Positions 1-64,000 of a stretch of DNA of 64,000 bases are shown here, piece by piece. Source of the stretch: Oscillatoriaceae cyanobacterium M7585_C2015_266 (lineage in GTDB: Bacteria > Cyanobacteriota > Cyanobacteriia > Cyanobacteriales > Oscillatoriaceae); assembly GCA_015295835.1 (NCBI GenBank), contig DVEG01000020.1, positions 393,709 through 457,708 on the forward strand, read 5' to 3'. Position 1 is the stretch's first letter, and each line of letters starts with the position of its first letter. The position numbers were made by a program, and so were the translations under genes. The notes under the pieces were generated by a model, which was not told where the DNA came from, ran no database searches, and saw only the letters and a list, made by a program, of their open reading frames with translations.

Positions 1-123
1 TTCTCGATTATTTAGCGAGAGCGCTTTCACCAGTAAGGGTTAAAGCAAGGGTTTATGCGCTTAATCACTTTTATGTGAATTTCATCCAACCCAATCAGAT
101 ATAGTGCCGATTCAATTGCATTT

Positions 124-726
124 ATGATACAACTCCTAGCGGCTCTGTCTGCATCGGCAGCAGGAGGAATGCGGATAGCCCTACCCCTTTTGTTAATAGG
201 TTTATTGCAAGGCGAAAATCTTTGGTCCCAAGTGCCATTGTTATCTCAAATTCCGCCACCAGTAGTTGTGGGAGTGCTGGTGAGTTGGTCGTTATTTGAA
301 TTATTTGCCTCGAAACAGCTTTTAGGGCAGCGCATTCTTCTAATCGTTCAGCTTATTTTCAGTCCGCTTGTCGGAGCGATCATAGCAATGGCGAGCGCGC
401 AAATTACTTTTATAGAGGGTGATACTGACTTAAATATTCTGCTTTGGATTATCGGCATAGTCGGTGGTTTGTTAGCCCTTGTTCTCCAGCTTGTTCAAGC
501 CGGATGGTTTTATCGACTGCGCGGTTTGCCGCTATGGGCGATTTTGGCTCAAGATTTACTCTGTGTTTGTCTGGTTTTCTTCGCTTTTGATGCTCCCAGA
601 CAGGGTGGTTTGATTGCTCTACTTTTATTGTGGCTGGCAATTCGTAGTTCGCAGCAGTGGTACAACTGGTATGTGGAACAAGGGCCAGCAAGAAATCCCC
701 GTCGCTCCAAAAGTGAGCCAGATTGA
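124..726 (+). CDS. Multi-pass membrane protein, DUF4126-like
   Basis: The 200-residue product is almost entirely hydrophobic. About five membrane-spanning segments can be drawn (roughly residues 1-28, 47-66, 70-95, 104-126 and 136-173), followed by a short basic cytoplasmic-looking tail (NPRRSKSEPD). The opening SASAAGGMRIALPLLLIGLL, with small residues and a glycine pair in the first helix, is what I associate with the DUF4126 family, whose function is not established. The gene stands alone and is convergent with the ferrochelatase gene to its right. The family name comes from pattern memory, so the membrane topology is more secure than the assignment. Confidence 0.72.
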   Translation: MIQLLAALSASAAGGMRIALPLLLIGLLQGENLWSQVPLLSQIPPPVVVGVLVSWSLFELFASKQLLGQRILLIVQLIFSPLVGAIIAMASAQITFIEGDTDLNILLWIIGIVGGLLALVLQLVQAGWFYRLRGLPLWAILAQDLLCVCLVFFAFDAPRQGGLIALLLLWLAIRSSQQWYNWYVEQGPARNPRRSKSEPD

Positions 727-948
727 GCGGTTGTAAGTAAAGTTTTGTTTCAATTAATAGAGATTTCAGGTGAAGGGCTGGAACTTCAGGCAGGGTAAGG
801 GTTTGAGCCGAAAATTTCCAACCCTCGATTTTTACACCTACCGATTCATGTAAACTAAGTAACAACTGAGGCGACTTAGCTTAAGCGCTCGCCTGCTGAC
901 AACACCCACACAGTAAAAAAATTGCAGTATATCTGAACCGTAATAAAA

Positions 949-2112
949 CTAAAGTAAGCCGACAAAGTGCAGAGGTCCACGACCGACGAGTAATTCCAGA
1001 ACCAAAGCCATAAAACCAATCATAGCCAAACGACCATTCCACACTTCTGCCGCTGTAGTCATACCCCATTCCCAGCGCTCTTGGGGATACATTTTTACCT
1101 TTTTAGGTGGGTGCACCACCTGCTCCAGTTTGAGGCTGGGGGCGTTGAGGGATTCTACCACCATTTCGGCTAAATCATTAATAAAAACAGGATGGGTATT
1201 CAAAGCCGGCACACGGTGGAAATTGCGAATGCCTGATTTTTCCGCCAGAGCCCGATATTCCATATCAATTTCTTGTAGTGTTTCGATATGTTCAGAAACA
1301 AAGCTGATAGGAACAACGAGCAAATCCTTTACTCCAGAAGCGGCGAGAGCAGGGATGGCATCTTCTGTGTAGGGTTTTAGCCATTCTACAGGTCCGACGC
1401 GACTTTGATAAGCCAAAGTGTAGGCATTGGGGCGGTTGAGAGTTTTCATGATTAGCTCGGCACACTTTTCGATCTCTTCTTGATAAGGATCGCCGGCTTC
1501 TTCTACGTAGCTGAGGGGAACACCGTGAGCACTAAAGAAAATGTGAACACTTTCAGGATTGGGGAATTGATCGAGTTCCTGGGCAATTAGCTGAGCCATT
1601 GCTTGCAGGTAGCCGGCTCGCTGATACCAGGAGGGGATGACGGTATATTCAATTTGTTGTAAAGCTGGATCTTGTTGCCAAAGTTTTTCTAGTAGTCGGA
1701 AACTAGAACCGCTAGTGCTGATAGAGAATTGTGGATAGAGGGGGAGGATGACGAGTTTTTCTATGCGATCGCGTTTAATACGAGCAACTGCCTCTTCAGT
1801 AAAAGGGTGCCAATAGCGCATCCCTATATAAACTTGTGCCTCAATACCCCTTTGCTGTAGGTTTTGTTGTAAAGCAGTAGCTTGTTCTTCCGTAATCCGG
1901 CGCAAGGGAGAGCCCCCACCAATATGGCGATAGTTCTCCTGAGACTTACGGGTTCTCATCGTGGCAATTATCCATGCCAGGGGTTTTTGCAGCCAGGGAA
2001 AGGGCAAGCGAATTATTTCTGGATCGGAAAAAAGATTAAATAGAAAGGGCCCGACGTCCTCTAGCTGATCTGGCCCACCTAGATTGAGCAGTAAAACCCC
2101 TACACGGCCCAT
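949..2112 (-). CDS. hemH: Ferrochelatase with C-terminal chlorophyll-binding (CAB/HLIP-like) domain
   Basis: Inserts ferrous iron into protoporphyrin IX, the last step of haem synthesis. The 387-residue protein has the N-terminal [11 protein letters not shown] signature, the catalytic histidine in FFSAHGVP near residue 196, and the acidic [12 protein letters not shown] segment. Residues from about 340 onward form the extension typical of cyanobacterial and plastid type II ferrochelatases: a linker, then [21 protein letters not shown], whose E-x2-N-x-R pattern matches the chlorophyll-binding motif of high-light-inducible proteins, then a hydrophobic helix. This implies a thylakoid-anchored enzyme. 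It is transcribed alone, divergent from the methyltransferase gene at 2223. Confidence 0.97.
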
Positions 2113-2222
2113 AATATTAACAGTTTCTCCATTTTTTCATTTTCGTTACCGATTTTAACAATAAAATTTGCAAACAAGTTAAGCTAGTTAATAAGGGCAA
2201 GAGATTTTAACAAGGGTGAATT

Positions 2223-2846
2223 GTGGCCACAATTCTGCGAGACTTGAGTTATCGGTATCAGTGGTTATACGATGCGCTCGCTGCTGTCGCCACCCTCAGT
2301 GTTGGCGGAGAAAAAAGATTCCGTCAGCTAGCACTGCAATCTTTGACTATCAATCCTGAAACAAAAGTACTGGATTTATGCTGTGGCTCAGGGCAGACGA
2401 CTCAAGTGCTCGTGAAATATTCCAAACATGTCACAGGTTTAGACGCTTCACCCTTATCCCTGAAACGAGCACGACAGAATGTTCCCCAAGCAGAATATGT
2501 GGAAGCATTTGCAGAAATGATGCCTTTCCCCGATCAGTATTTTGACTTAGTGCATTCCAGCGCTGCTATGCACGAGATGGAACCGGAGCAGTTGCGACAA
2601 ATTCTCCAAGAGGTATATCGAGTACTGAAACCAAAAGGAGTGTTTGCCATGAGTGACTTTCATCAACCGAAAAATCCAATTTTTGGATTTGGGTTAGTAA
2701 TATTTCTGTGGTTGTTTGAAACTGAGACTTCTTGGCAGTTACTAAAAACTGATTTAGTGGCATTGCTGTCACAAGTTGGGTTTAGTCGCTGCGCTCGCAC
2801 TCTTTACGCTGGCGGCAGTTTACAAGTAATTCAAGCTTGGAAGTGA
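2223..2846 (+). CDS. Class I SAM-dependent methyltransferase
   Basis: This 207-residue protein has a Rossmann-type methyltransferase core. Motif I is VLDLCCGSGQTTQ near residues 47-59, an acidic residue ends strand 2 (TGLDASPLSL), and a YFDLVHSSAAMHEM motif IV region follows. The overall layout resembles the UbiE/Methyltransf_11 group, but no substrate-specific feature is visible. The reading frame opens with GTG; no in-frame ATG precedes the conserved core. It is divergent from hemH, with a 110-base AT-rich gap that could hold both promoters. The substrate is unknown; a quinone, tocopherol or small-molecule role would be a guess. Confidence 0.85.
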   Translation: MATILRDLSYRYQWLYDALAAVATLSVGGEKRFRQLALQSLTINPETKVLDLCCGSGQTTQVLVKYSKHVTGLDASPLSLKRARQNVPQAEYVEAFAEMMPFPDQYFDLVHSSAAMHEMEPEQLRQILQEVYRVLKPKGVFAMSDFHQPKNPIFGFGLVIFLWLFETETSWQLLKTDLVALLSQVGFSRCARTLYAGGSLQVIQAWK

Positions 2847-2876
2847 GTATTTTCAGAAACCTGCTTTCTTACTACT

Positions 2877-3428
2877 TTACTCTTCCGGAGCAAAAACATA
2901 TGCGTATATTTCTGACACTTCTATACACAGCCCCACTGAATTAAGTAAAAGTTTGTCGTCTTCTCTCAATTTTTCCACCCCCCAATTGCCTTTATAATCT
3001 TTCCTAAACACTTCTACATTTACTTTATTTTCATCTATTAAAACATATTCCTCAAGGCTTGGCAATTGCTTATATACTTTCCATTTTTCGCAGCGCTCAG
3101 TGCCTTCTGTATTGGCAGCTACTACTTCTATAAGCAAACAGGGGCTAGTCTTAAAATTTTTGTTACTTTCTTTACTTTCATCTACTACCATCAAATCTGG
3201 ATAATAACAAACCTCAGCCGATTCTATCCAAAGTTTCATATCGCCAATAAAAAGGCGAAGATTATTTTTATTTTTGCTAGATAAAAAACAACAGCTAATA
3301 TGATTAAGAATCAAGTTATGTCTTTCGCTTAGTTCAGACAGTTCAAATAAATAACCGCTGATGTATTCACAGCGAGCTAAGCTATATTTTTCTTGTTGGA
3401 GATATTCGTCAAATGTAAGGTTTGGCAT
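2877..3428 (-). CDS. Uma2/DUF820-family putative nuclease-fold protein
   Basis: The 183-residue product begins MPNLTFDEYLQQEKYS and carries the restriction-endonuclease-like core typical of the Uma2 (DUF820) family, which is hugely expanded in cyanobacteria. Visible elements are the conserved N-terminal YISGYLFELSELSERHN segment, YYPDLMVVDES supplying the PD, and LLIEVVAANTE supplying the E-x-V strand, followed by KWKVYKQLPSLEEYVLID. Cellular function in cyanobacteria is not established. It is a single gene, convergent with the methyltransferase, separated from it by only about 30 bases. Confidence 0.88.
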   Translation of the reverse strand: MPNLTFDEYLQQEKYSLARCEYISGYLFELSELSERHNLILNHISCCFLSSKNKNNLRLFIGDMKLWIESAEVCYYPDLMVVDESKESNKNFKTSPCLLIEVVAANTEGTERCEKWKVYKQLPSLEEYVLIDENKVNVEVFRKDYKGNWGVEKLREDDKLLLNSVGLCIEVSEIYAYVFAPEE

Positions 3429-3571
3429 TTTCTACAAAACAACAAAAAAATTATACTAGCAAAGTCATATATGGGGCGAGAATTGGCATAATTTTCGATA
3501 TCCTGACTGAGTATTACTGATTAAAAAATTTTTTGGCGATCGCCAATTACCCATTCCCCATCATCAAATAT

Positions 3572-4756
3572 CTAAATCTCGTAATTTGTCACATTCATTG
3601 CTCGTGCCAACTCAGCAGCAACTTCAGGGCGCGAAAACTCCGGTGGCGGCAATATACCTGCTCGCAACATTTCTCTTACCTTAGTTCCCGACAAGTGAAT
3701 ACGTTGCTCTGGTGTACTGGGGCTAGTTTTAGTAGTAGCCATTTGCTGAGAAACTTTACAGTAAAAAGCATGCTCAAATTTCATTGGCACGATTCCCAGT
3801 TCAGCTGGTTCAAATTCATCGAAAATATGTTGGGCATCATAGGTACCATAATAATTACCAACGCCAGCATGATCTCGCCCAACAATAAAGTGCGTACAGC
3901 CGTAGTTTTTGCGGATTAAGGCATGGAAAATAGCCTCACGCGGACCTGCATAGCGCATAGAACAGGGGTTAATAGCCAAAATAACTCGCTCTTTGGGAAA
4001 ATATTTTTCCAACAAAATTTCATAGCAGCGCATTCGCACATCAGCGGGGATATCATCATCTTTAGTCACCCCCACTAATGGATGTAGAAACAAACCGTCT
4101 ACAAGTTCGAGAGCGCACTTTAAAATATATTCATGAGCGCGGTGAATGGGGTTGCGAGTTTGGAAACCGACGATAGTTTTCCAGCCTTTTTCTTTAAATA
4201 GTAATCGCGACTGTGCAGGATCAATTTGGTAGGCGGAAAAAAAGGGGTGCGGTTCACGTTCCAGCAGCCATACTTGCCCTGCTAGATAAATAGGTCCTTG
4301 ATTGTAAAGCACCTGGACACCAGGGTGTTTTTCGTCATCGGTGCGGTAAACATTAATAGCTTCGTGTGCTTTGTTATAGCGATATTTTTGGCTTAGTTCC
4401 AGCACGCCCACAAATCGCCCATTAGGGTCATCCAGGCGTATCCAGTTGCCTTCTGTCAGGGGTTTTGCTACTTCTTCGCTAACAGGGAGAGTGATTGGTA
4501 TCGACCAAGGCAGCCCATTAGCTAGGCGCATTTCGGTGACGACTGACTCATAATTGGCTCGATCCATGAACCCGGTAAGGGGGCTAAGGGCGCCAATAGC
4601 GATCGCTATAAGATCAGAAAGCGATCGCTCATTTAACTGTACTCGCGGTAATTCATCTGCTCGTTCGATAAATTCTCTTTTTTCTGCTGGTGTAGCAATA
4701 CGATTAATCAGTTTGCCGCCGTGCGGCGCGATCCCATCTGAACTGTAGTAACCCAA
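3572..4756 (-). CDS. sat: Sulfate adenylyltransferase (ATP sulfurylase)
   Basis: Activates sulfate with ATP to adenosine 5'-phosphosulfate, the first step of assimilatory sulfate reduction. The 394-residue protein shows the PUA-like N-terminal part, then the catalytic nucleotidyltransferase signatures [13 protein letters not shown], with the QxRNPxHxxH motif, and [10 protein letters not shown]. The [23 protein letters not shown]-like segment precedes the latter. The length fits the monofunctional bacterial family with no APS-kinase domain. Its start is ATG at 4756, preceded by a 166-base gap after mnmA that contains two overlapping hairpins, so expression may be controlled in the leader. Confidence 0.97.
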
Positions 4757-4834
4757 AGCTATTCCTACCTTATTGCTTATTGACTGCGTTACTATTTTTT
4801 TTTATGGTATTATGGTTTCCCGTCTGCTTGCCAA

Positions 4835-4870
4835 ACCCTAGAATATCTAGGGTACGGTATTGCCGCACCC
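4835..4870 (-). promoter_or_regulatory. Two overlapping, mutually exclusive hairpins upstream of sat
   Basis: Hairpin A (4835-4853) has perfect 8-bp arms, ACCCTAGA and TCTAGGGT, with loop ATA. Hairpin B (4850-4870) pairs GGGTACGG with CCGCACCC, with one A-C mismatch and loop TATTG. They share GGGT at 4850-4853, so only one can form fully in a given transcript. The site lies between the mnmA stop and the sat start on the minus strand. It could be an mnmA terminator or a simple attenuator. No long T-run follows, so terminator function is uncertain. Confidence 0.4.
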
Positions 4871-4922
4871 TTATCTATCGTATTTATTTGATTTCAACTT
4901 TTCTCTTGCGAGGGCATTTTTA

Positions 4923-5978
4923 TTAATCGGGAGTTTCAATAATTCCCCCGCCAAGAAGTATATCACCATCATACCATACAGCAGCTTGACCGGGAGTAAT
5001 TCCGAATTGTGGCTCGTCAAAGACGATTCGTACCTTATTATTTTTTATCGGAATTACCGTTGCCATGCTAGCGGGTGAACGGTAGCGCACTTGCACCATT
5101 GCCTGAATTGGCTGTTGTGGTTTAGAAATTGATACCCAGTTGACACTGTGTACCGTACATTCGCTTTGGTGGGCACTGGCGCGCTCGCCCACTATTACCC
5201 GATTACGTACTGCATCCAGCCCTATAACATAAAGTGGTTCTTTCGCCGCAATTCCGATCCCCTTACGTTGTCCAATTGTAAAGTGGTGAATGCCATCATG
5301 ATAACCCAGCACTCGCCCTTGTTTATCCACGATTTCACCTTTTTGTGTACCAAGGTACTTATCCAAAAAAGCCCGCATTGAGCCATTCGCTTCAACCAAG
5401 CATAAATCCTGACTTTCCGGCTTATTTGCTGTTTTCAGCCCATATTTTGCTGCCATTTCCCTGGTTTGTACTTTTGTATACTCTCCCAAGGGAAACACAC
5501 TCCCTGCTAGTAATTCTTGGGATAAGTCATACAAAAAATAGGACTGATCTTTTACCAGATCAATTGCCCGCAGCAATTGGTAGCGTTTTGTTTCTGGATT
5601 GTACTGAATGCGTGCATAGTGCCCAGTAGCGATTTTGTCAATTCCCAATTCTTCCCGGGCATATTCCAGCATCGGGCCAAATTTTACAGTTTTATTACAC
5701 TGCGAACAAGGCAGGGGTGTGACACCTGCGCTGTAGCCTGCGACTAAATAATCAACAATTTGGCGCTGGAAAACCTCCCGGCTATCGATAATGTGGTGGG
5801 AAATTCCCAACTGTTCGCAAATGTGGGCAGCATCGACCATTCCCTGAGAGCAGCATTGTCCTTTTCCTTTCATCAGCCAAAGGGTCAGCCCTACCACTTC
5901 ATAACCTTGATGGTGTAGAATTGCTGCAGCCGTTGAACTATCGACCCCACCGGAGAGGCCCACCACAATCTTGTTCAT
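4923..5978 (-). CDS. mnmA: tRNA-specific 2-thiouridylase MnmA
   Basis: Thiolates U34 of tRNA Lys, Glu and Gln in the cytoplasm, using ATP and sulfur relayed by persulfide carriers. The 351-residue protein opens with the PP-loop [16 protein letters not shown]. It has the conserved nucleophile cysteine in [13 protein letters not shown] (about residues 93-96), the second catalytic cysteine in [10 protein letters not shown], and the C-terminal beta-barrel region ending near [18 protein letters not shown]. Both cysteines needed for the persulfide mechanism are present. It precedes sat in the same direction by about 166 bases. The shared sulfur theme is suggestive but co-transcription is not shown. 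Confidence 0.97.
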
Positions 5979-6073
5979 ATTTTGAACTGTGGAAAAAACT
6001 TCTTAACTATTTTATTTTTTTTAAACTAGCATGAGAATTTCCTTGCAGCGGTTGTAATCAGAGAGCGATTAAT

Positions 6074-6727
6074 ATGCTGAAGATGCTCCTAAATCCTAGA
6101 GCTGCTATAAACAGGTTATCTCTTTTCCAGTTGCTGTTGGCGGGTTGTCTATTTTACTGGCAGTATCCAGCTGCTGTCTGGGCTGAATCTGGTGTTTTAC
6201 GAATCTCTAAGGTGCCAAACTGGCAAATAGCGGAAAATAGATATCTGGTTTATATCAACGGGGAGAGTGATTTACTGCTGGAACAAGTCCGCAAGGTGGA
6301 GCCGGAAGCGTTTATAACAAATTTGCAGGGAAGAAGAAGAATTCAAGCTGGGGTGTTTCAAAATCGCCGCGCAGCTGAACGCCAGGTAAAAGCGCTGGAA
6401 AGTCAGGGTATCGGGGCAGAAATCGTTAGAATTAATTATGCCACTCCGTCGCAGATTAGTTTACTGCCAAGTTTAATTGGCTCGGATAATCTCAGCAAAA
6501 GCAAAAATTATTTTGTGGTTATACCTGCACCACTGGCAGATTTACAAGATATTGAAAATCAAGTTATCCGAGTAGGTGCACCAGCTAGAGGGGTTCGTAA
6601 ACGCCGAATTCCGCGTGGGAATCACGTACTGGTGGGGCCATTTGCAGCTCGTGAGCATGCGGAGCGCTGGAATCGTTATTTGTCGGATTTCGGGCTGACG
6701 AATGCTCGGGTTTATTACGGGAGATAG
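6074..6727 (+). CDS. Secreted SPOR-like domain protein
   Basis: The 217-residue product starts with a short basic segment and a hydrophobic stretch (FQLLLAGCLFYWQYPAAVWA, about residues 18-37) that reads as a signal peptide or anchor. It continues with two repeats resembling SPOR folds. The first, around residues 88-118, contains RRRIQAGVFQNRRAAERQVKALESQGIGAEIV. The second, near the C-terminus, reads RRIPRGNHVLVGPFAAREHAERWNRYLSDFG. SPOR domains bind denuded septal peptidoglycan, so an envelope role is likely. The stop is 18 bases before the next gene, suggesting one transcript with the hydrate-repair enzyme. Confidence 0.72.
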   Translation: MLKMLLNPRAAINRLSLFQLLLAGCLFYWQYPAAVWAESGVLRISKVPNWQIAENRYLVYINGESDLLLEQVRKVEPEAFITNLQGRRRIQAGVFQNRRAAERQVKALESQGIGAEIVRINYATPSQISLLPSLIGSDNLSKSKNYFVVIPAPLADLQDIENQVIRVGAPARGVRKRRIPRGNHVLVGPFAAREHAERWNRYLSDFGLTNARVYYGR

Positions 6728-6745
6728 GAAAAGGGAAGGTAGGCT

Positions 6746-8287
6746 GTGGGGGAAAGAGAAAACCGCCAAGAAGTAATTCAGCAGATTGTTGTTACTGCTG
6801 AACAAATGCGGGCAATTGAATCGCGAGTTTTTGATGCAGGAATGCCAGTGGCGGCTTTGATGGAAAAGGTGGCTCTGGCGATCGCTCGTCGTATTCAATC
6901 ACTCTATCCACAACCGGGGCGGGCAGGAGTTTTGGTAGGCCCTGGCCACAATGGCGGCGATGCTTTGGTGGTGGCGCGGGAGCTGCATTTTCTCGGCTGG
7001 GAGGTAATGGTTTATGCTCCTTTGCAAAAGCTTAAGGAGCTTACCAGTCAGCACGCTAAGTATGCTGCTAGTCTGGGTATCCCTTTTTATCAGGAAGTTT
7101 CCCCTCTGTCTGAGTGCGATTTGCTAATTGACGGTTTATTTGGATTTGGGCTGGAAAGAGCTATTTCTGAGCCGATTGCAAGTGCAATTAATGAAATAAA
7201 TCAGTGGTGTAAGCCGGTTGTCAGTATCGATTTGCCTTCCGGTTTGCATACTGATACCGGAGAGGTTTTGGGAACGGCAATTCGCGCCACTCATACGTTT
7301 TGTTTGGGTTTGTGGAAGTTGGGCTTGCTGCAAGAGCGAGCGCTCTTGTATCTGGGAAGGGTTGAGCTAATTGATTTTGATTTGCCTTTGGCTGATATTC
7401 GGGCAGTGCTTAACTCGCAACCACCAATTACTAGAATTACGGCCGCTTCGGCTTTGGCTCGTCTTCCTCTACCTCGTTCCCTGGATTGTCATAAGTATAA
7501 AAATGGTCATTTGTTGTTGGTTTGCGGTTCTCGTAAGTATACAGGAGCGGCAATTTTGAGTGGTTTGGGAGCCCGTGCTTCTGGGGTGGGTATGTTGTCT
7601 CTGGCTGTGCCAGAGTCTATTAAGCCGCTGCTTATTTCTTATTTGCCAGAAGCTCTGGTTTTTGGCTGCCCAGAAACAGAGTCTGGAGCGATCGCTTCTC
7701 TTTCTCCTGATTTGCAACTCGATTCCTATAGTGCTATTGCTGCCGGTCCGGGTTTGACTCCCCTGGCAGTTGCAGTGCTTGAGTCTCTCCTAAAGTGTGA
7801 TCGCCCCTTTGTTATTGATGCCGACGGTTTAAATATTCTTTCTCTTCTCGGCACTATCCCCTCTCTCCAAAAACGCCAAGCTCCTACTGTTCTCACCCCC
7901 CATGTCGGTGAGTTCAAACGCTTATTTCCTGACTTTGACTTGACAAATAATCGCATTCATGCTGTCCGTCAGGCTGCTCAAAAAACTGGAGCAGTGGTTT
8001 TGTTGAAGGGCGCCAGAAGTACCCTCGCTTTCCCTAATGGTGCAATTTCTATTCTACCTGAAAGCACTCCGGCTTTGGCACGCGGCGGTAGCGGCGACGT
8101 TTTGACTGGCTTACTTGGTGGGTTGATGGCTCAAGCATCTGCTGTCAGTTATCCTGTTGAAGAATTAACTAAAACTGCAGTTTGGTGGCACGCACGCGCA
8201 GGTATCTTGGCAGCACAAGAGCGCACGGAATTGGGAGTGGATGCGTTTACGCTTACTCAGTATTTAATGCAAGCTTTGCAGAAATAA
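6746..8287 (+). CDS. nnr: Bifunctional NAD(P)H-hydrate epimerase / ADP-dependent dehydratase
   Basis: Repairs hydrated NADH and NADPH. The N-terminal YjeF domain (about residues 10-225, with VGPGHNGGDALVVAREL) interconverts R and S epimers. The C-terminal ribokinase-like domain (about 230-513, with KNGHLLLVCGSRKYTGAAIL and the phosphate-binding LARGGSGDVLTGLLGGL) dehydrates the S form using ADP. The 513-residue length is normal for the fused bacterial enzyme. The start is GTG at 6746, placed after a purine-rich GGAAGG ribosome-binding site that lies just past the stop of the SPOR-like gene. An ATG start is not available before the first domain. Confidence 0.95.
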   Translation: MGERENRQEVIQQIVVTAEQMRAIESRVFDAGMPVAALMEKVALAIARRIQSLYPQPGRAGVLVGPGHNGGDALVVARELHFLGWEVMVYAPLQKLKELTSQHAKYAASLGIPFYQEVSPLSECDLLIDGLFGFGLERAISEPIASAINEINQWCKPVVSIDLPSGLHTDTGEVLGTAIRATHTFCLGLWKLGLLQERALLYLGRVELIDFDLPLADIRAVLNSQPPITRITAASALARLPLPRSLDCHKYKNGHLLLVCGSRKYTGAAILSGLGARASGVGMLSLAVPESIKPLLISYLPEALVFGCPETESGAIASLSPDLQLDSYSAIAAGPGLTPLAVAVLESLLKCDRPFVIDADGLNILSLLGTIPSLQKRQAPTVLTPHVGEFKRLFPDFDLTNNRIHAVRQAAQKTGAVVLLKGARSTLAFPNGAISILPESTPALARGGSGDVLTGLLGGLMAQASAVSYPVEELTKTAVWWHARAGILAAQERTELGVDAFTLTQYLMQALQK

Positions 8288-8418
8288 TCAGCTTTGGCAA
8301 AAGTATTCATCCGTTTAAAGTAAATTTTTTGGGCAGAAATTTCTTTTGCTGCATTGTCACTATGAAATTGCAAATAAGTTATGGTTTTGCGGAGGATTTT
8401 TGGTAAAATAGCAACAGC

Positions 8419-8437
8419 CCCCGTTTAGTTAACGGGG
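8419..8437. terminator. Hairpin between convergent genes
   Basis: Perfect 7-bp arms, CCCCGTT and AACGGGG, enclose a TAGTT loop in the gap between the hydrate-repair gene (plus) and the PHP gene (minus). Its position fits a shared bidirectional terminator, though neither side has a long T-run. Confidence 0.5.
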
Positions 8438-8446
8438 TATAAAGCT

Positions 8447-9259
8447 CTATTTCAAACTATGGGCGGCTTGTTTGATAGGTTCGAGAAAAGACAGGGAAAG
8501 GTGCAACATATTGAGAACAGTGCCCTCCGAACTAGGGCCATGATAGTCGCTGCCGCCTGTAATCAGTAAACCATAATGGGCGCATAGTTTTTCTAAATTC
8601 TGAATTTCTGTAGGAGTGTGGCTTGGATGGTACACCTCAACCCCCATTAACCCTGCTTCTACTAATTGTTTAAGAACCTCTTCAACGGCACCGCCTCGGA
8701 ACAAATAGGGATGCGCCCAGACGGGAACTGCTCCGCAAGCGCGTAATAAAGAAATTCCTTCAGAAAAAGAGAATTTATGATAATCGACATAGGCAGGGCC
8801 ATCATCGCGTAACCAGCGCTCGAAAGCTTCGCGAGTTGATTGAACATATCCGGCTTTCAGAAGTGCGGTAGCGATATGTGGACGACCTGGTACTATGTTA
8901 TTACCGATATCAGGCAATTTAATTGGGTAGCCCAATTCGGCTAGTTTGTTAATTATTTCTTGGGCGCGGTTTTGGCGTTTTTGTTGAAGTTCACGCAGGG
9001 GTTCTTGCAACTTGTTGCGATTGGGATAAAAGCCTAAGATATGTAGCGAGCGCTCGTTGTAAACGGTACTTAATTCAATACCGGGAACGATTTCTACATT
9101 ATAATCTTGAGCTGCTGCTAGTGCCTCATCCCAGCCATTGAGGCTATCGTGATCAGTAATTGCCAGGGCGCGAACCCCTGCCGAAGCAGCAGCTTGTACG
9201 AGTTCTTTTGGGGTAAGAGTTCCGTCAGAATAAGTTGTGTGAGCGTGTAAGTCCAGCAT
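8447..9259 (-). CDS. PHP-domain phosphoesterase
   Basis: A 270-residue cytoplasmic protein with the polymerase-and-histidinol-phosphatase fold. Metal ligands are visible in DLHAHTTYSDG (residues 3-13), ALAITDHDSLNG (about 34-45), the glutamate of IVPGIELST, and the C-terminal LITGGSDYHGPSSEG. This set matches the YciV/RNase AM and 3',5'-nucleoside bisphosphate phosphatase group. The exact substrate (pAp or short RNA 5' ends) cannot be fixed from motifs alone. It is divergent from the MBL-fold gene at 9356. Confidence 0.9.
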   Translation of the reverse strand: MLDLHAHTTYSDGTLTPKELVQAAASAGVRALAITDHDSLNGWDEALAAAQDYNVEIVPGIELSTVYNERSLHILGFYPNRNKLQEPLRELQQKRQNRAQEIINKLAELGYPIKLPDIGNNIVPGRPHIATALLKAGYVQSTREAFERWLRDDGPAYVDYHKFSFSEGISLLRACGAVPVWAHPYLFRGGAVEEVLKQLVEAGLMGVEVYHPSHTPTEIQNLEKLCAHYGLLITGGSDYHGPSSEGTVLNMLHLSLSFLEPIKQAAHSLK

Positions 9260-9355
9260 TTTTCCTATGTGGGAGCGAGATAAGAAGTGATAGCCTAATT
9301 AGAGGAGCGATCGCTCTTTACCAGATTAAGAAATAGTTTAATTTCAACAAATTCC

Positions 9356-10144
9356 ATGCAACTGACTTGGTTAGACAGTAACACATGGCTCTTGCAACTG
9401 GGGCAAAAACGTATCCTCATCGATCCCTGGTTAGTTGGCTCTTTGGTTTTTGGTAACCTCTCTTGGCTGTTTAAGGGCGAGCGTCGTACAGAGCGTCAGA
9501 TTCCGGAAAATATAGATCTAATTCTACTATCCCAGGGATTAGAAGATCACACACACCCTCCCACCTTAAAAAAACTTGATCGCAATATTCCGGTGGTTGC
9601 CTCTGTCAATGCCGCTAAAGTCGTGCAAGAATTAGGTTATACACAAGTTACTGCCCTAGCTCACGGTGGTATCTACAAATATGGCGAAAAAATAGAAATC
9701 AAAGCTGTTCCCGGTTCGCCGATTGGTCCTACTTTAGTAGAAAACGGCTATTTAATTACAGAAATAGCAACTGGGGTCAAAATTTACTACGAGCCGCATG
9801 GGAATCACTCCCCCTCTTTGAAACAGGAAGCGCCTGTAGATGTAGCAATCGTACCGGTAATAGACTTAGCGCTGCCCTTAATTGGACCAATTATAAAAGG
9901 TTCTGAGAGTGCTCTAGAATTGGCGAAGTGGCTGCAACCGCAAGTGATATTACCTACGGCAGCTGGCGGCGACGTAGTTTTTGAGGGATTGCTGATGTCA
10001 GTGTTAAGTGCTCGCGGTAATATTGAAGATTTTCGCTCCCTCTTAGCCAGACACAATCTGAAAACACGAGTTATTGCTCCGAAGCCGGGTGAACCTTTCG
10101 AGGTACCAATTGCAAAACAGACATCTGTTACATCTATCAGTTGA
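9356..10144 (+). CDS. Metallo-beta-lactamase-fold protein with degenerate metal site
   Basis: The 262-residue product has the MBL fold of the UlaG/YtkL type: MQLTWLDSNTWLLQLGQKRILIDPWLVG at the N-terminus, then the metal-loop position LILLSQGLEDHTHPPTLKKL. The canonical HxHxDH is reduced to QGLEDHTH, with only the Asp-His part retained. The late histidine that normally follows a VIPTH-like strand is replaced (VILPTAAGGDVVFEG). No signal peptide is seen. Metal-dependent hydrolase activity is therefore doubtful. A perfect hairpin follows the stop at 10161-10185. Confidence 0.8.
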   Translation: MQLTWLDSNTWLLQLGQKRILIDPWLVGSLVFGNLSWLFKGERRTERQIPENIDLILLSQGLEDHTHPPTLKKLDRNIPVVASVNAAKVVQELGYTQVTALAHGGIYKYGEKIEIKAVPGSPIGPTLVENGYLITEIATGVKIYYEPHGNHSPSLKQEAPVDVAIVPVIDLALPLIGPIIKGSESALELAKWLQPQVILPTAAGGDVVFEGLLMSVLSARGNIEDFRSLLARHNLKTRVIAPKPGEPFEVPIAKQTSVTSIS

Positions 10145-10160
10145 AGTAAAAAACAGAATT

Positions 10161-10185
10161 CGTCTCCGGTTTCAATCCGGAGACG
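10161..10185 (+). terminator. Perfect hairpin after the MBL-fold gene
   Basis: Arms CGTCTCCGG and CCGGAGACG (9 bp, no mismatch) flank a TTTCAAT loop 17 bases past the upstream stop codon. Downstream is GA-rich rather than T-rich, so this is either a weak terminator or an mRNA-stabilising stem within the leader of the alpha/beta hydrolase gene. Confidence 0.5.
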
Positions 10186-10238
10186 AGTATAATAAAAGAA
10201 AATTTATTATCCTGAAAAATCTTACCTCAGCATTGAAT

Positions 10239-11159
10239 ATGACAATTTCAAACCCAACAGTATCTACCCCAGAGACGCAATTTTACACCTGGAAAGGATA
10301 TCGCTGTGCGTATAGCGTGCATTTTCCAACTGATGGTACTACTGAAGGCATTCCCCTGCTTTTAATTCATCCCATAGGTGTTGGTTTGTCGCGCCAATTT
10401 TGGCAGAGGTTTTGTAGGGAATGGCATAATAAAGGCTATCGCAACCCGATTTATAATCCCGACTTGCTGGGATGCGGAGAGAGTGATAAACCTAGAGTAG
10501 CATATACTCCTACGGATTGGGCAGAGCAACTTAAATATTACATAGAAACAGTAATACAAAAGCCAGTGATTGCGCTCGCTCAAGGAGGGCTGACGCCAGT
10601 AGCTGTCTCTCTTACACAATTTGCCCCCGATAAAATTCGCGCCCTAGTTTTAAGTGGAGCTCCTGGTTGGGCTATAATAACCAAAGAAACCCCTGCTTGG
10701 CAACATAAAGTTTCTTGGAATCTTTTTGATTCTCCCCTTGGAAAAGCTTTTTACCGCTATGCCCGTCGCCGTCAATTTTTGCAGTCATTTTCAATTAAAC
10801 AGTTATTTGAGAATGCCAATAGTGTTGATGGAGAGTGGTTGGATACATTGGAAAAGGGGGCAGCAAATCTAGACACACGTTATGCTGTTTTTTCATTTTT
10901 AGCTGGATTTTGGAGGAAAAATTACCAAGGAGCGATCGCATCAATATCTCAACCGACTCTAGTAATAGTAGGAGAAAAAGCGACGAATATCAGCCGCGAA
11001 GGCAAGCAAGAGCCTCCCAGACAGCGACTTTCTAAATATCTGGAATACCTACAAAACGGGCAAGGAAGAATTATTTCTGGGCGAAATGTTCTGCCCTATG
11101 AATCAACTGCTGAATTTGTCGCTAGCGTAGCCGAGTTTGTAGCCACAATAAAAGTGTGA
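10239..11159 (+). CDS. Alpha/beta hydrolase
   Basis: A 306-residue alpha/beta-hydrolase-fold protein. LLLIHPIGVGLSRQFWQRF provides the oxyanion-hole strand, and NPDLLGCGESDKP follows. The nucleophile-elbow position reads VIALAQGGLTPVA, with a glutamine-glycine-glycine in place of the usual G-x-S-x-G, so the catalytic serine is not evident. I start at the ATG at 10239 (MTISNPTVS). An upstream in-frame ATG would overlap the preceding gene and translate through the hairpin at 10161. It lies 40 bases before the phosphatase gene, so co-expression is plausible. Substrate unknown. Confidence 0.82.
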   Translation: MTISNPTVSTPETQFYTWKGYRCAYSVHFPTDGTTEGIPLLLIHPIGVGLSRQFWQRFCREWHNKGYRNPIYNPDLLGCGESDKPRVAYTPTDWAEQLKYYIETVIQKPVIALAQGGLTPVAVSLTQFAPDKIRALVLSGAPGWAIITKETPAWQHKVSWNLFDSPLGKAFYRYARRRQFLQSFSIKQLFENANSVDGEWLDTLEKGAANLDTRYAVFSFLAGFWRKNYQGAIASISQPTLVIVGEKATNISREGKQEPPRQRLSKYLEYLQNGQGRIISGRNVLPYESTAEFVASVAEFVATIKV

Positions 11160-11199
11160 AGGCGGGCTGGCGAGCACATTCTCATTTACTGAATGCCCG

Positions 11200-11631
11200 A
11201 TGAAAAAAATATTATTTCTTTGTACAGGCAATTATTACCGCAGTCGGTTTGCCGAATATCTTTTTAACTTCCTAGCGGAAAAGCAAGGGATAAACTGGCG
11301 AGCATTTTCGAGGGGGTTAGCAATAGAAAGGGGAGTCAACAATATTGGAGCGATATCTCCCTACGCAAGAGAAGCTTTAAAAGTGAGAGGCTGTATAATT
11401 TCCGAGAACGAACGCTTACCACTGCAAGCAAAAGAGAAAGATTTTGCAGAAGCAGACCAAATTATAGCACTTAACGAATCAGAACATCGCCCCCTGATAA
11501 GAGAACGCTTTCCCAATTGGGAAGATGTGATCAAATACTGGCAAATAAATGATATAAACAAAACACCAGTAGAAGAAGCACTTTCAGATATAGAACAGCA
11601 AGTCAAGCGACTCATATCTATTCTAAGATAA
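11200..11631 (+). CDS. Low-molecular-weight phosphotyrosine phosphatase family protein
   Basis: The 143-residue cytoplasmic protein opens KKILFLCTGNYYRSRFAEYLF, which contains the C-x5-R P-loop of the LMW phosphatase/arsenate reductase family (Cys8 and Arg14). The usual C-terminal Asp-Pro general acid is not obvious; YWQINDINKTP holds a candidate aspartate without the proline. Members dephosphorylate protein tyrosine or reduce arsenate. The thioredoxin-coupled arsenate reductases need extra cysteines, and few are present here, so phosphatase is more likely. It follows the alpha/beta hydrolase by 40 bases. Confidence 0.85.
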   Translation: MKKILFLCTGNYYRSRFAEYLFNFLAEKQGINWRAFSRGLAIERGVNNIGAISPYAREALKVRGCIISENERLPLQAKEKDFAEADQIIALNESEHRPLIRERFPNWEDVIKYWQINDINKTPVEEALSDIEQQVKRLISILR

Positions 11632-11770
11632 ACTCTCTTAAAACTAGATTACCATCATAATTTCGATAGCATAGAAAATTTAGCAGGAATTTTCCGGTTG
11701 ACAAGCCCATTTCTCCTGAAAGTAAAAAAATTGCTATAAGACACTGATATCGTTATAGGAGAAAAAACAT

Positions 11771-13132
11771 ATGGGACGAATTTTTATTTCAGCAGGGCAC
11801 GGTGGCGGAGAAAATGCAATGGCTGAGCCGGGAGCGATCGCAGGTGGCACCACAGAAGCAAAAGAAATGATATTACTAAGAGACTTAATAGTAGCAGAGC
11901 TGCGATCACGAAATTTAGAAGTCTTAGCTGTGCCGGACGACTTAAATCGTGACGAAACAATTGCATGGATTAACGCCCGCTATATCCAGAGCGACGTCGC
12001 CCTAGAAATCCACGCCGATGCATTTTTCGATCCGGCAGTAAGAGGAACAAGCGTATATTATATAGCCAACAACGAGCAACGCAAAGCTGATGCAGAGCAA
12101 CTGCTACTAGCATTACTGCGAAGAGTACCACAGTTAGTGAATCGGGGTGCAAAGCCAGACAGCACAGCCGCCACTGGCAGCTTAGGTTTTTGTCGTCGTG
12201 TCATCAGCCCTTCCCTGCTAATGGAAGTAGGTTTTCTCACCAACGCTGAGGATCTCTTCCTCATACAAAACCGCCGCCGCGACATAGCAGCCGGAATTGC
12301 AGATGGGCTTGCCGCCTGGAGTCGTCGCCAGCCAATCCCGACAGCAACACCCGCACCCACTCCCTCACCCACTTATCCGCCTTGTAATATAAACATCAAC
12401 GGGTTTGTTCATGACGAGCAGGGCATCATCGTCAGCGGCAATGCTTTTATTCCGGTGGATTTAGTTGATACTTTGGGTATCGACTTGTCAAAAACTACTA
12501 GAATCTTCCGCCTCAGCTATAAAAGTGTCGTTTATGTCAGAGCGATAGAACTACGGGATTTTAATATATCGGTAAATTGGGATAATAGCACCGCGACAGT
12601 TAACTTGAGGACGATTTTACAGATCGATACCAGTCAAATCAATAGGATTATGGGGCGCGGCAATACGACAGAAATGCAGTTGATGATGTTTTTAAAAACC
12701 AATAATGAAAGCGCTCTTAAGCAGTTCCCGGATATTCCTAAGCTTTACCGAGAGGAAGGAATAATAGAAGGCGTTAACTATGATATTGCTTTCTGTCAGA
12801 TGTGTTTTGAGACAAATTTTCTGCGCTTTGGCGGTGATATTAAGCCGACGCAAAATAATTTCGCTAGTATCGGAGCTGTTGGTGGCAGCCAAGAGGCGGC
12901 TTCGTTTCCCAGCGCCCGTATCGGTGTCAGAGCTCACATTCAGCAGTTGAAAGCTTATGCTAGTACAGAGCCGATTGTACAGGAAATAGTCGCTCCCCGA
13001 TTTCGGTTTATCCGTCGGGGGATTGCTCCTACGGTTGAACAGTTGAGTGGGCGATGGTCCGCTGATCTCCGTTATGGCACAAAGATTATGGCAGTGTTGC
13101 GGCGATTTTACGAATTAGCGGGGCTATTGTAA
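11771..13132 (+). CDS. N-acetylmuramoyl-L-alanine amidase fused to a glucosaminidase-like domain
   Basis: A 453-residue peptidoglycan hydrolase with two catalytic modules. Residues 1-185 form an Amidase_3 domain with zinc ligands in ISAGHGGG, the GGTTEAKE glutamate and EIHADAF, plus the catalytic glutamate in LLMEVGFL. A Pro/Thr-rich linker (about 192-205) leads to a beta-rich middle segment. Residues from about 295 resemble the LytF/Flg-type glucosaminidase (NYDIAFCQMCFETNFLRFGG, NNFASIGAVGG). Together they would cut both the amide and glycan bonds. No signal peptide is present: the protein starts directly at the first catalytic strand. It precedes a secreted SH3 protein on the same strand. 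Confidence 0.85.
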   Translation: MGRIFISAGHGGGENAMAEPGAIAGGTTEAKEMILLRDLIVAELRSRNLEVLAVPDDLNRDETIAWINARYIQSDVALEIHADAFFDPAVRGTSVYYIANNEQRKADAEQLLLALLRRVPQLVNRGAKPDSTAATGSLGFCRRVISPSLLMEVGFLTNAEDLFLIQNRRRDIAAGIADGLAAWSRRQPIPTATPAPTPSPTYPPCNININGFVHDEQGIIVSGNAFIPVDLVDTLGIDLSKTTRIFRLSYKSVVYVRAIELRDFNISVNWDNSTATVNLRTILQIDTSQINRIMGRGNTTEMQLMMFLKTNNESALKQFPDIPKLYREEGIIEGVNYDIAFCQMCFETNFLRFGGDIKPTQNNFASIGAVGGSQEAASFPSARIGVRAHIQQLKAYASTEPIVQEIVAPRFRFIRRGIAPTVEQLSGRWSADLRYGTKIMAVLRRFYELAGLL

Positions 13133-13224
13133 AGTGCAAAAAAGCAAATTCTATGTGCTAGACTGGGGAAAGAGGTTTTCAGGATGCTGAACGAGTCTAA
13201 AAAACAAAGAAAATAGGGAAATTT

Positions 13225-13596
13225 ATGAGTATTAAAAATTTGATAGTCGCAGCGCTCGCTACGACTACGGTTGTATTTAGTGCTGCGACTGCTACTCAAG
13301 CACAAACAAATCCTTTTCCGGGTTTGGATTCTTATTGTGAGGCGACACTGAGAGGGAAGCAGCGGGATGCGCGTATTAATGTTCGCGAAGGGGCAGGGCT
13401 GAATTATCGCGTGCTGCACTACGGGATATCTGGCGATCGCGTTATGTTGCTGCGAGAAACTGCTAATGGAGATCCTGAAAAACTGGCGGTTCGTACTGAT
13501 AAGCAAGGTTATAATTGGTACAGGGTGGGTTTTCCTAAAACTCGCGCTACTGGTTGGGTTCGCGGCGATTTGCTAGAGCCGGAATGTTTTAATTAA
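13225..13596 (+). CDS. Secreted SH3-domain protein
   Basis: A 123-residue protein with a clear Sec signal peptide (MSIKNLIVAALATTTVVFSAATATQAQ, cleavage after about residue 27) and one bacterial SH3 domain. The INVREGAGLNYRVLHYGISGDRVMLL strand pattern and the closing YNWYRVGFPKTRATGWVRGDLL are characteristic. Bacterial SH3 domains bind cell-wall peptides, so it may assist the peptidoglycan hydrolase encoded 92 bases upstream. That link is inferred from position only. Confidence 0.85.
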   Translation: MSIKNLIVAALATTTVVFSAATATQAQTNPFPGLDSYCEATLRGKQRDARINVREGAGLNYRVLHYGISGDRVMLLRETANGDPEKLAVRTDKQGYNWYRVGFPKTRATGWVRGDLLEPECFN

Positions 13597-13625
13597 TATT
13601 TAATTTAATTAAATCAGGCAGGTTG

Positions 13626-15791
13626 CTAATTTTCTTTTTTTGTAGAAGGCTTTAAAAATAAAGGGGCTTGGTGGCGCTTTTGCTGCTTGATCGGAATTTC
13701 AATAATAAATTCTGTTCCTTTTCCTGGTTCAGAAATACACTCTAAGCGCCCGTGATGTTTTTCTACTATAATTTGGTAGCTTATAGACAACCCCAGCCCC
13801 GTACCTTTACCCACAGGTTTTGTGGTGAAAAATGGTTCGAATAAACGCGATCGCACTGATTCTGGCATTCCCACTCCATTATCGGCAATTCGTACCACAA
13901 CCCGTTCATTTTCAATCATTTCTGTACGAATCCGAATCACGGGCAACGGGCATTGGGTATTATATATAGACGAGGTTTTATCATCTACATTTGTAGTATT
14001 CCGTTGTGAATATGCTTGTTCAATGGCATCGATCGCATTACTAAGAATATTCATAAACACTTGATTGAGAGTACCAGCGTAGCAATCCACTGGTGGTAAG
14101 ACGCCGTAATCTTTAATTACTTGAATTGCTGGAGCTCCTGGTTTTCCTTTCAGACGATGCTGTAAAATTAATAAAGTACTGTCAATACCCTCGTGAATAT
14201 CCACTCGTTTTTTATCTGCCTCGTCTAAACGAGAAAAGTTGCGCAAACTCAAAACAATCTGTCGGATGCGCTCAGCTCCCACTTTCATTGAATTTAGCAA
14301 TTTTGGTAAATCTGCCATCAGAAAATTTAAATCAACTTTTTCTGATTGTTGTATAATTTCTGGAGTAGGGTTGGGGTAGGTTTGCCGGTATAAATTGAGC
14401 AGGCGTAGCAAATCTTCAATATATTGGGCGGCATAAGAAAGATTACCGTAAATAAAATTAACTGGATTATTGATTTCGTGGGCAATGCCGGCAACCAATT
14501 GCCCAAGAGAAGACATTTTTTCGGCTTGAATTAGTTGCGATTGGGTTTCCTGTAATTCGTGCAATGCTTTTTCAAGTTGCTGGGCTTGTTGTCGCAATTG
14601 CCCTTCCGACTGCCGCAATGCGTCTTCTACTCGTTGGCGATCGCGAATATCTTGCAAAAGCCGTGCATTCATTGCTTGCAACTCTGCTGTGCGCTCCTCT
14701 ACTTGTCTTTGCAAGTCGTCGCGAGCTCGCAACAGCGCTTCCTCTGCCTGCTGACGCACCAAAATCTCTTGCTGTAAACGCTCATTTATTTGTTTCAATT
14801 CGGAAGTGCGCTCTTCTACCGCCTGCTGTAACACCTCTATAATTCCATACATTTCCCTAGGATCGAGAGCTTGTAACAAACTCGTCTGAGAAACAATTCC
14901 CAGCAATTCTCCCTGAGAGCCTGTCACCACTAAACGCCTAACATGTCGCTTTTGCATTTGTTGATGCGCTTCCCATAAAGAATTATTAGGGCTAACACAA
15001 AAAAGCGGCGCGCTCATCACGTCTTTAGCTTGCAATTTAGATAAATTCAGCTCTAGTGCCTGAAATTGCAAGATATCCCTTTCTGTGACGATGCCCACAG
15101 GAATTGAGTTAGGGGTATTTTTTCCCTGCACTATCACTACACAACTAACTTGATACTCTGCCATTAACCTGGCAAGCTCAAATACAGAGGCTGAGGGCGG
15201 CGCTTGAATGACTTGAGGATTCATCACATCTTTAACATTGCGCAATCGCGTCAGCAAATTAGCAGGTTGCAACGCTCTGCGAATCGTCTCTGGCGTAACT
15301 ATCCCTAAGAGTTGCCCCTGTTTGTCTACTATGGGCAGATGGCGAATTCGGTGTTGTCGAAATAGGGCAAGAGCTGTAAAAATACCCTGCGAGTCTGATT
15401 TCGTCAGGGTAATTGCAGGTGCGCTCATTACTTCAGCAACTGTAAAGTTTTTTAAATCCTTGCCAGCAGCAGTCAGCTTGACTATATCTCTTTCTGTAAA
15501 AATCCCCAAAATCCGCGATTTGCCGATTGGTTTATCGGGCAATCGGCAGCAACCCGTCACCCCTTCCATGACTAAAACGCAACTTGCTCGCACTTCGGAT
15601 AATACATATGGCTCAGTGGCAGAGCCTGCAACTGGCAAGTTACAGCTGCTTCTCACTTCGCTCATTAGTGCCAAAACATCTATTAAAGGTGTATCTGGCG
15701 CAACAATTAGGGGATTGGGATCGATGGCGTATTCAAGAGCGGCTGAATATAGGAGTGCGTTATTAACTGACATGGTAGGGTAGGGCAGCAA
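13626..15791 (-). CDS. Hybrid-less sensor histidine kinase with four CBS domains
   Basis: The 721-residue soluble protein has two tandem CBS pairs at the N-terminus (about residues 20-310). FTERDIVKLTAAGKDL, VTPETIRRAL, VTERDILQFQALEL and VSQTSLLQAL mark their ends. A long coiled coil (about 315-425) follows, then a kinase core with phospho-acceptor histidine in GIAHEINNPVNFIYGNL (about 437), N-box NQVFMNILSNAIDAI and G-boxes DNGVGMP and GKGTGLGLSIS. CBS pairs usually sense adenylate nucleotides, suggesting energy-state input. The first CBS contains an odd internal repeat, SEVRSSC and SEVRASC. No response regulator lies nearby. Translation could also begin at MSVNN (15773). Confidence 0.93.
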   Translation of the reverse strand: MLPYPTMSVNNALLYSAALEYAIDPNPLIVAPDTPLIDVLALMSEVRSSCNLPVAGSATEPYVLSEVRASCVLVMEGVTGCCRLPDKPIGKSRILGIFTERDIVKLTAAGKDLKNFTVAEVMSAPAITLTKSDSQGIFTALALFRQHRIRHLPIVDKQGQLLGIVTPETIRRALQPANLLTRLRNVKDVMNPQVIQAPPSASVFELARLMAEYQVSCVVIVQGKNTPNSIPVGIVTERDILQFQALELNLSKLQAKDVMSAPLFCVSPNNSLWEAHQQMQKRHVRRLVVTGSQGELLGIVSQTSLLQALDPREMYGIIEVLQQAVEERTSELKQINERLQQEILVRQQAEEALLRARDDLQRQVEERTAELQAMNARLLQDIRDRQRVEDALRQSEGQLRQQAQQLEKALHELQETQSQLIQAEKMSSLGQLVAGIAHEINNPVNFIYGNLSYAAQYIEDLLRLLNLYRQTYPNPTPEIIQQSEKVDLNFLMADLPKLLNSMKVGAERIRQIVLSLRNFSRLDEADKKRVDIHEGIDSTLLILQHRLKGKPGAPAIQVIKDYGVLPPVDCYAGTLNQVFMNILSNAIDAIEQAYSQRNTTNVDDKTSSIYNTQCPLPVIRIRTEMIENERVVVRIADNGVGMPESVRSRLFEPFFTTKPVGKGTGLGLSISYQIIVEKHHGRLECISEPGKGTEFIIEIPIKQQKRHQAPLFLKPSTKKEN

Positions 15792-15954
15792 GTAGGTGTT
15801 TGTTAAGATACTGATTTGTAGTTTTGTAAAAAAAACTACTAAAATTGTGCCCTACCTCTAGCATAAATTAAATAATTTGTTAAAATCCTACACAAAAACT
15901 TAAATTTTGTCAACCAAAGCGCTGCCCTCCCTTTTCTACAATTAATTTATATTT

Positions 15955-15986
15955 CTCTGGATGGCATCATATGGCACCATCCAGAG
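15955..15986 (-). terminator. 10-bp perfect hairpin downstream of the 15993 gene
   Basis: Arms CTCTGGATGG and CCATCCAGAG pair perfectly around a 12-nt loop, just past the stop of the leftward gene at 15993. The following minus-strand bases are AT-rich but not a T-run. A terminator or transcript-end stem is likely. Confidence 0.5.
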
Positions 15987-15992
15987 CTATAA

Positions 15993-16718
15993 TTAACTAA
16001 CAGCGAGCGCTTCCATTTCGCTCACTTTTGGCGGCAGCAACATCATATTTTTTGTCTCGTCGCTTGTCATTAAGCGAATAATTTCATGTGGTGACAAGTG
16101 ATCAATACAAACCATATTTCGCGTTGCTTCTAAATCTATTAATCGCGCTTGGTTATTCTCATCTTCCAAAGCAGCAGCAATTTGCTCCAACCGTGCCCAT
16201 GCCTTATCTGCTTGTGCATCAAGCTGTTTGAGTATGGGATCTTGCACATTGGAAAATTTGGCACCACGTTCGTACCATTGCCAGGATAGGGAATAATAAT
16301 TAATCGGTTTTATTACTCCAAATTCATCTGGTTTTTGACCAGAATGTTTGACAAACTCCGGAACGAAAATTCCCTCTGCTGGTTCAATGCCGCGAGCCAT
16401 GACTTCGGTTACTTTGCAGTTAAAATCACTGAGCGATCGCCCCTTTATATATGTTACCATGACAACTCCTTGAGGCAAATCACCAGCTTCTGCAACAAAC
16501 CATATTTGCCCCCACAAAGTATTTTGCGTTTGACCTAAACTGCCAAAAAATTTACTGAATTTGATAATTGTCATTGCCAGTTTTGAGCCATATTCTTGCT
16601 CGCCAATTGTCCAACGCCCCGACTGGCAATTATTGCGAACTGTGATCGGTAATTCTGGAATAATGATAGCATTAGCAGGCTTGCTACCAAAAACCGAGAT
16701 TTTAGATTTTTTAGACAT
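15993..16718 (-). CDS. Uncharacterised protein controlled by the XRE/ImmA divergent promoter
   Basis: I do not recognise this 241-residue protein. It appears soluble with no signal peptide. An N-terminal half rich in beta strands contains GRWTIGEQEYGSKLAMTII and TLWGQIWFVAEAGDLPQGVVMVTYIKGRSLSDF. A helical segment follows (KQLDAQADKAWARLEQIAAAL, about 165-190), then a short C-terminal tail. The beta-rich region with aromatic residues hints at a nucleic-acid-binding or phage-type accessory fold, but that is speculation. It lies 23 bases downstream of the 86-residue gene at 16742 and is probably co-transcribed with it from the operator region at 17015-17088. Confidence 0.75.
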   Translation of the reverse strand: MSKKSKISVFGSKPANAIIIPELPITVRNNCQSGRWTIGEQEYGSKLAMTIIKFSKFFGSLGQTQNTLWGQIWFVAEAGDLPQGVVMVTYIKGRSLSDFNCKVTEVMARGIEPAEGIFVPEFVKHSGQKPDEFGVIKPINYYSLSWQWYERGAKFSNVQDPILKQLDAQADKAWARLEQIAAALEDENNQARLIDLEATRNMVCIDHLSPHEIIRLMTSDETKNMMLLPPKVSEMEALAVS

Positions 16719-16741
16719 AATATTTCCCTCATTGTTTACAA

Positions 16742-17002
16742 TTATTTTTCTCGCCCCACTGGATAAACTAGCGGTTGGTTAGAATTTTTTGGCTGAGAAG
16801 TTTCTTTCAAAGTACGCAGCAACTCTACTAATTGCTCAAGAATTTCAATCTGAGCGCTGCTAAAATGGATGCTAAAGCCATGCCCGCCTCGTGCGTAGCC
16901 TGGGCAAATTAGAGATACCGAGCCTTGTTGAGTGTGTTTGGCTATATATAGCCAGTCGTTTTCACTGAGCTTGTAGTGTGTGTCTGTCCAACTTTTGAGC
17001 AT
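16742..17002 (-). CDS. Small uncharacterised protein, first gene of the leftward operon
   Basis: The 86-residue product (MLKSWTDTHYKLSENDWLYIAKHTQQGSVSLICPGYARGGHGFSIHFSS) is not recognised. A beta-rich N-terminal half is followed by an amphipathic helix, SSAQIEILEQLVELLRTLKE. It starts 126 bases from the XRE repressor on the other strand and is the first gene of a leftward pair with 15993. The shared control region carries three repeated sites, implying repression by the adjacent XRE protein. Single-gene function cannot be inferred. Confidence 0.68.
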   Translation of the reverse strand: MLKSWTDTHYKLSENDWLYIAKHTQQGSVSLICPGYARGGHGFSIHFSSAQIEILEQLVELLRTLKETSQPKNSNQPLVYPVGREK

Positions 17003-17014
17003 TTCTACAGCTTG

Positions 17015-17088
17015 TTGACTTTTTCTTCAAGTTAACTATAACAACGCCTTGACTATTTCGTCAAGAGTTAGGTTGATTTTTTATTCAA
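17015..17088. promoter_or_regulatory. Three-copy operator, TTGA-N8-TCAA
   Basis: Three 16-bp sites occur at 17015-17030, 17049-17064 and 17073-17088, each reading TTGA, eight bases (pyrimidine-rich: CTTTTTCT, CTATTTCG, TTTTTTAT), then TCAA. Site starts are 34 and 24 bases apart. They fill the 125-base gap between the leftward genes and the XRE gene. Site 2 overlaps the leftward -35 and site 3 overlaps the rightward -35, so a bound dimer would block both. The natural candidate binder is the XRE protein encoded at 17128. Confidence 0.75.
17035..17064 (-). promoter_or_regulatory. Leftward sigma-70-type promoter
   Basis: On the minus strand TTGACG (17064-17059) and TATAGT (17040-17035) are separated by 18 bases, directing transcription into the 16742 and 15993 genes. 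The -35 lies inside operator copy 2, and copy 1 lies downstream of the -10. Confidence 0.55.
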
Positions 17089-17100
17089 AAAGCTTATAAT
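17073..17100 (+). promoter_or_regulatory. Rightward sigma-70-type promoter of the XRE/ImmA genes
   Basis: TTGATT (17073-17078) and a perfect TATAAT (17095-17100) are 16 bases apart, ending 27 bases before the GTG start of the XRE gene. The -35 is part of operator copy 3, which predicts autorepression. Confidence 0.65.
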
Positions 17101-17127
17101 GCAGGTGTAGTCTAAGAAAAAGAAGAT

Positions 17128-17493
17128 GTGACTGAAAGTTTTGGTAAGCTAATCCGGCAAGCACGCAAAGCCAAGGGGTACTCGCAGCGAGAGCTGGCGG
17201 GGTTGCTTGAGGTAGACTTTACCTATTTATCCAAATTAGAGAATGATCGGGCGGAGTATCCCCCCAAGGAGGATGTCATCCGTTCTTTGGCGCGGCATCT
17301 AGACTTAAACGAGGAAGAATTAATTTTCCTCGCTGGGAGGATTCCGCAAAGAGACGAAGACTTGCTCAAGCAGAATTACAAAGACATGCCCGTACTATTT
17401 AGAAGGATGCGGGAAGATCCAGAATTTGCGCAAAGGATATTTCAAGCGGCGCTTTCAGAAGAAAGCAGTAGCAGGGAGGGGAAGAAACCTTGA
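17128..17493 (+). CDS. XRE-family helix-turn-helix regulator
   Basis: This 121-residue protein has an N-terminal HTH_3 domain, FGKLIRQARKAKGYSQRELAGLLEVDFTYLSKLENDRAEYPPKEDVIRSLARHLDL (about residues 5-62). The C-terminal half, about 60 residues, is helical and charged. The start is GTG at 17128 after an AAGAAG ribosome-binding site. Its stop overlaps the start of the ImmA-type protease gene by four bases (TTGA), a translational-coupling arrangement. XRE regulators paired with ImmA proteases are typically cleaved by them to relieve repression. The three TTGA-N8-TCAA sites upstream are its likely operators. Confidence 0.93.
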   Translation: MTESFGKLIRQARKAKGYSQRELAGLLEVDFTYLSKLENDRAEYPPKEDVIRSLARHLDLNEEELIFLAGRIPQRDEDLLKQNYKDMPVLFRRMREDPEFAQRIFQAALSEESSSREGKKP

Positions 17494-18104
17494 GTGTTAT
17501 AAAGCCATATAGATTTTATTCAAAAGCGGAAATCGAGGGAAAGGCTCTCGACTTGTTGATGCGGATGCAACGAGTGCCAAATTTCGCCCCCAAGTGGCCA
17601 TTCGATGCCAGTTTAGTGGCGGATTTTCTCGATTTGGGGGTGGTGTGGGATCGTATACCGCCGGATGAACAAGGGGCAATCGCAGCGCGGATTCTGCCGC
17701 AGAAAAGACAAATCGAGATTAATGAAGAGATTTTGAAATTGCCAAAAGGATTTCAAGAATCAACTTTAGCTCATGAAATAGGGCACTGGATACTGCATGT
17801 TAATCAAGAAGAAGTAGACGGAGTAGCAAAACAGCTAGAGCTGATAGTGTGTCGTGGGGCGAGCAAGCTCTTGAAGATAGAATCAATCGAATGGCAAGCA
17901 CAATATTTTGCTACTTGCCTGCTAATGCCGAGATACGTTTTGGAAGAAAAACGAACTGGGCGGGATTTAACCAAGTGGGCAGATTTATATGCGCTCGCAA
18001 AGGAACTAGGCGTCACAATCTCCAACCTAAAACACCGCCTCAAAGATATCGGCTGGATTCACATTCCCCAGGGAAGTCGCGAAATTTATTTGGGAACAGT
18101 GTAA
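17490..18104 (+). CDS. ImmA/IrrE-family metallopeptidase
   Basis: A 204-residue protein with the zinc-metallopeptidase motif STLAHEIGHWILH (H-E-x-x-H, about residues 92-104), followed by an acidic third-ligand region and the family-typical EWQAQYFATCLLMPRYVLEE helix, where alanine and methionine stand in the ExxAxxFAxxLLMP pattern. ImmA/IrrE proteins cleave their cognate XRE repressor in response to DNA damage or mobile-element signals. The start is TTG at 17490, overlapping the XRE stop. It is convergent with the RodZ-like gene. Confidence 0.93.
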   Translation: MSVIKPYRFYSKAEIEGKALDLLMRMQRVPNFAPKWPFDASLVADFLDLGVVWDRIPPDEQGAIAARILPQKRQIEINEEILKLPKGFQESTLAHEIGHWILHVNQEEVDGVAKQLELIVCRGASKLLKIESIEWQAQYFATCLLMPRYVLEEKRTGRDLTKWADLYALAKELGVTISNLKHRLKDIGWIHIPQGSREIYLGTV

Positions 18105-18149
18105 CCACAGGAGCAGGCATTTTGTTGAGAGTGACGCCAGGCTTTAAAA

Positions 18150-18932
18150 CTACATCATCTCTGGAGGAGCAATATCAATTATAGGAGCAGCATTAATCAT
18201 AGACTTAACATCAGGGGCAGGAGAAGGAATAGTTTGTAAAGGAGAAACCTCCGGCTTAGCAGAAATTTGGCTAGCGAGCCAGTGCAGCCCTCCCACGGCT
18301 CCCGCCATCAGAGCAGCGTAACCGATATAAAGGTGAATAGGGCGCAAATAAAAACCAGAAAAGGCTTTGGGAACTGATTCAACCAGAGCGGGCAGAGAGG
18401 CGGCTAAGCGCTCGCCTTGTAAACCCAAAGCATTACCAATTCGACGAATAAACCCTCGCACATAAACATCCTCTGGCAGTCGCTCCGTGCATCCATTTTC
18501 CAAAGCCTCAATTACATGCAAAGGCACTCGCGTAAAATTGTGAAGCTTTTCCAGAGAAACAGACTGAGAGAGGCGAGCTTGACGCAGTTGTACACCCAAC
18601 TGGCGCAGACACTCTTGCCGTTGCTGAGCGTAGGAGGCAGCTAACTCTGCTTGCGTAAGTTTTTTATTTTTACGGAATAATTTTATAGGCTGAGATTTAG
18701 TAGCCTCACGAGCAACTGTAGCCGACTGAGATTGTTGCACAAAATACTTATATGTTAGCTTTATAGCCTCTGACGCTAATGCTTTAATAAGAATCTGAGC
18801 TTGTGCTGCTCTATCGCCCGGCATCTCCTGCAACACAGCCACAACTTGGCAATAAACATCACTGCTGTAAAGTTCTGTTTCAATACAGTCTACAAACGAT
18901 GACAATCCGGCTTCAGCTGTTTTCAATGTCAT
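18150..18932 (-). CDS. RodZ-like membrane protein with helix-turn-helix domain
   Basis: A 260-residue protein whose central RQECLRQLGVQLRQARLSQSVSLEKLHNFTRVPLHVIEALENG (about residues 110-160) is the HTH_25 domain found in RodZ. Next come LPEDVYVRGFIRRIGNALGL and one membrane helix (about 208-228, YIGYAALMAGAVGGLHWL). The short periplasmic tail is Pro-rich. RodZ links MreB to the envelope in rods, but this version lacks a large outer domain. I prefer the ATG at 18932 (MTLKTAEAG), preceded by GGAG; a longer frame to 19031 adds an implausible hydrophobic stretch. A gene-specific role is unproven. Confidence 0.82.
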   Translation of the reverse strand: MTLKTAEAGLSSFVDCIETELYSSDVYCQVVAVLQEMPGDRAAQAQILIKALASEAIKLTYKYFVQQSQSATVAREATKSQPIKLFRKNKKLTQAELAASYAQQRQECLRQLGVQLRQARLSQSVSLEKLHNFTRVPLHVIEALENGCTERLPEDVYVRGFIRRIGNALGLQGERLAASLPALVESVPKAFSGFYLRPIHLYIGYAALMAGAVGGLHWLASQISAKPEVSPLQTIPSPAPDVKSMINAAPIIDIAPPEMM

Positions 18933-19244
18933 GATTTCAAATATCTCCATGGATGAGTAGAACAAAAATATAAAAAATATAAGATTTGAGAAGATGATCC
19001 CTGGTGAGATATGCTTTCTGACTTTAAACAACCCTATTCAAACAATCGGGGAGAGTAAACCCGCGTGCGCTTAGTCTACGCATTTGAATGCTTTTCATCC
19101 GGATTTATAGAAAAGCTGAATCATCAGCCCTGCCATCTAATAATCGGGGTATGCTAGAAGAGAAGCGGCTATCTTTAGACCCTCACAGTTATGGCCACTC
19201 CCTACACCCTTCTATTCTCAAATTTTACCTGATTTGGAGATAAA
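18933..19244. other. Divergent intergenic region
   Basis: This 312-base stretch separates the RodZ-like gene (leftward) from the DUF1361 gene (rightward). It has no convincing gene. A GGAGATAAAATG ribosome-binding site and start close its right end. A CGGGGTATGCTAGAAG tract near 19145 might belong to a promoter, but no clear -35/-10 pair is distinguishable. Confidence 0.5.
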
Positions 19245-20165
19245 ATGATGATGACTGTTCAGATAATTAATCAGCTAATTAATTTTAATCTAATACACAC
19301 TGCAGAACAAGCGTTGATGGTAAACTGGGGGTGGATGGCTTGGAATCTATTTTTAGCATTAGTGCCCCTAGTTATAAGTTTTTGGTTATTTCACCAACCA
19401 AGAGCGCGCTTTCTGCGTTGGATTGTCATTGTCTTAACATCTCTGACTTTTATTATCGGTATCAATCGCTACAATTTAGGACATGCGATTAATTTAGCGC
19501 GCCAAGTACATCAAACTTATTTCGGTACTGGTAACATTTATATTGCAGGTGCATTTGTTCTAACCCTAATTTTTTTGGGAATAGATATCTGGCTGTTTCG
19601 CCAACATGGTACTCGTTCCCTGCTTTGGTGGTTTGGCTTTATGGTTTTTATCGCCTTTTTGCCCAATGCACCCTATGTTTTAACTGATATTATTCACCTA
19701 ATCGAAGATATTCGTCAAGGTTATTCGATATGGATTATTAGCCTTGCCCTGATTCCGCAGTATCTATTATTTATGTTAATAGGGTTTCAAGCTTATGTGC
19801 TGTCTTTGATTTATTTTGGGGAATATTTAAAACGGCAAGGTTGGAGTCAATATATTTTGCCTGTTGAATTAATTTTACACGCGCTGAGTTCTATTGGTAT
19901 TTATTTGGGTCGATTTGAACGCTTTAATAGTTGGCATATCCTGACGCAGCCGGATCAATTGGTAATGAGTATTTTTAACGATTTGACAGAAAAAAAACCG
20001 GTGTTAGTGATGATTGTGACGTTTTTAATTATTGCCGGTTTATACTGGTTAATGAAACAAGTAACTTTGGGAGTGATTTATTATCGACAGCAGACTACAT
20101 TAAAACAAGTTATGCCAGAAGCGATGAACGCTCCCGTTGTAAATTCTGAAATTAAACAACCTTAA
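19245..20165 (+). CDS. DUF1361-family membrane protein
   Basis: The 306-residue product is polytopic, with about seven to eight hydrophobic segments from residue 22 onward. It contains the family's FLPNAPYVLTDIIHLIEDIRQGYSIWI signature near residues 138-165, which is characteristic of DUF1361. Function is unknown. It is preceded by GGAG at good spacing from the ATG pair. The gene stands alone upstream of ppsA with a 169-base gap. Both N- and C-terminal ends appear cytoplasmic on charge balance, but this is only a rough reading. Confidence 0.86.
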   Translation: MMMTVQIINQLINFNLIHTAEQALMVNWGWMAWNLFLALVPLVISFWLFHQPRARFLRWIVIVLTSLTFIIGINRYNLGHAINLARQVHQTYFGTGNIYIAGAFVLTLIFLGIDIWLFRQHGTRSLLWWFGFMVFIAFLPNAPYVLTDIIHLIEDIRQGYSIWIISLALIPQYLLFMLIGFQAYVLSLIYFGEYLKRQGWSQYILPVELILHALSSIGIYLGRFERFNSWHILTQPDQLVMSIFNDLTEKKPVLVMIVTFLIIAGLYWLMKQVTLGVIYYRQQTTLKQVMPEAMNAPVVNSEIKQP

Positions 20166-20334
20166 TTATTATGATAAATATCACACCAACAGTTTTTTCC
20201 TGAATTATAATAATTTCTGGAAAAAATCGGCTATATTATCTTTAGTTCTCAGAAGTATTAAAAAATTGTTAAATTAGTAGCTGGGGCGCGGTGATGCGCT
20301 TTACCACTCACTAACATACAGGAGCACAGAAAGC

Positions 20335-22731
20335 ATGAAAGCAGAAACTCAATACATTCGTTGGTTTGAGACACTCAGCGCTTTAGACGTATCGCTAGTA
20401 GGCGGAAAAAATGCCTCATTAGGAGAAATGTTTCGGGCGCTAAAACACCAGGGAATAAAAGTGCCAGATGGTTTTGCCACAACAACAGAGGCATATAAGA
20501 AATTTGTTGAAGCGAATGAGCTCAATGATAAGATACAATTGCTCTTAGAGAAATTCAAAAGTGGGGAAAAATCTTTAGAGCAAACGGGAAAAGCAATTCG
20601 GCGATTATTTTCTCGCGCCCAATTTCCAGAAGAGATTGCCTTAGCAATTGAAAATGCCTATCGGGAATTAAGTCGACGCTACCATACGGAAGAGGTAGAT
20701 GTGGCAGTGCGGAGTAGCGCCACAGCAGAAGATTTACCAGATGCGAGTTTTGCCGGGCAACAAGAGACATTTTTAAATATTAGTGGTATTCCTGAAGTTT
20801 TGGAAGCTTGCCGCAATTGTTTTGCCTCGCTATTTACTGAGCGCGCGCTTGCTTATCGGGAAGAAAAAGGTTTCGATCATTTACAAGTTTCTCTCTGTGT
20901 CGGAATACAAAAAATGGTACGCTCTGATAAGGCTGGCGCTGGAGTAATGTTTTCTATCGATCCGGAAACTGGATTTCCAGATGTAGTGATTATCAGTGCT
21001 GCTTGGGGATTGGGAGAAAATGTGGTGCAGGGAATAGTAACTCCGGATCAATATACTGTTTTTAAACCTTTGTTACGTGCAGGATTAAAGCCTATTATTG
21101 ATAAACGGCTGGGCAGTAAAGCAAAAAAATTAATTTATGCTTCCGAAGGCGGTAAAACAACTCGTAATGTCGATACTTCTGGTAAAGAGCGCCGTGCATG
21201 GGTTCTTAAGGATGAGGAGATTTTGCAATTAGCTAACTGGGCGTGTCTTATTGAAAAACATTACGGCAAGCCAATGGATATAGAATGGGCAAAAGATGGC
21301 ATGACGGGGGATTTATTTATTGTGCAGGCACGCCCAGAAACGGTACAATCGAAAAAAGTTGCTACGACTCTGAAAACTTATAAGCTTAAACAAGAAGGTA
21401 AAAGGTTGGTATCAGGGTTAAGTATTGGAGAAGCGATCGCAACAGGAAAAGTCTGTCGAATTATTAGTACACGCGATATTGATAAAGTAGAAGATGGGTG
21501 TATTTTAGTAACAGAAATGACAGATCCCGATTGGGTGCCAATAATGAAGCGGGTAGCGGGTATCGTCACGGATTATGGCGGGCGTACTTGTCACGCTGCT
21601 ATTGTTTCTCGCGAGTTAGGAATTCCGGCAATTGTCGGTACTGGTGACGCAACACAAGTACTTAAAAATAATTCCTATGTGACTCTTTCCTGCGCAGAAG
21701 GTGAGCGCGGCTTTATTTATGAAGGAAAACTAGAATATGAGGTTTCGGAAGTCAATCTTAATGATATTCCCGAAACTAAAACTCGACTGATGATGAATAT
21801 TGCTAGCCCGTCAGCTGCATTTCAATGGTGGCGACTTCCCAGTCAGGGAATTGGCTTAGCGAGGATGGAATTTATCATTAATAATATTATCAAAATCCAC
21901 CCGATGGCGCTAGTTCGGTTTGACGAGCTGGAAGATAAAAACGCTCGGAAACAGATTCAAGAAGTGACGCAGGGTTATGAAGATAAAACTGAATATTTTG
22001 TGGAAAAGTTAGCGCTGGGAATTGGGAAAATTACGGCATCTCAGTATCCACATCCGGTGATAGTACGGATGAGTGATTTTAAAACTAATGAGTATGCGGA
22101 TTTAATAGGTGGCAAACAATTTGAGCCACAGGAAGCAAATCCAATGTTAGGGTTTCGGGGTGCAAGTCGCTATTATAGCGATCGCTATCGGGAAGGATTC
22201 GCTTTAGAATGCCGTGCTATTAAAAAAGTCCGCGAAGAAATGGGGTTTGAAAATCTATTGATTATGATCCCATTCTGCCGCACTTTAGAAGAAGCGGATC
22301 GCGTTTTAGAAGTTTTGGCAGAAAATGGTTTAAAACGAGGCGAAAATGGATTGCAAGTATATGTAATGTGTGAAATTCCTGCTAATGTAGAATTAGCGGA
22401 AGAATTTTGCGATCGCTTTGATGGATTTTCTATTGGTAGCAACGATTTAACTCAATTAACATTAGGTGTAGATCGCGATTCTGCCGAATTAGCACATTTA
22501 TTTGATGAGCGCAATCTTGCCGTGAAGCGGATGATTCTACGCTTGATTAAAACCGCCCACGAAAAGGGGCGCAAAGTAGGTATTTGTGGGCAAGCACCCA
22601 GCGACTATCCCGAATTTGCTGAATTTTTGGTGGCGGCGGGTATTGATTCGATTTCCCTGAATCCTGATAGTATTATTACAGTCAAGAAGCGGGTTGCTGA
22701 ATTCGAGGCGAAACTACAAAAGGGTGTCTGA
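20335..22731 (+). CDS. ppsA: Phosphoenolpyruvate synthase
   Basis: Converts pyruvate, ATP and water to phosphoenolpyruvate, AMP and phosphate for gluconeogenesis. The 798-residue length is normal. Order: N-terminal ATP-grasp domain (GGKNASLGEMF at about 23-33; AVRSSATAEDLPDASFAGQQET), the phosphohistidine swivelling domain (GGRTCHAAIVSRELGIPAIVG, His near 419), and the C-terminal TIM barrel with QGIGLARMEF, MLGFRGASRY, MCEIPANV and the active-site region GSNDLTQLTLGVDRD through VGICGQAPSD. All signatures are intact. A clean AGGAG-type site precedes the ATG. Confidence 0.97.
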   Translation: MKAETQYIRWFETLSALDVSLVGGKNASLGEMFRALKHQGIKVPDGFATTTEAYKKFVEANELNDKIQLLLEKFKSGEKSLEQTGKAIRRLFSRAQFPEEIALAIENAYRELSRRYHTEEVDVAVRSSATAEDLPDASFAGQQETFLNISGIPEVLEACRNCFASLFTERALAYREEKGFDHLQVSLCVGIQKMVRSDKAGAGVMFSIDPETGFPDVVIISAAWGLGENVVQGIVTPDQYTVFKPLLRAGLKPIIDKRLGSKAKKLIYASEGGKTTRNVDTSGKERRAWVLKDEEILQLANWACLIEKHYGKPMDIEWAKDGMTGDLFIVQARPETVQSKKVATTLKTYKLKQEGKRLVSGLSIGEAIATGKVCRIISTRDIDKVEDGCILVTEMTDPDWVPIMKRVAGIVTDYGGRTCHAAIVSRELGIPAIVGTGDATQVLKNNSYVTLSCAEGERGFIYEGKLEYEVSEVNLNDIPETKTRLMMNIASPSAAFQWWRLPSQGIGLARMEFIINNIIKIHPMALVRFDELEDKNARKQIQEVTQGYEDKTEYFVEKLALGIGKITASQYPHPVIVRMSDFKTNEYADLIGGKQFEPQEANPMLGFRGASRYYSDRYREGFALECRAIKKVREEMGFENLLIMIPFCRTLEEADRVLEVLAENGLKRGENGLQVYVMCEIPANVELAEEFCDRFDGFSIGSNDLTQLTLGVDRDSAELAHLFDERNLAVKRMILRLIKTAHEKGRKVGICGQAPSDYPEFAEFLVAAGIDSISLNPDSIITVKKRVAEFEAKLQKGV

Positions 22732-22751
22732 ATTTAATTAATTTACTTCAG

Positions 22752-22771
22752 GGCAGTCTCTCGTGACTGCC
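22752..22771 (+). terminator. Hairpin between ppsA and comF
   Basis: Arms GGCAGTC and GACTGCC (7 bp, perfect) enclose TCTCGT, 20 bases past the ppsA stop. No T-run follows, so this may be a weak terminator or an mRNA-end stem; comF begins 33 bases beyond. Confidence 0.45.
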
Positions 22772-22803
22772 TGCAAAGAATCAATTTAAAGGAGACTGAT
22801 AAA

Positions 22804-23484
22804 ATGGTAAATTGGGGGCAAATTATCAAAAGCTTTCTGAATTTATTTCTCAAGGTAAATTGCCCTTTGTGTAATCGCCCGGCGGAAGCGGCTATGTGTA
22901 AATATTGTCAGCGACAATTGCAGCAGTACAAATTTGTAAAACCAGAACAATTTTGGCAGAGTGATAGAGTATTTGCATGGGGGGAGTATGGAGGAACTTT
23001 AAAAAGAGCGATCGCAGCTATGAAATATGAAAACCATCCAGAATTAGCCCAACCTCTTGGTTATTGGTTAGGCGAAACTTGGCGGAAATCTCCCATTTAT
23101 ACTAATTTTAACAAAGTTACAGTTATTCCTATTCCCATGTATCCAGAAAAACAACGCAAACGGGGATTCAACCAAGCAGAATTAATAGCCAAATATTTTT
23201 GCGAATATACAAAATTACCATTCCAACCACAGGGTTTAGAAAGAATTCGCGATACTCAAGCTCAATTTAGTTTAAATCCTGCTGAACGCGAAAAAAATCT
23301 CTGTGGAGCTTTTAGATTAGGAAAAGCATTTTGCAGAAAAAACCTCCCTAGTAAAGTCTTGTTGCTAGATGATATTTATACCACAGGTGCGACTACTAGA
23401 GCGGCAGAAAAAACTTTGCAGGCTTCAGGAATAGAAGTATGCGGCATAGCTGTAATTGCCACTACCAAAAAAACCGAATTATAA
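22804..23484 (+). CDS. comF: ComF-family phosphoribosyltransferase-like protein
   Basis: A 226-residue cytoplasmic protein with an N-terminal zinc-binding double-CxxC module (CPLCNRPAEAAMCKYC, about residues 20-35). The C-terminal half is a type I phosphoribosyltransferase fold with GFNQAELIAKYF and the PRPP-binding loop VLLLDDIYTTGATTRAAEK (about 182-200). ComF proteins are required for natural DNA uptake in several bacteria, acting on the cytoplasmic side, possibly at the ComFA helicase. No competence partners are adjacent here. It sits 72 bases after ppsA. Confidence 0.92.
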   Translation: MVNWGQIIKSFLNLFLKVNCPLCNRPAEAAMCKYCQRQLQQYKFVKPEQFWQSDRVFAWGEYGGTLKRAIAAMKYENHPELAQPLGYWLGETWRKSPIYTNFNKVTVIPIPMYPEKQRKRGFNQAELIAKYFCEYTKLPFQPQGLERIRDTQAQFSLNPAEREKNLCGAFRLGKAFCRKNLPSKVLLLDDIYTTGATTRAAEKTLQASGIEVCGIAVIATTKKTEL

Positions 23485-23533
23485 AATTATACCTGTTTAA
23501 TTGCTGAAATACTTTCCCCAACCGATTTTCCTA

Positions 23534-24451
23534 TCACTTCAACCCAAGAAAAGTATCAAAAGCCTGACGATTAGGCATAGCTGGTTGGGCACCGACTTTT
23601 GTAGCACATAGGGCACCGGCTGCTGCACCCCATACTACTGCTCGACGCAGAGATTCTCCAGATGCAATCGCAACAGCTAAAGCCCCATTAAAAGCATCCC
23701 CTGCTGCTGTTGTATCAACTGCCTTAACTGGAAATGCAGGTAGAAAAAAACTTTCTTTATCTGCTGCACAAAAAACGCCGTGTCTACCTAATTTAATAAT
23801 CGCTATTTTTGCACCCCGATGACGTAACTCAGTGGCTGCACGAGCTGCTGAATCGGCATCATTTACTTTTATCCCTGTCAACTGTGATGCTTCGATTTCG
23901 TTGGGGGTGATAATGTCAGTGAGGGTATATAATTCATCTGGGATATCCTGGCGCGCTGGTGCTGGATCGAGGATTACTTGCACTCCGGCTTTTTTTGCTG
24001 CTCGTGCGGCAGCAAGACTGGCACTTACGGGTATTTCTAGCTGTAGTAATAAAGCGGCAGCTCCCGGTAATAAGGGTATGAGGCGCTCACAATCTGTTTC
24101 GTTGATAATAGCATTGGCGCCGCTAACTATAATAATATAGTTTTGCCCTGTATCTTCTACCGCAATTAGGGCAACGCCGGTACTAACTGTTGGCTCTACA
24201 CTAACCCCGCTCGTTTTTACTCCCGCCGCTTGTAAACTAGCAAGGGCTTCTTGCCCAAAACTGTCTCCTCCCACCCGCCCTACCATCTCAGTTGCACTCC
24301 CTAGGCGAGCCGCTGCTACTGCCTGATTTGCCCCTTTTCCCCCTGCTGCTGTTAAAAATTCCCGCCCTATTACTGTTTCTCCCGGTATCGGTAATCTTGG
24401 GGTTCTGGCGATTAAATCTATGTTTATGCTACCAAAAACTATTATGCTCAT
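23534..24451 (-). CDS. rbsK: Ribokinase (PfkB family)
   Basis: Phosphorylates ribose to ribose 5-phosphate. The 305-residue protein shows FGSINIDLIARTPRLPIPGETV at the N-terminus, GGKGANQAVAAARLG (substrate-binding signature 1, about 36-50), PGAAALLLQLEIP, and the catalytic DTTAAGDAFNGALAVA (about 244-259, Asp as base). This matches ribokinases rather than fructokinases. It is a single gene on the minus strand, convergent with comF with a 49-base gap. The upstream 410-base region shared with a histidine kinase has no obvious regulator. Confidence 0.9.
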   Translation of the reverse strand: MSIIVFGSINIDLIARTPRLPIPGETVIGREFLTAAGGKGANQAVAAARLGSATEMVGRVGGDSFGQEALASLQAAGVKTSGVSVEPTVSTGVALIAVEDTGQNYIIIVSGANAIINETDCERLIPLLPGAAALLLQLEIPVSASLAAARAAKKAGVQVILDPAPARQDIPDELYTLTDIITPNEIEASQLTGIKVNDADSAARAATELRHRGAKIAIIKLGRHGVFCAADKESFFLPAFPVKAVDTTAAGDAFNGALAVAIASGESLRRAVVWGAAAGALCATKVGAQPAMPNRQAFDTFLGLK

Positions 24452-24861
24452 GGGTATATCTTACTGTTTATAATGATGAGCTACTGTTATTTTTACTTTA
24501 ATTTATATTTTTTCTAGATTTACTATAAAATAGGTAAAGTTTAATTGCGATCGCTTGCGCTACTGATTAATCCTGCTATAGTAGTTACAGAAGCAAAAAA
24601 AGCTTCCCTGACAGAAGGACAGCGAAAGTCCACATTAGCTTATAAAAGAGGTAAAAAAGCGCTGTTAAATCTAACGTCTGTCTCGTTAACTAAAAAAACA
24701 ATAGCATCCAACCAGAGAGCTGATATTTCCTCATGTAGCGATTAGGGAGCTCTGGAACTCACTGTAAGGTGAGTGCATCTCTGAGTAGAATCAAGAAGGG
24801 GAGGAGGTCACTCAGCGAGTACGGCTTGGGTGCTGTTGTTTTTTCGCTTTCTTGAATCTCT
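24452..24861. other. 410-base gap upstream of the orphan histidine kinase
   Basis: No convincing gene. A 66-codon open frame (24545-24745) has no recognisable homology or good ribosome-binding site and looks like chance. A 6-bp hairpin (ACTCAC and GTGAGT, 24757-24774) and a purine-rich AGAAGGGGAGGAGG tract near 24795 lie in the kinase leader. No response-regulator gene remains here, although related kinases usually have one immediately upstream. Confidence 0.5.
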
Positions 24862-26187
24862 ATGTTTCAAGCTTCCCGCCGGCGTCTTGCTATCTGGTAT
24901 ACGGCTGTGACAGCGGTGCTACTGTTATTATTTGCAACTGGTTTCTATTTATATGTTCGCAATACTCTAATCGAAAGGGTGGATGATACCCTCAATCACG
25001 TAGTCGAAGTATTGAAGCGCTCGCTCGTCATCGAGCAAGTTTCAACCCCTGAAGCTTTCTCTAGTCACTTGCAAATTAACCTAGAAGCTAGTTTTGATGA
25101 TAACGCCTTAGCCTTAGAAGAAGATCATATCGACTTAGAATGGTTTAGCCCCACAGGCGAGTTGCTGTGGTCAACTTTTCCTTTCCCCCTCAATTTTCCT
25201 CTCCATCCTCAATGTATGGGTGAAACGGTGCAACTCCCAGAGGGGCAATTGCTGCGGCAGGTAACAGAACGAATAGAATTTGGTAATCAAGTACTCGGCT
25301 ATCTACGGGTTAGTCATCCTTGGTTTGAGGTGACAAAGCCTATCCGTCAGTTAATAGTCGATTTAAGTCTGGGAACGATAGGTATAATTATCTCGGTAGC
25401 GGCGATAGGTTGGTTTCTCTCTGGGCTGGCAATGGAACCGGTGCGCGCTTCCTACCAGCGATTGAAACAGTTTACCGCTGATGCCTCTCACGAGTTGAGA
25501 AATCCAATCGCTACTATTCAAACTAATGTACAAGTGGCTCTTGCTGATCCCAATCCTAATCCTGAAGTCTATCGACAACAATTGCAAGTTATAGAGCGAC
25601 TTACGCGGCGGTTGGGGCGGTTAGTAGATGACTTGCTGTTTTTGGCAAGGCAAGATAGCGGCATGGTGAACCCTGATTGGATAGAAGTACCTCTCGATGC
25701 CCTGCTGATGGAAGTTATTGAAGAACAACAGGCGAGCGCATCTGAAAAAGGGTTATCCCTCTCTCTCGATTGCCTTGAATCTGAAACTTCTACTAGTGAA
25801 ACTGCCTTTACTCTCTGGGGAGATTGGAATCAACTCGCTCGTTTATTTACTAATCTTGTTTCTAACGCTGTTCAATATACACCCCCCGGCGGTAAAATTA
25901 CTGTAGAATTACAAGTTGTTCACCCTAACCGTGAACTGCAAGTTAAAATAAAAGATACTGGGGTCGGTATTCCTGAAGATGCCCTCCCCCACCTTTTTGA
26001 AAGATTTTATCGTGTCGATACTGCTCGCTCCCACAACGCTACTAGAGCTGGTTCAGGATTGGGGCTAGCGATCGCTCGCGCTATTGTTGAAAATCATCAA
26101 GGTAATATCCATATCTGGAGTCAACTAAATCACGGTACTACTGTTACTGTCACTTTGCCACTAAGACAATTCAAAATTGAAAATTAA
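24862..26187 (+). CDS. Membrane sensor histidine kinase (RppB/NrsS-like)
   Basis: A 441-residue kinase. Membrane helix 1 (about residues 8-30) and helix 2 (about 166-188) flank a roughly 135-residue periplasmic sensor region. The cytoplasmic part goes directly into FTADASHELRNPIATIQTNVQVAL (phospho-His about 210), so no HAMP domain is clear. The N-box is LARLFTNLVSNAVQYTPPGG and the G-boxes are DTGVGIPEDAL and GSGLGLAIARAIVENHQG. The layout resembles cyanobacterial RppB/NrsS kinases, which respond to redox or nickel. The response regulator expected beside it is absent, so it is an orphan; the ligand is unknown. Confidence 0.9.
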   Translation: MFQASRRRLAIWYTAVTAVLLLLFATGFYLYVRNTLIERVDDTLNHVVEVLKRSLVIEQVSTPEAFSSHLQINLEASFDDNALALEEDHIDLEWFSPTGELLWSTFPFPLNFPLHPQCMGETVQLPEGQLLRQVTERIEFGNQVLGYLRVSHPWFEVTKPIRQLIVDLSLGTIGIIISVAAIGWFLSGLAMEPVRASYQRLKQFTADASHELRNPIATIQTNVQVALADPNPNPEVYRQQLQVIERLTRRLGRLVDDLLFLARQDSGMVNPDWIEVPLDALLMEVIEEQQASASEKGLSLSLDCLESETSTSETAFTLWGDWNQLARLFTNLVSNAVQYTPPGGKITVELQVVHPNRELQVKIKDTGVGIPEDALPHLFERFYRVDTARSHNATRAGSGLGLAIARAIVENHQGNIHIWSQLNHGTTVTVTLPLRQFKIEN

Positions 26188-26188
26188 A

Positions 26189-26887
26189 CTATTTTTTCTC
26201 TTCCTCTGTCAACTCTTTCTGCGGCTTCACTGTTTTCTTTGCTAACTCCTCATAAAGCCATTTGGCAAATTTTCGCTCAAATTCAAATGCCTCTTGCTCC
26301 ATTCTGTTGGCTCGGTAATTCTGCCCGGCTCGCTTATATTCTTTGAAATAATTATAACCAAATTTTTCGATACTTCCTAATTCTTTATACTGTTTCACAT
26401 GAACCATTTCATGAGCTAGCAAAATTAACTGCTCGACATCACCAGGCTTGTATTCTGCACTTACATATATTTTATTACCATAAACTTGAGCATTTGACTT
26501 GCCTACGTCAATACGAAAACTAGCTGCAACTATTTCATCCATTAATTTGGCGTTATAAACTACAGTCACTTGCTCAACTAGATTGCCAAAATGAGGGCGC
26601 AAGTAATATTTTTGTATTTCATCTAAAGGCTGCCCACTCGTATTGGTTGAGGCCATTACTTTGGCTGCTGCTTGATATGCGTTTTTCCCTACTTTTCCCC
26701 AAGCTGCTTCGGAAAATTTTTTAGGAATTCTCGCTTGTTTTATCTCTGATTGAATTAGTAAAGGTAAGGAGCCTGTTTCTAAAGATTGGTATAATATGAG
26801 ATAGCCAATACCAAATCCTAATGTCGCCAAACCTATGATTGAAACCCAAAAGTTAATTTGACGAAAAACTCTCATAATTTCAAACAA
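26189..26887 (-). CDS. Membrane-anchored DUF4157-like metalloprotease-fold protein
   Basis: A 232-residue protein anchored by one N-terminal helix (FWVSIIGLATLGFGIGYLILY, about residues 13-33). The outer domain carries LILLAHEMVHVKQYKELG (about 155-172), an HExxH zinc motif, with a downstream acidic/aromatic segment that may supply the third ligand. Proteins annotated DUF4157 have this motif, sometimes as toxin-delivery domains. The Lys/Glu-rich tail (about 205-232) is low complexity. It is convergent with the kinase gene, with stop codons almost touching. Proteolytic activity is inferred only. Confidence 0.75.
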   Translation of the reverse strand: MFEIMRVFRQINFWVSIIGLATLGFGIGYLILYQSLETGSLPLLIQSEIKQARIPKKFSEAAWGKVGKNAYQAAAKVMASTNTSGQPLDEIQKYYLRPHFGNLVEQVTVVYNAKLMDEIVAASFRIDVGKSNAQVYGNKIYVSAEYKPGDVEQLILLAHEMVHVKQYKELGSIEKFGYNYFKEYKRAGQNYRANRMEQEAFEFERKFAKWLYEELAKKTVKPQKELTEEEKK

Positions 26888-27162
26888 ATACGGCTTTTAT
26901 TATTTTTCCTAGAAGGGTGTGCGAGCGCTAGTCTGCTTTACATTTCTTATCATTGTATGAGCAGTACTCATCCACCTAAAGGTAGAAACACTTACCATTA
27001 GATTACCCAATCCCCAGACGTAGGTATCGACTCTAAAGTTGCAAAATTTGCTTATTTTACCTTAAATCTCAATCCCCGTGCAACTTGGATAACTGTCACA
27101 AGGGAAAAGGCGCTCGCTCTCAAATTTGCCACTATTGAGACAAAATATTTAAGGTAAATAGC

Positions 27163-27936
27163 ATGCATTTAAGTTTTTTAGCTAATTTTAGTATAGTATT
27201 GGTGGTGGTGTTACTGCTGGCGTTTGCATTACTACAGTGGTTACACATTCCCACTGGGAATTTTCTCGATTGGGTAATCGGCGGGGCAAGTTTTTGGTGG
27301 CTAGTGGTGATAGTCACTGTGCCCTGGAATATATACTTTAAAGCAAAAGAAGTTTTGGCAGAAGCAGAGCAATCGGCAGAAAAAGGTATTCCATTTGACA
27401 ATAAACAGATAAAATATGTTAGAATGGTGGCTTCCCGCTCCCTCCTTATAGCATTAGCTCTACACGTTATTTCCGCTATTACTCTCTATGCTCTTGCAAG
27501 TGCTGGTATTAGTGCTATCGGTTATATTGGCTCCGCTGCTGCCCTCCTCCTCACCTTTCTACGCCCTGCCGTGCGAGCTTATGAATATTTAGCGGCGCGA
27601 TTGATGAGCATTCTCAAAGAAGTGAAATATCCTCGCGAAGATCTCGTCGAACTCCGTGAGAAGGTATCAGAACTTGAATTAAATGTCAAGATATTGCAAG
27701 AAAAATTAAATCCAGAGGAGCCGAATTCCTTGGTGTCTTCGCAAGAGCGCTGTTTAGAGGCGATACGTAGTGATTTAACCCATGTGGCGGCTTGTTTGGA
27801 AGATTTAAAAATTACTAATCAAGCGGAACACGAGCACCTTTCTAGAGAAGCTAAAAATGCGATCGCTCAACTTTCTGCCGACAGTGAATTTCTCAATCAC
27901 GTTCGCGAAATTATTCGCTTTTTCAAGACTGCCTGA
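27163..27936 (+). CDS. Four-helix membrane protein with C-terminal coiled coil
   Basis: I do not recognise a named family for this 257-residue protein. Helices appear near residues 8-28, 36-58, 89-113 and 116-135. A coiled-coil region follows, with heptad-like LVELREKVSELELNVKILQEKLN (about 165-190) and a second helical stretch to the end. The layout (membrane hairpins plus coiled coil) parallels, but does not match in sequence, the 45-50 kb paralogues. It stands alone between DUF4157-like and ribbon-helix-helix genes. Confidence 0.75.
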   Translation: MHLSFLANFSIVLVVVLLLAFALLQWLHIPTGNFLDWVIGGASFWWLVVIVTVPWNIYFKAKEVLAEAEQSAEKGIPFDNKQIKYVRMVASRSLLIALALHVISAITLYALASAGISAIGYIGSAAALLLTFLRPAVRAYEYLAARLMSILKEVKYPREDLVELREKVSELELNVKILQEKLNPEEPNSLVSSQERCLEAIRSDLTHVAACLEDLKITNQAEHEHLSREAKNAIAQLSADSEFLNHVREIIRFFKTA

Positions 27937-28123
27937 TTGCTAATACCCGAGCTTAGTCAAGGGCTTTCGTCTTACTCACCCAATTCTAGTCCTTTTTTTG
28001 GCCCAGTATTATTATGTAAAGAAATATTACAATATTGCCGTTAAAGCGGTATAGCATCTTGACAGATAGGGGAAGAGGTAGCTATCCTTAGTGCATACCC
28101 GGGTAAACAAATAAAACACTGAT

Positions 28124-28474
28124 ATGCAAGAAAAGCAAAAAGTAACATTATATCTACCACCGGAACTGCATCGAAAGCTGAAGATACGAGCGGCTATTGA
28201 TTCAGAGCCGATGTCTACCATAGCTGAAAAGGCAATAGTATTTTACTTAACCTATTCAGAGATAGTAGACGAAGTAGAATCAGCTTACGGGAAAACACAC
28301 CGAGTTTATAACTGTCCAGAATGTAACAGGTCGGTAGTTCTGAGAGAAGGAGAATTAGTAGCTCTGAGAAACCAACCGGGAGTTTTAACTCAGGAGGGTT
28401 TATCAGTAGAGAGAGTACCGACAATAACTTCAAGCCAGAATCAAGAAGGCGAAGAAGAATTAGTTCCCTGTTAA
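28124..28474 (+). CDS. Ribbon-helix-helix protein with zinc ribbon-like CxxC
   Basis: A 116-residue protein. The N-terminal KQKVTLYLPPELHRKLKIRAAIDSEPMSTIAEKAIVFYL (about residues 4-42) reads as a ribbon-helix-helix (MetJ/Arc-type) DNA-binding domain: a beta strand followed by two helices. The middle YNCPECNRSVVLREGE holds one CxxC, so a dimer could bind zinc. The tail is acidic. It precedes ycf46 by 99 bases in the same direction and may regulate the cluster. In Synechocystis a stress-responsive three-gene cluster around slr0374 (a Ycf46 homologue) also starts with a small protein; equivalence here is inferred. Confidence 0.78.
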   Translation: MQEKQKVTLYLPPELHRKLKIRAAIDSEPMSTIAEKAIVFYLTYSEIVDEVESAYGKTHRVYNCPECNRSVVLREGELVALRNQPGVLTQEGLSVERVPTITSSQNQEGEEELVPC

Positions 28475-28573
28475 AGCTTCGAGCTTCCTGAGGACTAGCG
28501 CGAGTTGTGCAAAGGCTCAACAGCGAGAGGTATCAAGAAGTAGCAATAAATTGCAACGTGCCTAAAAGGTCGA

Positions 28574-30088
28574 ATGGTGATGAAAGAAGAGCTCAATATA
28601 CTGATTCAAGCTCAATATCCATTAATATACCTCGTGACCTCCGAGGAAGAGCGGGCCGAGCAAGCAATTGCGACGATAGCTCAGAATAAGCCTCAGCACA
28701 GAGTCTTCGTTTGGACAGTCACTCACGGTATTGTAGAATACGGTCAACCAAGAAACACGACTCAGCACAATACTGTCTCTCCGGAAGCGGCAATAGAGTG
28801 GGTAATAAGGCAGAAAGAGCCAGGAATATATATATTTAAAGATTTACACCCTTTTATAGAAGCGCCGGTGACAACACGGTGGTTAAGAGATGCGATCGCC
28901 TCTTTCAAAGGAACGCAAAAAACGATCGTGCTTATGTCACCGGTACAGCAGATACCGATAGAATTAGAGAAAGAAGTAGTAGTAATAGATTTTCCGCTGC
29001 CGACGATGGCAGAACTTGATCGGGTGCTGACGCAACAACTAACAGAAATTCGCAATCGCAGAATTACAACTGAAGCGAGAGAGAAATTATTAAAAGCTGC
29101 GTTAGGATTAACGCGGGATGAAGCGGAGAAAGTATATAGAAAAGCTTATGTCACTGCCAATCGCTTGACAGAAGCGGAAGTAGATATTATACTATCAGAA
29201 AAGAAACAACTGATACGGAGGAATGGAATATTAGAATTTATAGAAGAAGATGAAACGATAGATTCAGTAGGGGGGTTAGAAGAGTTAAAAAGGTGGTTAA
29301 AACAACGTTCTAATGCCTTTACAGAAAGAGCCAGAGAATATGGCTTGCCCCAACCGAAAGGGATGTTAATATTAGGGGTACCGGGATGTGGGAAATCGTT
29401 AATAGCAAAAACGACGGCTCGCCTGTGGGGATTACCCCTATTGCGCCTAGATATGGGGCGGGTATATGATGGGTCGATGGTAGGGCGATCGGAAGCAAAC
29501 CTACGCAATGCACTGAAAACAGCAGAATCAATATCGCCAGTAGTATTATTTATCGATGAATTAGATAAAGCATTTGCTGGGAGTGCAGGTTCGGCTGATT
29601 CAGATGGCGGGACATCGAGTAGAATATTTGGTTCCTTCCTGACCTGGATGCAGGAAAAAACATCCCCGGTGTTTGTGATGGCGACTGCTAACAGAGTAGA
29701 AAGATTGCCAGGGGAGTTTCTGAGAAAGGGACGTTTTGATGAAATATTTTTTGTAGATTTGCCAACAAAAGAGGAACGAAAAGAGATTTTTAATATACAT
29801 TTAAGGAAGCGACGTCGAGAAATTACAAGATTTGATTTAGAACAACTAGCTAATATATCAGAAGGGTTTTCAGGTGCAGAAATAGAGCAGGCGATAATTG
29901 CTGCAATGTATGACGCCTTTGCTCAAGACAGAGAATTTACGCAGCTGGACATAATTGCCGCAATCAAGTCAACCTTGCCGCTGTCGAAGACGATGACAGA
30001 ACAGGTAACGGCCTTGCGAGATTGGGCCAGACAGCGGGCGCGACCGGCTGCCTCCGTAGTCGCCGAATACCAGCGACTGGAGTTTTAA
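28574..30088 (+). CDS. ycf46: AAA ATPase Ycf46
   Basis: The 504-residue protein has an N-terminal non-catalytic domain of about 200 residues and a C-terminal AAA module. Walker A is GVPGCGKSLIAKTTARLWG (about 269-287), Walker B is VVLFIDELDKAFAG (about 324-337), and the arginine-finger region is FLRKGRFDEIFFVDLPTKEER. This is Ycf46, conserved in cyanobacteria and red-algal plastids and linked to photosynthesis and inorganic carbon use in Synechocystis. It is flanked by the RHH protein and ycf35. The start is ATG at 28574 (MVMKEEL). Confidence 0.93.
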   Translation: MVMKEELNILIQAQYPLIYLVTSEEERAEQAIATIAQNKPQHRVFVWTVTHGIVEYGQPRNTTQHNTVSPEAAIEWVIRQKEPGIYIFKDLHPFIEAPVTTRWLRDAIASFKGTQKTIVLMSPVQQIPIELEKEVVVIDFPLPTMAELDRVLTQQLTEIRNRRITTEAREKLLKAALGLTRDEAEKVYRKAYVTANRLTEAEVDIILSEKKQLIRRNGILEFIEEDETIDSVGGLEELKRWLKQRSNAFTERAREYGLPQPKGMLILGVPGCGKSLIAKTTARLWGLPLLRLDMGRVYDGSMVGRSEANLRNALKTAESISPVVLFIDELDKAFAGSAGSADSDGGTSSRIFGSFLTWMQEKTSPVFVMATANRVERLPGEFLRKGRFDEIFFVDLPTKEERKEIFNIHLRKRRREITRFDLEQLANISEGFSGAEIEQAIIAAMYDAFAQDREFTQLDIIAAIKSTLPLSKTMTEQVTALRDWARQRARPAASVVAEYQRLEF

Positions 30089-30238
30089 AAGCTTTCTCCT
30101 GCTCCCAACAGGAGGAAAGGCTAGCAAAGAAAAATTGCTAGCAGTTGAGATAAAAAGCCGTTAAATGTGCAATAGCCATATACGGCTTAAATTCAAGCCA
30201 ACGTTGTCGATCTATATACCTATTAGGAGGAAACCCAA
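30089..30238 (+). promoter_or_regulatory. Structured leader between ycf46 and ycf35
   Basis: Three stem-forming elements lie in 150 bases: TTTCTCCTG with CAGGAGGAAA (near 30092-30118); GCTAGCAA (30120-30127) with TTGCTAGC (30135-30142), 8 bp and perfect; and AAGCCGT with ACGGCTT (near 30155-30188). A strong AGGAGG site precedes the ycf35 ATG. The first two could end ycf46 transcripts, and the last two could control ycf35. Confidence 0.5.
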
Positions 30239-30592
30239 ATGTCTCACTTTAGCACTCTCCGCACCAAAATCACCGATGCCGAAATCCTGAAGGCTTCTCT
30301 CCGCGATCTGGGAATCACTGTCAAGACAAATGCAGATGTTCGCGGCTACAATGGCCAACGGGTCCGTGCTGACATTGTGGCGGTTTTGGAAGGAGAATAT
30401 GATTTGGGCTGGTCTCGCAACGCCGACGGTTCGTTCGATTTAATCGCTGACTTGTGGGGTGTTGCTAAGAAGCACAATCAAACCGAACTGATTAATTCCA
30501 TCAATCAAAAATATGCGGTGAACAAGACTTTGGCTGAAGTGCGCCGCCCCGGTTTACAAAACGCTAATGTAAAGCTGGTTGTGCAAAAGTAA
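30239..30592 (+). CDS. ycf35: Ycf35 / DUF1257 protein
   Basis: The 117-residue soluble protein MSHFSTLRTKITDAEILKASLRDLGITVKTNADVRGYNGQRVRADIVAVLEG is a clear DUF1257 (Ycf35) member, found in cyanobacteria and some plastids. No enzymatic function is established. The ribosome-binding site TAGGAGGAAACCCAA is excellent, implying high translation. It follows ycf46 by 150 bases with hairpins between, and is closed by a strong terminator at 30628-30649. Confidence 0.95.
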   Translation: MSHFSTLRTKITDAEILKASLRDLGITVKTNADVRGYNGQRVRADIVAVLEGEYDLGWSRNADGSFDLIADLWGVAKKHNQTELINSINQKYAVNKTLAEVRRPGLQNANVKLVVQK

Positions 30593-30627
30593 TTTTGCTG
30601 GCGCGTTCCCAAGCTCGCGGGTTAACC

Positions 30628-30649
30628 AACGGGTTGACCCGTTTTTTTT
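30628..30649 (+). terminator. Rho-independent terminator after ycf35
   Basis: AACGGG and CCCGTT pair around a TTGA loop, immediately followed by a run of T residues (30644-30649). It lies 36 bases past the ycf35 stop and faces the fructokinase gene end. Confidence 0.88.
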
Positions 30650-30657
30650 AGTTTTTT

Positions 30658-31656
30658 TTAAGAAATTTGTTGTAAGTATAAAAACGCATCAACTTCTGCC
30701 GCTGTGGGTTGTGCTGCGATCGCTCCAGGCTTAGTTGTCGTCAGCGCTCCCACTGCATTTGCATATTGGATTATTTGTTTAGCTATTTCTGGTTGTTGGA
30801 GATTTTTGATTCCCTGCTGACAAACCTGATGGATGAAACCAGCCACAAAGCTATCTCCTGCACCGGTAGTGTCTTCTACATCTACAGAGAAGGCGCTGAC
30901 ATGCCCTTCATTTTCTCCTAAGCAGTAACGACAACCACCTGCACCTGCAGTTACCAATACGCCCTCTGAGTGGCCCAATTTAGCGGCGATCGCTCCAGGA
31001 TCTTTTGTATCGAATAGCCATTCAGCTTCTTCCTCGGAGAGTTTCACGAAATCTGCGTGTTTGAGCAAATCGCAGATTCGTTCTGGAGCCTCATCTGGTT
31101 GTGGCCAAAATACAGGTCGCCAGTTGACATCTATTAAAATTTTTACATAGTGCTGCTCTGCCAGGTGCAACGCCCGTGCGAGCGCTTCTCTAGTATCAGG
31201 ATAAGCCAATCCCAGGGTGCCCAATACTAGAAACTCTGCATGTTCCAGTAATTCTACAGGTAAAGCGCTGCTTTTTAGAAAAGCATCAGCAAAATCCGTT
31301 GTTTTTAATTCCCCAAAACCGGCAAAAGTGCGCTCCCCGGAGAGAGAGCGCAGTACATACACTTTTCGTGTTGGAGCCGTGGGATGACGTTGTACACCTG
31401 TAACGTCTACCCCCACATCTTGTAATAATTTTAGCAATTCTTCCCCAGCCTCATCTTGCCCAACACAGCCAATAAAGCCTGCTTTTGTCCCCAACTTAGT
31501 CAGAGCACAAGCTACATTTGCAGGCGCGCCTCCAGGGTAAAGAGTCCAAGATTCTACTTCTGCAAAGGTTTTCCCGACTTGATCTGCTAGACAGTCTAAT
31601 AGGATTTCACCGAGGCAGAGAACGCGAGGGTGCGTCACGGCTAAATTCCTCGTCAA
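30658..31656 (-). CDS. Fructokinase / PfkB-family carbohydrate kinase
   Basis: The 332-residue protein has the PfkB fold: CLGEILLDCLAD at the N-terminus, YPGGAPANVACALTKLGTKAGFIGCVGQDEAG (about 41-72, signature 1), and the catalytic VEDTTGAGDSFVAGFIHQ (about 264-281). PGGAPANVA and the TFAGFGELKTTDF segment favour fructokinase over ribokinase. It would phosphorylate fructose from sucrose turnover. It is a single gene following prfB on the same strand, separated by a terminator. Sugar specificity is inferred from motif similarity. Confidence 0.87.
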   Translation of the reverse strand: MTRNLAVTHPRVLCLGEILLDCLADQVGKTFAEVESWTLYPGGAPANVACALTKLGTKAGFIGCVGQDEAGEELLKLLQDVGVDVTGVQRHPTAPTRKVYVLRSLSGERTFAGFGELKTTDFADAFLKSSALPVELLEHAEFLVLGTLGLAYPDTREALARALHLAEQHYVKILIDVNWRPVFWPQPDEAPERICDLLKHADFVKLSEEEAEWLFDTKDPGAIAAKLGHSEGVLVTAGAGGCRYCLGENEGHVSAFSVDVEDTTGAGDSFVAGFIHQVCQQGIKNLQQPEIAKQIIQYANAVGALTTTKPGAIAAQPTAAEVDAFLYLQQIS

Positions 31657-31683
31657 ACGTTTGCAGACACCTTATAACGATAA

Positions 31684-31705
31684 AACCCTCTTCGTCAAGA
31701 GGGTT
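31684..31705 (-). terminator. Terminator between prfB and the fructokinase gene
   Basis: Perfect 9-bp arms AACCCTCTT and AAGAGGGTT enclose CGTC. Read on the minus strand, it follows the prfB stop by about 30 bases and is followed by TTTT. Confidence 0.75.
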
Positions 31706-31735
31706 ACGTTGTTTTTAATTCGGCTGGTTGGCATT

Positions 31736-32858
31736 TTATGCCGATTTACTTTCAGCTAGTTGATTTTCCTGACGCAGGTATGCTTCAATGAAAGGATCGA
31801 TTTCTCCATTCATTACATCTGCGATCGCTGTCGTTTCTACTCCTGTTCGCAAGTCTTTCACAAGTTGGTAAGGATGAAAAACGTAGTTGCGAATCTGGTT
31901 GCCCCACGCCGCTTCCACCATTTCTCCTCGAATCTCAGCTATTTCTTTAGCACGTTGTTCTTGAGCAATTACCAGCAATTTTGCTTTTAGAATTGCCAGA
32001 GCTTTTTCTTTATTTTGCAATTGGGAGCGCTCTTCTGTACAGCGTACGGATATCCCCGTTGGAATGTGGACGATCCGCACAGCCGTTTCCACTTTATTAA
32101 CATTTTGCCCCCCTTTACCACCTGCGCGGGAGGTAGTAATTTCCAAATCTTTTTCGGGAATCTCCAGTTGCACTGAGGTATCCAGCAGTGGCATTACTTC
32201 CACCCCGGCAAAACTTGTTTGCCGTTTACCGTTGGCATTAAATGGCGATATTCTCACCAGTCGGTGTGTACCTTTTTCTGCCTTCAGGTAACCATAGGCA
32301 AAGCGCCCGTTAAATTCTAGAGTCGCAGATTTGATGCCTGCTTCATCCCCTTCCGAAAGCTCAGTCAGGTGTACTTTGTAGCCATGGTTTTCGCCCCAAC
32401 GGGTATACATTCGCAGTAACATTTCTGCCCAATCTTGAGCATCTGTACCCCCTGCCCCCGCATTGATTGTTAGCACTGCATCATTGCTATCATATGGTCC
32501 TGAGAGCAGTTGTTGTAGTTCCCACGCTTGTAATTCGCGGTTGAGTTTGGCAATATTGCTCTCAGCTTCTGCTAGTAGAGCAGTATCTGTTTCTATTTCT
32601 AGCAGTTCTAAAATTGCTTTAGTGTCTTCTAGGCTGCTTTGCCACTGTTGGAATTGATGTAAGTGAGATTTGAGTTCGTCAAGTTGTTGCAGTGTTTTTT
32701 GGGCAGTAGTTTGGTTTTCCCAGAAGTTTGGCTGTGCTGCTAATTGCTCTAGATCTTGTATTTTTGCTGTTAGAGCGGGTATGTCAAAGATAGTCCTGGG
32801 TTATACCCAGGCGATGCGACAAGCTTTCGATTTCTCTTTTGATGTCTTGAACTTCCAT
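31736..32858 (-). CDS. prfB: Peptide chain release factor 2 with programmed +1 frameshift
   Basis: Recognises UGA and UAA codons and triggers peptide release. Translation starts at ATG 32858 (MEVQDIKREIESLSHRLGITQDYL, 24 codons), meets an in-frame TGA at 32786-32784, and must shift +1 at CTT-TGA-C to read GAC ATA CCC onward to 31736, giving about 373 residues. The second part holds the GAGGKGGQNVNKVETAV catalytic GGQ loop and the SPF codon-recognition tripeptide (RLVRISPFNANGKRQTSF). The site TAT CTT TGA C is identical to the classical bacterial autoregulatory site. A CDS starting at 32476 would lose the N-terminal domain. Confidence 0.95.
32784..32811 (-). promoter_or_regulatory. Autoregulatory frameshift element of prfB
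   Basis: The slippery CTT (32789-32787) and TGA (32786-32784) are followed by C. An AGGA Shine-Dalgarno-like run lies four bases before CTT. A perfect 7-bp palindrome, CCTGGGT and ACCCAGG with loop TAT (32795-32811), overlaps that run. Such a stem immediately 5' of the site is not part of the standard E. coli element. Confidence 0.85.
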
Positions 32859-33087
32859 TGCGATCGCTTTCTACTTTACTATCTACTAGCTTACTTCCTT
32901 TATCTTATACTTTTTATTTACACTTAAAACATCATCCCTTCACTCTACCATAACCAAACATTCCTTGTCAATCCCCCTCTTTCTTTCTCTAATAGATTTT
33001 TCCCTGCGAGCGCTTCCTACATTTTATTAAACGCAGGCGATTATACCAAATCAAAATAGCCTTTGTCAATACCCTATTCTAAATTAG

Positions 33088-33116
33088 AAAAAAAGGGGTA
33101 CAATCAAAAGTACCCC
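33088..33116 (-). terminator. Rho-independent terminator of the Bax-inhibitor-1 gene
   Basis: On the minus strand GGGGTAC (33116-33110) pairs with GTACCCC (33101-33095) around TTTTGATT, followed by a seven-base T-run (33094-33088). It is 17 bases past the stop at 33133. Confidence 0.9.
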
Positions 33117-33132
33117 CAGAAACATTTAAAGA

Positions 33133-33861
33133 TCAATCGCGGCGATTTAGAGCAATCAACAAGCGCAGGATAAAAATGAACAAATTGATATAAGTTAAGT
33201 ACATAGAAAGAGCTGCGCTGAGATACTGTTGATCACGATAAGTGCGGGGGAGAACGAAGAAATCAACAACAGCCGCACCGACGAACAGAAAAACCCCTAT
33301 ACCGGAAATTGCAATTTCCAGCCAAGTAGGCGTATAGATTCCAAAAAAAGAAAATAGAAGTTGACCTAGCAAAACCACCAGTAGAGCAATCAACCCTAGT
33401 TGTATGGTTTTAGATAGAGCCAAACCATCATTTTCAGACAAATTAGAGCCAATTTGTCTTGCCGCAATAAAAGTGACACCACATCCCAAAGCAGCAAACC
33501 CAATTCCAGAAAGTCCAACACCCGGAGTTCGTAGGGCCACAAACACTAAGCCGCTGAGAGTATAACCAGACAGCAAACTATAAGTTGCTAGCAAGGGCAG
33601 GGCAACACTATTGTTAGCTCTTTCAGCGACGCTACGGGCGATAAAAAATAAAATCAGCTCCAGCACCAAGGCGGCAAAGAAAGAGGGCATGAATAGGGAA
33701 GGGTTAGCACTGATAATTCTCAAACCACCATAGGTGCCCAAAGCGGTTAAAATTAGTCCCCCTCCTAAATAAGGTAGGGCATTAGCAATGACATTTGGAC
33801 CAATTAGCGGGTAAGCCCTTGCTTCCCGCATGGCTTCGCGAAAATTACTGGTATTGCTCAT
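33133..33861 (-). CDS. Bax inhibitor-1 family membrane protein
   Basis: The 242-residue product has seven hydrophobic segments and the family's usual order. The N-terminal SNTSNFREAMREARAYPL is soluble. TM1 begins near 27, with the others at about 55, 83, 106, 148, 175 and 215. The short tail ends in RRD. The family forms calcium-permeable channels or stress-related pores in bacteria (YetJ) and eukaryotes. The conserved di-aspartate pair is not obvious here. Transcribed alone, it has a strong terminator and lies 320 bases from sigF. Confidence 0.85.
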   Translation of the reverse strand: MSNTSNFREAMREARAYPLIGPNVIANALPYLGGGLILTALGTYGGLRIISANPSLFMPSFFAALVLELILFFIARSVAERANNSVALPLLATYSLLSGYTLSGLVFVALRTPGVGLSGIGFAALGCGVTFIAARQIGSNLSENDGLALSKTIQLGLIALLVVLLGQLLFSFFGIYTPTWLEIAISGIGVFLFVGAAVVDFFVLPRTYRDQQYLSAALSMYLTYINLFIFILRLLIALNRRD

Positions 33862-34181
33862 AAAGGTTGCTCCGACACATCTGACTTGCAGGAATAGTTA
33901 TGTTTATTTTTACCGAGATAGCCTACAAGTGTCTGCCGGCAGGAACAGGTGAGCAGGGGGTAATTTCTTAAGAAAAGATAAAAAAAATTACGAGTAGGGG
34001 GGAGAAATTTGCGTGATTATACAGAGATGGAGTACAGGAAGTGATCGCAATTCCGTAAAAAGACGATAGTTAGTGATTGGAAGTTGAAGCAAAAATAAAA
34101 TTAGATTTGATTTGCTCAAAACTCCTTTAGGGTGCATTCTCTCCGATTGATCACAAGCCCACAGTTGAGAATTTTCTAAAG
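33862..34181. other. Intergenic region upstream of sigF
   Basis: The 320-base gap between the divergent Bax-inhibitor-1 and sigF genes has no open frame worth calling. A purine-rich tract (AGTAGGGGGGAGAAAT near 33995) and AT-rich 34060-34120 would suit promoters, but no unambiguous box pair was found. No operator repeats were seen. Confidence 0.5.
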
Positions 34182-34952
34182 ATGGCTACTCAATCCTCTG
34201 TACGTTCCCGTGGCATGGAACTGTTAATTTCTTATCACCAAAATCGCTCTGTGCAAATCCGCAATCAACTCGTGCGCTTAAACGCAGGCTTGGTGCGCAA
34301 AATTGCTCATCGCGTCAGCCATCATTGTTCTGAACCCTACGAAGATCTAGAGCAAATCGGTTATCTGGGCTTGATTCGGGCGATCGAGCGCTTCGATCCC
34401 ACCCAAGGATGCGCCTTCAGTTCCTTTGCCGTTCCCTATATTCGCGGCGAGATGCTACACTTTTTGCGCGATAAAGGCAGTACAATAAGAATCCCACGCC
34501 GCTGGCAAGAGTTACAGCGGGAAGGGCAAAAAGTGAAAGAAGAATTAACCGCCAACCTCGGCTATTCACCAAGCGATACAGAAATTGCTCGCCAACTCGG
34601 CATTTCTGTTGATGAATGGCGGGAGAGCCAGTTAGCAACTCAAAATTGCACGCCATTAAGTCTAGATGCCACAGTAGGGCAACAAGTTGACGTACCGATG
34701 ACTTTGGGCGACACCCTGCTCGACACTCACTATCAAACCCTCCAAAATGCCGAAGAAGAGCGCCAGCAATTACAAGGAGCCCTTAGCCAACTGGAAGAAA
34801 AAACCCGCAAAGTCATTGAATTCGTGTTTTTGAATGACATCCCCCGCAAGGAAGTCGCTAAACAAATAGGCGTCAGCCCAATGACAGTAACTCGGTGGAT
34901 TCAAAAAGGCATTTCTCAATTAGTATCCCTCTTACGCCCACAGGTTGTCTGA
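34182..34952 (+). CDS. sigF: Group 3 RNA polymerase sigma factor SigF
   Basis: A 256-residue sigma-70-family factor of the SigB/F/G type. Region 2 contains YEDLEQIGYLGLIRAIERFDPTQGCAFSSFAVPYIRGEMLHFLRD (about 66-110). Region 3 is around PRRWQELQREGQKVKEELTANLGYSPSDTEIARQLG, and region 4 is RKVIEFVFLNDIPRKEVAKQIGVSPMTVTRWIQKGISQL (about 210-248). In cyanobacteria SigF controls motility, pilus and salt/light-stress genes. No anti-sigma or anti-anti-sigma gene is adjacent. It is convergent with lgt. Confidence 0.94.
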   Translation: MATQSSVRSRGMELLISYHQNRSVQIRNQLVRLNAGLVRKIAHRVSHHCSEPYEDLEQIGYLGLIRAIERFDPTQGCAFSSFAVPYIRGEMLHFLRDKGSTIRIPRRWQELQREGQKVKEELTANLGYSPSDTEIARQLGISVDEWRESQLATQNCTPLSLDATVGQQVDVPMTLGDTLLDTHYQTLQNAEEERQQLQGALSQLEEKTRKVIEFVFLNDIPRKEVAKQIGVSPMTVTRWIQKGISQLVSLLRPQVV

Positions 34953-34975
34953 ATTGAGCCAACAAAAAACAGCAA

Positions 34976-35869
34976 CTAGGGAAAATTTTCGGGAGGGGAT
35001 TTGGATTCCTCGCAGTCAGACTGCCACTGCTGACGCTCAAAAGAGATGACATCGGGCAAGCGTCGATGAAAAAGATAAAGCCACGCTAAACCCGCTAACC
35101 CTAAAATAATACCAGCTAAACTGACTATCTGGGCAATGCGTAGGGAGCCTAACATTAGGCTGTCAGTTCTCAATCCTTCTATCCACAATCTGCCAGAGCT
35201 GTAAGCTACCATGTAGGTTAAAAATAATGTGCCTGCTTTTAGGCGCAGTTTCCCTTTCAAGTCACGAAAAAATAAGGTTATCAGCAACCCAAATACCGCT
35301 AGGTTCCACAGGGATTCGTATAGAAAGGTAGGGTGAAAGTATTCAAAGTTTTCGTAGCCTTGGGGACGCATGTTTTTGGGAATAAATAATTTCCAGGGTA
35401 GATTCGTCGGTGCGCCAAAGGCTTCTGAATTGAAAAAATTTCCCCAACGCCCAATGGCTTGCCCTAAAATAAGTGAGGGAGCAACTAAGTCTGCTAATTG
35501 CCAGAAGGAAGTTTTTTGCAGGCGGGCAAAAATTAATGTTGCCGCAATGCCGCCTAAGATAGCCCCGTGGATGGCGATGCCGCCTTTCCAAATTGCTATG
35601 ATATCGGCTGGGTTTTGGGCATATTGGGGCCATTGAAACAAAACGTAGTAAATACGGGCGCCGGGAATTGCTGCTAAAATTAGCCAAATGGCAAGATCGC
35701 TGATTATTTCTGGGTTGAGGTGGCGGCGTTTGGCTAGGTACTGAGAAAGAATGACGCCAATCACAACCGCTGAAGCGATTAACAACCCGTACCAGCGTAC
35801 TGTGAGCGGTCCTAGTTGAAAGATAATTGGACCAGGGGATGTGAATTGAAAGGCTAAGATTTTGCTCAT
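34976..35869 (-). CDS. lgt: Prolipoprotein diacylglyceryl transferase
   Basis: Transfers diacylglycerol from phosphatidylglycerol to the lipobox cysteine of prolipoproteins. The 297-residue membrane protein has seven helices and the signature [25 protein letters not shown] (about residues 145-170). [15 protein letters not shown] and [15 protein letters not shown] follow. The essential histidine and arginine-glycine motif are visible. Its substrate may include the lipoprotein encoded at 53326. Convergent with sigF, with 23 bases between. Confidence 0.96.
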
Positions 35870-36073
35870 GTTTGTTTTGTGATAAAAGATGTAAGGCGAT
35901 CGCTACTGATGCTTGATTAAATCTTTACAAAAATTTCTGAAAAATTAACGTCTACTTTAATATGAAATATTGAAATTAGTTATAAACTTCTTGGTAAGAA
36001 TAATAAAATAATTTTTTGGGTGCGTTCGCCCGTAGTAAAAGCTAAATTATAAATAGCTTAGGAGAGAGTAAAA

Positions 36074-37030
36074 ATGTTGGAAAATATCAAACAAGCAATT
36101 GGTGCTTCGGTTGTAGCAGGAGTGAGTGCGCTCGCAGTATTTCCGGCGACGGCTGCATCTATCAACCCAACCAGTCTTACTGGGAACTTTTTATTATACG
36201 ACTCTTACGGCACACAAACTATTCAAACTTCCTACACTGGCTTGGAGCAAGTAGCTACTATTTTACAAGGAAATGCAACTTCTCCAACGGGTAATATTGA
36301 GTTATTTGCTGACAGTGAAACCAGTACTTATAAGAATCTTAGCACTTTCTATAACGCTCCCGTTACGACGTTAACAGGAACAATTTTAGGCAATCCCATA
36401 ATTCTTAGCAGCCTGACGGGGAAAGACTGGTTTGGAGAGTCACTGGATACGAATTATTATACAGCAGGTTCTGCAAATTCTACGTTTGCGGCTAGCTGGT
36501 TTAACAGTATTTTAGATGCAAATGGGTTCCAAAGCGCAGGGCGTTTGGAATTATTTAATAAATTTCTGACTAATGGCGGGTTCCAAAGATTCAGCGATGC
36601 AAATATTTCCTATGTGACGCAAGCCAATGCTAGCAGCCCGGTTTTGATTGGGTTAGCTGGGCACTATGATGCCACTAATTTGTTAATTGATGTGCTGACT
36701 GGAAATAGTAAAAATGAGCTTATTCGAAAGCAAGCATTAGCGAGCATAAATTTATTGCGATCGCCTGATAAACGCAACACTGCGATTCAAATAAGTGAGG
36801 TTATCAAAATCACCTATGGTGGCAAGACTGAGCTGCGTTACAGCACAACCGCCACGAAATCGGGGCTAACAGCAAAAGATGACGGAATTTCCCACAATGG
36901 AAACTACGAAATATCTGTTGATGCAGTAGAAGCAGTGCCCGAGCCGACGACAATACTGGGAATAGCGGTTGGTTTAAGCGGCTTATTTGCAGCCAAGCGC
37001 AAGCAGCAAAAAGCTAATATTCAAAGATAA
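36074..37030 (+). CDS. Secreted PEP-CTERM protein
   Basis: The 318-residue protein has a Sec signal peptide (IGASVVAGVSALAVFPATAAS, cleavage after about residue 27) and a C-terminal sorting tail VPEPTTILGIAVGLSGLFAAKRKQQ (about 290-315), the Pro-Glu-Pro, hydrophobic, basic layout read by exosortase. It is otherwise Ser/Thr/Asn-rich and has no cysteine. PEP-CTERM proteins are processed and displayed or secreted with exopolysaccharide. No exosortase gene is in this window. The ribosome-binding site is GGAGAG. Specific function unknown; a NF038130-type relation is possible. Confidence 0.92.
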   Translation: MLENIKQAIGASVVAGVSALAVFPATAASINPTSLTGNFLLYDSYGTQTIQTSYTGLEQVATILQGNATSPTGNIELFADSETSTYKNLSTFYNAPVTTLTGTILGNPIILSSLTGKDWFGESLDTNYYTAGSANSTFAASWFNSILDANGFQSAGRLELFNKFLTNGGFQRFSDANISYVTQANASSPVLIGLAGHYDATNLLIDVLTGNSKNELIRKQALASINLLRSPDKRNTAIQISEVIKITYGGKTELRYSTTATKSGLTAKDDGISHNGNYEISVDAVEAVPEPTTILGIAVGLSGLFAAKRKQQKANIQR

Positions 37031-37045
37031 AAACAAAAATCAAAA

Positions 37046-37234
37046 ATGGAAGCAGCACAGAAGTGGTATATTGTCAAGAATATAGAGGGAACCTGTGAAA
37101 TTCTTCCCAGCCAAAAAGTAGAAAATCAAGATGACCCTAACATCGTTGAGAGATGGGGGCCATTTCAGACTCCTGAAGAAGCGATCGCTCGTCGAGTCGG
37201 GCTGATTCGTGCCGGCAAGTGCCAGCCTCAGTAG
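37046..37234 (+). CDS. Small conserved cyanobacterial protein
   Basis: The 62-residue product (KWYIVKNIEGTCEILPSQKVENQDDPNIVERWGPFQTPEEAIARRVGLIRAGKCQPQ) belongs to a small cyanobacterial family I have seen annotated variously, including as a fragment of a transposase; that label is not supported by any motif here. It has a beta-alpha pattern and a conserved GPFxTPEEAIARRVGLIRAGKC end. It begins 15 bases after the PEP-CTERM stop and is followed immediately by the convergent protease gene. Function unknown. Confidence 0.7.
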   Translation: MEAAQKWYIVKNIEGTCEILPSQKVENQDDPNIVERWGPFQTPEEAIARRVGLIRAGKCQPQ

Positions 37235-37242
37235 AATTTATC

Positions 37243-38574
37243 TCACCTTGGAGACTTAGGCTTAGTTAATTTTTCTTTATTTTCTTTATTAGGTACCAAA
37301 TCAGCGCGAGTGCCTTGGCGGGCGGCGATTTCCTGCTTGAGGATTTCTAAAGCTTTAGCATATTGCGGGTCCTCAAGCGTACCCAGCTTAGTAGTATCAT
37401 TCCTGAGCGCCTCAATTTGTTGCTCCGAGAGCTTAAGTTCCACATCCGGTTGGATACCATTCTTATTGATATCGCGACCGCTAGGAGTCAGATATTTAGC
37501 GATCGTCACTGCCAGCCCCGAACCATCACCCAAACCCCGAACCGACTGCACCAGACCCTTACCAAAAGTCTTAGCGCCAACCAAAATCGCCCGCTTGTTA
37601 TCCTGAAGCGCCCCAGAGAGAATTTCGCTAGCGCTGGCAGAACCCCCATCAACTAGCACCACTAGAGGCTTATCCGTCAAAGCTTGGCGGTTAGCAATTT
37701 GCCGCTCCATCTCGCCCTTACGGTTAACCGTCGAGACAATCGTTCCCTCTTGCAGCCACATGCGAGCAATTTCGATACTAGCGTAGAGCAACCCACCAGG
37801 ATTAGAGCGCAAATCTAGGACATAGCCATCTACTTTTTGCTTTTCCAGCTCTTCGAGAGCCTGACGCATTTCCTTAGCAGCATTTGAGCTAAACTGAATC
37901 AGGCGGATATAACCAATTTTTCCTGCCGGCGTTTGACGATAAGAAAAGCGCACAGGATGGATTTCAATCCGCTCGCGTTTGAGGGTAAACACCAATTCCT
38001 GATTGCCTCGCAGAATCGTCAAAGTCACCTGCGTTCCTACTGGGCCACGGATCAAGCTCACCGCCTCATTGCTATCCATGCCCTCAGTACTTTTACCATC
38101 GATTTTGATAATAATATCTTTTGCCTGAATCCCTGCCCTAAAAGCTGGCGTATTCTCAATCGGAGAAATCACCACCAGTTTCTTAGTTTCCTTATCTTGA
38201 GTGAGCTGGATTCCCACACCCGTGAGTTCTCCTTGCGTATCAATTTGCATATTTTGGAACTCTCGCGGGTCCATAAATCGCGTGTAGGGATCTTCCAGCT
38301 TCTTAAGCATTTCGCGAATTGCGTTGTAGGCTTCCTCTTTGCTGGAATAAGACCGGCTCAGATATTCATTGCGAACAGCTTGCCAATCTACTTGATTAAA
38401 AGTGGCATCGACATAATTGCGGTCAATAATTTGCCATACTTCATCTACGATTTCCTTGGGACTGTCTTTAAAAAAAGCTTGTCCTTTTAAGTGAATACTA
38501 GCTCCTGCTATAGCGACCGCACTAACCATAAACACTGTCGCGCCTACCACGATCCCACGTTTTGTTATTTCCAT
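37243..38574 (-). CDS. Carboxyl-terminal processing protease (S41 family)
   Basis: A 443-residue serine protease with an N-terminal signal/anchor helix (GIVVGATVFMVSAVAIAGA, about 6-24). It has a PDZ domain (about 90-180, GVGIQLTQDKETKKLVVISPIENTPAFRAGIQAKDIIIKIDG) and the S41 catalytic core with Ser in GGSASASEILSGALQ and Lys in FGKGLVQSVRGLG. It resembles cyanobacterial CtpB/CtpC, not the D1-processing CtpA specifically. Assigning which paralogue is not safe. I start at MEITKRG (38574); a 17-residue longer frame exists. ispG lies 115 bases upstream on the same strand. Confidence 0.9.
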   Translation of the reverse strand: MEITKRGIVVGATVFMVSAVAIAGASIHLKGQAFFKDSPKEIVDEVWQIIDRNYVDATFNQVDWQAVRNEYLSRSYSSKEEAYNAIREMLKKLEDPYTRFMDPREFQNMQIDTQGELTGVGIQLTQDKETKKLVVISPIENTPAFRAGIQAKDIIIKIDGKSTEGMDSNEAVSLIRGPVGTQVTLTILRGNQELVFTLKRERIEIHPVRFSYRQTPAGKIGYIRLIQFSSNAAKEMRQALEELEKQKVDGYVLDLRSNPGGLLYASIEIARMWLQEGTIVSTVNRKGEMERQIANRQALTDKPLVVLVDGGSASASEILSGALQDNKRAILVGAKTFGKGLVQSVRGLGDGSGLAVTIAKYLTPSGRDINKNGIQPDVELKLSEQQIEALRNDTTKLGTLEDPQYAKALEILKQEIAARQGTRADLVPNKENKEKLTKPKSPR

Positions 38575-38689
38575 AGGTATTCTGAGCCGGAAAGGGAACA
38601 TTATAAACAAAGGCACTAAGCCCAATCTAACACAGGCAAAAGCAAGAAATATTTGCTAAATCCTTCTTTCTTCCTGAGCGTTGGCAGGA

Positions 38690-39910
38690 TTAAGGATCGA
38701 CCCAGCGGCCATCCGCCTTAATTAAATTAATCAATTCCTCCACACCTCGCTCTTCCGGGACTTTTTTAATTTCTTCCCGCCCGCGATATAAAGAAATGAA
38801 ACCAGGTTGCTTACCCACATAGCCGTAGTCAGCATCGGCCATTTCTCCTGGGCCATTAACAATACACCCCATGACGGCAATATCCAAACCCGTCAGGTGT
38901 TTAGTTGCTTCTCGCACTTTATGCAACACTTCTTCTAGGTTAAACAAAGTGCGACCGCAGGAGGGACAAGCGACGTATTCCACCATTGTCTTTCGCAGCC
39001 CCAAGGCTTGCAGAATGCCGTAACAAACGGGAATTTCTTTTTCCGGAGCCTCAGTCAGGGACACCCGAATAGTATCGCCGATTCCCTCTGCTAATAGGGT
39101 AGCAATTCCAGCGGTAGATTTGATCCGTCCGTACTCGCCGTCGCCGGCTTCGGTAACACCCAAGTGCAGGGGGTAATCCATTCCCAATTCATCCATGCGC
39201 TGCACCATTAGGCGATACGCAGCCAACATCACTGGCACTCGCGAGGCTTTTAGGGAAATGACTAAGTTTCGGAAATCGAGAGATTCGCAGATGCGGATAA
39301 ATTCCAGTGCTGATTGCACCATGCCTTCGGGGGTATCGCCGTAAGTAAACAACATGCGCTCAGCAAGGGAACCGTGATTGACGCCGATGCGCATTGCTTT
39401 GCCTTGTTCGCGCAGGGAGATTACTAGCGGTTTTAGGGTTTCGCGGATTTTTTCCCCGATTTCGTCAAATTCTGCTTGAGTATATTCGGTGCGGTTGGGT
39501 TTGGGCTTTTCAAAAACGTATAGTCCGGGATTGATCCGTACTTTGTCTACATATTTAGCGACTTCCAAGGCAATTTTCATGCCGTTGTGGTGGACGTCGG
39601 CAACCAGGGGCACGGGCTGGTAAGTCTGAATTAGTTTTTGCTTGATTTCTGCAACGGCTTTGGCGTGAGCCATACTGGGCACGGTGACGCGGACAATTTC
39701 ACAGCCAATTTCGTGTAGGCGGCGAATTGCAGCTACCGAACCGTCAACGTTGAGGGTATCTTCGTTAATCATCGACTGCACTACGACGGGATAACCGCCG
39801 CCGATAGTGACGTTGCCCACCTTGACTGGGCGCGTTTTCCGTCGCTGAATTGTTGTATCGGTGGAAAGTTGAAGAGCGGTTGTGGTTTTCGGGTTGGGCA
39901 GAGTCTGCAT
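38690..39910 (-). CDS. ispG: 4-hydroxy-3-methylbut-2-enyl diphosphate synthase
   Basis: Reduces MEcPP to HMBPP in the non-mevalonate isoprenoid pathway using a [4Fe-4S] cluster. The 406-residue protein carries the TIM-barrel N-terminal half ([38 protein letters not shown]) and the C-terminal iron-sulfur ligands in [15 protein letters not shown] and [23 protein letters not shown]. The cyanobacterial form receives electrons from ferredoxin. I start at the ATG at 39910 ([11 protein letters not shown]); a GTG 39 bases upstream lies inside an IS-like end and is less likely. Confidence 0.97.
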
Positions 39911-39931
39911 AAGCTTTCTGTTATATTTCTT

Positions 39932-40150
39932 TTGACATACTCCCAGCACGTGGAGGCGAAGGCTGCCTCATCTTGGCAGTAGCTTGGTTCTAGCTACATT
40001 CGCAATTTTAACTCAAAGTAGCCCCTCTGGAAGGTGGCTTGTACCCCAAATTTTTAGGTCAGTTCTAGATTGCTCTTGGAATTGGAGGAGCGCTCGCTGC
40101 ACTATAACCTGTCAACCTTTGAAGTCGAGTCATACCCTCTCCTACAGGTT
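39932..40150 (-). mobile_element. Possible IS200/IS605-type right-end relic beside ispG
   Basis: This gene-less 219-base stretch, read on the minus strand, ends in GGGAGTATGTCAA (39944-39932), a sequence I associate with the right ends of cyanobacterial IS200/IS605 elements. It is preceded by stem-forming GAGGC/GCCTC (39953-39969) and TGCC/GGCA. No transposase frame is intact. The rest of the 329-base gap to 40239 is AT-rich. Recognition is from memory of such ends, so this is tentative. Confidence 0.35.
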
Positions 40151-40239
40151 TTTATTTTATAAATAAATATTTTTCTTAAAGGCAAAAGTCAAATATTTTT
40201 TCTTTTGCCTTTTGGGAATTGACTATTTACTTACTTAAT

Positions 40240-41151
40240 CTAACCAAGAGAACTCAAAATTTTTTTTCTGACTTTTTGAGCACGAGCCGATGCATCAGCC
40301 ATTACCTCAGCCATTTTTTCGAGTATTTCTCCAGGATAATTTTCCAAAACACGGGTAGACAGAGAAATGCGGCGTTTCCATTCATCAATATCAATTACCA
40401 CCGCCTTAATTGACTGACCTTCCTGAAACAAATCTGAAAGAGAAGAGATGTAATTTTGGCTTATTTGCTTAACGTGGAGTAAACCCGTAATCCCGTTAAG
40501 ATCAACAAAAACACCAAAAGGCTTAATACTAATAATCTCTCCTTCTACAAGCTGACCGATGGCAAGTTCAGTCATACGATTAGCTTGAGAAGCCAAACGC
40601 TGGGAGAGTATTAATTTATTACTTTCTTTGTCGATTTCTAGAAAATTAGCCGTCAGACGCTGACCGATCAAATCGGTTAAATTGTCGTATCCGATTAGGT
40701 GCGAGCGAGGAATAAAGCCGCGCAACCCCTCCACATCTACTGTCACGCCCCCTTTATTGACAGCGGTTACCCGCACCTGTAGCGATTGGCCACTTTCCTG
40801 CATTTCAGCCAGCCGCTCCCAAATTTGCTTGATTTGCAATTGCTTAAGAGAAACCGTTACCTGCCCGTCAGCATTCTGTTCGCGGACAATCAAAAAATCC
40901 CGTTCCTCAGAAAGCGGCAGCACCTCAGCCACATTGGCGACGGGTTTTGTAGAAGCCTCGGCTAAGGGGAGAAAAGCCGGTGACTTACCACCAATATCGA
41001 CATAAGCTCCTTCCGAAACATATTCAATCACTTGACCGCGCACCACCTGTCCCTTGCGAAACTCGTAGTTGTGTTGTTCGAGGGCTTTAGCAAAATCTTC
41101 TATTGAAAAGGAAGGCTTGGCTTCTTTAGGATGAATCGATTTAGGCTTCAT
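40240..41151 (-). CDS. S1-domain RNA-binding protein (ribosomal protein S1-like)
   Basis: The 303-residue product has three S1 RNA-binding repeats: KGQVVRGQVIEYVSEGAYVDIGGKSPAFLPL (about 33-64), LQVRVTAVNKGGVTVDVEGLRGFIPRSHL (about 125-153) and GQLVEGEIISIKPFGVFVDLNGITGLLHVKQIS (about 198-230). Cyanobacterial genomes encode more than one S1 homologue of about 300-350 residues. The 30S ribosomal S1 and a shorter nucleic-acid-binding paralogue are alike at this level, so I do not assign rpsA. It sits between two IS-like relics. Confidence 0.88.
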   Translation of the reverse strand: MKPKSIHPKEAKPSFSIEDFAKALEQHNYEFRKGQVVRGQVIEYVSEGAYVDIGGKSPAFLPLAEASTKPVANVAEVLPLSEERDFLIVREQNADGQVTVSLKQLQIKQIWERLAEMQESGQSLQVRVTAVNKGGVTVDVEGLRGFIPRSHLIGYDNLTDLIGQRLTANFLEIDKESNKLILSQRLASQANRMTELAIGQLVEGEIISIKPFGVFVDLNGITGLLHVKQISQNYISSLSDLFQEGQSIKAVVIDIDEWKRRISLSTRVLENYPGEILEKMAEVMADASARAQKVRKKILSSLG

Positions 41152-41259
41152 AGCAAATCAAAAGAAAAATAGGTAATTACCGAGGATGCTGAGCCAGACA
41201 CTACCCCTATAGTTTTGCCCCCACTGCTTGCTGGCTGACTATCTTTGCCGTCATCTACA

Positions 41260-41500
41260 AAACTACAGAGCAGCTTAGGATCGTAATAAAGTACGGGGAG
41301 GAAAAGCCCTCAAACCACTAAAGTGGCATGATACTACCTATCCTACAGCGGTGAAAAACCCGCACGGTGAAGTTAAAACCTCAAGTAGGCTGGATGCTCT
41401 TTTGGTTACTAGCTTTCAGAGTAGGGGCTAAAGGCAATCGCTTTTGTCGGTTGGCTAACCAACGGGGCAAAAATTCCCCGACTTTAGTCAGGGGAGTGTT
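41260..41500 (+). mobile_element. Possible IS200/IS605-type relic with omega-RNA-like fold
   Basis: Part of an 805-base gap (41152-41956). The interval has several self-complementary pairs: CCTAC/GTAGG, GTTGG/CCAAC (41450-41463), and CCCCGAC/GTC-A-GGGG (41476-41494). It ends GGGGAGTGTTAAA, resembling right ends of IS605-family elements whose TnpB uses a 3'-end RNA. Upstream, TAGTTTTG and CAAAACTA pair across about 40 bases (near 41211-41266). No TnpB frame is present. Confidence 0.35.
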
Positions 41501-41522
41501 AAATAAGTATAGTTTTTTTGAG

Positions 41523-41695
41523 TTCAGGTAGCAAGCCCTGAATTGCCCTTCTGGGTAGTCCCTTTCTCGTTTGCTGATAAGTATCCATACACAGCCTTAG
41601 TGCATAGTTGTTCTTAGGTTGGGTAGATAAGATATTTGTAGGCTTGGTGCATTATCAGCAAGACAAGAAACCAGTAATATAACAAGTTTTACTGG
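41523..41695 (+). ncRNA. Candidate structured RNA
   Basis: Three stems follow one another. TTCAGG/CCTGAA spans 41523-41542. A long closing stem combines TTGCTGATAA (41571-41580) and TTATCAGCAA (41652-41661), extended by TTTCT and AGAAA. CCAGTAA/TTACTGG spans 41671-41695. The closed loop of about 70 bases holds a further AGCCT/AGGCT pair. The long rod with internal loop resembles 6S-type RNAs in outline, but I do not recognise the sequence. Strand is assumed. Confidence 0.35.
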
Positions 41696-41956
41696 GAAAG
41701 TGCATGTATCCCGACATCTATGCATAGACGTGCTTTGCCGCGACTTATCGAAATAGTCTATAGTGCTTTCTCAAACTACTACAATTGTCATATATGCTGT
41801 AGAGCTAGTTATTTTATTTTGATTGTGATAAACGTTATTAGCCTGTGCCTGCGATTGACATTTGTCAGCCGCTGCAAAAGGCATAAAGTATTTTGAAAGG
41901 TGCATTATTATAGCTAGCTCCATAACTGACGAAATCTTTTCCTCACCCTTTCACAG
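41696..41956. other. Gene-less tract upstream of the 41957 gene
   Basis: The last third of the 805-base gap. No open frame or clear RNA fold was seen. It ends in the AT-rich leader of the secreted-protein gene. Confidence 0.4.
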
Positions 41957-42724
41957 ATGATTGTGATTTCTGCCTCTTTTACTCTCAGTTGCTTTCTCTG
42001 CGGATTTTCCCAGCAGGCATTGCTGTTTTCTCAACCTCTTTCAGAACTTATTATTGACAGCGAGAAGCTTGCCTACATTCAATTTTCTTCGGCTCGGACT
42101 TTTTATCCTACCAACATAGTCTGCGCAGGTGGTTCCTCTGAAGATAGTTTTTTTATTGCCAGGGAATCAGCAAAAAATATCCAAAAACCAAGTTTTTCTT
42201 TTTTCTCGAAAATGAGCGCAAAACCAGGAGTTATTCCTGATAACAAACCGATTTTAATCAATCCTCACCTGCATATACAGGATGTTCTCGATAATCAGTG
42301 TCGCAAGGAACCAATAGGAGTCGGTATTCCTGGTTTTCAACCTGGTACTCCTAAAAGTATTGTCCGAAATATGTTTGGGGCGCCTAGCAAAATATTGTCA
42401 GGATATTGGCCTAATACAATAGCTTTAGTATATGATTTAGTTCCAGGGGAGATCAGTTTAGGCTTTTTATTTGACAGGGATTCTGGAAGGCTTCGCCAAA
42501 CTGAGGTGTCTTTTGCTGATTCGGTAGAATCTAGAGTTGTTTTGTTAACTTTGAATAGTCTCTTGGGCTGTCGTATTAATGAGGATATAAAGCAGGGGCT
42601 GCAGCAGGTTCGTCGGCGTGAATCTAATAGTTACTATTTTACTTTGGAATCTATTAAGGGGGCGATCGAACGTGACGCTCGCGATCGCGTCTACATTGGT
42701 GTCTGGGAAGCCGACTTACATTAG
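41957..42724 (+). CDS. Secreted protein with conserved cyanobacterial C-terminal domain
   Basis: A 255-residue protein. An N-terminal hydrophobic stretch (IVISASFTLSCFLCGFSQQALLF) suggests a signal peptide, with a cysteine at residue 11 but no clean lipobox. The C-terminal 150 residues form a domain I have seen in cyanobacterial proteins (GVGIPGFQPGTPKSIVRNMFGAPSKILSGYWPNTIALVYDLVPGEISLGFLFD), where it is sometimes attached to serine/threonine kinases. It has alternating strand and helix segments and no known catalytic motif. Function unknown. Confidence 0.72.
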   Translation: MIVISASFTLSCFLCGFSQQALLFSQPLSELIIDSEKLAYIQFSSARTFYPTNIVCAGGSSEDSFFIARESAKNIQKPSFSFFSKMSAKPGVIPDNKPILINPHLHIQDVLDNQCRKEPIGVGIPGFQPGTPKSIVRNMFGAPSKILSGYWPNTIALVYDLVPGEISLGFLFDRDSGRLRQTEVSFADSVESRVVLLTLNSLLGCRINEDIKQGLQQVRRRESNSYYFTLESIKGAIERDARDRVYIGVWEADLH

Positions 42725-42887
42725 TCTTCCCGCTTTTAACTTTTTCTTTCTTTGTTGTTTAGGAGAATTATAATCTGCCTTATGAGGAGCAGTATCAAAT
42801 GCTCCTTATTTTTTAATTAATTTTTTTTAAAACTCAAAATAAAAGATATCTCACCTCCTCTTCTCACTTCACTTAACAAAAGTTCTG

Positions 42888-43721
42888 TCAATTAAGAGGC
42901 GATCGCATTTTTTCAGCTTTCAATTGAGTTGCTTTGCTATTTTGACGATATAACGCCGCTCGATGCTGAGCCGTTTTATAGCGGGGATCATTAGGCGGTA
43001 CAGTAGCCATCAAATCCGACGCCTGCTGCCATTTAGCAGCAATTTTCAACCAATCAGCCGCTGATTGGGCTTTTTTCCCGTCGTTACTCGCTCCTTCTGC
43101 CAGTCGCACCGCATATGCAAAAGGATCTGGCGTCGTCTTTGGCTGGGCTTGCAAAACCACTTTGAAAATAGGCCAGCCCAATGAATTAGCCAGTGCCACC
43201 CCTAACACCAGAAAGAACATTAGACTGATTCCGCCTACAAGAGTCCCCTGCCAAAATAGATTTGTTTCACGCTTGTAACGGCTAGAAAATTGAGAATTGG
43301 CCACTAGGGGAAAAGGGGCGCTTTCACTGTTGCGGTTTCTTATATCTTCCAGTAGCCGCTTGAAAAAATTCGGTCTGGCTAGGGTTATATCCTGATACCA
43401 CAGCAGTTGTTTCTCCGGCTCTCGACTGATTTCCTCCAGCCAAAGTAATTGTTGTTCTCGAACAATCCGGCTATTAATCCTAACTCGCCTGATATTACGC
43501 GGAGCCAATGACTCCAAAATCTGCCGAACACCCTCGACGACAGTAGATTGTTCCAGTTGTTCAGGCTTGGCAGCCTCGCACAGCAATTGCAAGACTCCGT
43601 TTTCTAAAACGGCTCGGGTTCTAACACCCGTTTTTGCTAGTTTTTCATTTAAGATTTGAATAATAGCTGCAACGCTACCCTGCCGCGCTTGTCTGGCAAT
43701 GTCATTCATCGGATGTGTCAT
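42888..43721 (-). CDS. Uncharacterised single-pass membrane protein
   Basis: The 277-residue protein has a soluble N-terminal half of about 155 residues containing DIARQARQGSVAAIIQILNEKLAKTG and RRVRINSRIVREQQLLWLEEI. One membrane helix follows (LFWQGTLVGGISLMFFLVLGVALAN, about 158-182), then an alpha-helical C-terminal part resembling a TPR-like helical pair. I cannot name the family. A conserved cyanobacterial family is likely because similar N-terminal patterns recur in that phylum. It is divergent from leuD. Confidence 0.68.
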   Translation of the reverse strand: MTHPMNDIARQARQGSVAAIIQILNEKLAKTGVRTRAVLENGVLQLLCEAAKPEQLEQSTVVEGVRQILESLAPRNIRRVRINSRIVREQQLLWLEEISREPEKQLLWYQDITLARPNFFKRLLEDIRNRNSESAPFPLVANSQFSSRYKRETNLFWQGTLVGGISLMFFLVLGVALANSLGWPIFKVVLQAQPKTTPDPFAYAVRLAEGASNDGKKAQSAADWLKIAAKWQQASDLMATVPPNDPRYKTAQHRAALYRQNSKATQLKAEKMRSPLN

Positions 43722-43933
43722 GTTAGATTCAGCCGCTGACTAATGGTTATAGCAATTTTTCTGGTACTAAAGGTCCTTAAACGCCTTATATTTAAAAGTA
43801 AGCGGAAGCAAAGAGAATAAATCCCTTTCAGGAATTGAAACAGGGATTGATTTCTCTGGAGTTATTGCTATCTCTGAGGGTAGAATAAATAGAGGAAACC
43901 TTAAATACCTGATGTAAAGTAGAGTTCTTCATC

Positions 43934-44488
43934 GTGGGTAAAATAATTCGCGGTTCAATTTTTGTGTTAGATGACAACATCGATACCGATCAAATTATCC
44001 CAGCAGAATACCTCACTTTAGTTCCTTCGAAGCCAGACGAGTACGAAAAACTAGGAAGCTACGCTTTAGCGGGGCTGCCAGAGCGCTACGGTAAGTTTAT
44101 CGCTCCCGGCGAAATGAAAACCCGCTACCCAATTATTATCGCCGGGGAAAACTTCGGCTGTGGTTCGTCGCGGGAACACGCACCCATTGCCCTGGGAGCT
44201 TCTGGAGTTAAAGCCGTTGTCGCTCAATCCTACGCTCGCATCTTTTTCCGCAACTGTTCAGCAACTGGAGAACTATACCCTTGGGAATCTGTCGAGCGGC
44301 TGTGCGACTTGTTTTCAACTGGGCAAGAAGTGACGATAGATTTTGACCGCAATCAGTTGATCAATCATAACCTAGGTAAAACTTACGAACTTAAGCCTCT
44401 TGGAGAAGTTGGCCCCGTAATTGAGGCGGGTGGTCTTTTTGCTTATGCTCGCAAGACTGGGATGATTGCTACCAGCAATCAGTCTTGA
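43934..44488 (+). CDS. leuD: 3-isopropylmalate dehydratase small subunit
   Basis: With LeuC it isomerises 2- to 3-isopropylmalate in leucine synthesis. The 184-residue swivel domain has DDNIDTDQIIPAEYLT (about 12-27), NFGCGSSREHAPIALGASGVKAVVAQSYARIFFRN (about 75-110), and the GLFAYARKTG end. The signatures are complete. The start is GTG at 43934, with no closer ATG. leuC is not in this window, so the two subunit genes are unlinked here, or separated beyond view. A stem-loop follows at 44511-44579. Confidence 0.95.
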   Translation: MGKIIRGSIFVLDDNIDTDQIIPAEYLTLVPSKPDEYEKLGSYALAGLPERYGKFIAPGEMKTRYPIIIAGENFGCGSSREHAPIALGASGVKAVVAQSYARIFFRNCSATGELYPWESVERLCDLFSTGQEVTIDFDRNQLINHNLGKTYELKPLGEVGPVIEAGGLFAYARKTGMIATSNQS

Positions 44489-44510
44489 GTTCTTCTTTAT
44501 ATACAATTTT

Positions 44511-44579
44511 AGCTCCGCGCTCAGGAAATATAGTCTTATATCCCGATTCTAGAGAAGGGTGAAAAGCGGGCGCGGAGCT
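44511..44579 (+). terminator. Long stem-loop downstream of leuD
   Basis: AGCTCCGCGC and GCGCGGAGCT pair perfectly (10 bp) around a 49-base loop, starting 22 bases after the leuD stop. There is no T-run downstream. It may terminate leuD transcripts or protect their 3' end. Confidence 0.45.
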
Positions 44580-44752
44580 TCTCGTGCTGAAAGTATGATA
44601 TTATATCCGGTTAATAGCTTTTAATAAATTTTTTTATATTGCTGTCAAACAGGAAGGGAGGCATAGCAGGCGAGATTGCCAACTTGTCCTGTTTTTATGG
44701 TTTTTTTATGCTTTAATGCGTATTTGTAAAGATATGTAGAGAAACTTATCCC

Positions 44753-45097
44753 ATGCTGCTGAAGTCCACAACCCGCCACATTCACATTTTTGCCGCCGAA
44801 ATTAAAGACGATGAATTTGTTCCCAGCGAAGAGGTGTTAACTCTGGATGTTGATCCAGATAATGAATTTAACTGGAATGAGGAAGCCTTGCAGCAAGTTT
44901 ATCGGAAATTTGATGAGCTAGTTGATTCTTATACGGGGGAAGAGTTGACAGAATATAATATTCGTCGCATTGGTTCGGATTTGGAGCATTTCGTGCGCTC
45001 GCTCTTACAAAGTGGCAAAATCAGCTATAATCTCAACAGTCGCGTTCGTAACTACAGTCTGGGATTGCCCCAGGTAGATTCCGAAGGCAGCATTTAA
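44753..45097 (+). CDS. ndhM: NAD(P)H-quinone oxidoreductase subunit M
   Basis: A 114-residue peripheral subunit specific to the photosynthetic NDH-1 complex of cyanobacteria and chloroplasts, needed for cyclic electron flow. The sequence KSTTRHIHIFAAEIKDDEFVPSEEVLTLDVDPDNEFNWNEEALQQVYRKFDELVDSYTGEELTEYNIRRIGSDLEHFVRSLL matches NdhM in length and pattern. No other ndh gene is adjacent. A 9-bp hairpin separates it from the paralogue cluster downstream. Confidence 0.95.
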   Translation: MLLKSTTRHIHIFAAEIKDDEFVPSEEVLTLDVDPDNEFNWNEEALQQVYRKFDELVDSYTGEELTEYNIRRIGSDLEHFVRSLLQSGKISYNLNSRVRNYSLGLPQVDSEGSI

Positions 45098-45130
45098 CTC
45101 GCTTTTATTTTTCTGGATATAAAAAAATGT

Positions 45131-45169
45131 CGAAGCATTTGGGATGTCTAGATTCACCTGAATGCTTCG
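45131..45169 (+). terminator. Hairpin after ndhM
   Basis: CGAAGCATT and AATGCTTCG pair perfectly (9 bp) around a 21-base loop, 33 bases past the ndhM stop. No T-run follows, so terminator function is only likely. Confidence 0.45.
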
Positions 45170-45297
45170 CCCTACTCTGCAAAGAGTTTTAAATTCTCCG
45201 GCAGAATAATAAAGAACGTTTGAAAATAGGTCTATAAAATAAAAGGAAAAGAGGGAAAGAGCTTTGCCCTCTCAGTTGTCTGTACCGGTGAGCGTCT

Positions 45298-46233
45298 ATG
45301 CAGAAAGCAGAACTCTTATTTCCAGAGCTTCCAAAAGCCCGAAAACAGCAAAGAGAGGGCAAAATATCAAAACTCGTGTTGACAGAATACGCGGCTTTGA
45401 CAGTTTCTGCTCTGGGCTGTATTGCAGCAGTGGCGTCTGCACAGGTGGCTTACGCGGCAATTCCTCTGACGCTGAGTTTGGGGCTGAATTTGCTAAACCG
45501 CTACCGATGGGAGCAAAAGACAAGGGCTAATATTCAAAGTAATAAGGAGGCGCTTGCTCAAATAGAGCGGCAATTGCAAAACCAGATAGAAAGGCTGCAA
45601 GCCCAGGTGCAAATGCTGCCTACAAGCGAGCGCATCACAGACGTAGAAGCATCAATGCTTAGACTTAGCACTTTCTGGGGGCAAATACAACAGCGACTCG
45701 AACAGCAACCCTCCCCTGCTTTTGATGCAAAGATTCGCCAGGAATTTGCTATTCTCCGCAGAGCAATAATTAGGTTGCGCGACAGTAGTGAAGCCAATAT
45801 CGCTACAGTTTGCCAGAATCTGGAGCGAGAAATTTCTCTACTGCAAGAGAAACTAGCACAGACGAGTGAAGTGGCTGAGCGAGCAGCGCAGCGAGCCTTA
45901 GCAGATGGCTCAACAGCGGAAATTGCCTACAAGCGATCGCAAATAGCTCAGATGCAAAAACGAGTTGCTAAACTGGAGCTGAAAAATCAACAAATTGTCA
46001 AACCCTACCTCCAACGCCTAGCCCAGGATGTAAAACAGCAGCAATCCGATACTGCACGCATTGAGGAATCATTAGAAAAACTCACAAACAGCATCGTCGA
46101 TTTGATGTCACAGATTGACAGCCTGGGCAAACCATCCACTCCTCAACTCTACTCCCTATCGATTCAAAAACTATCCGAAAATTTGCCCACAAGAGCGACA
46201 TCCTCCAAATTATCTAATAGACTACAGCCATAG
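45298..46233 (+). CDS. Membrane-hairpin coiled-coil protein, paralogue 1
   Basis: First of four tandem paralogues. The 311-residue protein has a hydrophobic hairpin near residues 25-62 (LTEYAALTVSALGCIAAVASAQVAYAAIPLTLSLGLNLLNRYRWEQK). Long coiled coils follow (about 70-225; LAQIERQLQNQIERLQAQVQML, NLEREISLLQEKLAQTSEVAERAAQ). The C-terminal motif is KLELKNQQIVKPYLQRLAQDVKQQQ (about 222-247). The membrane segment is followed by basic residues, so the coiled coil is probably cytoplasmic. No catalytic motif. This copy is the most diverged at the N-terminus, lacking the WLE triplet. Confidence 0.82.
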   Translation: MQKAELLFPELPKARKQQREGKISKLVLTEYAALTVSALGCIAAVASAQVAYAAIPLTLSLGLNLLNRYRWEQKTRANIQSNKEALAQIERQLQNQIERLQAQVQMLPTSERITDVEASMLRLSTFWGQIQQRLEQQPSPAFDAKIRQEFAILRRAIIRLRDSSEANIATVCQNLEREISLLQEKLAQTSEVAERAAQRALADGSTAEIAYKRSQIAQMQKRVAKLELKNQQIVKPYLQRLAQDVKQQQSDTARIEESLEKLTNSIVDLMSQIDSLGKPSTPQLYSLSIQKLSENLPTRATSSKLSNRLQP

Positions 46234-46333
46234 CAGGCACTTAACTCCGCAAAAAACACCTTCTCAAAAATCGAGGAGATGGTGCGGCAATCTCGGAAAA
46301 TCAAGGGAAGGCATCTCAGGCAAATCTGACACT

Positions 46334-47095
46334 ATGCAAAAAATACAACCATCATTCTCAGCTTTGACTGACAGAAGGCATCAGCGGCACTGGTTAGAAG
46401 TGGCAGAATACGTCTCTCTAGTAAGCTCGGCTGTAGGAACAATTCTGGCAGCAGCATCTCAACAATTTGTTTTTGCAGCAGCTCCTTTAACTCTGGCAGT
46501 ATTCTTAAATTTCCTCAATCGCCCTCGCATCCCTAAAAAAACTGAGCCATCCGATATAGCCTCCCTCGACTTCGACAATGACTTATATAAAGCGCCAATA
46601 CCCGCAGCAATTGAACAGGAAATAGCTCATTTGCACGCATCTCTGAATAGCTTACAGGAAAGCACTACAGCCCAGGTAGAAGAAGTCTATCATTATGTGG
46701 ATAATGTTCTAGGGGGAATGAATCTGAATGCGGTACACTGCGCATTACGGGAACTACGCACCAGTGCCGAACGCTTACAGAAAACTGCTCTCAATCAACA
46801 AGACTGGGAAACGCTCAATGTTCGATTTTTACTGCTTGAGGAAGCGCTCGCTAAGCTACAGGCACTCACCCCTAACATGGCTTCGCCTACCACCGCCTCT
46901 AAGCCTCAGCCGTCTTTCACAGAGGCTCTCGCTCTTCTACGTGCCGAGCAGCAAGCCCAGCACGCCAAGTTGCAACACCGCCTTGCTCAACTTGAGCAAA
47001 AAAATCGCGCCATTATTAAACCCTATTTGCAGCGCTTGGTTGCTGATGTCAAGCAGCTTCGTCAACAAATAGCATCCCAGCAACGCCCAAACTGA
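46334..47095 (+). CDS. Membrane-hairpin coiled-coil protein, paralogue 2
   Basis: Second paralogue, 253 residues from ATG 46334. The N-terminus contains RRHQRHWLEVAEYVSLVSSAVGTILAAASQQFVFAAAPLTLAVFLNFLNRPR (about 15-66). A shorter coiled coil (about 80-200) leads to LAQLEQKNRAIIKPYLQRLVADVKQLRQQI, close to the C-terminal end. An upstream in-frame ATG at 46115 would overlap paralogue 1 by 119 bases and start without homology, so I reject it. Short intergenic spacing (100 bases) suggests co-transcription. The C-terminal motif lies at the very end of the protein. Confidence 0.8.
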   Translation: MQKIQPSFSALTDRRHQRHWLEVAEYVSLVSSAVGTILAAASQQFVFAAAPLTLAVFLNFLNRPRIPKKTEPSDIASLDFDNDLYKAPIPAAIEQEIAHLHASLNSLQESTTAQVEEVYHYVDNVLGGMNLNAVHCALRELRTSAERLQKTALNQQDWETLNVRFLLLEEALAKLQALTPNMASPTTASKPQPSFTEALALLRAEQQAQHAKLQHRLAQLEQKNRAIIKPYLQRLVADVKQLRQQIASQQRPN

Positions 47096-47245
47096 ACTAT
47101 TTCAAGCGCCGGCTGCAGGCACTTTGTCTACAGTCGGCAAAAAATTAACAACATTAAATTTTATTTTGTCAAAGTGAAAATAACATTAAATAGAAGAGAA
47201 AAAAAAGAGAATGAATATATAAATAGCGATCGAGGATAGCAAGTT

Positions 47246-49294
47246 ATGAACAATAAACGCAACTGGTTAGAAATTGTCGAATACATCTCGATCGCTGGCT
47301 CAATAGTCGGGTCAATTGTAGCAGTAATATCACAGCAAATGATTTATGCTGCGACACCGATATCTCTATCGTTAGTGTTAAATTTACTCAATAGAAAACG
47401 ATGGGAGAATGGTTGGCAACAAGGGGGAGCAGATGAAATCATTGAGATAGAAAAGCAGATCTCAAGGAATGTAGAAGCACTGCGCGAACAAATTTTAGCC
47501 CTGCCAAATCAGAGAGATTTGGGAGGAATGCAAGCTGCATTGGAACGGATGGGGAGAGGGCTTGCCCAAGTCGAAAGTGAAATAGCCATACAAACCAGAG
47601 AGTTGGGGAGCGTACAAGCTAACTTTCAAAATTTAGCTAGTAGCCTCAAGGATTTGTCAGAAATACAAGCGCAAATCGAGCAACTTTCTCAGAGAATTGA
47701 AGAGCGAGCGCCTACTCTAGCCCTTCAAGAGCCCGCAGACTTAAAATCTGTACAGCGACAAATCGACGAATTAAGACAGGCACTAGGCAGTCTATCCAAA
47801 GGAATCGCCAATCTAGAGCGAGAGGCGCAAAATCTAGTTTCTAGAAAAGAATTAGGCTTCCTAACTTCAGAAATAGAGAAAATCCAGCGGCAACAAAAAA
47901 TTATAGAGCAATCCGTCACGCCAATAGCCGGGGAGTTGGGCAGATTGTCTGAGCGCATTGCCGACGTAAGAATTCATCTTAACGCCCTCAGGGAAGAATT
48001 AAACAAGCAACCCCCAAACTCTGTAGAGCAGATGGCAGAATTGAGGGATGCTTTGGCGAAAATACAGCAGCAATTCGAAGAACTCCCTAATCCATCGCAA
48101 CAAAAAGATTTGGGGGGTGTAGAAGCAGGTTTGAAAAAACTAGCCGAAGAAATAGCAGCTCTGCGGGCTGAGGTGGAAACTCGCCTCGACGAGATAAAAA
48201 CTAACGAACTTTATCCCATGCGAGGGGAAATCGCCCAATTGCAAACGCAGTTAGCAAGTTTGCAGGCATCTTTCCAGCGGTTAAGCGATCGCTTTTTAAA
48301 TCAGACTCGTGAGCCTATACCCCCCTCACAACCTACCGAGAGCAAAATACAAACCAAAGAGCCATCCTCAGTGTCACCGTTGTGGAGATGCATTCATACA
48401 CTAAGAGGACATTCGAGCGCTGTGACGTGCTTATGCATCAGCCCTGACGGCAAAAAGCTGGCAAGCGGAAGTTATCAAGAAATCAAACTGTGGAATTTAG
48501 AGACAGCAGAAGCAATTAAAACCTTGGAAGTAAAATCAGAAGCAATGGCAGTTTCTTCCCTAGCGATTGCTCCTAGTGGGGATATCCTCGCTTGTGCCAA
48601 CGGCAACGTTGAAATATGGCATCTAGAAAGCGGAGAATTGATTCGCACGATTGAAACTTCCTCCTGGGCTTCTTCAATTGCTATCAGTCTAGATGGTAGA
48701 ATTCTCGTCAGCACAGGAGAAGATCCAGTAGACGAGACAGGTTCGCTGCAGATATGGAATCTAGTAACAGGAGAATTGCTGTGGGAGTTTGAAGAAGCAA
48801 GCAACTGTGTTGCTATCAGCCCCGACGGGCAAATCTTGGCAAGTGGCGGCAAACAAGTAGACGAAATCGAGGATTTTGAAGAAACAGGGTTAATTCAGGT
48901 GCGACATCTGGATACAGGGGAAATCCTGTACTCATTAACCGAACATTCTGGTAAAGTTTATTCAGTAGCCATCAGCCCCGATGGGCAAATCTTAGCCAGT
49001 GGCAGCCAAGAGCGAACAGTTAAATTGTGGAATCTGAAGACAGGAAAACTGCTGCGAACCCTTACAGGGCACTCGCTGACGGTTCATTCAGTTGCCATCA
49101 GCCCTGACGGAAAATTCCTAGCAAGCGGTAGTGCAGATAAAACAATCAGGGTGTGGAATTTAAATGCTGGGGAATTGATCCAAACCCTCGGCGAACATTC
49201 GGAAAAAGTGGCTGTTGTGGCTTTCAGCCCTCAAGAAAACGTTCTCGTCAGTGGCTCACAGGATGAGACAATTAAGATTTGGCGCCAATGTTAA
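47246..49294 (+). CDS. Membrane-hairpin coiled-coil protein fused to a seven-repeat WD40 propeller
   Basis: Third paralogue, 682 residues. Residues 1-54 are RNWLEIVEYISIAGSIVGSIVAVISQQMIYAATPISLSLVLNLLNRKRW, closely matching paralogues 2 and 4. About 60-350 is extended coiled coil. From about 380, seven WD40 repeats are readable (blades starting LRGHSSAVTCLCISPDG, then EAMAVSSLAIAPSG, SSWASSIAISLDG, ASNCVAISPDG, HSGKVYSVAISPDG, HSLTVHSVAISPDG, HSEKVAVVAFSPQ), closing one propeller. The C-terminal KPYLQRL motif of the other three is absent. A partner-binding scaffold is likely; no enzyme domain is present. Confidence 0.88.
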   Translation: MNNKRNWLEIVEYISIAGSIVGSIVAVISQQMIYAATPISLSLVLNLLNRKRWENGWQQGGADEIIEIEKQISRNVEALREQILALPNQRDLGGMQAALERMGRGLAQVESEIAIQTRELGSVQANFQNLASSLKDLSEIQAQIEQLSQRIEERAPTLALQEPADLKSVQRQIDELRQALGSLSKGIANLEREAQNLVSRKELGFLTSEIEKIQRQQKIIEQSVTPIAGELGRLSERIADVRIHLNALREELNKQPPNSVEQMAELRDALAKIQQQFEELPNPSQQKDLGGVEAGLKKLAEEIAALRAEVETRLDEIKTNELYPMRGEIAQLQTQLASLQASFQRLSDRFLNQTREPIPPSQPTESKIQTKEPSSVSPLWRCIHTLRGHSSAVTCLCISPDGKKLASGSYQEIKLWNLETAEAIKTLEVKSEAMAVSSLAIAPSGDILACANGNVEIWHLESGELIRTIETSSWASSIAISLDGRILVSTGEDPVDETGSLQIWNLVTGELLWEFEEASNCVAISPDGQILASGGKQVDEIEDFEETGLIQVRHLDTGEILYSLTEHSGKVYSVAISPDGQILASGSQERTVKLWNLKTGKLLRTLTGHSLTVHSVAISPDGKFLASGSADKTIRVWNLNAGELIQTLGEHSEKVAVVAFSPQENVLVSGSQDETIKIWRQC

Positions 49295-49516
49295 ATTTAG
49301 CATCCTTCTCTTGCCTCCTGTGAAATTGTTTGACTATAAAAAAAGTAATTAAAAATTTAACTTAAATATATCAGGGTATCTGCGCTCAATATTCTAAATA
49401 AAATTCTTGCCCTTGCTACCGTTAAGCAGTGAGAACTTAAAAGTTATAACTTAAGTTATAAAACTAAAGTTTTCACTAGTTTTTGATTATTTAAGAAACA
49501 AAAAAGTGAGAGGGAA

Positions 49517-50527
49517 ATGGCATCAGTTATCCCGAAAGAAATGAAAGCAAAAGCAACAAAAAAGCGATCGCAGTTATCTGCAGAGCAGAAAAACACCGAT
49601 AAACAGGAGCGCTGGTTAGAAATTGTAGAGTGGACTTCCCTGGCGGGCTCAGTTATTGGCACAATAGTAGTGGGGTTATCTGGTCAAATTTTAAATGCAA
49701 CCGTGGGAGCAGGTTTAGCACTAACAATATCCCTGAGTCTGGTAAATCGGCATAAACTCAACCAGCAGCAGCGACAAGAAACAGAAGCAGCCATAGCTGA
49801 AGTACACCACGTTTTAGAAACCCTGTATTACCAACTACAAAAGCTAGCAGCAGAACCCATTGAAATCGAACCGATGCACCAAGCACTATTTCAATTAGGA
49901 GCAGCAACACAACGCTTGGAAAGCAGCGCCGCATTTTCCTCAGAAGATTTGCAGGCAGTAAGCGCCGAAGTAGAGCTACTGCGCTCTACAATTTACGAGC
50001 TCCAGGGGGAACTGCAAGTCTTAGCTAAAAGATCCGCTGATATCCTACCTCTTCAGGATGAAATAAAAAAAATTAACCGCCGACTAGATACCCTGCCGCC
50101 ACCTTTCGCTCCAAGAGAGCTATACCGGAAAGTCGCTGAGCTGGAGCAAAAAAATCAAAAAATTTTCAAGCCATACCTACAGCGCCTGGCGCAGCACGTC
50201 AAGCAGTTAGATCAGAAAAATGCTCTCCTGTCAAGAAGGCTGCAGTTATTGGTAGAGAATTTTAACAATCGTCCGGAGTTGAAACAAATGCAAGGGTTGC
50301 AGGGGATAGTAGCTGAATTGGTGAGAAATGTTGATCGGCTGCAGGAACTGCCAAATATAAGTAGAAAAATTGATAATTTGAGCGCGCAGTTGGATAATGA
50401 ATTGCAACCGGCGCAGATTCTGAAACTGACTGAGGAATTGGCACACTTACCTCTGGTTTCGGAATTAGAAAATTTGCAAGGGGCGAGCATGAAAATTGGT
50501 CAAAACCAAGTTTTTCAGAAACCCTAG
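49517..50527 (+). CDS. Membrane-hairpin coiled-coil protein, paralogue 4
   Basis: Fourth paralogue, 336 residues. A charged N-terminal extension (about 1-30, MASVIPKEMKAKATKKRSQLSAEQKN) precedes ERWLEIVEWTSLAGSVIGTIVVGLSGQILNATVGAGLALTISLSLVNRHK (about 30-80). Coiled coils follow, then VAELEQKNQKIFKPYLQRLAQHVKQL (about 200-230), where the KPYLQRL motif is internal rather than terminal, and a final helical tail (to 336). The hairpin is the most diverged in its second half. Function unknown; treat as part of the same system. Confidence 0.8.
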   Translation: MASVIPKEMKAKATKKRSQLSAEQKNTDKQERWLEIVEWTSLAGSVIGTIVVGLSGQILNATVGAGLALTISLSLVNRHKLNQQQRQETEAAIAEVHHVLETLYYQLQKLAAEPIEIEPMHQALFQLGAATQRLESSAAFSSEDLQAVSAEVELLRSTIYELQGELQVLAKRSADILPLQDEIKKINRRLDTLPPPFAPRELYRKVAELEQKNQKIFKPYLQRLAQHVKQLDQKNALLSRRLQLLVENFNNRPELKQMQGLQGIVAELVRNVDRLQELPNISRKIDNLSAQLDNELQPAQILKLTEELAHLPLVSELENLQGASMKIGQNQVFQKP

Positions 50528-50609
50528 AATTAATTATTCTAATACCGGGTTTTGGAGATTAGGGAATTTAGGGGTGTTATTTTAATATGTGAAAAGTGAT
50601 CGCTTTCAC

Positions 50610-52151
50610 ATGATTTATAACCGCAGGGTGTTTTTAAAAGCTTTTTTACTAGGTTTAGCATCTCCTTTTCTAAGTCGGGTGCCAACACTTTCGCAGCCCT
50701 CACCTGTCAATCCCACCATTCTCGAAAATCAAAAACCCGGTAGCACTGACTGGCAATTGACTAATCCTGCTACTAAACGGGAAATTGAAGGCTATGCCTC
50801 TCTTACAAGTGTTGATCGCGGCTCGGAAATTAAATTTTTTGTCAATACTTCTGAGCCTAGTTACACTATTGAAATTTTTCGCATGGGATGGTATAAAGGT
50901 ATGGGTAGTCGTCGCATGACTGAGCCTATTACCTGTGCAGGGGTGAAGCAGCCACCACCAATTGAGGATGTCGCCTCAGGATTGATTGAATGTGATTGGA
51001 AAAACCCTTTTATTTTAAAAATTCCTAGCAACTCAACTGATCCTACCGATTGGGCAAGTGGGATTTATTTAGCCAAACTCACAGCGGGAAATAGTGGCAA
51101 GCAGAGTTATATTATCTTTGTCGTAAGAGATGATAAGAGAGCTTCCGATATTCTTTTTCAATCTAGTGTGACGACATTTCAGGCTTATAATAATTGGGGC
51201 GGAAAATCTCTTTATCGGTGGAATAGTAAGGGAAAACAAGCTTATAAAGTTTCTTTTAATCGTCCTTATGCCGCTAGTCCGAATCCGGCTGCTGCTTATG
51301 GTGTAGGGGCGGGTGAGTTTTTAACTAATTTTCAACCGCAGCGGCGAACTTCTAGTGCTGCCTGGGAATACAATATGGTGCGTTGGTTGGAACGAGAAGG
51401 TTATGATGTAACTTATGCTACTAATGTAGATACTCATTTTAATAAACGGCTGCTGTTGTCTCACAAGGTGTTTTTATCCGTTGGGCATGATGAATATTGG
51501 TCTTGGGATATGAGGCAAAATGTGGAGGCGGCACGGGATAAGGGTGTCAGTCTCGGTTTTTTTTCGGCGAATACTTGTTATTGGCAAATTCGCTTTGATA
51601 CAAGTCGTATTACTGGTGATGTCAACCGTACTATTGTTGCTTATAAGGAAATGGCAGCAAAAGATCCGTTTGCGATCGCTTTCGATCCCTATTACCCTCG
51701 CATCACAACTCTCTGGCGGGATAAACGGGTGAATCGCCCAGAAGATGCTCTTATCGGCGTCATGTACGAAACTTTTCAAGTTAATAGCGATATTATTATA
51801 GATAATGCCCCTGATTGGTTGCTGACAGGTACGGGGCTGAAAAAAGGTGACAAATTACCCGGACTTTTGGGCTATGAGGTAGACCGCATGTTTGGTAATG
51901 CACCAAAAAATACTATTCGCGTTTGTCATTCACCATATAATTATAAAGGGGAGACAAGATATTCTGATATGACGATTTATACTGCCGATAGTGGTGCACT
52001 GGTTTTTGCCACTGGTTCAATGCAGTGGAATTGGGGATTAGATGATTTTAACGCGCCGCAATTGCGTCCATCTCTTGTTAATCCAGCTGCCCAAAGAATT
52101 ACTCGCAATGTTCTTGATCGCATGATTGCTAATTGTGAATTTGGAAAATAA
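50610..52151 (+). CDS. Tat-exported N,N-dimethylformamidase beta-subunit-like protein
   Basis: A 513-residue protein with a twin-arginine signal (YNRRVFLKAFLLGLASPFLSRVPTL). The body contains DWQLTNPATKREIEGYASLTSVDRGSEIKFFVNTSEPSYTIEIFRMGWYKGMGSRRM and GHDEYWSWDMRQNVEAARDKGVSLGFFSANTCYWQIRF. These patterns match the family annotated as N,N-dimethylformamidase beta subunit-like, which combines beta-rich and alpha/beta modules. The true substrate in cyanobacteria is unknown. I start at ATG 50610; a GTG at 50589 would add seven residues before the Tat motif. Confidence 0.83.
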   Translation: MIYNRRVFLKAFLLGLASPFLSRVPTLSQPSPVNPTILENQKPGSTDWQLTNPATKREIEGYASLTSVDRGSEIKFFVNTSEPSYTIEIFRMGWYKGMGSRRMTEPITCAGVKQPPPIEDVASGLIECDWKNPFILKIPSNSTDPTDWASGIYLAKLTAGNSGKQSYIIFVVRDDKRASDILFQSSVTTFQAYNNWGGKSLYRWNSKGKQAYKVSFNRPYAASPNPAAAYGVGAGEFLTNFQPQRRTSSAAWEYNMVRWLEREGYDVTYATNVDTHFNKRLLLSHKVFLSVGHDEYWSWDMRQNVEAARDKGVSLGFFSANTCYWQIRFDTSRITGDVNRTIVAYKEMAAKDPFAIAFDPYYPRITTLWRDKRVNRPEDALIGVMYETFQVNSDIIIDNAPDWLLTGTGLKKGDKLPGLLGYEVDRMFGNAPKNTIRVCHSPYNYKGETRYSDMTIYTADSGALVFATGSMQWNWGLDDFNAPQLRPSLVNPAAQRITRNVLDRMIANCEFGK

Positions 52152-52176
52152 TATTTTGGCAAGTTTATTTCAGTTG

Positions 52177-53254
52177 CTAGCGTACTGCCCCTAAAACCAG
52201 GAAAAAATCCGTATGCACTTTTTCAGAAGTTGTAGAGAGGGCATAGCTGAAACTGCGGGGAATTCCCAAAATTTGTCTGACTAAACGAGAATTTTCCGAA
52301 TTATCAATAGGCACAAAACTCCAGAAAAATGATGTCCAGCGGTAAGCAAAAATGCTCTGCGGCAAGTTTTTCTGTGGCAGTTTAGTTTCCCAACTGATAA
52401 TAGAGCGAGCGCCTTGCTGGTAGTTGGCAACGGTAATATCAGGTGAAGAATTTGTAACAAATTTTTGCAGTTTGGCGAGAGTGTTTTCAGCGGCGATCGC
52501 TAGTTTCTATCATAATGCCAATTCCCAACAAAAACTGTGGCGACTAGTTAAATCCAGTTGAATTGCAGCGTTGAAATTGAGATATGCCGCTATTAGCGAG
52601 CGTGAAAATTGCGGGTGCTTGAGAGTGCGCTGAAATTCGGGGGTGTCAGCAAGAGAATTTTTCTCGGCTTGACTATTTTTTTGATTGTCGATAAATTCCT
52701 CGCTCGCAGCGCTGTTAGTAGATATTACCAGGAATCCAGGCAACAGAGCGAGCGCTATTCCCGACTCGCTTTCTACCACTGGCTCTAACTCTTTTAGCGG
52801 CAAAGTTTTTGTTTCTTCCTCTATTTGTATTACCCGCAGTGACTGCGGCTTTTCCACTGGTGGTAACTCTGGTATATCATCCGGCGAGCGCTTTTCCTGT
52901 GGCGATGGCTCTGTCTCTGTGGGTGGTAACGGTTTTTCTAACATAGGTGGTACTTCTGCGGACCATTCTATAATTTTAATTCCCTGATATTCTTTTTCAA
53001 GAGGTGCTTTTTGCCGCTGATTTTGTAATATTTCTCTAAATTTTGCCATAAAAGGCAGCAGCATCAGTTGCTAGTGCAATCATCAGAATGCCAGCAGCTA
53101 GGATCTTCTGTTTTGCTTCGGTTTGAGTATTACTTTTTACAGGCAGTAAAGCTAATTCTGTCCACTCCCCCACCCACGGCTGCACATCTTCTACAAAGTT
53201 TATATCCGGTGGCAGAAACGGCAAGCTTACAGGTACATTTAAATCTAATTGAAA
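52177..53254 (-). pseudogene. Decayed DUF3352-type gene
   Basis: Read on the minus strand, the remnant begins at TTT 53254 (FQLDLNVPVSLPFLPPDINFVEDVQPWVGEWTELALLPV), just after two in-frame TAG codons, so the N-terminal part with its start is missing. Frame breaks occur near 53050 (ATDAAAF to AKFREILQNQ) and near 52510 (WELAL stop, then KLAIAAENTLAKLQKFV). The order of segments (PWVG, then NQ, then EYQGIKIIEW, then GFLVISTN, then TLAKLQKFV, then SYALSTTS) follows DUF3352 proteins of cyanobacteria. Length is about 350 codons against 550 or so for intact members. Confidence 0.75.
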
Positions 53255-53325
53255 CTACTATTTTTTATAAGCCTGCATTATATTTATCCTTAAAATGGTT
53301 TTATTATACTCTACCCTAGAGAGAT

Positions 53326-54117
53326 TTAGTTGCAAACACTAAAAGTTTTTAAGCGACGATTGACAGAGCTATCTTTGCCCTTGCTTTCAGAAGTAGTAGA
53401 TTTTTCTTCCGTAATTTTTTTAGAAATCTGCTCTGAAGTTGTTTCCCGATTCTCTTCGACAAAGTAAAAAAATTCTGAACAAAAAGCTAGAGTACTGATA
53501 TTTAAATCTTGCGGTTGTCGGTTGGGAGTCATGGGCAGAGCTCGCCACAATTCAATGACAGGATTATTTATAAAACTTTCCCACTCAACTGTACCAGGTT
53601 TAAAGGGAAATCGTTCGCGAGAAGCCGCCCCTTTTTCTTTCGCTGGTTTTAGCCGCATACTGGTGTAAACGATGCCATCAGTTGCCTGATTTGCTTTTGT
53701 ATAGTTTCTCACTGCCGCCGTACCAAAATTGCCATTATCACGATTTATTAATAGTTGAAATCGAAAGGCGTTTCTGCCTTTTGAATCTTCTGAGAGATTT
53801 TTATTAACGAGCAACATAGCATAATCTTTCGCACCATCGCCATTGAAGTCAGCGGTGAATATACTACAGGTAAGTTTAACAGAGGTTTCCCTGGCATATT
53901 GGCGAATTGAATTTACGAAGTCTTCTTCTTGCGCCAGCCGATAGTCTTTGAGTTTTTCTTGTAAAGGTTGTGGGATTTCTCCTTGACACTGATAGTCGGG
54001 TAACTGCTTGACAGGCAGCGAGGCAGATTGAGATTGAATGCGGGTGCTGTAAGGGGGTTCTCGGCAAGCGGTAAGCAGCAGGATAATTGCCGGTAAAAAA
54101 ATGGTTCTGAGTTTCAT
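53326..54117 (-). CDS. Putative lipoprotein
   Basis: The 263-residue protein has a clear lipobox (LPAIILLLTACREPPYS, Cys18) after a basic start, so it is a lipoprotein for Lgt/LspA processing. A soluble domain contains TADFNGDGAKDYAMLLVN (about 100-117), a calcium-binding-like DxNGDGxxD loop as in VCBS repeats. The tail after residue 220 is Ser/Lys/Glu-rich and low complexity, ending in VCN. I do not recognise the domain family. It stands downstream of pepP. Confidence 0.75.
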   Translation of the reverse strand: MKLRTIFLPAIILLLTACREPPYSTRIQSQSASLPVKQLPDYQCQGEIPQPLQEKLKDYRLAQEEDFVNSIRQYARETSVKLTCSIFTADFNGDGAKDYAMLLVNKNLSEDSKGRNAFRFQLLINRDNGNFGTAAVRNYTKANQATDGIVYTSMRLKPAKEKGAASRERFPFKPGTVEWESFINNPVIELWRALPMTPNRQPQDLNISTLAFCSEFFYFVEENRETTSEQISKKITEEKSTTSESKGKDSSVNRRLKTFSVCN

Positions 54118-54248
54118 GATTTCATGAAATCTAGTAACAAATCGGCGATTTACTTGAAAATAGAAAAACTTTTATTCTTGAGCGGCTTTGGCGAGCTTTG
54201 ATAGGGCTATTTTTTTCTATTTTATTTATTTATTTTTTTATTTTTATT

Positions 54249-55586
54249 TTATTTTGGTACTCCTGCCGTTAACACTTCATGCCCTTCTGGTGTTACCAGT
54301 ACATCATCTTCAATCCTTACTCCTATGCCGCGCCAGCGATCGCTTATTTCTGGCTGCCCCTCGACTGGTTTAGTATAAGGGCCAATATAAATCCCCGGTT
54401 CCACAGTCGTGACTTGTCCGGGTTGCAAAAGCTGCGCCTGTTCGCCGTGTTGGTAAACTCCGGCATCATGCACATCTAATCCCAACCAATGTCCGGTGCG
54501 GTGCATGTAGAAAGGTTTATATTTTTCTTCTTTGATTATTTCTTCTTTATTGCCTGCCAGCAACCCTAATTCCATTAATCCTTCGACGATGACGCTTACG
54601 GCAGTTTCGTGAATTTGATTCCAGGGATTGCCTGGTTGTATGCAAGCGAGCGCCTGTTTTTGTGCCTCCAGCACGATCTCGTAAATCGCTTTTTGTTCTC
54701 CGCTCATTTTACCGCTGACTGCAAACGTTCGGGTAATATCTCCGTTGTAATAGCCATAAGAACATCCCGCATCGATCAGTAGTAAATCCCCTTCTTGCAA
54801 CTGGCGATTATTTTGAATATAGTGGAGGATGCAGGCATTTGGCCCCGAAGCCACAATAGACGGATAAGCTGGTCCGTCGCCTCCCCTTAGACGAAAAATA
54901 TGTTCAATTTCGGCTTGGATTTCGTATTCGTAGCGACCTGGTTTAGCGAATTCCCGCGCGTGGTTGTGAGCTTCAACAGAAATAGCGATTGCTTTGCGGA
55001 TCAATTCCAATTCGGCTGGACTTTTAATCATGCGCATGGCGTGTAAAATTGGTCCCGGATCTTCAATGGCGATCGGCCCTATGCCTCGTTTAGGATAAAT
55101 GCGCATAAAATGCTGCCAATGCTTGATGATTGTGTCGTTGAAAGCGCGATCACGGCCAAAATGATAATAAATCCGATCCGCCTTTTCCAGATATTTAGGC
55201 AAGTGTTCATCCAGTTCAGTAATTGAATACGCCTCATCCGCTCCGTAGTATTCTTTAGCGCCTTCTACTCCCGCTCGGTAACCATTCCAAATTTCTTTTT
55301 CTGGATCTTTAGGCTGAACAAACAGCACGAATTTATGTTCTTCATGGTGCGGAGCCAGAACCGCTACTGCCTCCGGTTCATTAAAACCCGTTAAATAGAA
55401 AAAATCGCTATCTTGTCGGAAAGCATACTCGACATCATTGTGCATCACTGCTACAGGAGAGCTGCGAAAAATAGCGGTGCCGCCGCCTATCTTGGCCATT
55501 AACTTTTCGCGACGTTGGCGATACTCTGCTTGCATATACTCAGTTTGTTGCATATTTTGTAATAATTTTATAATCTTATCTTTCAC
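54249..55586 (-). CDS. pepP: Xaa-Pro aminopeptidase P
   Basis: Removes the N-terminal residue from peptides with proline at position 2. The 445-residue protein has the N-terminal aminopeptidase-P domain (SPVAVMHNDVEYAFRQDSDFFYLTGFNEPEAVAVLAP) and the pita-bread metal site. Asp in LLLIDAGCSYGYYNGDITRTF, His in YMHRTGHWLGLDVHDAG, Glu in VTTVEPGIYIG and the final Glu in GIGVRIEDDVLV supply the dinuclear manganese ligands. All are visible. The start may be MKDKIIK (55586) or MQQTEYMQAEYRQ shortly after; family comparison favours the latter. Confidence 0.95.
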   Translation of the reverse strand: MKDKIIKLLQNMQQTEYMQAEYRQRREKLMAKIGGGTAIFRSSPVAVMHNDVEYAFRQDSDFFYLTGFNEPEAVAVLAPHHEEHKFVLFVQPKDPEKEIWNGYRAGVEGAKEYYGADEAYSITELDEHLPKYLEKADRIYYHFGRDRAFNDTIIKHWQHFMRIYPKRGIGPIAIEDPGPILHAMRMIKSPAELELIRKAIAISVEAHNHAREFAKPGRYEYEIQAEIEHIFRLRGGDGPAYPSIVASGPNACILHYIQNNRQLQEGDLLLIDAGCSYGYYNGDITRTFAVSGKMSGEQKAIYEIVLEAQKQALACIQPGNPWNQIHETAVSVIVEGLMELGLLAGNKEEIIKEEKYKPFYMHRTGHWLGLDVHDAGVYQHGEQAQLLQPGQVTTVEPGIYIGPYTKPVEGQPEISDRWRGIGVRIEDDVLVTPEGHEVLTAGVPK

Positions 55587-55795
55587 ATCTACTTTTATTT
55601 TCCTGTCTTTTTCTGGTGGAATCGAAATATTATTTATATATTTCCTTTCCCATCAGAGCCGCTCAAACTTTCTTTTATAAACTCTCTGCATTATAAGCAT
55701 ATTTTAAAATAATTTCTTTCTCTCACCATAGCCTCAATCAAATATTTTTCGCCTCAGAAAATTTTAAAAAATTAAAAATGGGCAATAAAGTTCCT

Positions 55796-56584
55796 TTACT
55801 TTTCAGACGAAAAATTATAACTCAAAACTGAAATAATCGGACCCTTTTCTGGTAAATCGGCTGGGCTGAGAGTGATTGTATCACTGTTAAGGCGGCGGAT
55901 AGAAGATTCGGGCAGCAAACTAAGAAATTCCTCCACAGATACAATATCGCACTGATTAGCATCAGCAGCTTGAGTGCGGTAATGGGTAGGAATAACCATT
56001 TTAGGATTGAGAGTTTGCATTGCCTGTTTAGCTTCTTGAGGAGTATAAGCTTTTGGCCCACCGCCTACTGGCAACAGCAGCAAATCAGGACGCCCCATGA
56101 GGATTCTTTGCTCAATATCAAGTGGTGCGGCTAATGCTCCCAAGTGGACGATATTAATACCTGCTTGCATCCACTTCCAGGCAATATTAAAACCGAATCG
56201 TCGTCCTCCTTCACGATCTTTTGGTATCTGAAAGCCCTGTATTTGCATCCCGTCTACTTGATAGATGCCCTCCTCATAAAGGAGGCGAGGGTCTCCTGGT
56301 AAAGCCTCGACTGCTCCTTCATCGAGTAGCTGAGAACTGATCATCACCAAATCTGCTGGAATATTTGGGGCGCGATATCCTGCCGTGCAGCCGAGAGTTC
56401 GGAAAGGATTTACCAATAAACGTTTGCCGGATGCGACAAACAAAAAGCAAGTGTGACCTAACCATTGAACAGATAAGGAGTTACTGGGTTGAGCTTGATA
56501 GTGCTGCCATCCAGAGGTAAGACTCATTCCCAGAGTAGCTAAAAAACTCGCCCCTGCGTAGCGCATCAACTGTCGCCGCTTCAT
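55796..56584 (-). CDS. Tat-exported MBL-fold protein lacking most metal ligands
   Basis: A 262-residue protein with a twin-arginine-like signal (MKRRQLMRYAGASFLATLGMSL). The fold matches the UlaG/YtkL branch (WLGHTCFLFVASGKRLLVNPFRTLG). The canonical HxHxDH loop is replaced by LVMISSQLLDEGAVEAL, with no histidines. The next ligand position, NIVHLGALAAPLDIEQ, keeps a histidine but loses the aspartate, and VIPTHYRTQ keeps the last. It is therefore likely a non-catalytic or altered-metal exported protein. Located between pepP and trpG; its role is unknown. Confidence 0.8.
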   Translation of the reverse strand: MKRRQLMRYAGASFLATLGMSLTSGWQHYQAQPSNSLSVQWLGHTCFLFVASGKRLLVNPFRTLGCTAGYRAPNIPADLVMISSQLLDEGAVEALPGDPRLLYEEGIYQVDGMQIQGFQIPKDREGGRRFGFNIAWKWMQAGINIVHLGALAAPLDIEQRILMGRPDLLLLPVGGGPKAYTPQEAKQAMQTLNPKMVIPTHYRTQAADANQCDIVSVEEFLSLLPESSIRRLNSDTITLSPADLPEKGPIISVLSYNFSSEK

Positions 56585-56626
56585 AGTTTTTAAATATCAA
56601 ATCTAAATTTTCAAATTGGCTAGAAG

Positions 56627-57214
56627 TTATAAATGGTTGAGGAAGTTCCGTAACAGTTGTTTGCCGGAAGTGGTGAGAATGCTTTCTGGGTGAAATTGGA
56701 CACCTTGGAGGTGTGGGTAGTGGCGATGCCGCACACCCATGATAGTGCCGTCTTCAACCCAGGCGGTAATTTCTAGCACTTGTGGGCAAGTTTGCCGATC
56801 AATTACCAGACTATGATATCGGGTTGCGGTAAAAGGATTTTCTAATCCTTGAAAAACTCCTGTATTAGTGTGAAAGATTTTAGAGGTTTTGCCGTGCATG
56901 AGTTCTGGAGCAGAGACTATTTTCCCTCCAAATACGAGGCCGAGCGCTTGATGTCCCAAACAAACGCCGAGAATGGGCAATTCCTTGCCGAGTTCTCGAA
57001 TTAAATCGGGGGAGATACCTGCGTCTTCGGGACGTCCAGGTCCAGGAGAGATGACGATGGCAGAGGGTTTGAGGGTTCGGATTTGGTCGAGAGTGATTTG
57101 GTCGTTGCGGTAGACTTGAATTTCGGAGGCAACTGGCAGTTCTGTGCCGAGTTCGCCTAAATACTGGACAAGGTTATAAGTGAAGCTGTCGTAATTATCG
57201 ATAACAATAATCAA
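56627..57214 (-). CDS. trpG: Anthranilate synthase component II (glutamine amidotransferase)
   Basis: The 195-residue class I amidotransferase supplies ammonia from glutamine for anthranilate or 4-amino-4-deoxychorismate. It has [21 protein letters not shown] at the N-terminus, the nucleophile in [17 protein letters not shown] (Cys about residue 83), and His/Glu in [12 protein letters not shown]. In many cyanobacteria one such subunit may serve both TrpE and PabB, so the name could equally be pabA. It is the last gene of a minus-strand run with dgkA and ybeY. Confidence 0.92.
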
Positions 57215-57253
57215 GGCTGATACTGCTCCGTAAAATTTTTTTGCCGATCGCTG

Positions 57254-57787
57254 TTATGGAGCGATCGCCATTTGCTGAATCAAAGCCAGCAGCGGGGGCA
57301 GGAGAATGAAAACAGCCACCATCAAGGCGACGAAGGCTGAGACTAAGACTGCTCCTGCTGCACAGTCTTTTGCAATTTTAGCGAGTTCGTGGTAATTTTG
57401 CTGAACCAGTAAGTCTACTACGGATTCGATGGCAGTATTCAGTAATTCCATTGACAGTACGGCTCCACTTGTCAGGGCGAGCGCTGCCATTTCCACTCTC
57501 GTCACTCGCAAAAAAATCCCCATTCCTACAGCCACTATGCCAATAAAGACGTGTATGCGAAAGTTGCGTTGAGTTTTGAAGGCGTAGCTTAATCCAGCCC
57601 AGGCATATTTGAAACTGACTATCAAGTTGGGGGCAACGTGCCAAGCCAGGGAGCGTTTGCCGTTGCCCAGCTGTAACGAACTGTTGAGGGGAGTTGTTGG
57701 GATTTCTTGCGGTGTGGGGGTGGGATTGGAGGGTAAGGGGCGCTCGCCCTTAGAAGCTGTTGCAGGTGGGATTTGCCGTTTTTTCAT
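57254..57787 (-). CDS. dgkA: Diacylglycerol kinase
   Basis: Phosphorylates diacylglycerol or undecaprenol in the membrane. The 177-residue protein has a 50-residue Pro-rich N-terminal extension, then the core FKYAWAGLSYAFKTQRNFRIHVFIGIVAVGMGIFLRV and the catalytic ALTSGAVLSMELLNTAIESVVDLL (Glu-rich, about 118-141), then a third helix, KDCAAGAVLVSAFVALMVAVFILLPPLLALI. Three membrane helices match the family. It lies between trpG (39 bases) and ybeY (67 bases). Confidence 0.94.
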   Translation of the reverse strand: MKKRQIPPATASKGERPLPSNPTPTPQEIPTTPLNSSLQLGNGKRSLAWHVAPNLIVSFKYAWAGLSYAFKTQRNFRIHVFIGIVAVGMGIFLRVTRVEMAALALTSGAVLSMELLNTAIESVVDLLVQQNYHELAKIAKDCAAGAVLVSAFVALMVAVFILLPPLLALIQQMAIAP

Positions 57788-57854
57788 AACAAATTTTTTG
57801 AATATACTCGCTTACGGAGATATAGGGCACCAATCCTACAACCATGATTCCAAG

Positions 57855-58391
57855 CTAGGACTGACTTTCTTTACCCTCTTGCGTGAAAAGACCGATTCTT
57901 TTCAGTAAAGTTGTTTGCTGATTGAGCATTTCAGTCAGAGTTTTTTCATCTGGGTGATCCCAGCCTAGGAGGTGGAGCAACCCGTGAGCTGCCAGCCATG
58001 CAAGTTCAGTTTGCAAGTCGTGCCCTTGTTCTAGAGCTTGTCGCTGAGCAGTATCGACTGATAATACGATATCTCCCAGATACAGCGGTATCTGTTCTCT
58101 TTCTTCGACAGGTAGGGGTATGTCTGTTTCTAGCGCTGCAAAGGCTAATACGTCAGTTGGTTTATTTTCTTGGCGGTATTGGGCGTTAAGGGCTTGTATT
58201 TCTGCATCTTTGCTCAGCCGCAGGCTTAGTTCATAGGCTGGAGCTTCTGGAATATTGGGGTACAGTGCCTCCAGCCAGCTTTTGAACCATTGCTGCCATG
58301 TTTCTTTTGAAATCGGGCTATTGATTGCTGCTTCGCTGTTGGCGTTCAAACTTTCGACGCTGACTTCGACTTGCAGGTTAGGGCTTCCCAT
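57855..58391 (-). CDS. ybeY: Endoribonuclease YbeY
   Basis: Single-strand endoribonuclease for 16S rRNA 3' maturation and ribosome quality control. The 178-residue protein has the zinc motif AWLAAHGLLHLLGWDHPDEK (H-x3-H-x5-H; about 130-149), preceded by YLGDIVLSVDTAQRQALEQGHDL. It carries an N-terminal extension of about 30 residues before SWLEALYPNIPE. All zinc ligands are present. It starts 17 bases past the stop of the DUF3285 gene. Confidence 0.96.
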   Translation of the reverse strand: MGSPNLQVEVSVESLNANSEAAINSPISKETWQQWFKSWLEALYPNIPEAPAYELSLRLSKDAEIQALNAQYRQENKPTDVLAFAALETDIPLPVEEREQIPLYLGDIVLSVDTAQRQALEQGHDLQTELAWLAAHGLLHLLGWDHPDEKTLTEMLNQQTTLLKRIGLFTQEGKESQS

Positions 58392-58408
58392 AGGCGATCG
58401 CTCCTATG

Positions 58409-58603
58409 CTACCGGGTCAAATAAGACAGTCCCACCAGTATGGCCAATAACCCTGCTGTCGTCAGTGCAAAATGTTTTAGGGAAGTGCCTCGCTTTCTTA
58501 CCATGTTGCGCATTGCCAGTTTCACATAGCTTGGTTGTGCTTCTGAAGCGGCGGCTGACATTTGTTCGTCTGTTTGGTTTGTTGTTGCTGGGGGTTGACT
58601 CAT
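58409..58603 (-). CDS. DUF3285 small membrane protein
   Basis: A 64-residue protein with a soluble N-terminal tail, then PSYVKLAMRNMVRKRGTSLKHFALTTAGLLAILVGLSYLTR. The conserved basic YVKLAMRNMVRKRGTSLxHF pattern followed by one membrane helix is typical of DUF3285, which is restricted to cyanobacteria and plastid-bearing lineages. Function unknown. It is the first gene of the run DUF3285-ybeY-dgkA-trpG. Confidence 0.88.
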   Translation of the reverse strand: MSQPPATTNQTDEQMSAAASEAQPSYVKLAMRNMVRKRGTSLKHFALTTAGLLAILVGLSYLTR

Positions 58604-58963
58604 AGGGTTTTCTGGTTTTATGTCAATTATATAATCCTATTGTTACGATACGTTAACAAAATAGCACTTAATGGTAATAGCTCTGTATTCATATTAGTTT
58701 CTTAATTTTTGCTTGGCTTACAATAATCTAGCCTACATCAGGACGGCTTCTGATGTTTTTATAATAAAAAACACTGATTTGAAAAGCTATTGTATTTTTA
58801 AAAATTAAAAATTAAATTTGTATTAAATATGCAAAAAATCAGATTTTTTTATAAAAAATTCCCAAATTAACAAAAAGCTCTCGGCAATAGAAAGCAGGCA
58901 GGGCGAGGGAAAATTGCTGCTCGAGAGCGAGCGCAGTTCTTTCTCGCCCCCTGGATATTACTC
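58604..58963. other. 360-base gap between DUF3285 and hli genes
   Basis: AT-rich, no credible gene. A plus-strand hairpin (CATCAG/CTGATG, 58736-58755) is followed by TTTTT, so it could end a small transcript; no obvious start for such a transcript was found. The hli gene reads leftward, so the stretch 58760-58963 would be its 3' side. Confidence 0.45.
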
Positions 58964-59185
58964 CTACAGGCTCGCCAGTGCCCCAAACAAGCCATGACCT
59001 GTTAGCACTTCTAATGCCAACAGCGATACGAAACCAATCATCGCCAAACGCCCATTCAGTTTTTCAGCGTATTCGGTAAAGCCAGTGCGGGCTTCCGAAT
59101 CTACATACACCCTGGGTTCGATCGCGAAGTTGTTCAACTTGCCTTGGTCGTCCATAATAGCGCCATTTTTAATCCGGGTATTCAT
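58964..59185 (-). CDS. High-light-inducible (CAB-like) protein
   Basis: The 73-residue protein ends in [38 protein letters not shown]-x2-N-x-R-x-A-M-I-G is the chlorophyll a/b-binding motif of one-helix Hli/SCP proteins, which protect photosystem intermediates under high light and stress. Start at ATG 59185 (MNTRIKNG); a longer frame to 59239 adds an unlikely hydrophobic lead. A similar motif forms the tail of the ferrochelatase at 949. Confidence 0.93.
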
Positions 59186-59392
59186 AAATCTGTCTGTCCT
59201 CAATAGGTTAAGCTTTACTGTAAACAAATGTAACAACATTTATTAAGTTTTGTAAAGGGGGAGGGAGAAAATTTTTTCGGGCTGCGCTTTTGCTCGCGTC
59301 CGAGTAGAATATTGAAGGGAAAGACCCTGTCCTAAAGAAGACTCGCCCCTAAAAATGGAACACTATAGAAGTGAGGCACGATAGGGGAAATC

Positions 59393-59914
59393 ATGGGGTT
59401 CAAAAAAATTTTGGTAGCCGTCGATCATTCTTCTCAAGCAACGGCGGTTTTCGAGCAAGCCCTGGAGCTAGCCCAGAAAAACAACGCTCATCTGAAGGTG
59501 CTGCACTGCGTGAATCCGCAGGGAGAGGGTGAGATAGCGCCCTTGATGGGAACAGGCGTCGGACTTGATCCGGCGGGTGGCAAAATGGTGCGTAGCCTAC
59601 AGCAAGAGCGCCTGCTACAAGAAAAGGAGCGGGCGCAACATTTGCTAAAAAGCTATTGTCGGCAAGCAGCCGAGCTAGGAATTGTCGCAGAGTCCGACTG
59701 CAAAATCGGCGAACCAGGAACGCTAATCTGCGAGATAGCTAAAAGTTGGCCAGCGGATTTGATTGTGATCGGACGTAGAGGGCGCAAGGGTTTGGCAGAA
59801 ATTTTTTTGGGCAGCGTCAGCAATCGCGTCGTTCACAATGCATCTTGCTCAGTGCTGATCGTACAAGGAAATGTGCCGCCGCCCTCACCCTCAAAGGAAA
59901 AGAAGGATTTGTGA
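59393..59914 (+). CDS. Universal stress protein (UspA family)
   Basis: The 173-residue protein opens FKKILVAVDHSSQATAVFEQALELAQ and ends in the nucleotide-binding DLIVIGRRGRKGLAEIFLGSVSNRVVHNASCSVLIVQG (about 122-160). The G-x2-G-x9-G-S/T pattern is present, suggesting an ATP-binding Usp. It has an acidic middle and a Pro/Ser/Lys tail. No linked gene is obvious. A strong terminator follows. Confidence 0.93.
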   Translation: MGFKKILVAVDHSSQATAVFEQALELAQKNNAHLKVLHCVNPQGEGEIAPLMGTGVGLDPAGGKMVRSLQQERLLQEKERAQHLLKSYCRQAAELGIVAESDCKIGEPGTLICEIAKSWPADLIVIGRRGRKGLAEIFLGSVSNRVVHNASCSVLIVQGNVPPPSPSKEKKDL

Positions 59915-59944
59915 GGCGCTCGCCAGTATACTTACCTACAAAAT

Positions 59945-59965
59945 AGCCCGATTCTAAATCGGGCT
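59945..59965. terminator. Bidirectional hairpin between usp and psb30
   Basis: Perfect 9-bp arms AGCCCGATT and AATCGGGCT enclose CTA between the convergent genes. Well placed to terminate both. Confidence 0.75.
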
Positions 59966-59987
59966 TGCCAAAACTTGCTAAAACAGA

Positions 59988-60116
59988 TTACAAGTCGCCG
60001 TTGCGAAGCGCTAGCAACAAGATCACTGCTGGACCAGAAAGCATGATCAACGTCACAAAGGTGAGCTGAAGAATTGGTTCAAAGTTGATATTGGCCAAGT
60101 TCGATAAAAAGTCCAT
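59988..60116 (-). CDS. psb30: Photosystem II protein Psb30 (Ycf12)
   Basis: A 42-residue membrane protein: [20 protein letters not shown] then [25 protein letters not shown](P/V)I-x-QLT...GP...LLLA-R-GNL is the Psb30 pattern seen in thermophilic cyanobacterial Photosystem II, where it is one of the small single-helix subunits near cytochrome b559. A GGGAGGAAAAATG start is excellent. It is too short for automated gene calls with ordinary cut-offs. Confidence 0.9.
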
Positions 60117-60420
60117 TTTTCCTCCCAACTTTACCCGTATGCTAAAAAATCCGCAATAAATTCTAACTAGCGATCGCTTATTTTTTTAAGGAAGTTTACA
60201 AAAATCTATACAACTACCGATTACTTTACAAGAACCTGCGCTCGCCCTCACGTCATAAGCAAATTATAGCACAGGATGAGACAATAGCCAGCTGGCAGTG
60301 TATAAACCAGTGAGAAATATAAAAAAGTTTACAAACCCAAGAAAAAGTGCTGGAGCGGGGAATTTTGGCAAACTGCGGTAAAATGAAAGAATTATGAAAA
60401 CCATCAAATAGATAACCAAA
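60117..60420. other. Divergent gap between psb30 and the GDT1-like gene
   Basis: 304 bases with one HIP1 site near 60171 and AT-rich tracts. No gene or strong hairpin was seen; both promoters are likely within. Confidence 0.5.
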
Positions 60421-60909
60421 GTGCCTGTGAAGACTTCTACCCTGCCTGCACATCTACCGGATTCAGAATCTCTCAGTCTGAAAATAGACGCCCCTGAAGC
60501 GTCTTTTGCCCTAGAAAGACTAGAAACAAAAGACTGCCCCGACACAACCGCCCCTGCAAATGAGACGGGGAAATTATCTGGCGACACCCAAAGCTCGCCG
60601 GATTACCAACCCCTTAAGCAAATAAAGCAATCCAGCATCTGGGGCGTGTTTGCTTCTACATTCGCTACTATTTTCCTCGCGGAAATGGGAGATAAAACTC
60701 AGATTGCAACCCTATTGATGACGGCAGAATCTCATTCTCCTTGGATTGTATTTTTAGGAGCTGGCTCGGCTTTGATTGCCACCAGTTTACTAGGGGTTCT
60801 TTTGGGTTGCTGGCTAGCAGGGCGGCTATCTCCTAAAGTCTTAGAAACTGCAGCGGGCACAATTTTGCTGTTTATCTCCGCTTCCCTGCTATGGGATGTA
60901 TTGCATTAG
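60421..60909 (+). CDS. GDT1/TMEM165-family cation transporter, half A
   Basis: A 162-residue protein with a soluble N-terminal tail of about 70 residues and three membrane helices (about 72-162). The family's E-x-G-D-K-T/S motif is in FASTFATIFLAEMGDKTQIATLLM. The family moves Mn2+ or Ca2+ for H+ and, in cyanobacteria, Mnx exports manganese at the thylakoid. Full proteins have two such motifs in about 200 residues; this carries only one. The start is GTG at 60421. The partner half lies 39 bases downstream. Confidence 0.9.
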   Translation: MPVKTSTLPAHLPDSESLSLKIDAPEASFALERLETKDCPDTTAPANETGKLSGDTQSSPDYQPLKQIKQSSIWGVFASTFATIFLAEMGDKTQIATLLMTAESHSPWIVFLGAGSALIATSLLGVLLGCWLAGRLSPKVLETAAGTILLFISASLLWDVLH

Positions 60910-60948
60910 ATATCCTCCTGATTATTAATTCCCTATTCTCTCCCTGTT

Positions 60949-61251
60949 ATGGATTGGCAATTATTAGGATTGAGTTTCATCACAGTATTTTTGTCAGAAT
61001 TAGGAGACAAAAGTCAATTAGCAGCGATCGCTCTCAGCAGCAGCAGTAAATTTCCCAAAGCAATCTTTTTGGGAACCGCAGCGGCATTACTGTTAGCCAG
61101 TTTTTTAGGGGTTCTCCTAGGCGAAGGTGTGGCACAACTCTTCCCCGAACCCTTAGTAAAATTTCTCGCCGCTTGCGGATTTGCAGTCATGGGCGTGCGT
61201 TTGCTATGGTTAAATAGCCAACCCTCCGCATCAGACAATTCTCAGAATTAA
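60949..61251 (+). CDS. GDT1/TMEM165-family cation transporter, half B
   Basis: A 100-residue protein with a motif equivalent to half A, LLGLSFITVFLSELGDKSQLAAIALSSSS, then two more helices and a short polar tail. It has one membrane-embedded E-x-G-D-K motif, so a functional transporter needs pairing with half A (heterodimer). Probably co-transcribed. A strong terminator follows. Confidence 0.9.
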   Translation: MDWQLLGLSFITVFLSELGDKSQLAAIALSSSSKFPKAIFLGTAAALLLASFLGVLLGEGVAQLFPEPLVKFLAACGFAVMGVRLLWLNSQPSASDNSQN

Positions 61252-61263
61252 CCTGCAATTGAA

Positions 61264-61293
61264 AAACCCGGTTTTTTTGAAAAAACCGGGTTT
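61264..61293. terminator. Strong bidirectional terminator
   Basis: AAACCCGGTTTTTT and AAAAAACCGGGTTT (14-bp stem, 2-base loop) lie 12 bases past the half-B stop and 29 bases before the end of the convergent gene. This near-identical repeat type (AAACCGGGTTT) is frequent in some filamentous cyanobacteria. Confidence 0.8.
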
Positions 61294-61322
61294 CTAGTAG
61301 TTATTTTCCCTCGCTCTTTACT

Positions 61323-61829
61323 TTATTCAGCTTTTGCTTCCTGACGGTAGCACAGATTTAACAGCCAGCCCGCTGCAGCTATTTTAATTATTTCCAATCC
61401 CCAATAGGCAGCGTGCATTTGATTCATTTCCCCCGTTACTTCAACAGCGCCCTCGAATAAGTTTAGCTGTATCCCTAACCCGCTCATATATGGGGTGAGA
61501 ATGTAGGTGTCAACCAAAGCAAGAATCAGCAATAATGTAGAGAGAATAATTGCTTTGCGAACGTGATTTCCTAAAGCTTGGTGAGTATTCCAAAGCACCA
61601 ACACTCCAGTCATAGCTAGAGCAGCACACACTAACTCCAGACGATTGAATATCCAGAAAATCGTATATCCCGCTGAAGCAAAACTCGGCTCAGCCATCAT
61701 ACCTGCTGCATAAAGACTGGGAATGATTGCTAAATCTAAAATTAGGCAGGCGCTCAGCCAGAATGCTAAGGTAAAAATAACTGTGGTTTGCCATTTATGA
61801 CGATTTAAAGCTACTTGAGACATAACCAT
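61323..61829 (-). CDS. Four-helix membrane protein of unknown function
   Basis: The 168-residue product has four hydrophobic helices near residues 15-38, 50-75, 88-108 and 140-160, each with charged ends. No family signature recognised. I start at ATG 61829 (MVMSQVALNRHK), preceded by GAGAGGG; a longer frame to 61913 adds an unlikely lead. It is convergent with the GDT1 pair and divergent from queC by 289 bases. Confidence 0.72.
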   Translation of the reverse strand: MVMSQVALNRHKWQTTVIFTLAFWLSACLILDLAIIPSLYAAGMMAEPSFASAGYTIFWIFNRLELVCAALAMTGVLVLWNTHQALGNHVRKAIILSTLLLILALVDTYILTPYMSGLGIQLNLFEGAVEVTGEMNQMHAAYWGLEIIKIAAAGWLLNLCYRQEAKAE

Positions 61830-62118
61830 TATAAAATTCCCTCTCTCTTCCTTACTTTTAGCATAGCGAAAATTTCCCCAAAAAATATGAATAATCTTTA
61901 CAAATCTAACCAAAATCTTTATATAGCAAGTTGTTGTTAGAATATGTTAAAAATTGCAAATAAATATTAAGAAAGAAAACTCGGTAAAGAAATAAGGTAA
62001 AATCATAAATATCAGTTCAGAGATAGGAACACGTCAAAAAAGCTTAGGATAAGGTAAGGTATTGACTGTCATTTGTCATCAGTTGTTGACAAAAGAATAG
62101 CCAATACTTTAGGTTTCT

Positions 62119-62811
62119 ATGCCTACAAAAGTGAAAGCAGTTATTTTATTGTCTGGAGGATTGGATTCCTCTACAATTCTCTATCAAGCAAAAGCTGACG
62201 GATGCGAGTGTTATGCGCTTTCGTTTGATTACAAGCAGCGCCACCGCAGAGAGTTAGAATCAGCAGTGAGAATCGCCGGCAAAGCAGGTGTTGCAGAACA
62301 TCAGGTGGTGGAATTCGACTTGCGCCGTTGGGGGGGTTCGGCTCTGACAGACGAGCGACTAGATTTGCCGCGTAATCGCTCTAAAGCGGAAATGGCTACT
62401 GAGATTCCAATTACCTACGTGCCAGCGCGCAACACAATTTTTTTAAGTTTTGCTCTTGCTTATGCAGAAGCGATCGCAGCAAAAAGGGTTTATATCGGAG
62501 TCAATGCTTTGGATTATTCCGGGTATCCCGATTGCCGCCCTGACTACATCCAAGCAATGCAGGAAGTGTTTCGTTTGGGAACCAAACAAGGGCGAGAAGG
62601 TGAAGCGATCGCTATTATCGCACCCCTCATCCACCTCAAAAAAACCGAAATTATACAGTTAGGCGAGAGTTTAGGCGTTCCTTGGCAAGACACTTGGTCT
62701 TGTTATACCGGTGGCGAAGTAGCCTGTGGCGTCTGCGACTCCTGTCAGTTGCGTCTGGCAGCTTTTGCCGAATTGGGATTAAAAGACCCCTTGCCCTACG
62801 CTCATCAGTAA
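62119..62811 (+). CDS. queC: 7-cyano-7-deazaguanine synthase QueC
   Basis: Converts 7-carboxy-7-deazaguanine to preQ0 with ATP and ammonia on the queuosine path. The 230-residue protein has the PP-loop VILLSGGLDSSTILYQA (about 8-24) and zinc-binding CYTGGEVACGVCDSCQLRLAAF (four Cys, about 194-215). VGVNALDYSGYPDCRPDYIQAM is also family-typical. Other que genes are not in the window. Confidence 0.97.
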   Translation: MPTKVKAVILLSGGLDSSTILYQAKADGCECYALSFDYKQRHRRELESAVRIAGKAGVAEHQVVEFDLRRWGGSALTDERLDLPRNRSKAEMATEIPITYVPARNTIFLSFALAYAEAIAAKRVYIGVNALDYSGYPDCRPDYIQAMQEVFRLGTKQGREGEAIAIIAPLIHLKKTEIIQLGESLGVPWQDTWSCYTGGEVACGVCDSCQLRLAAFAELGLKDPLPYAHQ

Positions 62812-62835
62812 TCGGTTTTAGTAATAATTTCTCTC

Positions 62836-64000
62836 CTACTCTATTTCCTGTTCGTCAGTAGAATTGGGGGAGGATTCTCCAGGAGTATGCTCTTGAAGCA
62901 GCGAGTCTTGCAAGCGACGAATTTGAATTTGGTGCAAACGTGGACCATCAGCAGAAATGACGGTGAGTTCAAAATTTTGATATTTCAGGGTTTCGCCGAC
63001 AGCGGGGATTTTTTGTAATTGGTAGATTAAAAAACCTCCCAGGGTCTGATATTCATTGGTGAGGGGAAAATCTAGATTTAACCGCTCATTTACTTCTTCT
63101 AAGTCCATTTGCGCCTGCACGAGAAATGTCTGCTCGTCAAGTATTTGTACACTCATTTGTTCGCTGGGGGTGGGTTCGATACGATCGCCGATAATTTCAG
63201 CAATCACGTCGTTGATAGAAACCAACCCAGCCGTGCCGCCAAACTCATCAACAACAATAACCATGTAAGTTTGCGAGCGCTGCATTTCCTGTAGCAGTTC
63301 CCGCAGAGGCATATGTTCTGGCACAAAACGCGCCGGCCGAATCCACGGCTGTAACGGCGTATCGAGGGTGAGAACTCCTTGAGACAAAGGTTCAGCCAAT
63401 TCTTTAAAATCGATAATGCCGCGAATGTCATCCAAGGATTCCCCCCGCACGGGATAACGTGAGTGCCCGGTGGAAACTACTTCATTTAATAGAGTTCTAA
63501 AAGTCGCAGTGCTGGGCAGAGCTGTCATACTAGTGCGGGGAACCATTACTTCCCCAGCCGATACGTCGCCAAACTCGAAAACATTATTAATGATTTCTCG
63601 CTCTTCCGCTTCTAAACCTATTGATTCACTAGAGGTAGCGATAATCAGTTGCAATTCTTCTGGGGTGACTTGATGATACCAGCTCGTGCCCGTATAACGA
63701 ATACCCACTAGACGCAGTAGCCAACGTGTTGATTGATTGAGAATCCAGATGAAGGGGTTAAAAAAGCGAGAAATCGCTAGACTAAAGGGAGCAAGAAACC
63801 GAGCCAATTGCTCCGAATAAAGCATCGCCACAGACTTGGGGCACAATTCTCCTAGCACGATTTGTAGATAAGCCACTAAGAAAAATGCTAGGGGTATGGC
63901 CAGAGAATGGGCGAGCGCTTCCCTACTTGCTGATGGCAGTGGCAGTTGAGCGAGCGCAAAAGCCACCAATTCCGCCATTGTCTTTTCTCCAATCCAGCCC
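62836..64000 (-). CDS. CNNM/CorC-HlyC family membrane protein with CBS pair (5' end cut)
   Basis: The visible 388 residues include part of the CNNM (DUF21) membrane domain (ALAIPLAFFLVAYLQIVLGELCPKSVAML), a CBS pair (about 150-270; GEVMVPRTSMTAL, DDIRGIIDFKELAE, VVDEFGGTAGLVSINDVIAEIIGDRIEP), and a C-terminal CorC/HlyC domain (ERLNLDFPLTNEYQTLGGFLIYQLQKIPAVGETL). The reading frame stays open to the window end (GWIGEKTMAELVAF), so the start lies beyond 64000. The MAELV at 63978 is an internal methionine. It probably exports Mg2+ or Co2+. Confidence 0.92.
   Translation of the reverse strand, partial: GWIGEKTMAELVAFALAQLPLPSASREALAHSLAIPLAFFLVAYLQIVLGELCPKSVAMLYSEQLARFLAPFSLAISRFFNPFIWILNQSTRWLLRLVGIRYTGTSWYHQVTPEELQLIIATSSESIGLEAEEREIINNVFEFGDVSAGEVMVPRTSMTALPSTATFRTLLNEVVSTGHSRYPVRGESLDDIRGIIDFKELAEPLSQGVLTLDTPLQPWIRPARFVPEHMPLRELLQEMQRSQTYMVIVVDEFGGTAGLVSINDVIAEIIGDRIEPTPSEQMSVQILDEQTFLVQAQMDLEEVNERLNLDFPLTNEYQTLGGFLIYQLQKIPAVGETLKYQNFELTVISADGPRLHQIQIRRLQDSLLQEHTPGESSPNSTDEQEIE

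Follow-up and report, generated by a model that had tools for sequence, protein, structure and literature searches.

Four tandem cyanobacterial coiled-coil genes share an N-terminal hydrophobic hairpin with a dispersed protein family

Our analysis identified an N-terminal hydrophobic hairpin that is common to four consecutive plus-strand genes, here called g1 to g4, and that recurs in 75 of the 386 sampled cyanobacterial genomes, at 1 to 8 copies per genome. The first-pass annotation of the window (the whole stretch of 64,000 nucleotides that was analyzed) had proposed a local gene family forming membrane-attached filaments or scaffolds, possibly as hetero-oligomers. This family is not local, as three further hairpin members also lie on two other contigs of the host genome. 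The scaffold interpretation is still the most plausible one, and under it we infer both membrane insertion and assembly; nothing in the analysis pointed to filaments. On balance, we favor a reading in which g1 to g4 are membrane-tethered, jointly assembled coiled-coil scaffolds whose C termini recruit clients, with an exported-looking DMFA2_C protein beyond the membrane. The features concerned are as follows.

45298-46233, plus strand: g1, 311 amino acids; hairpin, coiled coil, KPYLQRL and a C-terminal tail
45370-45525, plus strand: hairpin of g1 (hairpin profile match)
45964-46050, plus strand: KPYLQRL helix of g1 (motif search)
46334-47095, plus strand: g2, 253 amino acids; hairpin, coiled coil and C-terminal KPYLQRL
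46391-46543, plus strand: hairpin of g2 (hairpin profile match)
46982-47068, plus strand: KPYLQRL helix of g2 (motif search; predicted structure)
47246-49294, plus strand: g3, 682 amino acids; hairpin, coiled coil and WD40 propeller
47264-47419, plus strand: hairpin of g3 (hairpin profile match)
48401-49291, plus strand: WD40 beta-propeller of g3, residues 386-682 (Pfam match)
49517-50527, plus strand: g4, 336 amino acids; hairpin, coiled coil, KPYLQRL and further coiled coil
49613-49774, plus strand: hairpin of g4, with a two-residue insertion at the YAA-P turn
50132-50221, plus strand: KPYLQRL helix of g4 (motif search)
50589-52151, plus strand: DMFA2_C gene downstream of g4, with a PF20254 DMFA2_C domain and, by eye, a Tat-like signal

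Open reading frames, N-terminal homology searches and periodicity shuffles agree with the earlier description of four consecutive genes sharing a hydrophobic hairpin and coiled coils, and the intergenic gaps (100, 150 and 222 bases from g1 to g4) match the spacing of 100-222 bases given there. The start of g2 is an ATG inside a longer mechanical open reading frame (46115-47095), and the window neighbors of the four genes are an NdhM gene and the DMFA2_C gene. Homology among the four N termini, on which the earlier reading depended, was found: a search of the host's own genome restricted to residues 1-234 of g1 recovered g3 (E 4.5e-14) and g2 (E 6.1e-9), and g4, searched by itself, hits a g2-type protein of the relative G387 (E 2e-21). 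Two hydrophobic segments occur in every one of the four proteins (best Kyte-Doolittle means over 17 residues of 1.5-2.1), and the 3.5-residue hydrophobic periodicity behind them was reached by 0, 1, 0 and 0 of 1000 shuffles for g1 to g4, respectively. The propeller of g3 (Pfam WD40, E 5.8e-61, 200.8 bits against a cut-off of 27) had been missed by the first-pass annotation.

The KPYLQRL motif, previously reported for three of the four genes, is indeed exact in g1, g2 and g4 (window positions 46000, 47018 and 50168). It was found only behind the hairpin, at 28 of 28 strong places in three families (f1, f7 and f18). One candidate, L125, which was the 24th row of the KPYLQRL tree, was rejected, its score in one lax search being a false match. 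In the host's own genome, the degenerate form of the pattern has a fourth exact match, on contig 33, reading KPYFQR. The motif is narrow and has no named family, and no Pfam or NCBIfam model rose above its cut-off over the hairpin or KPYLQRL of g1 to g4. To this extent the earlier statement that no named family has this combination stands, but the TPR-only form of the hairpin looks like Slr0151. In the structural model of g2, the confident part is the KPYLQRL helix, which lies in a predicted helix of residues 195-249 (pLDDT block means 73-95, at least 82 from residue 201); confidence is low for the hairpin (pLDDT about 40-50), and the best matches in a fold search with this model were no better than E 0.2.

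A single hairpin profile matches 88 proteins, each near its N terminus, with starts at residues 5-93 (median 13) of the mechanical open reading frame; for the 15 of these hairpins that start after residue 30, the real start codon may be further in. L052 was excluded from the 88, having no standard start codon ahead of the hairpin, though its frame is open, and several handles denote the same, not independent, loci (L127 and G390; L128, L143 and G392; L129 and G391; L130 and L049; L135 and G389; L159 and L051). The hairpin is built from a pair of hydrophobic segments, each about 17 residues long, with a QQ turn between them, a near-invariant Glu before the first and Asn-Arg after the second. 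Across 120 non-redundant hairpins, the key columns are conserved at 97% (E), 94% (G), 91% (P), 92% (N) and 97% (R), and the mean net charge is -0.3 ahead of the hairpin and +1.7 behind it. Behind the hairpin lie WD40, TPR, PLD-like, pentapeptide or GUN4 modules and, once, FtsZ (L048; Pfam Tubulin E 3.6e-30, FtsZ_C E 7.4e-30). In a hairpin tree of 64 columns, in which 67 of the 117 inner branches are open, proteins with the same architecture label tend to group together, with 36 label changes where shuffling gives 66.4 on average, yet the labels change repeatedly. A plasmid search with g2 and a phage search with residues 1-385 of g3 returned no matches, and no paper on the shared hairpin was found in the open-licence literature.

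The PLD-like module belongs to sister proteins only and is absent from g1 to g4. It resembles the single-HKD PLD fold proteins Nuc, NucT and FAM83B DUF1669 (TM score by target of 0.62 for Nuc and 0.55 for FAM83B), in a protein model with a mean pLDDT of 53.6 whose PLD part is mostly at 70-90, and its top-ranked fold matches, vaccinia F13 and TrmBL2, also have the same fold or one alike. Most copies lack HxK, like non-catalytic PLD folds; FAM83 is a scaffold.

The TPR-only hairpin proteins look like Slr0151, a photosystem II assembly and repair TPR protein of Synechocystis, because all 8 sit in a cluster like slr0144-slr0152, whose arrangement, in the part of the published account available to us (PMC10151467), their neighborhoods match, with V4R, Fe-S, phycobiliprotein-like and kinase genes. 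All 8 have an Fe-S gene 39-646 bases upstream and V4R genes close by; 6 have a phycobilisome-domain gene, and 6 are followed within 300 bases by a kinase gene, the Pfam identities having been determined for L110 and L092. According to the accessible part of a second account (PMC4853703), Slr0151 is an intrinsic membrane protein, punctate and in a high-molecular-weight complex, and a construct beginning at residue 62 omits its N-terminal transmembrane region. A primer published there translates to HLFNRKQ, resembling the LNLLNRxR end of the hairpin, so that the N-terminal membrane region of Slr0151 would be followed directly by an (L)FNRK-type sequence and then TPR, as in the TPR-only members; its C-terminal NLFG, also from a translated primer, recurs in L108. 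Gene order, architecture and these two primer sequences suggest that the TPR-only members are Slr0151 orthologues. Although g1 to g4 match the same hairpin profile as the 8 TPR-only proteins, they differ from Slr0151 in the rest: in Pfam searches the C-terminal TPR pair is absent from g1, g2 and g4, which carry KPYLQRL instead, and g3 has WD40, and around the four genes there is no slr0144-slr0152-type cluster. In addition, 15 hairpin members sit 5-205 bases downstream of an MgtE magnesium-transporter gene; no paper linking MgtE to WD40 in cyanobacteria was found in the open-licence literature. Both neighborhoods suggest the function of the hairpin family.

Orthologues of g1 to g3 occur in 6 of 7 family relatives, and the order g1-g2-g3 is kept in five genomes (G387, G388, G389, G390 and G391); in G392, a genome that is 66% complete, the search recovered neither g1 nor g2. 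The DMFA2_C gene follows g3 within 65 bases in G386, G388 and G389 and lies 2.3, 2.6 and 16 kb from g3 in G387, G390 and G391, respectively; in the 20 kb read of G397, no hairpin gene was found. By inspection, tandem clusters were seen in no genomes other than those of the host's family and G229; where names are given, these are Oscillatoria and Microcoleus, which agrees with the earlier expectation of a restriction to filamentous cyanobacteria, but the hairpin itself is wider.

If the hairpin merely anchored, g1, g2 and g4 might be decaying or redundant duplicates of the WD40 protein. No orthologue of g4 was found in the host's family, and g1 and g2 evolve fast in one genome pair (dN/dS of 0.43 and 0.52 between G390 and G391). 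However, the g1 sequences fall into a single set of seven rows, as do those of g2 (support 89 and 99; the host's own row is included in each), and both sets keep a KPYLQRL-type motif, and between G387 and G388 the dN/dS of g1 to g3 is 0.13-0.20, with g1 and g2 at 0.13 and 0.20, which makes such decay very unlikely. Alternatively, g1 to g4 could determine the shape of filamentous cells by making coiled-coil structures attached to the membrane, a role proposed for SepT (All2460) and other coiled-coil-rich proteins. The anatomy of SepT, as far as the consulted part of PMC10653889 describes it, matches that proposed for g1 to g4, with two N-terminal transmembrane segments (residues 12-50), coiled coils and a cytoplasmic C terminus; one hairpin member is fused to FtsZ, and the 34 named loci belong to genera known as filamentous or to unclassified cyanobacteria, in a sample biased by the search pattern. 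This near-identical anatomy made SepT membership a candidate, which sequence and profile comparison rejected: SepT-type proteins (30 TerB_C loci) reach the hairpin at a best E of 0.12 and an hhalign probability of 9, and the TerB_C domain of SepT is absent from the Pfam matches of g1, g2 and g4, from the best 25 of g3 and from the host's own genome. Considering also that the FtsZ fusion is only 1 of the 88 members and that Slr0151, the best-studied likely relative, concerns photosystem II, a role in morphology appears unlikely. Fischerella Fm7001 and other filament-forming candidates were considered by description, from part of PMC7002697.

It is also conceivable, if improbable, that the hairpin is the effector-associated anchor of a conflict (immunity or cell-death) module, comparable to effector-associated domains and SLATT 2TM effectors, with WD40, TPR and pentapeptide parts as sensors. 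Hairpin paralogues are dispersed and carry different C-terminal modules, the host's paralogue locus L007 also holds CHAT and DUF1822 genes, and GUN4, beta-propeller, TPR, pentapeptide and coiled-coil parts recur in systems described in the accessible part of PMC7159879. Moreover, 7 cyanobacterial SLATT_1 proteins have a divergent 2TM segment at the N terminus that can be aligned with the hairpin profile across 60 columns (probability 87; reversed profile 0.4), at a score of 33.5 that none of 150 block shuffles reached (best 30.3), a likeness first noticed by eye, with the shuffle control made afterwards and a shallow SLATT-side profile (Neff 2). Of 14 SLATT_1 loci gathered, 7 align, and only through their N-terminal hairpin; compared one by one with a larger hairpin profile, just 4 of these 7 N termini score below 1e-4, and no match is obtained with the SLATT core (probability 0.6). 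SLATT membership of g1 to g4, considered after a weak NCBIfam match of g4 (E 0.017, 15.1 bits against a cut-off of 41), was rejected; the domain is not above cut-off in any of the four, and SLATT_1 has no match in the host's own genome. PADLOC matches of g3 fall on the coiled coil, and the tallies of the other 87 members include repeat and coiled-coil families. The orthologous sets of the host's family, which are under purifying selection, and the MgtE and slr0144-type placements look instead like housekeeping.

For the favored scaffold reading, we propose the following model. The N-terminal hairpin would sit in the membrane with both ends cytoplasmic, although at 17 residues each segment is on the short side for crossing the whole membrane. 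The coiled-coil stalk would carry a client-binding module towards the C terminus, replaced in g1, g2 and g4 by the KPYLQRL helix, a putative assembly or docking helix. Through stalks and KPYLQRL helices, g1, g2 and g4 would join g3, whose WD40 propeller may capture the client; the four proteins probably co-assemble and would together build one membrane patch, with the exported-looking DMFA2_C protein acting on the far side. A bolder extension, which we consider unlikely, would make the hairpin a general membrane socket of cyanobacteria, through which, together with the stalk, paralogues with different C-terminal modules co-assemble into shared patches. Photosystem repair by way of Slr0151, magnesium entry with the MgtE partners, septation through the FtsZ fusion and the KPYLQRL/WD40 set of the window would then all be run from a single, hitherto undescribed scaffold system.

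If the scaffold reading is right, the likeness of g1 to g4 mainly at their N termini would reflect a common anchor and not a common function, and MgtE and DMFA2_C would be predicted partners, testable in laboratory strains. Slr0151, a studied photosystem II factor of unclear mechanism, would be tied to dozens of anonymous cyanobacterial proteins by one undescribed membrane module.

Four consecutive plus-strand genes, g1 to g4, share an N-terminal hairpin of two hydrophobic segments, and they lie between two genes with strong Pfam matches:

44753-45097, NdhM gene upstream of g1 (Pfam E 8.2e-55)
45298-46233, plus strand, g1, hairpin gene
46334-47095, plus strand, g2, hairpin gene
47246-49294, plus strand, g3, hairpin gene ending in a WD40 propeller (Pfam)
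49517-50527, plus strand, g4, hairpin gene
50589-52151, DMFA2_C gene downstream of g4 (Pfam E 1.9e-120), with a Tat-like signal by eye

Our searches bore out the common N-termini proposed in the first-pass annotation, which had missed the WD40 propeller of g3: g1 as the only query retrieved g3 (4.5e-14) and g2 (6.1e-9), and g4 as the only query retrieved a g2-type protein at 2e-21. Each of the four carries two N-terminal hydrophobic segments followed by strong 3.5-residue periodicity. Neither the hairpin nor the C-terminal KPYLQRL helix of these proteins matched a Pfam or NCBIfam model at cut-off, the most hairpin-like match (SLATT_1 on g4, E 0.017) lying far under it.

The hairpin defines a cyanobacterial family. 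A profile of seven rows, all own-genome hairpins, matched 75 of the 386 genomes in a phylum-wide cyanobacterial sample, in 48 of 143 genera, with 1 to 8 copies each. Of 167 hairpins, a few of which are one gene in two loci, 120 non-redundant ones give the consensus W-L-E-x-A-E-Y, then G, QQ, YA, P, LN and NR-x-R, the E and the R at 97% each. The pattern QQ[VM][IV]YAAxP, run against a genome collection, matched 56 stretches and gave 34 confirmed loci, every title being cyanobacterial, in a sample biased by the pattern itself and with several loci already in our other set. For domain analysis we used 88 proteins (E below 1e-3) from 83 sources, namely the window, the other own-genome loci L007 and L008, and 80 wide loci that are part of all hairpin places found. 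In these the hairpin starts at residue 5 to 93 of the mechanical ORF (median 13). NCBIfam and PADLOC tallies, in the first 25 families listed, were led by SMC/Rad50-like, LmuB and JetC coiled-coil matches and by repeat families.

What follows the hairpin is diverse. WD40 forms make up 27 of the 88 members, 14 have a PLD-like domain (with TPR after it in 10), and 8 have TPR alone. The other 39, KPYLQRL proteins among them, have none of the three, and further domains may hide there because single-protein Pfam scans took only ten-protein samples. Pfam found pentapeptide repeats in L066 and L084, and L090 looks alike; relatives of a 277-residue window protein without a Pfam match (42888-43721, minus strand) adjoin the pentapeptide-type genes in L084 and L090. 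A GUN4 domain (E 4.4e-39) occurs in the L126 protein, whose gene (L126:8595-10346) is followed on the same strand by one for a large kinase/AAA protein (10707-16313). The L048 protein carries a whole FtsZ (Tubulin 3.6e-30, FtsZ_C 7.4e-30) and is possibly a self-anchored FtsZ. Its gene (L048:7003-8655, minus strand, genome G172) fuses the GTPase and C-terminal domains behind hairpin and coiled coil; GTPase and T7-loop-like motifs appear kept by eye.

Single Pfam scans of two PLD-like proteins, from L007 and L058, left that domain without a match at 0.01. A model of the L129 protein, compared with the PDB, matched the PLD-fold proteins F13, TrmBL2, Nuc, NucT and FAM83B, its PLD-like module aligning with Nuc (1byr) at E 8.2e-6 and TM by target 0.62, and with FAM83B at 0.55. 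Because the HxK of the HKD motif is kept, by eye, in only one of 15 PLD-like sequences (L007:4349-7435 among them), most of these modules look non-catalytic, and the module is likely a PLD-fold scaffold.

The KPYLQRL motif is rarer and was found only behind the hairpin. A profile from 11 motif regions found 28 places at E below 1e-6 in 13 of the 386 genomes, only in families f1, f7 and f18; two weak places (E 0.0017 and 0.0089) were left out of this count. A comparison by hand with the hairpin search showed that every one of the 28 follows a hairpin: for 26 the two frames have equal length, and the other two (G203 C21 and G354 C126) share the hairpin's frame with no intervening stop. In the g2 model the motif falls within one long confident helix (195-249).

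In the host's family the hairpin occurs in every one of the eight genomes sampled, the own genome among them: seven carry 7 or 8 copies, and G392, 66% complete, carries 5. The order in G387 and G388 is WD40, PLD and PLD-TPR forms, an amidase (AguB by eye), g1, a small membrane protein (DUF7733 in L135), g2 and g3. G389 reads PLD-TPR, amidase, g1, small membrane protein, g2, g3, DMFA2_C. The g1-g2-g3 run is kept in G390 and G391, and g2-g3-DMFA2_C in G386, where the g1 orthologue lies elsewhere. In G386, G388 and G389 no more than 65 bases separate the g3 end from the DMFA2_C start. The distance rises to 2.3 kb in G387, whose DMFA2_C frame contains one TAG, to 2.6 kb in G390 and to 16 kb in G391; in G392 both genes share one small contig. 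In another family, DMFA2_C lies 775 bases from a hairpin-WD40 gene in G393; G397 has DMFA2_C but no hairpin gene within the 20 kb read. The g1 and g2 sets form groups of seven rows each, own included (tree support 89 and 99). Selection on g1 to g3 is purifying, with dN/dS of 0.13, 0.20 and 0.20 for G387/G388 and 0.43, 0.52 and 0.23 for G390/G391.

No counterpart of g4 was found in the host's family, and in the tree it pairs weakly (85) with a G229 protein; its end lies 61 bases from the DMFA2_C start. The g3-DMFA2_C gap (49295-50588), occupied here by g4, resembles an insertion site. In G387 and G391 it holds an ORF pair, alike by eye (L183:82-2232; L174:6710-8773), one ORF of which begins like a DNA cytosine methyltransferase.

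The remaining half of the own superlocus lies on a separate contig (L007) and adjoins two mutually related coiled-coil proteins of about 335 and 360 residues (L007:9609-11766), without Pfam match in three scanned. With relatives in G390 (L127 = L187), G391 (L129), G392 (L128), G386 (L179) and G229 (L066), the pair adjoins hairpin genes in six genomes. The stretch L007:11774-15981, next to the own-genome paralogues, holds genes for SPFH/Band_7, a protein with a weak sigma-region-4 match, DUF1822 and CHAT, recalling published conflict-system neighbourhoods.

Two further comparisons concern neighbours and anatomy. Among 117 sources, 15 hairpin genes (L109, L127-L129, L070, L076, L095, L103, L107, L112, L119, L121, L125, L093 and L111), 13 of them WD40 forms, have a same-strand MgtE gene (identified by Pfam on L127) 5-205 bases upstream; 10 families account for 12 of these and Oscillatoria for the other three. 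The pair also occurs in G387 and G388, about 350 bases apart; beside the corresponding WD40 gene of the own genome, in L007, there is no MgtE gene. The hairpin protein is a possible MgtE partner. Seven cyanobacterial SLATT_1 proteins (L227-L233) have an extra N-terminal 2TM segment, with IDYLL...NQQY...NR in most, and the profile of this segment aligns with the hairpin profile over 60 columns (probability 87). SepT-type proteins share the anatomy of the family but not its sequence.

One branch of the family is apparently already known, as Slr0151 of Synechocystis. An Fe-S gene lies 39-646 bases upstream of all eight TPR-only hairpin genes and of that in L079, with V4R genes further upstream; a phycobilisome-domain gene is just upstream in six of the eight and in L079, and a Ser/Thr kinase gene at most 300 bases downstream in six (identities read by Pfam on L110 and L092). 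According to PMC10151467, slr0144-slr0149 are clustered genes for Fe-S, V4R and globin (phycobiliprotein-like) proteins, with slr0150-slr0152 next to them, and a title in its references names the SpkG kinase and Slr0151 in ferredoxin 5 phosphorylation. PMC4853703 describes Slr0151 as an intrinsic membrane protein of 320 residues whose TPRs span 185-252; it shows a punctate pattern in several membranes, is part of a high-molecular-weight complex, and its inactivation alters thylakoid ultrastructure. The antigen used there began at residue 62, leaving out the transmembrane region; by our translation, the primer at that residue reads HLFNRKQ, and the reverse primer ends ...ANLFG-stop, resembling the GNLFG end of L108. 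Our searches of the open-licence literature found no paper linking Slr0151 to the WD40, PLD or KPYLQRL forms.

Coiled-coil scaffolds tethered to membranes are already known. For this family we infer membrane insertion, topology, assembly and client, and the two-helix fold of the hairpin rests on sequence because the g2 model has low confidence there. The membrane hairpin would be the constant part and the module presented to the cytoplasm the variable one. If the TPR-only members are Slr0151, that protein, a TPR protein anchored in the membrane and found in patches, would serve as a precedent from experiment. By analogy, the window cluster would most likely make a patch, with a client bound by the g3 propeller and stalks from g1, g2 and g4 joined at KPYLQRL; the DMFA2_C protein, which looks exported, is a possible partner on the far side of the membrane.
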